In this document: positions 1-14,647 of the stretch, piece by piece
How the letters are laid out: each line of letters opens with the position of its first letter
How positions within the stretch are numbered: position 1 is the stretch's first letter
Notes under the pieces: generated by a model
Database searches by the model: none
Told to the model about the DNA's origin: nothing
What the model saw: only the letters and a program-made list of their open reading frames with translations
Made by a program: the position numbers and the translations under genes
Assembly: GCA_934307335.1 (NCBI GenBank)
Contig: CAKRCL010000044.1
Coordinates: 1-14,647 of the forward strand
DNA: 14,647 nt
Source of the DNA: an uncultured Dorea sp.
GTDB taxonomy: Bacteria; Bacillota; Clostridia; Lachnospirales; Lachnospiraceae
Direction: 5' to 3'

Positions 1-2
1 TA

Positions 3-680
3 ATAGTCTGCTCCACACTTACAAATCATGTGAAAGCAGCACAGAAAAAAATGAATACAAATTATCCAATTATTGAACTGGATAATTCTAAGCATAGCAG
101 ACCGGAAAAATTCTGGCAGTTGGCGTTTCTTGCCATGGAACAACTTCCGAAGGAAATAGATACCGTGCTTTTGGGACTGGGAGTTTGTGGAGGGTCATCA
201 GTAGGATGGACTTTCCCAAGGCGGACAATTATGCCAAAAGTTGATGATTGTATTACACTTTTAATGCATACGGACGAAAAGTTTCATTACAACTTAAAAG
301 AAGCCGGACATTTTTATTTGACTGAAAACAGAGATTTGATGTCTATTGAACAGATGAAACAAGATTTAGTTTTAAAGTATGGTGAAAGAAGAGCCAAAAG
401 AGTTATGAAAGTCTGGTTTGATTCCTACAAGAGTGTAGATATTGTGGATACGGGTGTTTATGATTGTTATTCAAAAGAATATGTAGAGCGTGCAAAAAGA
501 GAGTCTGCAATTATAAATGTGCCATATCAATATGTGCCGGGAAGTAATATTATACTGGAAAAATTAGTGTCTGGAAAATGGGATGACCAATTTTTGATTA
601 TTGAAAAGGGAGGTGTAATGACAGAAGAAGATTTTGGAATGACAAATAAAGAGTCATTGTATACAACGTATGTTGTGTAA
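3..680 (+). CDS. DUF1638 family protein, 5' end missing (partial at window edge)
   Basis: The frame is open to the left edge, so the gene starts outside the window. The GTG at position 30 is not a convincing start: the residues before it, reading IVCSTLTNHV, look like the normal N-terminus of DUF1638 proteins, which begin with a Cys-x-Thr-Leu segment. Other family-like blocks are LLGLGVCGGSSVGW (glycine-rich, around nt 165-210), GHFYLTENRDL, and a C-terminal stretch GSNIILEKLVSGKWDD followed by FLIIEKGG. The biochemical role of DUF1638 is not settled to my knowledge, but such genes commonly sit beside corrinoid-dependent methyltransferases, and here the next gene is a MtaA-like enzyme 78 bp downstream. 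I infer a role linked to corrinoid methyl transfer. Family assignment is from recalled motifs, without a profile search. Confidence 0.78.
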   Translation: MVCSTLTNHVKAAQKKMNTNYPIIELDNSKHSRPEKFWQLAFLAMEQLPKEIDTVLLGLGVCGGSSVGWTFPRRTIMPKVDDCITLLMHTDEKFHYNLKEAGHFYLTENRDLMSIEQMKQDLVLKYGERRAKRVMKVWFDSYKSVDIVDTGVYDCYSKEYVERAKRESAIINVPYQYVPGSNIILEKLVSGKWDDQFLIIEKGGVMTEEDFGMTNKESLYTTYVV

Positions 681-758
681 AAAGGACACCATATTTAAAA
701 TTTGGGACGTAGACTTTTGGAGTTTTACTATGTTCCCAATTGAGAAAGAGAGGAAGTT

Positions 759-1895
759 ATGGATTACACAGAATTAAAGAAATTAATGAGTGAGCAGAAG
801 GTTGAGATGACTGCAGCAGAGCGTATCAAGGCCTACAACGAGGGAAAAGAGGTAGATCATATCCCGTATACGTTACAGGCGCCTGATCCGGCTATGGCAG
901 ATATTTTTGGATTCACAACATCACAATTTGCGAAAGACTTTGAAGTGAAAAGTGAAGTGATCAGACGAAGAAAAGAAGAATTTGGTCTGGATAGTTTTAA
1001 TGTTGGACTAGGTCTTCGCACAATTGGCGTTGCGCTTGGTTCAAAGTTAGGGGTTCCTGAACATGGAATTGATTATATTGAGCATCATGTGTTGCAGGAT
1101 TATGCGGATTTTGACAAACTGGAAGTGACAGATCCTTATAAAAATCCGGTGCTTGCACCGATTTTGGAAAGTGCTAAGAGATTAAAAGAACGTTTTCCGG
1201 ATGTTAGTATGACAACGAGTGTGGCAGGGCCGATTTCAACGGCTATAGCAGTCAGGCCGGTTGAAAAGGTTCTTCGCGATACGAGAAAGAATCCGGAAAT
1301 GCTTCACAAATTGCTTGATTTGACAGTTGTCTGTTCTTTAAAATGGTTTGAAGCATTTTATCATGAGTTCGGATCGGTCGGAACGAATTTTTCGGATCCG
1401 GTAACCTGTATGGACGTAATTAGCAAGAAGCAGTTTGATGAATTTTCCCTCCCTTATATTAAAAAACTGATTGATGGAACAGAGAAAATTATGGGATCAA
1501 GACCTGGAGCTCATATTTGTGGTAAGACAAGCCCTATCTGGAGTGATCTTGCAGATGCAGGTCTATTTTCATTCAGTATCGATAATTGTGAGGATTTGGA
1601 GGTTGCTAAGCGTGAGGTGGGTGACCGGATGCGTTTTGCAGGAAACGTTCCGCCAATCGAAGTGATGAAAGATGGATCGATTGATGATGTCATTGAGGCA
1701 TGTAAAGACTGTCTGAGAAAATGTGGAGACAATCCGAAAGGATACATTTTGAACACAGGATGTCAGCTTCCGATCGGTACACCAAAGAGAAATGTAGAGG
1801 CATTTATCTATGCAGCAAGAAAATACGGCCGTGGTGCGCAGTTAGGAAAACTCCCGAAGGGTATTTTAGAAGATGAAAGTATGCAATTTGTGTAA
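759..1895 (+). CDS. Uroporphyrinogen decarboxylase (URO-D)/MtaA-type corrinoid methyltransferase
   Basis: 378-residue cytosolic enzyme of the URO-D superfamily, most like the MtaA/MtbA/CmuA group that moves methyl groups between a corrinoid protein and a thiol or other acceptor. The zinc-binding set of that group is present: His252 and Cys254 in HICGKT, and Cys335 in NTGCQLP. True HemE enzymes lack this set, so heme synthesis is unlikely. Further family-like segments are SVAGPISTA (154-162) and GTNFSDPVT (208-216). The ATG is preceded by an AGAGGAAG ribosome site at 5-6 bp. It lies 78 bp after the DUF1638 gene and probably shares its transcript. No corrinoid protein or substrate-specific methyltransferase is in the window; they may lie upstream. 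The actual methyl donor and acceptor cannot be read from the sequence. Confidence 0.85.
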   Translation: MDYTELKKLMSEQKVEMTAAERIKAYNEGKEVDHIPYTLQAPDPAMADIFGFTTSQFAKDFEVKSEVIRRRKEEFGLDSFNVGLGLRTIGVALGSKLGVPEHGIDYIEHHVLQDYADFDKLEVTDPYKNPVLAPILESAKRLKERFPDVSMTTSVAGPISTAIAVRPVEKVLRDTRKNPEMLHKLLDLTVVCSLKWFEAFYHEFGSVGTNFSDPVTCMDVISKKQFDEFSLPYIKKLIDGTEKIMGSRPGAHICGKTSPIWSDLADAGLFSFSIDNCEDLEVAKREVGDRMRFAGNVPPIEVMKDGSIDDVIEACKDCLRKCGDNPKGYILNTGCQLPIGTPKRNVEAFIYAARKYGRGAQLGKLPKGILEDESMQFV

Positions 1896-1985
1896 ATGAA
1901 GTGATGAAAATGCAAAAAAATGGTGTTTTGATATGAAAAAGATATTAAAAATGCAAAATATTCCACTAAAACTTGCAAAAACTAG

Positions 1986-2015
1986 TTGATGAAATAGAAT
2001 ATAATGTGATATAAT
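1986..2015 (+). promoter_or_regulatory. Candidate sigma-A promoter for the symporter gene
   Basis: TTGATG (1986-1991), an 18-bp spacer and TATAAT (2010-2015) with a TG one base before the -10 box (extended -10). A second TATAAT at 2000-2005 has no well-placed -35. Predicted transcription start is about 2022, giving a leader of roughly 86 nt. Confidence 0.6.
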
Positions 2016-2029
2016 CCTGTATCAGAAAA

Positions 2030-2057
2030 AAAGGTATTGTCTTATGGCAATGCCTTT
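2030..2057 (+). terminator. Hairpin with A/T-flanked stem (terminator or leader hairpin)
   Basis: A 10-bp stem AAAGGTATTG / CAATGCCTTT with one G-T wobble and an 8-nt loop, preceded by an A run and followed by TCTTTT-like bases. The shape is that of a bidirectional intrinsic terminator. It could end the methyltransferase transcript, but it also lies inside the predicted leader of the symporter mRNA. Confidence 0.5.
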
Positions 2058-2107
2058 CTTTTGGGATAAAAGCACAGGGGAAAAACAAGTAAAGAGAGGC
2101 AGAGAAT

Positions 2108-3337
2108 ATGAAGCAAAAGAAAAAAATGTCTTTGGCAATGCAGATTTTTATTGCACTGATTCTTGCAATTGTTGCAGGTCTTATGTTGCAAAATCATGCA
2201 GAATTTGCTGAAAGTTATATTAAACCATTTGGAACCATTTTTCTAAATTTAGTAAAATTTATTGTAGTTCCGATTGTATTATTTTCAATCATGTGTGGAA
2301 TCATTTCTATGCAGGATATTAAAAAAGTAGGTGCTATTGGTCTTAAGACGGTGATCTACTATATGTGTACAACAGCATTTGCGATTACATTTGGATTGAT
2401 TGGGGGAAATCTGTTCAAGGGAATGTTTCCGGTAGTTGCAACGACAGATTTGACTTATGAGGCAACAGAATCGGTATCATTTATGGATACAATCGTGAAT
2501 ATTTTTCCGTCTAATTTTATTGCACCGATGTCGGAATCTAACATGCTTCAGGTTATTGTGATGTCAGTATTGTTTGGATTTGCAATTATTTTAATTGGAC
2601 CGGAAAAAAATCCAAGACTTATTCAAGGATGTAATGATTTGAATGACATGTTCATGAAATGCATGGAGATGATTTTGAAATTATCTCCAATTGGAGTATT
2701 TTGTTTGTTATGTCCGGTCATTGCTGTGAATGGTCCGATGATAATAGGCTCATTGGCAATGGTACTTCTTGCGGCATATATTTGTTATTTTATTCATGCA
2801 GTTGTTGTATATTCTATTGCAGTGAAAACAATGGGTGGCATGAGTCCACTTCAGTTCTTTAAAGGAATGCTTCCGGCAATTATGTTTGCATTTTCTAGTG
2901 CATCCTCTGTAGGAACACTTCCGATCAATATGGAATGTGTAGAAGGAATGGGGGCATCAAAAGAGGTTACATCTTTTGTACTTCCTCTTGGAGCAACGAT
3001 TAATATGGATGGGACAGCTATTTATCAGGGAGTCTGTGCAATCTTTATTGCTTCCTGTTATGGAATAAACCTGACTCTTCCGCAGATGTTGACAATCATT
3101 TTGACAGCAACACTTGCATCTATTGGAACAGCAGGTGTACCGGGGTCTGGAATGGTCATGTTAGCAATGGTGCTTACATCTGTAGGACTTCCGGTAGATG
3201 GAATTGCGCTTGTAGCAGGAGTAGACCGTATTTTTGATATGGGACGAACAACTGTGAATATTACAGGTGATGCAAGTTGTTGTGTAGTAGTAACAAATCT
3301 TGAAAAAAAGAAAGAATTAAGAAAGAAACATTCATAA
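2108..3337 (+). CDS. Dicarboxylate/amino acid:cation symporter (DAACS, glutamate/aspartate type)
   Basis: 409-residue polytopic membrane protein of the DAACS (GltP/DctA) family that couples uptake of acidic solutes to Na+ or H+. Signature segments occur in the right order: serine-rich hairpin-1 tip SSASSVGTLP (263-272), the cation-site motif INMDGTA (298-304), hairpin-2 GVPGSG (343-348) and the TM8 motif from Asp373 to Asp388. In TM8 the positions matching GltPh Asp390, Asp394, Arg397, Thr398, Asn401 and Asp405 are Asp373, Asp377, Arg380, Thr381, Asn384 and Asp388. Retention of the Asp394 equivalent (amino-group binding) and Arg397 equivalent (side-chain carboxylate) favours glutamate/aspartate over plain C4-dicarboxylates. 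Length is normal. It has its own promoter and terminator, so it is probably monocistronic. Cation choice is not decided by the sequence alone. Confidence 0.92.
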   Translation: MKQKKKMSLAMQIFIALILAIVAGLMLQNHAEFAESYIKPFGTIFLNLVKFIVVPIVLFSIMCGIISMQDIKKVGAIGLKTVIYYMCTTAFAITFGLIGGNLFKGMFPVVATTDLTYEATESVSFMDTIVNIFPSNFIAPMSESNMLQVIVMSVLFGFAIILIGPEKNPRLIQGCNDLNDMFMKCMEMILKLSPIGVFCLLCPVIAVNGPMIIGSLAMVLLAAYICYFIHAVVVYSIAVKTMGGMSPLQFFKGMLPAIMFAFSSASSVGTLPINMECVEGMGASKEVTSFVLPLGATINMDGTAIYQGVCAIFIASCYGINLTLPQMLTIILTATLASIGTAGVPGSGMVMLAMVLTSVGLPVDGIALVAGVDRIFDMGRTTVNITGDASCCVVVTNLEKKKELRKKHS

Positions 3338-3340
3338 AAA

Positions 3341-3439
3341 GCCTCCGGCAGGATGCGCACTCGCGCGAATAAGAATTATGTCGCAAGCGTCTGCGTTTCA
3401 CTTCGGTCGTTGCTGAGCGTCACTGGCGCTCAGCGCGAG
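3341..3439 (+). repeat. GC-rich palindromic block, possible dispersed repeat
   Basis: This stretch is far richer in G+C than its surroundings and packed with inverted repeats. CTCGCGC (3360-3366) pairs with GCGCGAG (3433-3439), enclosing a perfect 8-bp hairpin GCTGAGCG / CGCTCAGC (3412-3419 and 3427-3434, 7-nt loop); the two pairings share two bases at 3433-3434, so they partly compete. No convincing coding frame is present. It looks like an intergenic repeat of the REP/MITE kind, but only one copy is in this window, so that remains a guess. Confidence 0.45.
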
Positions 3440-3464
3440 AATGTGCCGAGGCACATTCTTTTTT
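3439..3464 (+). terminator. Intrinsic terminator after the symporter gene
   Basis: A perfect 9-bp stem GAATGTGCC / GGCACATTC (3439-3447 and 3450-3458) followed directly by six T residues. It lies about 100 bp after the symporter stop, at the 3' edge of the GC-rich palindromic block. Confidence 0.85.
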
Positions 3465-3512
3465 ATACGATGTTATTGCATCATGATAAATATTAATAAA
3501 GTGTCAGCTCCG

Positions 3513-3541
3513 TTGACTTTCTTAATCCTAAATGCTATATT
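3513..3541 (+). promoter_or_regulatory. Sigma-A promoter of the cobalamin-riboswitch operon
   Basis: TTGACT (3513-3518), a 17-bp spacer and TATATT (3536-3541) preceded by TGC, giving an extended -10. The predicted start at about 3548 lies 20 nt before the riboswitch aptamer, as expected for a riboswitch leader. Confidence 0.7.
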
Positions 3542-3567
3542 TGATGTAGAAAAAATATGATGTAATA

Positions 3568-3757
3568 AACGTTCGGTGCTGTTTTAAAGAAGACAGGTAA
3601 AAGGGAAACGGGTGCAAAGCCTGTACGAACTCGTCACTGTGAGTAAATGCATAAAATCAAGTGCTGTATCATAATCTGAAAGGTACGGCACAGCCACTGG
3701 AAAACTGGGAAGGTGATCTTATGTATGATTTACAAGTCAGGAAACCTGCCGATCGTT
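3568..3757 (+). ncRNA. Cobalamin riboswitch aptamer
   Basis: The conserved blocks of the cobalamin riboswitch appear in order: CGGTGCT (3574-3580); AAAGGGAAACGGGTGCAAAG within 3599-3620; CACTGTGAG (3636-3644); a side hairpin GTGCTGTA / TACGGCAC (3661-3668 and 3684-3691); AGCCACTGG (3692-3700); GGGAAGG; and the B12 box AGTCAGGAAACCTGCC at 3735-3750. The closing helix pairs AACGTTCGG (3568-3576) with CCGATCGTT (3749-3757), with one mismatch. Known members bind adenosyl- or methyl/hydroxocobalamin and switch off uptake and synthesis genes when the cofactor is plentiful. The exact cobalamin form preferred is not evident here. Confidence 0.95.
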
Positions 3758-3820
3758 GGTGCGGGGATGAAGATTCCAGATCACGAGTAATTGATTGTGC
3801 CGAAATATGTAAGGAACAAG

Positions 3821-3857
3821 AAATCTTTTACTTTTAAAAGTAGAGGATTTTTATTTT
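3821..3857 (+). terminator. Riboswitch expression-platform terminator
   Basis: A 13-bp stem (3821-3833 with 3838-3850, two G-U wobbles, loop TTAA) is followed by the T-rich run TTATTTT. It lies 64 nt after the aptamer and 62 nt before the start codon, so it can cut off transcription before the operon. GAAGATT at 3769-3775 is complementary to AATCTTT in its left arm and is a plausible antiterminator strand. Confidence 0.8.
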
Positions 3858-3919
3858 CGTGTAAATAATTCTTAATAATTCCCAAATTACAAAGAAAAAC
3901 GGAATAAGGAGAGAAAAAG

Positions 3920-6900
3920 ATGAAGAGAAAAAGTGCAGGCTTTTTAGCCGGAGTGCTGGTTGCGTCTATGGTGGCAACACCTTTGTCTTATGCGAACGTA
4001 TACGCAGAAGATCAGGATGCGACGGGTATTGTGCAGCAGGAAACAGAAGAAGTGTCAAGCGATACTGGTCATGCACAGGAAGAAAGTACAGATGTTAAAG
4101 AGGAGAGTAAAGAAGAATTAAAAACAGAAGAGAATATAACATCTGAACAGCCGGAAGATAATGCTGGTGTACTGGAAACTGAGGCAGGTAATCCGGAAAC
4201 GGAGATATCTCAGGGCTCACAGATGACAGAGGCGGAAACGAAGGTGACAGAGACACCGGTTCAGCCGACAGTAGATATTGACGGCGTAAAGGTATTGAAA
4301 AATGATGGGAGCGAGTATGGAATGTTCCCGGTTGTTGTTGACAAAATGGAAGTGAAAGATGATCAGGTTAAGGTTTCATTTCACACAGGAACTAAAAAAG
4401 TTTTTGACTGGTTGTATTTAGGACCGGTAACTGATACAGAAAAAAATAATTATATAGTAGGAAATAACACAGGAAGTACTTGTGAATTTTCTATAAGTGT
4501 ACCATTATCAAAAGCGAACAGTTGGATTCCGATAGCTGTTGGACGTTCTGATAAAGGTACCTGGAGTGATAATTATCTCTGGATGAGTATTCCGAATCCT
4601 GAAGAACCTGTGATTAATTCTCAGCCACCGTCTACAGAACAAAAAACAGATGAAGACGGAAAAGGTGATGGTGAAAATTCCGGCAACAATAGTACAGAAG
4701 ACAATGCATATATAACTAAAAACGATATTCAGGCTATTTATGCCAGTGATGATATTAAAAAGCCGGGACAGGCATATTCGATGATTAAGATTGCCGAGTC
4801 AGAAGCAAAGATTATAGGAGATAAGATTCAAGTATCTATCTGGGTGAAACCAGCAAGCAGTGGAAACTTTACATATGATGCAATTTATATCGGGCGAAAA
4901 GATGATGCAGAAAAAAATCCATTGGTTATGGGAGAAGTAGATAGTGTAAAAAATCTGGAAAAATTTACATTTGAAGTTCCAAAATCCATGGCGGGAGGAG
5001 AAGTGCATTTTGTTCCGAGAAAGAAAAAAGATGGAACATTTAGCACAAATAATTCCCTTGCATTAAAAATACCTGCTTTAGATGCATTTAAAAAGCAGAC
5101 AGAGGTTGTAATTCAATCACAGCCAAAAGATGTAATTGCGAAGAATAATACACAAGTATCCCTTACTGTTGTGGCGAATGGTGATGAGAGTGTTAAATTA
5201 AATTATCAGTGGCAATATAGTGTAGATGGGACAAGTTGGACAGACTGTGATGGAATCAGCGCAAAGACAAATATATACACATTTCAGATGGCAATAGATA
5301 AAATCGGACAATATCGTTGTATCATATCTGATTCTAATGGAACAACTGTAACTTCTGATGTTGCAAAAGTGGAAAATCCATCTGCGCCGACTGTAACGGG
5401 CAGCAAGGTTCAGGTTGTCAAGGCTGATGGCAGTGCATTTAAGATGTTTGTGGTAAATGAGTCAAAAGTTCAGAAAGATGGAGATAATTTAGAGATTACA
5501 ATTTCGACCAAGAATGTATCTTTTGATAAATTATATCTGGGAGAAAAAGAAGATATAATCAAGAATTCAGTTGTAAAAGGAACTGAGTTGGCAGATGGAG
5601 GATATACATTCACATTTCAAGTGCCGGTATCATACAGGGGAAAGGTTCTTCCGGTTACATTAGGAAAAGTGGATGGAACTTGGTATAATAAGCAGGATCT
5701 TTGGATCTATATTCCAGATGAGGGAATTGAAAGTATTCCAACTGCTACTGATGAAGTGAAGGCGATTGCCGGAGGTACAGGAAGTGCATATAATGATTTT
5801 GTGATTGTTTCTTCGAAAGCAGCATTGCACGGAGAGAATATTCGTATGACGTTAGATGTGAAAGGAAACAAGTGGACAAAAATTTATCTTGGAGTACAGG
5901 CAGATACGGATAAGACACCGGTTTATAAAGGAACTTATGATTTAGAAAAAAATGTAACAACCTTCATATTTGATATACAGGCTGAAAAACAGGGAATGAA
6001 CATTGCAATTACACCTGGAAATGAAAATTGGTTTACCTGGGCAAGAGATTTGTTCATAAACATTCCGAATCTGGAGAACAGAGTAAATACAACTGCAGAA
6101 GGTGTATACAATTTATATGGTTCGGCTTATCCGACTACAAATTCATATAGTTTGAATTTTGAGAGAGAAAGTAGTGTTTCTATAAGTGGAGATCAGGCTA
6201 CTGTTACTTGGGTGACACAGGCTGGTCTATATGACAGATTATATATCGGTAATACGGTGGATTCTGAAGAAGTAAAGGAAGCAAACGCGATTGTACCACA
6301 AGACCGCTCGGACATTGCAAGTGGATATAAGAGTTTTACTTTTACAATGCCAGTATCAGAACTTGGAAAAGAATTCAGTTATTCTGTACGCACAGTAAAA
6401 ACAGGTGAGTGGTCAACGAAAGATGCAAGAGCATTTATTAATGGAATTCTTGAAAAAACAGGAGAATTACCGGATCCAACACCAGATCCAAATCCGGGAG
6501 TAGTAGTTCCGGCAGATGGAATCTATAAAGTAAATAATGTCGTATCTAGTTCAGGCATGTTTCGTGTAGTAGGATGCACGTTGACGGTCAAGAATGGTAA
6601 GATGAGTGCAGTATTGACTTTGAGCGGCACAGGATATGATTATTTGTATCTTGGAACAAAAGAAGAGGCTGCAAAAGCAGACAAGTCTTTGTGGGTTCCT
6701 TTTAAAGAAGATAACAATGGAAAATATACTTATACAGTACTGTTGGAGTCTTTAGATAAAGAAATTGCAGTAGCAGCATTTTCACATAATAAGCAGAGCT
6801 GGTATGACAGAACTCTTGTTTTCCATTCAGACAGTCTGGAAAAGATTGGTGATATCAGCAATGGGGGCAATGGTGGAACAAACGGAGGCAGTACGACTCC

Positions 6901-8329
6901 ATCCGGATCTAATAATGGATCTATTTTAAAACCGAATGATGGAAAAGTAGAAAATGAATCTAAATATGAAGCTGATACAAGTGGTGCGACAAGTAAGGTA
7001 AATAGTTCTACCGTATTGGCAGATGGTGTATATACACCTGATCGTTTTACCTGGTCTGGTGGAACCGGAAAAGTTAAAATTTATTGTAATAAGATTACCA
7101 TTCAGAATGGCCAGGCATATGCGACATTGGTATTTGACAGTGATCATTATCAGTATGTCAAAGCAAATGGAAATACATATTATACATCAAAAGGTGGCGG
7201 AACAGCGACTGTTACGATTCCGATCGCATTGAATCAGAATAATAAAATTCTTGGTATGACGGATAAAATGTCTGTAGCACATGAAATTGAGTATACGATC
7301 TTTGTTTATCTGGCAGCAGCTGGAAATGGAACAACCTTGGGAGGAGCATCGGCTAATAAACAGTTAGATGAGAAGGCACCTGAGATTATGGGATTGGAAT
7401 ATCAGTCAGAGACACAGCTTGATTATGCAGAATATTTCAAGATATATCACTATGATCAGGGGATTATACTTGTTGAGATTGATATGACAAAAGGAACTGC
7501 AAATGATCCGGAAAAACTGGCAGCAGAAGCTATCAATTCGGATCCTGCGACAAGTGAAAAGAAAGATGCCGCTAAAGATACAAAAGCAGATAAGAATACC
7601 GCAAAAGAAGATACATTTGCTGTCGAAACTGCAGAAGATGGAGAAGAGAATCTGAATGGTATCAGTAAAGAAGAGCTGGCAACAGAACTTTATAAAGGAA
7701 ATGTTGTAAAATATCTTCTTGTCCCGGAAGGAGTTGAGGTTCCGGTAGGTCTTGATCAGGATATGATTGTAGTACAGAAACCTGTAGACAAAATATATAC
7801 ATCTACAGAAGACATTCTTGAGAAAATGGATGAACTTGGACTGACAGACAATGTTGTAGCTATCGGAGATAAGAAAAAAGATTGTAAAGTTGATTCAATC
7901 GTGAAAAAGATGGATAAGAAAGATGGAGAAGATAAGGCTCAAGTTGTCTATGGTGGAAAAGAAGAGAAACCGGATTTCAAGACACTGGTAAAACAAGAGA
8001 CTAATCTTGCAATTCTTTCGTCTGACATTCTTCCAAAAGAGGAAGATATCACGGATCTTGAGGAGAAGCAGAAAAAAGATGATAAATTGACTGTAGAGGA
8101 ACAGACGGAGCGTTTCCGGCAGATGACAGAAAAATTTGCATTGCTTGGAATTCCGGTAATCGTAGATCGCTCTGAGGATGAGCAGACGGAGCTGGCAAAA
8201 CGTGAGTGGATTAAAATTTACGGTGTACTGTTCGGATGCGAAGATGAGATGAATGAGTTATTTGATCAGGCAGTCAAAGATGCCGGCGATGATGCATTAG
8301 CTCAGGTCAGAACTCAGGCAGAAGAGTAG
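3920..8329 (+). CDS. Giant secreted repeat protein with C-terminal binding-protein-like lobe
   Basis: 1469 residues; start chosen by AAGGAG 9 bp upstream. Residues 1-29 form a signal peptide (basic start, hydrophobic core, likely cleavage after VYA). Then come: a Glu-rich linker (30-115); beta-rich repeats at about 118-226 and 268-386; an Ig-like domain at 396-487 with Trp431 and Tyr465-Arg-Cys467; repeats at 496-600, 611-718, 727-842 and 864-972; a Pro-rich linker (851-860); a Gly/Ser/Asn linker (977-1002); a divergent repeat (1033-1134); and 1155-1452, homologous to residues 57-250 of the next protein. The repeats share a central LYLG/IYIG motif and most end in a Trp-containing strand. They resemble NEAT-type tetrapyrrole-binding domains, but I cannot confirm that. 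No LPxTG, SLH or final membrane helix is seen. The cobalamin riboswitch and the adjacent importer suggest extracellular capture of corrinoid; substrate and fold are inferences. Confidence 0.8.
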   Translation: MKRKSAGFLAGVLVASMVATPLSYANVYAEDQDATGIVQQETEEVSSDTGHAQEESTDVKEESKEELKTEENITSEQPEDNAGVLETEAGNPETEISQGSQMTEAETKVTETPVQPTVDIDGVKVLKNDGSEYGMFPVVVDKMEVKDDQVKVSFHTGTKKVFDWLYLGPVTDTEKNNYIVGNNTGSTCEFSISVPLSKANSWIPIAVGRSDKGTWSDNYLWMSIPNPEEPVINSQPPSTEQKTDEDGKGDGENSGNNSTEDNAYITKNDIQAIYASDDIKKPGQAYSMIKIAESEAKIIGDKIQVSIWVKPASSGNFTYDAIYIGRKDDAEKNPLVMGEVDSVKNLEKFTFEVPKSMAGGEVHFVPRKKKDGTFSTNNSLALKIPALDAFKKQTEVVIQSQPKDVIAKNNTQVSLTVVANGDESVKLNYQWQYSVDGTSWTDCDGISAKTNIYTFQMAIDKIGQYRCIISDSNGTTVTSDVAKVENPSAPTVTGSKVQVVKADGSAFKMFVVNESKVQKDGDNLEITISTKNVSFDKLYLGEKEDIIKNSVVKGTELADGGYTFTFQVPVSYRGKVLPVTLGKVDGTWYNKQDLWIYIPDEGIESIPTATDEVKAIAGGTGSAYNDFVIVSSKAALHGENIRMTLDVKGNKWTKIYLGVQADTDKTPVYKGTYDLEKNVTTFIFDIQAEKQGMNIAITPGNENWFTWARDLFINIPNLENRVNTTAEGVYNLYGSAYPTTNSYSLNFERESSVSISGDQATVTWVTQAGLYDRLYIGNTVDSEEVKEANAIVPQDRSDIASGYKSFTFTMPVSELGKEFSYSVRTVKTGEWSTKDARAFINGILEKTGELPDPTPDPNPGVVVPADGIYKVNNVVSSSGMFRVVGCTLTVKNGKMSAVLTLSGTGYDYLYLGTKEEAAKADKSLWVPFKEDNNGKYTYTVLLESLDKEIAVAAFSHNKQSWYDRTLVFHSDSLEKIGDISNGGNGGTNGGSTTPSGSNNGSILKPNDGKVENESKYEADTSGATSKVNSSTVLADGVYTPDRFTWSGGTGKVKIYCNKITIQNGQAYATLVFDSDHYQYVKANGNTYYTSKGGGTATVTIPIALNQNNKILGMTDKMSVAHEIEYTIFVYLAAAGNGTTLGGASANKQLDEKAPEIMGLEYQSETQLDYAEYFKIYHYDQGIILVEIDMTKGTANDPEKLAAEAINSDPATSEKKDAAKDTKADKNTAKEDTFAVETAEDGEENLNGISKEELATELYKGNVVKYLLVPEGVEVPVGLDQDMIVVQKPVDKIYTSTEDILEKMDELGLTDNVVAIGDKKKDCKVDSIVKKMDKKDGEDKAQVVYGGKEEKPDFKTLVKQETNLAILSSDILPKEEDITDLEEKQKKDDKLTVEEQTERFRQMTEKFALLGIPVIVDRSEDEQTELAKREWIKIYGVLFGCEDEMNELFDQAVKDAGDDALAQVRTQAEE
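4271..7321 (+). repeat. Seven diverged beta-domain repeats within the giant protein
   Basis: Each unit is about 100-120 residues. Central motifs are WLYLG (164-168), AIYIG (321-325), KLYLG (537-541), KIYLG (654-658), RLYIG (773-777) and YLYLG (908-912); the seventh unit has YQYV (1077-1080). Units 1, 3, 4, 5 and 6 then carry a Trp-containing strand near their end, such as WYDRTLVF or WSDNYLWMSI. Units differ too much at DNA level to be recent copies. An Ig-like domain separates units 2 and 3. Confidence 0.7.
7382..8275 (+). other. Half binding-protein domain (N-lobe only) fused to the giant protein
   Basis: Residues 1155-1452 align with residues 57-250 of the lipoprotein encoded next door. 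In the block 1264-1300 versus 91-127, 19 of 37 residues are identical (shared YL, VPEG, GLD, QxPV and IY). The block REWIKIYG also matches TEWIKVYG. The counterpart of the lipoprotein's C-lobe (about 251-400) is absent. A low-complexity acidic/Lys insertion at about 1190-1258 interrupts the match. Confidence 0.85.
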
Positions 8330-8342
8330 AGGAAAAAGTAAC

Positions 8343-9545
8343 ATGAAGAAAAAAATGTATAAAATTACAGCAATATTGTTAGCCGGAGCTCTCCTTTTAG
8401 GAGGCTGTGGCTCTACAAAGGGCAGTTCGGGAAGTACTGGTTCGACTGCCCAGACTACCTCTGAAAAAAATACGGATACGTCTAAAAAAACTCAGGCACC
8501 GAAGATTGACGGACTGACTTATGAATCTACCATGGATTTGACATATGCCCAGGAGTTTGATGTGTTTTATTACAAAGAAGGTTACAAACTTATTGATGTG
8601 CATGAAGGGCGTCAGTATCTGATCGTGCCGGAAGGAAAAGAAGCACCGGAAGGATTAGATGAAAAGATTATAGTAATTCAACAGCCGGTTCAAAATATTT
8701 ATATGGCAGCTACAGCAATTATGTCACTGTTTGATGCATTGGATGCAATCGATACTGTGAAATTTTCTGGCTTAGAGGCTTCCGGCTGGTATGTGGACGG
8801 TGCAAAAAAAGCGATGGAAGCTGGAACTATGATATTTGCAGGAAAATATAGTGAACCGGATTATGAGAAGATTGTAGATGGAGATTGCAAACTGGCAATC
8901 GAATCTACGATGATACTTCATTCGCCAAAGGTTCAAGAGATGATTGAGGATCTGGATATTCCAGTGTTTGTGGATTATTCCAGTTATGAATCTCATCCAC
9001 TTGGAAGAACAGAGTGGATCAAAGTATATGGTGCAATGTTAAATAAAGAAGAGAAAGCAACAGATTTTTTTGAAGATCAGGCAAAAGTTGTTGAAGATTT
9101 AAAAGATTTTAAGAATACTGAAAAGACGGTGGCATATTTTTACATCAGCACAGATGGCTCCGTAGTGGTTCGTAAATCAGATGATTACATTCCGACTATG
9201 ATCGAGATCGCAGGTGGAAGATATGTGTTCAAGGATCTGAAGAATTCAGAGGGGAATGCACCATCTGTAAAAATGACGATGGAAGAGTTCTATGCGACAG
9301 CAGTAGATGCAGATTATCTCATTTACAATGGAACCATTGACGGGCAGGTGAGCAGTCTCAGTGATCTGGAGGCCAAGAGTAATCTGTTTGCAGAATTTAA
9401 GGCTGTGAAGGATGGAAATGTATGGTATACAGGTAAGAACTTATATCAGGCGACAGATACAGTAGGAGAGCTGATTTCGGATATTCATCTGATGATCACA
9501 GAAGGAGATGCCACTCAGATGACATTCCTTGAAAAGATGGAGTAA
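8343..9545 (+). CDS. Lipoprotein ABC-transporter solute-binding protein, FhuD/BtuF-like
   Basis: 400-residue receptor of a FecCD-type importer. The signal peptide ends in lipobox LLGGC with Cys22 as the lipidated residue, so it is tethered to the outer face of the membrane. A Ser/Thr-rich linker (23-50) precedes a two-lobe binding domain: N-lobe about 57-215, backbone helix about 218-250 including HPLGRTEWIK, and C-lobe about 258-400. By alignment with BtuF, Glu175 and Glu314 sit where permease-docking glutamates are expected. The gene starts 13 bp after the giant protein's stop and 36 bp before the permease start chosen here. The upstream riboswitch points to cobalamin or another corrinoid as ligand. 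Iron-siderophore or heme receptors share this fold, so the ligand is inferred from regulation. Its N-half is paralogous to the end of the giant protein. Confidence 0.88.
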   Translation: MKKKMYKITAILLAGALLLGGCGSTKGSSGSTGSTAQTTSEKNTDTSKKTQAPKIDGLTYESTMDLTYAQEFDVFYYKEGYKLIDVHEGRQYLIVPEGKEAPEGLDEKIIVIQQPVQNIYMAATAIMSLFDALDAIDTVKFSGLEASGWYVDGAKKAMEAGTMIFAGKYSEPDYEKIVDGDCKLAIESTMILHSPKVQEMIEDLDIPVFVDYSSYESHPLGRTEWIKVYGAMLNKEEKATDFFEDQAKVVEDLKDFKNTEKTVAYFYISTDGSVVVRKSDDYIPTMIEIAGGRYVFKDLKNSEGNAPSVKMTMEEFYATAVDADYLIYNGTIDGQVSSLSDLEAKSNLFAEFKAVKDGNVWYTGKNLYQATDTVGELISDIHLMITEGDATQMTFLEKME

Positions 9546-9581
9546 AAAGATAGGTAAAATATAGAAAAACTGGTGAGAAAT

Positions 9582-10646
9582 ATGCAGGATAAGGAAGTAA
9601 AAGAGGAACAGTTAAGTTTTCATAATGAAAATTTCAAAAAAAGATCCAGATATACATTTGTGTTTGTGTGTATGATCGCAGCATTTTTTGTCATTACAGT
9701 GCTGAATATTAATACGGGAAATGTACATATTTCTGTGCCGAAGATTTTGAGAATATTATTTTTGCGTGATGGAGAAGCGGTAGAGTACAGTATCATATGG
9801 AAGATACGTCTCCCGCGTATCTTCATGGCAGCGTTACTGGGCGGAGCATTGTCTCTGTCCGGTTTCTTATTACAGACATTTTTCTCAAATCCGATCGCAG
9901 GACCATTTGTACTTGGAATTTCTTCTGGAGCGAAGATGGTTGTCGCACTGACTATGATTGTATTTTTAAAATATGTAGGACATTTTTCATCTTACACACT
10001 GGTAGCGGCAGCATTTATCGGTTCACTTATATCGACAGGATTCATTCTTTTGATGTCAAAGAAGATTCATCATATGGCATCCCTTTTGGTAGGAGGAATC
10101 ATGATTGGATATATCTGTTCCGCAATTACAGATTTTGTGGTGACATTTGCAGATGATTCAGATATTGTAAATCTTCATGGATGGTCACAGGGAAGTTTTT
10201 CTGGTATGAGCTGGGGAAATATAAAAGTAGCAGTGGTTGTAGTTGGAATTGCAGCAGTGTGTACATTTTTACTGTCAAAACCAATCAGTGCATATCAGCT
10301 TGGGGAAGCATATGCACAGAGTATGGGAGTAAATATTAAAGTATTCCGAGTTGTTATTATATTACTGTCAAGTATTCTTTCTGCGTGTGTGACTGCATTT
10401 GCCGGACCAATTTCTTTTGTGGGAATTGCAGTTCCATTTCTTACAAGAAAAGCGTTCGGAACATCAAAACCGATTGTGGTGATACCGGGTACATTTTTTA
10501 TAGGGGCTGTATTCTGTATGATCTGTGATCTGATCGCTCGTATGGCACTGGCACCGGTGGAGCTGAATATCAGTACAGTCACATCGATACTTGGCGCACC
10601 GATTGTCATCTATATGATGGTGAAGCGCGAGAAAGGAAGAATGTAA
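9582..10646 (+). CDS. FecCD-family ABC transporter permease (BtuC-like)
   Basis: 354 residues from the ATG at 9582, which has GGTGAG four bases upstream. An in-frame GTG at 9573 would add three residues but has a poor ribosome site. The protein is a typical polytopic FecCD permease: RLPR (76-79), NPIAGP (103-108), WSQGS (201-205), the cytoplasmic coupling segment around LGEAYAQSMGV (240-250), and GPISFVGIAVPFLTR (275-289). Arg76 and Arg79 in RLPR and Arg320 in IARMAL match BtuC Arg56, Arg59 and Arg295, the residues that meet the binding protein's glutamates, so both docking sites are kept. It forms the membrane channel, probably as a homodimer, for the substrate delivered by the adjacent lipoprotein. 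Only 1 bp separates its stop from the ATPase start, which implies translational coupling. Confidence 0.93.
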   Translation: MQDKEVKEEQLSFHNENFKKRSRYTFVFVCMIAAFFVITVLNINTGNVHISVPKILRILFLRDGEAVEYSIIWKIRLPRIFMAALLGGALSLSGFLLQTFFSNPIAGPFVLGISSGAKMVVALTMIVFLKYVGHFSSYTLVAAAFIGSLISTGFILLMSKKIHHMASLLVGGIMIGYICSAITDFVVTFADDSDIVNLHGWSQGSFSGMSWGNIKVAVVVVGIAAVCTFLLSKPISAYQLGEAYAQSMGVNIKVFRVVIILLSSILSACVTAFAGPISFVGIAVPFLTRKAFGTSKPIVVIPGTFFIGAVFCMICDLIARMALAPVELNISTVTSILGAPIVIYMMVKREKGRM

Positions 10647-10647
10647 C

Positions 10648-11724
10648 ATGGCAGATTATTATTTTAAAATGGATGATATGGCTGTCGGCTACCAGGGAAA
10701 GACGCTGATCCATGACATTAATATTGGTATTAATAAAGGTGAAATTGTAACGCTCATTGGCCCCAATGGATCCGGTAAATCTACAATTTTAAAGAGTATT
10801 ACAAAACAACTGAAGTTAATTGGAGGAAAGGTGTTCTTCGATGACACGTCCCTTCAGGAAATGTCTTATAAAGAGTTGTCTTCTAATATGGCAGTTGTTT
10901 TAACAGAACGAATCAAGACGGAGCTTATGACCTGTCATGAGATTGTGGCAACAGGACGTTATCCATATACAGGACGGCTTGGAATATTAACATCGGAGGA
11001 TGAACGAATCGTGGATGAGGCCATGAAGTCAGTTCATGCAGAAGACCTTGGAAACCGCGATTTTAATGCTATTAGTGATGGACAAAAACAGAGAGTTTTG
11101 CTGGCAAGAGCAATCTGTCAGGAGCCGGAGATTATTGTGCTGGATGAGCCTACGTCTTTTTTGGATGTACGATATAAACTGGAATTACTTGCAATATTGG
11201 AACGTATGGCAAGAAAGAAACATATTACTGTCATTATGTCACTACATGAGATTGATCTTGCACAGAAAGTATCGGATAAGATCATCTGTGTGAAGGGAGA
11301 TACCATTGCACATTATGGAAAGCCTGAAGAGGTCTTTAAAGAAGATACGATTCGCAATCTTTATGAGATTGACAATGGTTTTTTTGATCCGGTATTTGGA
11401 AGCATAGAGCTTCCGAAGATAGAAGGAGAACCAGAGGTATTTGTAATCTCGTCCGGTGGAAGTGGAATTCCAATTTATCGACAATTACAGAAAGAGCATA
11501 TTCCATTTGCGGCAGGAATCCTTTATAAGAATGATATTGACTATCAGCTTGCAAGACTTCTGGCAGTGGAAGTGATTACAGAAGAACCATTCCGGCAAAT
11601 CAGTGATGAGACATTTGCAAGAGCAGTCGAAGTGATGAAAAAGTGTAAGAGAGTCATTGTAACAGATGTGCCGGTGGGCGAATGTAATAAAAGAATCGAA
11701 GAATTAATAAAATTAGTAAAATAG
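10648..11724 (+). CDS. FecE/BtuD-type ABC transporter ATPase with C-terminal extra domain
   Basis: 358 residues. The first 240 or so are a complete nucleotide-binding domain: Walker A GPNGSGKST (38-46), signature ISDGQ (142-146, Gly to Asp relative to LSGGQ), Walker B IIVLDEP (162-168) with catalytic Glu167, and H-loop His200. The usual Q-loop glutamine is replaced, by my alignment, with Glu87 in VVLTERI. Residues about 262-358 form a further domain rich in alternating hydrophobic and charged segments, including SSGGSGIPIYR (268-278). It is not the CbiZ amidohydrolase sometimes fused to B12 ATPases as far as I can tell; its function is unknown. The ribosome site GAAAGGAAG lies inside the permease gene's end. 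It energises import of the substrate handled by the preceding genes. Confidence 0.92.
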   Translation: MADYYFKMDDMAVGYQGKTLIHDINIGINKGEIVTLIGPNGSGKSTILKSITKQLKLIGGKVFFDDTSLQEMSYKELSSNMAVVLTERIKTELMTCHEIVATGRYPYTGRLGILTSEDERIVDEAMKSVHAEDLGNRDFNAISDGQKQRVLLARAICQEPEIIVLDEPTSFLDVRYKLELLAILERMARKKHITVIMSLHEIDLAQKVSDKIICVKGDTIAHYGKPEEVFKEDTIRNLYEIDNGFFDPVFGSIELPKIEGEPEVFVISSGGSGIPIYRQLQKEHIPFAAGILYKNDIDYQLARLLAVEVITEEPFRQISDETFARAVEVMKKCKRVIVTDVPVGECNKRIEELIKLVK

Positions 11725-11725
11725 C

Positions 11726-11768
11726 AGGACGCGTAGTAAATCTGAAAAATCGGAGGTTTACTACGCGT
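11726..11768 (+). terminator. Long hairpin after the transporter operon (terminator or operator)
   Basis: ACGCGTAGTAAA (11729-11740) and TTTACTACGCGT (11757-11768) are perfectly complementary, and three more pairs (one wobble) extend the stem to 15 bp around a 10-nt loop. It begins 4 bp after the ATPase stop. The nearest T run starts about 11 nt beyond the stem, which is poor for an intrinsic terminator. It may instead be an mRNA 3'-end stabiliser or a protein-binding dyad upstream of the sppA promoter. Confidence 0.55.
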
Positions 11769-11783
11769 TAAATGTATTATTTT

Positions 11784-11812
11784 TTGAAAAACAATCCTTG
11801 ATATGTTACAAT
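11784..11812 (+). promoter_or_regulatory. Sigma-A promoter of the sppA-RDD-queA unit
   Basis: TTGAAA (11784-11789), an exact 17-bp spacer and TACAAT (11807-11812), with TGT directly before the -10 box (extended -10). Predicted start is about 11819. The gene's GAGGAG ribosome site follows at 11841-11846. Confidence 0.72.
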
Positions 11813-11853
11813 GAAAAAGCTACAGAGATTTTTGACAAAAGAGGAGAAAAGCA

Positions 11854-12831
11854 ATGAAGAATAAGCAGATAATCGGTCTGGTTGTAGCAGGTGCTGTGTT
11901 TATTGTAACAGGAGCAGTCAGTGTCTTTACGAATACATTATCAGCCCATGCACTGGCAGAAGATATAACGACAATATTATCTGGTGATCTGGAGTTTGAT
12001 CCGCCGGGAGAAGATTATATTGGAGTTGTGAATGTAGTAGGAACGATTCAGGAGCAGACGCAGAGCAGTGTATTGGATACATCAACTGGATATCAGCACA
12101 ATACGACAATGGACTATATTGATAATTTGATGGAGGATTCGGATAATAAGGGAATCTTATTATATGTAGATTCTCCGGGTGGCGCAGTTTATGAGTCGGA
12201 GGAACTTCATGATAAGTTGATGGAGTATAAAGAGACAACAGGAAGACCAATTTGGACATACATGGCACATTACGCAGCATCAGGCGGATATATGACATCT
12301 GTTACAGCAGATAGAATTTATGCGAATAAGAATACTGTAACGGGTTCTATCGGAGTCATTATGTCGGGATATGACATGAGTGGACTGTATGAGAAACTGG
12401 GAATTCGTTATGTTAGTATCACAAGTGGTGTGAATAAGGATAGTTCCAAGATGACAGATGAGCAGGTTGCAATTTATCAGTCTCAGGTTGATGAATGTTA
12501 TCAGGAGTTTGTAGATATTGTAGCAAAAGGACGTGATATGTCTGAAGATCAAGTGAAGGCACTTGCAGATGGACGTACTTATACAGCCAAACAGGCAAAG
12601 GCAAACGGACTGATTGATGAGATTGCAACATATGAAGATATGACAGAACAGATGTCAGATGAACTTGGAGTGGATGAATTCTATGCACCAAGTTCAGAGG
12701 GGAATATACTGGCAACTTTGTTTGGCAAGGCAAAAGAGCTTGTTCCGAAATCTGAGGCACAGATTCTTAAGGAAACTGCCCAGGAGAAGGAAAGCGGGGT
12801 GCTGATGTATTATGCAGAACAGTTACAGTAA
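11854..12831 (+). CDS. sppA: Signal peptide peptidase SppA (short Gram-positive type)
   Basis: 325-residue S49-family serine protease that degrades remnant signal peptides in the membrane. One N-terminal membrane anchor spans about 7-27. The catalytic domain shows VVGTI (61-65), the oxyanion-region DSPGG (106-110), nucleophile Ser143 in YAASGGYM, GSIGVIMSGYD (164-174), and general-base Lys195 in SGVNKD. This Ser/Lys dyad matches the Bacillus enzyme. Length is close to Bacillus SppA and about half that of the E. coli protein. GAGGAG lies 7 bp before the ATG. The last 20 bp overlap the start of the RDD gene, the same gene pairing as sppA-yteJ in Bacillus subtilis, where YteJ (SppI) inhibits SppA. 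Product and dyad are read directly; the regulatory partnership is inferred from synteny. Confidence 0.94.
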   Translation: MKNKQIIGLVVAGAVFIVTGAVSVFTNTLSAHALAEDITTILSGDLEFDPPGEDYIGVVNVVGTIQEQTQSSVLDTSTGYQHNTTMDYIDNLMEDSDNKGILLYVDSPGGAVYESEELHDKLMEYKETTGRPIWTYMAHYAASGGYMTSVTADRIYANKNTVTGSIGVIMSGYDMSGLYEKLGIRYVSITSGVNKDSSKMTDEQVAIYQSQVDECYQEFVDIVAKGRDMSEDQVKALADGRTYTAKQAKANGLIDEIATYEDMTEQMSDELGVDEFYAPSSEGNILATLFGKAKELVPKSEAQILKETAQEKESGVLMYYAEQLQ

Positions 12832-13507
12832 TGAGAATTATGCGGGATTTTGGGTTCGCTTTGCAGCATATATAATTGACAGTATTATAGTGATGGCCGG
12901 ACTTTTATTTGTACGTCTTGCATGGCTTGGCATTGGAGCTATGATCAGTGGCACGATATTAGGTGGCAATGTATTGTTTCATTATTCTCTAAAAGATATT
13001 GTACTATATATTTTTAAGGTCATGTACTTTATATTGTTGACCTGGTGCACAGGCACAACTGTCGGCAAGAGATTGATGAATCTTCGAGTTGTTCCAGCTG
13101 ACAGAAGTCAGAAGCTGTCTTTTGTGGATGTGTTATATCGTGAGACTGTTGGAAGATTCCTTTGTGGAATTTCCATTTGGATCGGATATATTGTTATTGG
13201 TGTTGATAAAGAAAAACGAGGCTTTCATGATATGCTTTGTGACACAAGAGTGGTCTATGAGAAGAAAGTGAAAGTATATCCGGAGCATTCAGGTCAAACA
13301 CCGTATTCAGGTCAAACATCGTATTCAGGTCAAACACCGTATCCGGCCCAGACGCCGATTTCGCAACAGCCATTGCCTTCACAGCAGGAAAGTAAGCAGT
13401 ATAGAGCTGTACCGGATGGTGGATATAGCTTTGCAGATGAAAATGTAGTAGGCAAGGCGGAAGTAAAAGAAACTATAGAAGATAATATACAGGAGGAAGA
13501 TTTATAA
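12812..13507 (+). CDS. RDD-family membrane protein, candidate SppA partner/inhibitor (YteJ/SppI-like)
   Basis: 231 residues. The RDD domain begins at once with [17 protein letters not shown] (10-26), carrying the expected Arg and Asp, and includes three or four membrane helices up to about residue 132, with [14 protein letters not shown] (71-84) and [18 protein letters not shown] (131-148) as further family blocks. After it comes a hydrophilic tail with three near-identical [12 protein letters not shown] units plus a degenerate fourth, a Gln/Pro-rich stretch, and an acidic end. The ATG at 12812 lies inside sppA; no other in-frame start fits the RDD domain. Synteny with Bacillus yteJ suggests it controls SppA protease activity; the Bacillus protein is reported to act through its C-terminal end, so the odd tail here is of interest. 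Confidence 0.82.
13286..13357 (+). repeat. 18-bp in-frame tandem repeat in the RDD gene tail
   Basis: Units start at 13286, 13304 and 13322, each 18 bp and differing by one or two bases (core TTCAGGTCAAACA); a fourth unit at 13340-13357 is diverged. Each unit encodes six residues of the form Y-S-G-Q-T-P. Such tracts can change copy number by slippage without breaking the frame. Confidence 0.9.
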
Positions 13508-13509
13508 TT

Positions 13510-14535
13510 ATGAAACGTCAGGACTTTTATTATGACCTGCCAGAGGAATTAATCGCGCAGGATCCGCTTGAGGATCGTTCCAGCTCCAGACTTCTGGTTC
13601 TTGATAAGGAGACAGGAACTACTTCACATCATATATTTAAAGAGATTACAGGATATCTGAAAGAAGGAGACTGTCTGGTCATCAATGATACAAAGGTAAT
13701 TCCGGCAAGATTAATCGGCGTGAAGGAAGGTACCGGAGCAAAGATAGAGATACTTTTGTTAAAGAGAAAAGAGAATAATATCTGGGAGACACTTGTAAAA
13801 CCTGGTAAAAAGGCAAAAGTTGGTACTAGGATTATATTTGGAGAAGGACTTCTTGTTGGAGAGGTCGTAGGAATAGTGGAAGAAGGAAACCGTCTGGTGA
13901 AGTTTGAATATGACGGTATCTTTGAAGAAGTATTAGACCAACTTGGTCAGATGCCATTACCGCCATATATTACACATCAGCTGGAAGACAAGAATCGTTA
14001 TCAGACGGTATATGCGAAACATACCGGATCAGCAGCAGCACCGACGGCAGGACTTCATTTTACACCAGAACTTTTACAGGAGATTGAAGAAAAAGGAATC
14101 GATATTGCGAGAGTTACACTTCACGTTGGACTTGGAACATTCCGTCCGGTAAAAGTAGATGAGATTACAGATCATCATATGCATTCTGAGTTTTATCAGA
14201 TTGATGAAGAGGCGGCTGAGAAGATTAATCGTGCAAAAGATTCCGGACACAGAGTAATCTGTGTTGGAACAACAAGCTGTAGAACGGTTGAGTCAGCGGC
14301 AGATGAGACTGGACATTTAAAACCGACAAGTGGCTGGACTGAGATATTTATCTATCCGGGATATAAATTTAAGATTTTAGATGGATTAATCACGAACTTC
14401 CATTTACCGGAGTCAACATTGATTATGTTAGTATCAGCACTGGCAGGAAGAGAACATGTATTGGCAGCATATGAAGAAGCAGTACAGGAAAGATATCGTT
14501 TCTTTTCTTTTGGAGACGCTATGCTAATTATATAG
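13510..14535 (+). CDS. queA: S-adenosylmethionine:tRNA ribosyltransferase-isomerase QueA
   Basis: 341-residue cytosolic enzyme that transfers and isomerises the ribosyl part of S-adenosylmethionine onto 7-aminomethyl-7-deazaguanine at tRNA position 34, giving epoxyqueuosine. The family N-terminus is clear: [18 protein letters not shown] (6-23) and SRLLVLD. Further hallmarks are [14 protein letters not shown] (56-69), GQMPLPPYI (145-153), [18 protein letters not shown] (167-184), [10 protein letters not shown] (204-213) and a C-terminal block ending [10 protein letters not shown]. Length is normal and the frame is intact. It starts 2 bp after the RDD gene's stop; AGGAGG at 13491-13496 is 13 bp from the ATG, a long spacing, and no better start is present. 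It shares the sppA transcript and ends at the terminator 45 bp downstream. Other queuosine genes are not in the window. Confidence 0.97.
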
Positions 14536-14579
14536 TCAACCTATGGGGTTAAGCCTTCCCATTGCCAAAAGTAGGAATA

Positions 14580-14616
14580 AAAAAGCTGAAGGTCTGACAC
14601 ACCTTCAGCTTTTTGG
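14580..14616 (+). terminator. Intrinsic terminator after queA
   Basis: A 14-bp perfect stem, AAAAAGCTGAAGGT (14580-14593) with ACCTTCAGCTTTTT (14601-14614), 7-nt loop. The T run is part of the stem, so it can act on both strands. It closes the sppA-RDD-queA unit. Confidence 0.9.
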
Positions 14617-14647
14617 TTACCAATGAAAGATAACCTCATATCGTTTT

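Follow-up and report, generated by a model that had tools for sequence, protein, structure and literature searches.

A cobalamin-riboswitch operon of Lachnospiraceae pairs an exported chain of NEAT-like domains with a FecCD-type importer

NEAT domains are binders of heme and hemoproteins, and in those that bind heme the first tyrosine of a YxxxY motif is the iron ligand. In the Isd heme uptake system, NEAT proteins work with the receptor IsdE and a FecCD permease. A second heme system, Iht/FetB, which we take to be an operon of Porphyromonas gingivalis, is Gram-negative and linked to heme by its name, and to our knowledge it has no NEAT chain. On the B12 side, BtuFCD combines a FecCD permease with an ABC ATPase. 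The sections of PMC6461909 considered here describe genomes, primarily of Firmicutes, that hold corrin genes without the early tetrapyrrole steps, and name no importer. In the part of a Listeria study that answers to both 'NEAT domain' and 'cobalamin' (PMC5736727), the gene table ties NEAT to heme, and the portion of a Dehalobacter study used here (PMC4285132) describes cobalamin-switched corrinoid operons, the word 'CbiK' being absent from its main text. Among the matches listed in a search of PMC open-access titles and abstract starts, none concerned NEAT proteins together with corrinoid or sirohydrochlorin uptake.

The window, that is the whole stretch of DNA analysed here, comprises 14,647 nucleotides of an uncultured Dorea sp. 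(GCA_934307335.1, contig CAKRCL010000044.1, positions 1-14,647), with the operon region at 3513-11724 (Table 1). The initial annotation had read this region as a single B12-riboswitch operon that pairs a giant secreted repeat protein with a BtuCD-like importer, and as a whole this observation is borne out. The cobalamin aptamer is complete and its covariance-model score exceeds the RF00174 gathering score of 31.5; against a riboswitch model built here (R1), of which the window is one of the seeds, it scores 131.8 bits. It ends 152 bp before the first of four tandem genes, which are separated by gaps of 13, 27 and 1 bp (36 bp if the permease begins at a later ATG), as had been described. A promoter and a terminator platform had been proposed as well. 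The promoter-like site is present but is weak evidence, because shuffled sequences yield a mean of 1.7 such sites, and the T-tailed hairpin is in place but is absent from the output of a consensus terminator scan, which requires three G-C pairs. Upstream, on the same strand as the operon, are genes for a DUF1638 protein and a relative of MtaA/CmuA-like (URO-D) corrinoid methyltransferases (3-1895), followed by one for an SDF-type symporter (2108-3337); the downstream genes (11854-14535), which by their Pfam matches encode an S49 peptidase, an RDD protein and a protein of queuosine synthesis, are apparently unrelated to the operon.

Table 1. Features of the operon region, in window coordinates
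Feature	Position	Strand	Evidence
Sigma-70-type promoter-like site, TTGACT-17-TATATT	3513..3541	+	Consensus scan, 10/12 matches
Cobalamin riboswitch aptamer, RF00174	3557..3767	+	cmscan 88.5 bits, E 3.6e-21, full model 1-189
15-bp hairpin, then T-rich tail; candidate terminator of expression platform	~3819..3852	+	RNA fold, z -2.64 vs shuffles
Multi-NEAT-like exported protein, 1469 aa	3920..8329	+	ORF; domains by family HMM
NEAT-like domain 1, residues 121-224	4280..4591	+	Family HMM, E 1.1e-16
NEAT-like domain 2, residues 280-376	4757..5047	+	Family HMM, E 8.3e-13
Ig-like domain, about residues 396-485	5105..5374	+	phmmer match to PDB 9d7z Ig-like protein, E 8.1e-6
NEAT-like domain 3, residues 500-592	5417..5695	+	Family HMM, E 5.1e-16
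NEAT-like domain 4, residues 617-718	5768..6073	+	Family HMM, E 2.7e-12
NEAT-like domain 5, residues 738-834	6131..6421	+	Family HMM, E 4.7e-13
NEAT-like domain 6, residues 865-974	6512..6841	+	One of seven family-HMM domains
NEAT-like domain 7, residues 1034-1130	7019..7309	+	H1121 and Y1125 replace YxxxY
Class III binding protein, N-terminal lobe only, residues 1152-1451	7373..8272	+	SBP HMM positions 21-240 of 392
Lipoprotein substrate receptor, Peripla_BP_2	8343..9545	+	Pfam 121 bits
FecCD-type permease	9573..10646	+	Pfam 255.5 bits
ATPase with extra C-terminal domain (about residues 250-358)	10648..11724	+	ABC_tran 105 bits

The giant protein, judged by eye to start with a Sec signal peptide, has no match reaching a Pfam or NCBIfam cut-off, and its sole match in a sequence search of the PDB is the Ig-like stretch. 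With an HMM seeded with one of its repeats and extended on relatives, seven homologous domains are recognized, all at E 2.7e-12 or lower, in keeping with its earlier description as a repeat protein; the NEAT-like nature of the repeats and the half receptor at the C-terminus had gone unnoticed. Computation assigns the NEAT beta-sandwich fold to two of the domains directly and to the other five by homology. For the last domain, kinship to NEAT is revealed only through structure and profile-profile comparison: neither its profile nor its single sequence finds a NEAT match in the PDB, and PF05031 (NEAT) has no match to the giant protein at E<=1, its gathering score not being reached. Among related domains the same model matches 12 of 41 at E<=0.1, and one relative, P0121, passes the gathering score (33.6 vs 32.8). 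The first tyrosine of heme-binding NEAT domains is missing from domains 6 and 7. By alignment domain 6 has lysine at the ligand position, leaving it without a ligand tyrosine, and histidine takes the place in domain 7, an HxxxY arrangement found in 88 of 96 domains of the domain-7 type.

Behind domain 7, the giant protein ends in a Peripla_BP_2-type segment that covers one of the two lobes of such receptors; it is 32% identical to the product of the next gene, and its predicted structure aligns to the N-lobes of BauB and CeuE. Domain 7 and the half receptor may pack as one unit, because their joint model reaches a pTM of 0.78, and a half receptor fused to a NEAT domain would be an unusual and testable hand-over device. 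The Lys/Glu-rich stretches of the half receptor (about 7490-7670 and 8045-8110), into which the model's low-confidence regions fall, differ in length from strain to strain, and the giant protein measures 1469-1543 aa across the window, P0001, P0002 and P0088. Isd surface proteins are anchored by sortase; of sortase signals the LPXTG type was searched for, and the final 60 residues of the ORFs examined for NEAT or CbiK proteins contain none.

Taken strictly, the term BtuCD-like does not fit the importer. The receptor has no match to BtuF models at E<=0.01; its best named model is the heme receptor IsdE, at 28.5 bits and far under the NCBIfam cut-off of 298.65, and its only other named transport relative is Lmo2184, in the PDB, which presumably takes heme. 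The best named model of the permease is BtuC (209.8 bits, below the NCBIfam cut-off of 334), BtuC being also among the nearest solved permeases, and the best NCBIfam match of the ATPase is the corrinoid ATPase PRK09536 (residues 7-348, 204.7 bits, cut-off 537). With Isd the operon shares the serial NEAT fold, the class III receptor, the FecCD permease and, by analogy, the relay logic, whereas the cobalamin riboswitch, HxxxY for YxxxY in the last domain, a domain 6 without ligand tyrosine, the half receptor fused to the chain, a C-terminus without an LPXTG-type motif in its last 60 residues and a receptor below the IsdE cut-off set it apart. With BtuFCD it has in common the FecCD permease, for which BtuC is the best named model, the ABC ATPase and the cobalamin riboswitch; it differs in its non-BtuF-like receptor (at E<=0.01), its NEAT chain, the C-terminal domain of its ATPase and a distribution almost confined to genomes with CbiD among the 150 described below. 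Because defining features of each system were looked for and are lacking, we assign it to neither. The architecture is very probably that of a B12-switched NEAT relay joined to a FecCD importer, and by analogy the operon would work like the Isd relay.

Such a relay might merely be wired to a B12 switch and import heme or an iron porphyrin in an Isd- or Iht-like manner. The NEAT fold, a receptor nearest to IsdE and Lmo2184, and the heme-binding name of the CbiK homologue FetB (PDB 9b86) are all consistent with this, but the riboswitch and cbi neighbours, the missing first tyrosine of YxxxY and the link to CbiD render it improbable. The initial annotation had named heme in place of B12 as a finding that would speak against it; the likeness to heme systems is seen in the fold and not in the regulation.

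How widely the arrangement recurs was judged from its relatives. Homologues of the giant protein number 1615; the first 120, with identities of 97% and then 88-91%, add no diversity, and the one that is named comes from an uncultured Dorea. A scan of viral_contigs with the giant protein returned no relative, and plasmid records gave three distant matches, an entry point to the wider family. Relatives were gathered by receptor sequence, without regard to the presence of a riboswitch or NEAT, and the best 80 of at least 481 were taken. NEAT-like domains are present at 73 of these 80 loci (though not within the gene chain of the receptor itself in L029, L037 and L061), and a random adhesin was for this reason dropped as an explanation. 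Two layouts predominate: that of the window, in which a NEAT chain with half receptor is followed by receptor, permease and ATPase, and one in which CbiK and a NEAT pair precede the same three genes. For riboswitches we used R1, built from 11 Rfam-found aptamers and giving 64 matches in the window and L001-L082; the 14 of 80 loci that start at or near the operon head were left out, leaving 52 with a permease and 14 without. A riboswitch lies within 1.5 kb of the first gene in 44 of the 52, so that the co-occurrence with cobalamin riboswitches across Lachnospiraceae for which the initial annotation had called holds. At L012, L043, L066 and L076 a same-strand riboswitch is farther upstream or overlapping, and L030, L036, L037 and L077 have no such riboswitch by R1. 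Among the 14 loci where no permease was found, three have a riboswitch, L064 has one farther upstream and ten have none. These ten include seven loci (L016, L027, L033, L047, L048, L050 and L055) at which NEAT is joined to a complete receptor, neither a permease nor a cobalamin riboswitch being found nearby. In E. eligens the riboswitch precedes the receptor, CbiC, CbiD and other cobalamin genes come after, and a NEAT domain was not found in the stretch read.

CbiK was not found in the window operon. Three of five giant-type genomes examined (G001, G003 and G004; not G002 or G005) have a separate riboswitch-led CbiK-NEAT operon, and a single protein encoded behind a riboswitch on a Roseburia plasmid combines CbiK with two NEAT domains. 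P0121 scores 240 bits against PF06180 (CbiK), and chelatase motifs are present in 41 of 45 CbiK ORFs; three exported CbiKs tested, export being judged by eye, reach 193-231 bits, short of the 400 that NCBIfam sets for CbiK. In P0121 the CbiK part matches PDB 9b86, 'Heme-binding protein FetB', at 3.6e-36, an exported CbiK-family protein being what the relatives share with Iht/FetB. In L144, L153 and L158 a second riboswitch-led operon with a long, exported-kind CbiK and a single NEAT-like protein accompanies a giant-type operon in the same genome; the one in L144 is followed by two ABC exporter-like genes. In L001 (6076-6245, - strand) a TwoAYGGAY RNA (123.5 bits) lies opposite the stretch between riboswitch and CbiK gene. 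At L012, L037 and L061, CbiK with NEAT pairs is found near 280-aa ATPases of CbiO size, putatively CbiO. These neighbours and the link to CbiD would suit a cobaltophore, whereby cobalt travels in tetrapyrrole form, taken or carried by CbiK and NEAT-like proteins, and the ring is a mere carrier, but the tetrapyrrole exporter is hypothetical and genomes without ring synthesis would be unable to make the carrier, and we regard cobalt supply as very unlikely.

The link to corrin synthesis was surveyed in 150 Lachnospiraceae genomes, absence meaning not detected in assemblies that may be incomplete. The domain-7 profile matched 53 genomes, taken as carriers of the NEAT system. CbiD was found in 87, HemC in 66, HemB in 47 and SUMT over its cut-off in 69; precorrin-2 dehydrogenase, for which 149 genomes give some match, was counted in the 71 with strong matches (E below 1e-15, our choice). 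CbiD is present in 52 of 53 carriers compared with 35 of 97 non-carriers, and just one of 63 genomes without CbiD has the NEAT system. All four earlier enzymes (HemB, HemC, SUMT and the dehydrogenase) are undetected in 24 of the 87 CbiD genomes, 21 of them carriers, G057, G067 and G132 lacking the NEAT system; HemC, SUMT and the dehydrogenase occur together in 57, of which 27 are carriers, and the remaining six are mixed. This carrier excess has a p of 0.001, which kinship may inflate in significance; the survey's p values are too small because related genomes share history, and the CbiD tree, too poorly resolved to correct the precursor link for kinship, offers only three usable pairs on supported branches. 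In 14 of 52 genomes at most 20 kb separates NEAT from CbiD, and 11 of the 14 have none of the four earlier enzymes. Stretches of up to 20 kb that contain CbiD, and NEAT where it is near, were read in 20 of the 21 carriers without these enzymes (G084 was left out): ten show CbiK, always with the long N-terminus of the exported type (one start-truncated), and no short CbiK occurs in these stretches. From the carrier counts it follows that the system goes with corrin synthesis, and most closely with corrin synthesis that lacks its first steps. A scavenger of B12 auxotrophs was rejected, CbiD being present in 27 of 29 carrier genomes.

The regulation points to cobalamin and the proteins to a flat tetrapyrrole. 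Our preferred reading, held tentatively, is that an Isd-type surface relay under a cobalamin riboswitch takes up a tetrapyrrole of the B12 pathway that is used to build corrin. If the window species behaves like its relatives, low B12 would switch the operon on, the exported NEAT-like chain would bind the tetrapyrrole outside the cell, the domain-7/half-receptor end would hand it to the lipoprotein receptor, and permease and ATPase would import it. The cargo is perhaps sirohydrochlorin or cobalt-sirohydrochlorin, feeding corrin construction, and in many relatives exported CbiK may load or hold it. In its most specific form, an exported cobaltochelatase would load the ring outside, His-ligand NEAT-like domains would relay preformed (cobalt-)sirohydrochlorin, and the FecCD importer would feed corrin synthesis, supplying the missing cobamide route of many gut Lachnospiraceae without early tetrapyrrole synthesis; this we consider rather unlikely. 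Counted against a precursor are G057, G067 and G132, BtuR at four loci, a window operon without CbiK, the scores of exported CbiKs below the NCBIfam cut-off, and SUMT, which is over its cut-off in 12 of 15 giant-type genomes, including the two nearest by receptor, so that many of these need no imported sirohydrochlorin and a precursor need of the window species is putative. A B12-switched NEAT relay would add a further tetrapyrrole to the ligands of NEAT domains, and at the surface of Gram-positive gut bacteria it would have a capturing role similar to that of BtuB/BtuG. Were the cargo a B12 precursor, it would explain the source of the ring in bacteria with corrin genes but no earlier steps, as described in the sections considered of PMC6461909, and tetrapyrrole trading would join the gut vitamin economy. 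The three salvagers that these sections report as tested were tested with 5-aminolevulinate, whereas in the 24 genomes of this survey later steps are missing as well.

Capture of a finished corrinoid, as initially inferred, is quite possible too: the NEAT-like chain would bind cobalamin, other cobamides or cobinamide, with the domain-7 histidine as cobalt ligand, and pass it to an importer drifted from BtuFCD. The riboswitch at most scorable operons and the tyrosine-to-histidine change at the metal-ligand position are in its favour, as is the corrinoid ATPase as best named model, though ATPases of importers without NEAT match this model as well. The gene for corrinoid adenosyltransferase (BtuR), which directly follows the ATPase gene in L006, L015 and L023 and comes one gene later in L079, likewise fits corrinoid import. 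Yet genomes without CbiD, which would gain most, almost never have the system, the window receptor gives no BtuF match at E<=0.01, and exported CbiK is left unexplained. Of 20 genomes without CbiD that were examined, 13 hold cobalamin riboswitches, 16 in all, and three of the 15 readable downstream stretches (L129, L133 and L134) encode FecCD importers that have short ATPases and lack NEAT. Their receptors match the BtuF model at 94-109 bits (cut-off 234), with TIGR04281 higher and, for L129, IsdE (116 bits) also outscoring BtuF; they are therefore no more than candidate B12 importers. Three carriers (G001, G004 and G005) also have a second, NEAT-free riboswitch-led FecCD importer, whose permeases best match a 'putative F420-0' model below its cut-off. 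B12-switched FecCD import therefore does not need NEAT, and this, together with CbiD in nearly all carriers, weakens the corrinoid-cargo inference. Giant ORFs of another kind (2187-2312 aa, two of them truncated where the stretch ends) stand right behind cobalamin riboswitches at L150:221-6781, L135:93-7028 and L127:482-7066, and two of these three genomes have no CbiD. The ORFs match DUF4430 (PF14478), which we take to be a transcobalamin-like domain, at 109.5, 27.9 and 17.1 bits (the cut-off of 23.8 is missed by the third), and are perhaps true B12-capture giants.
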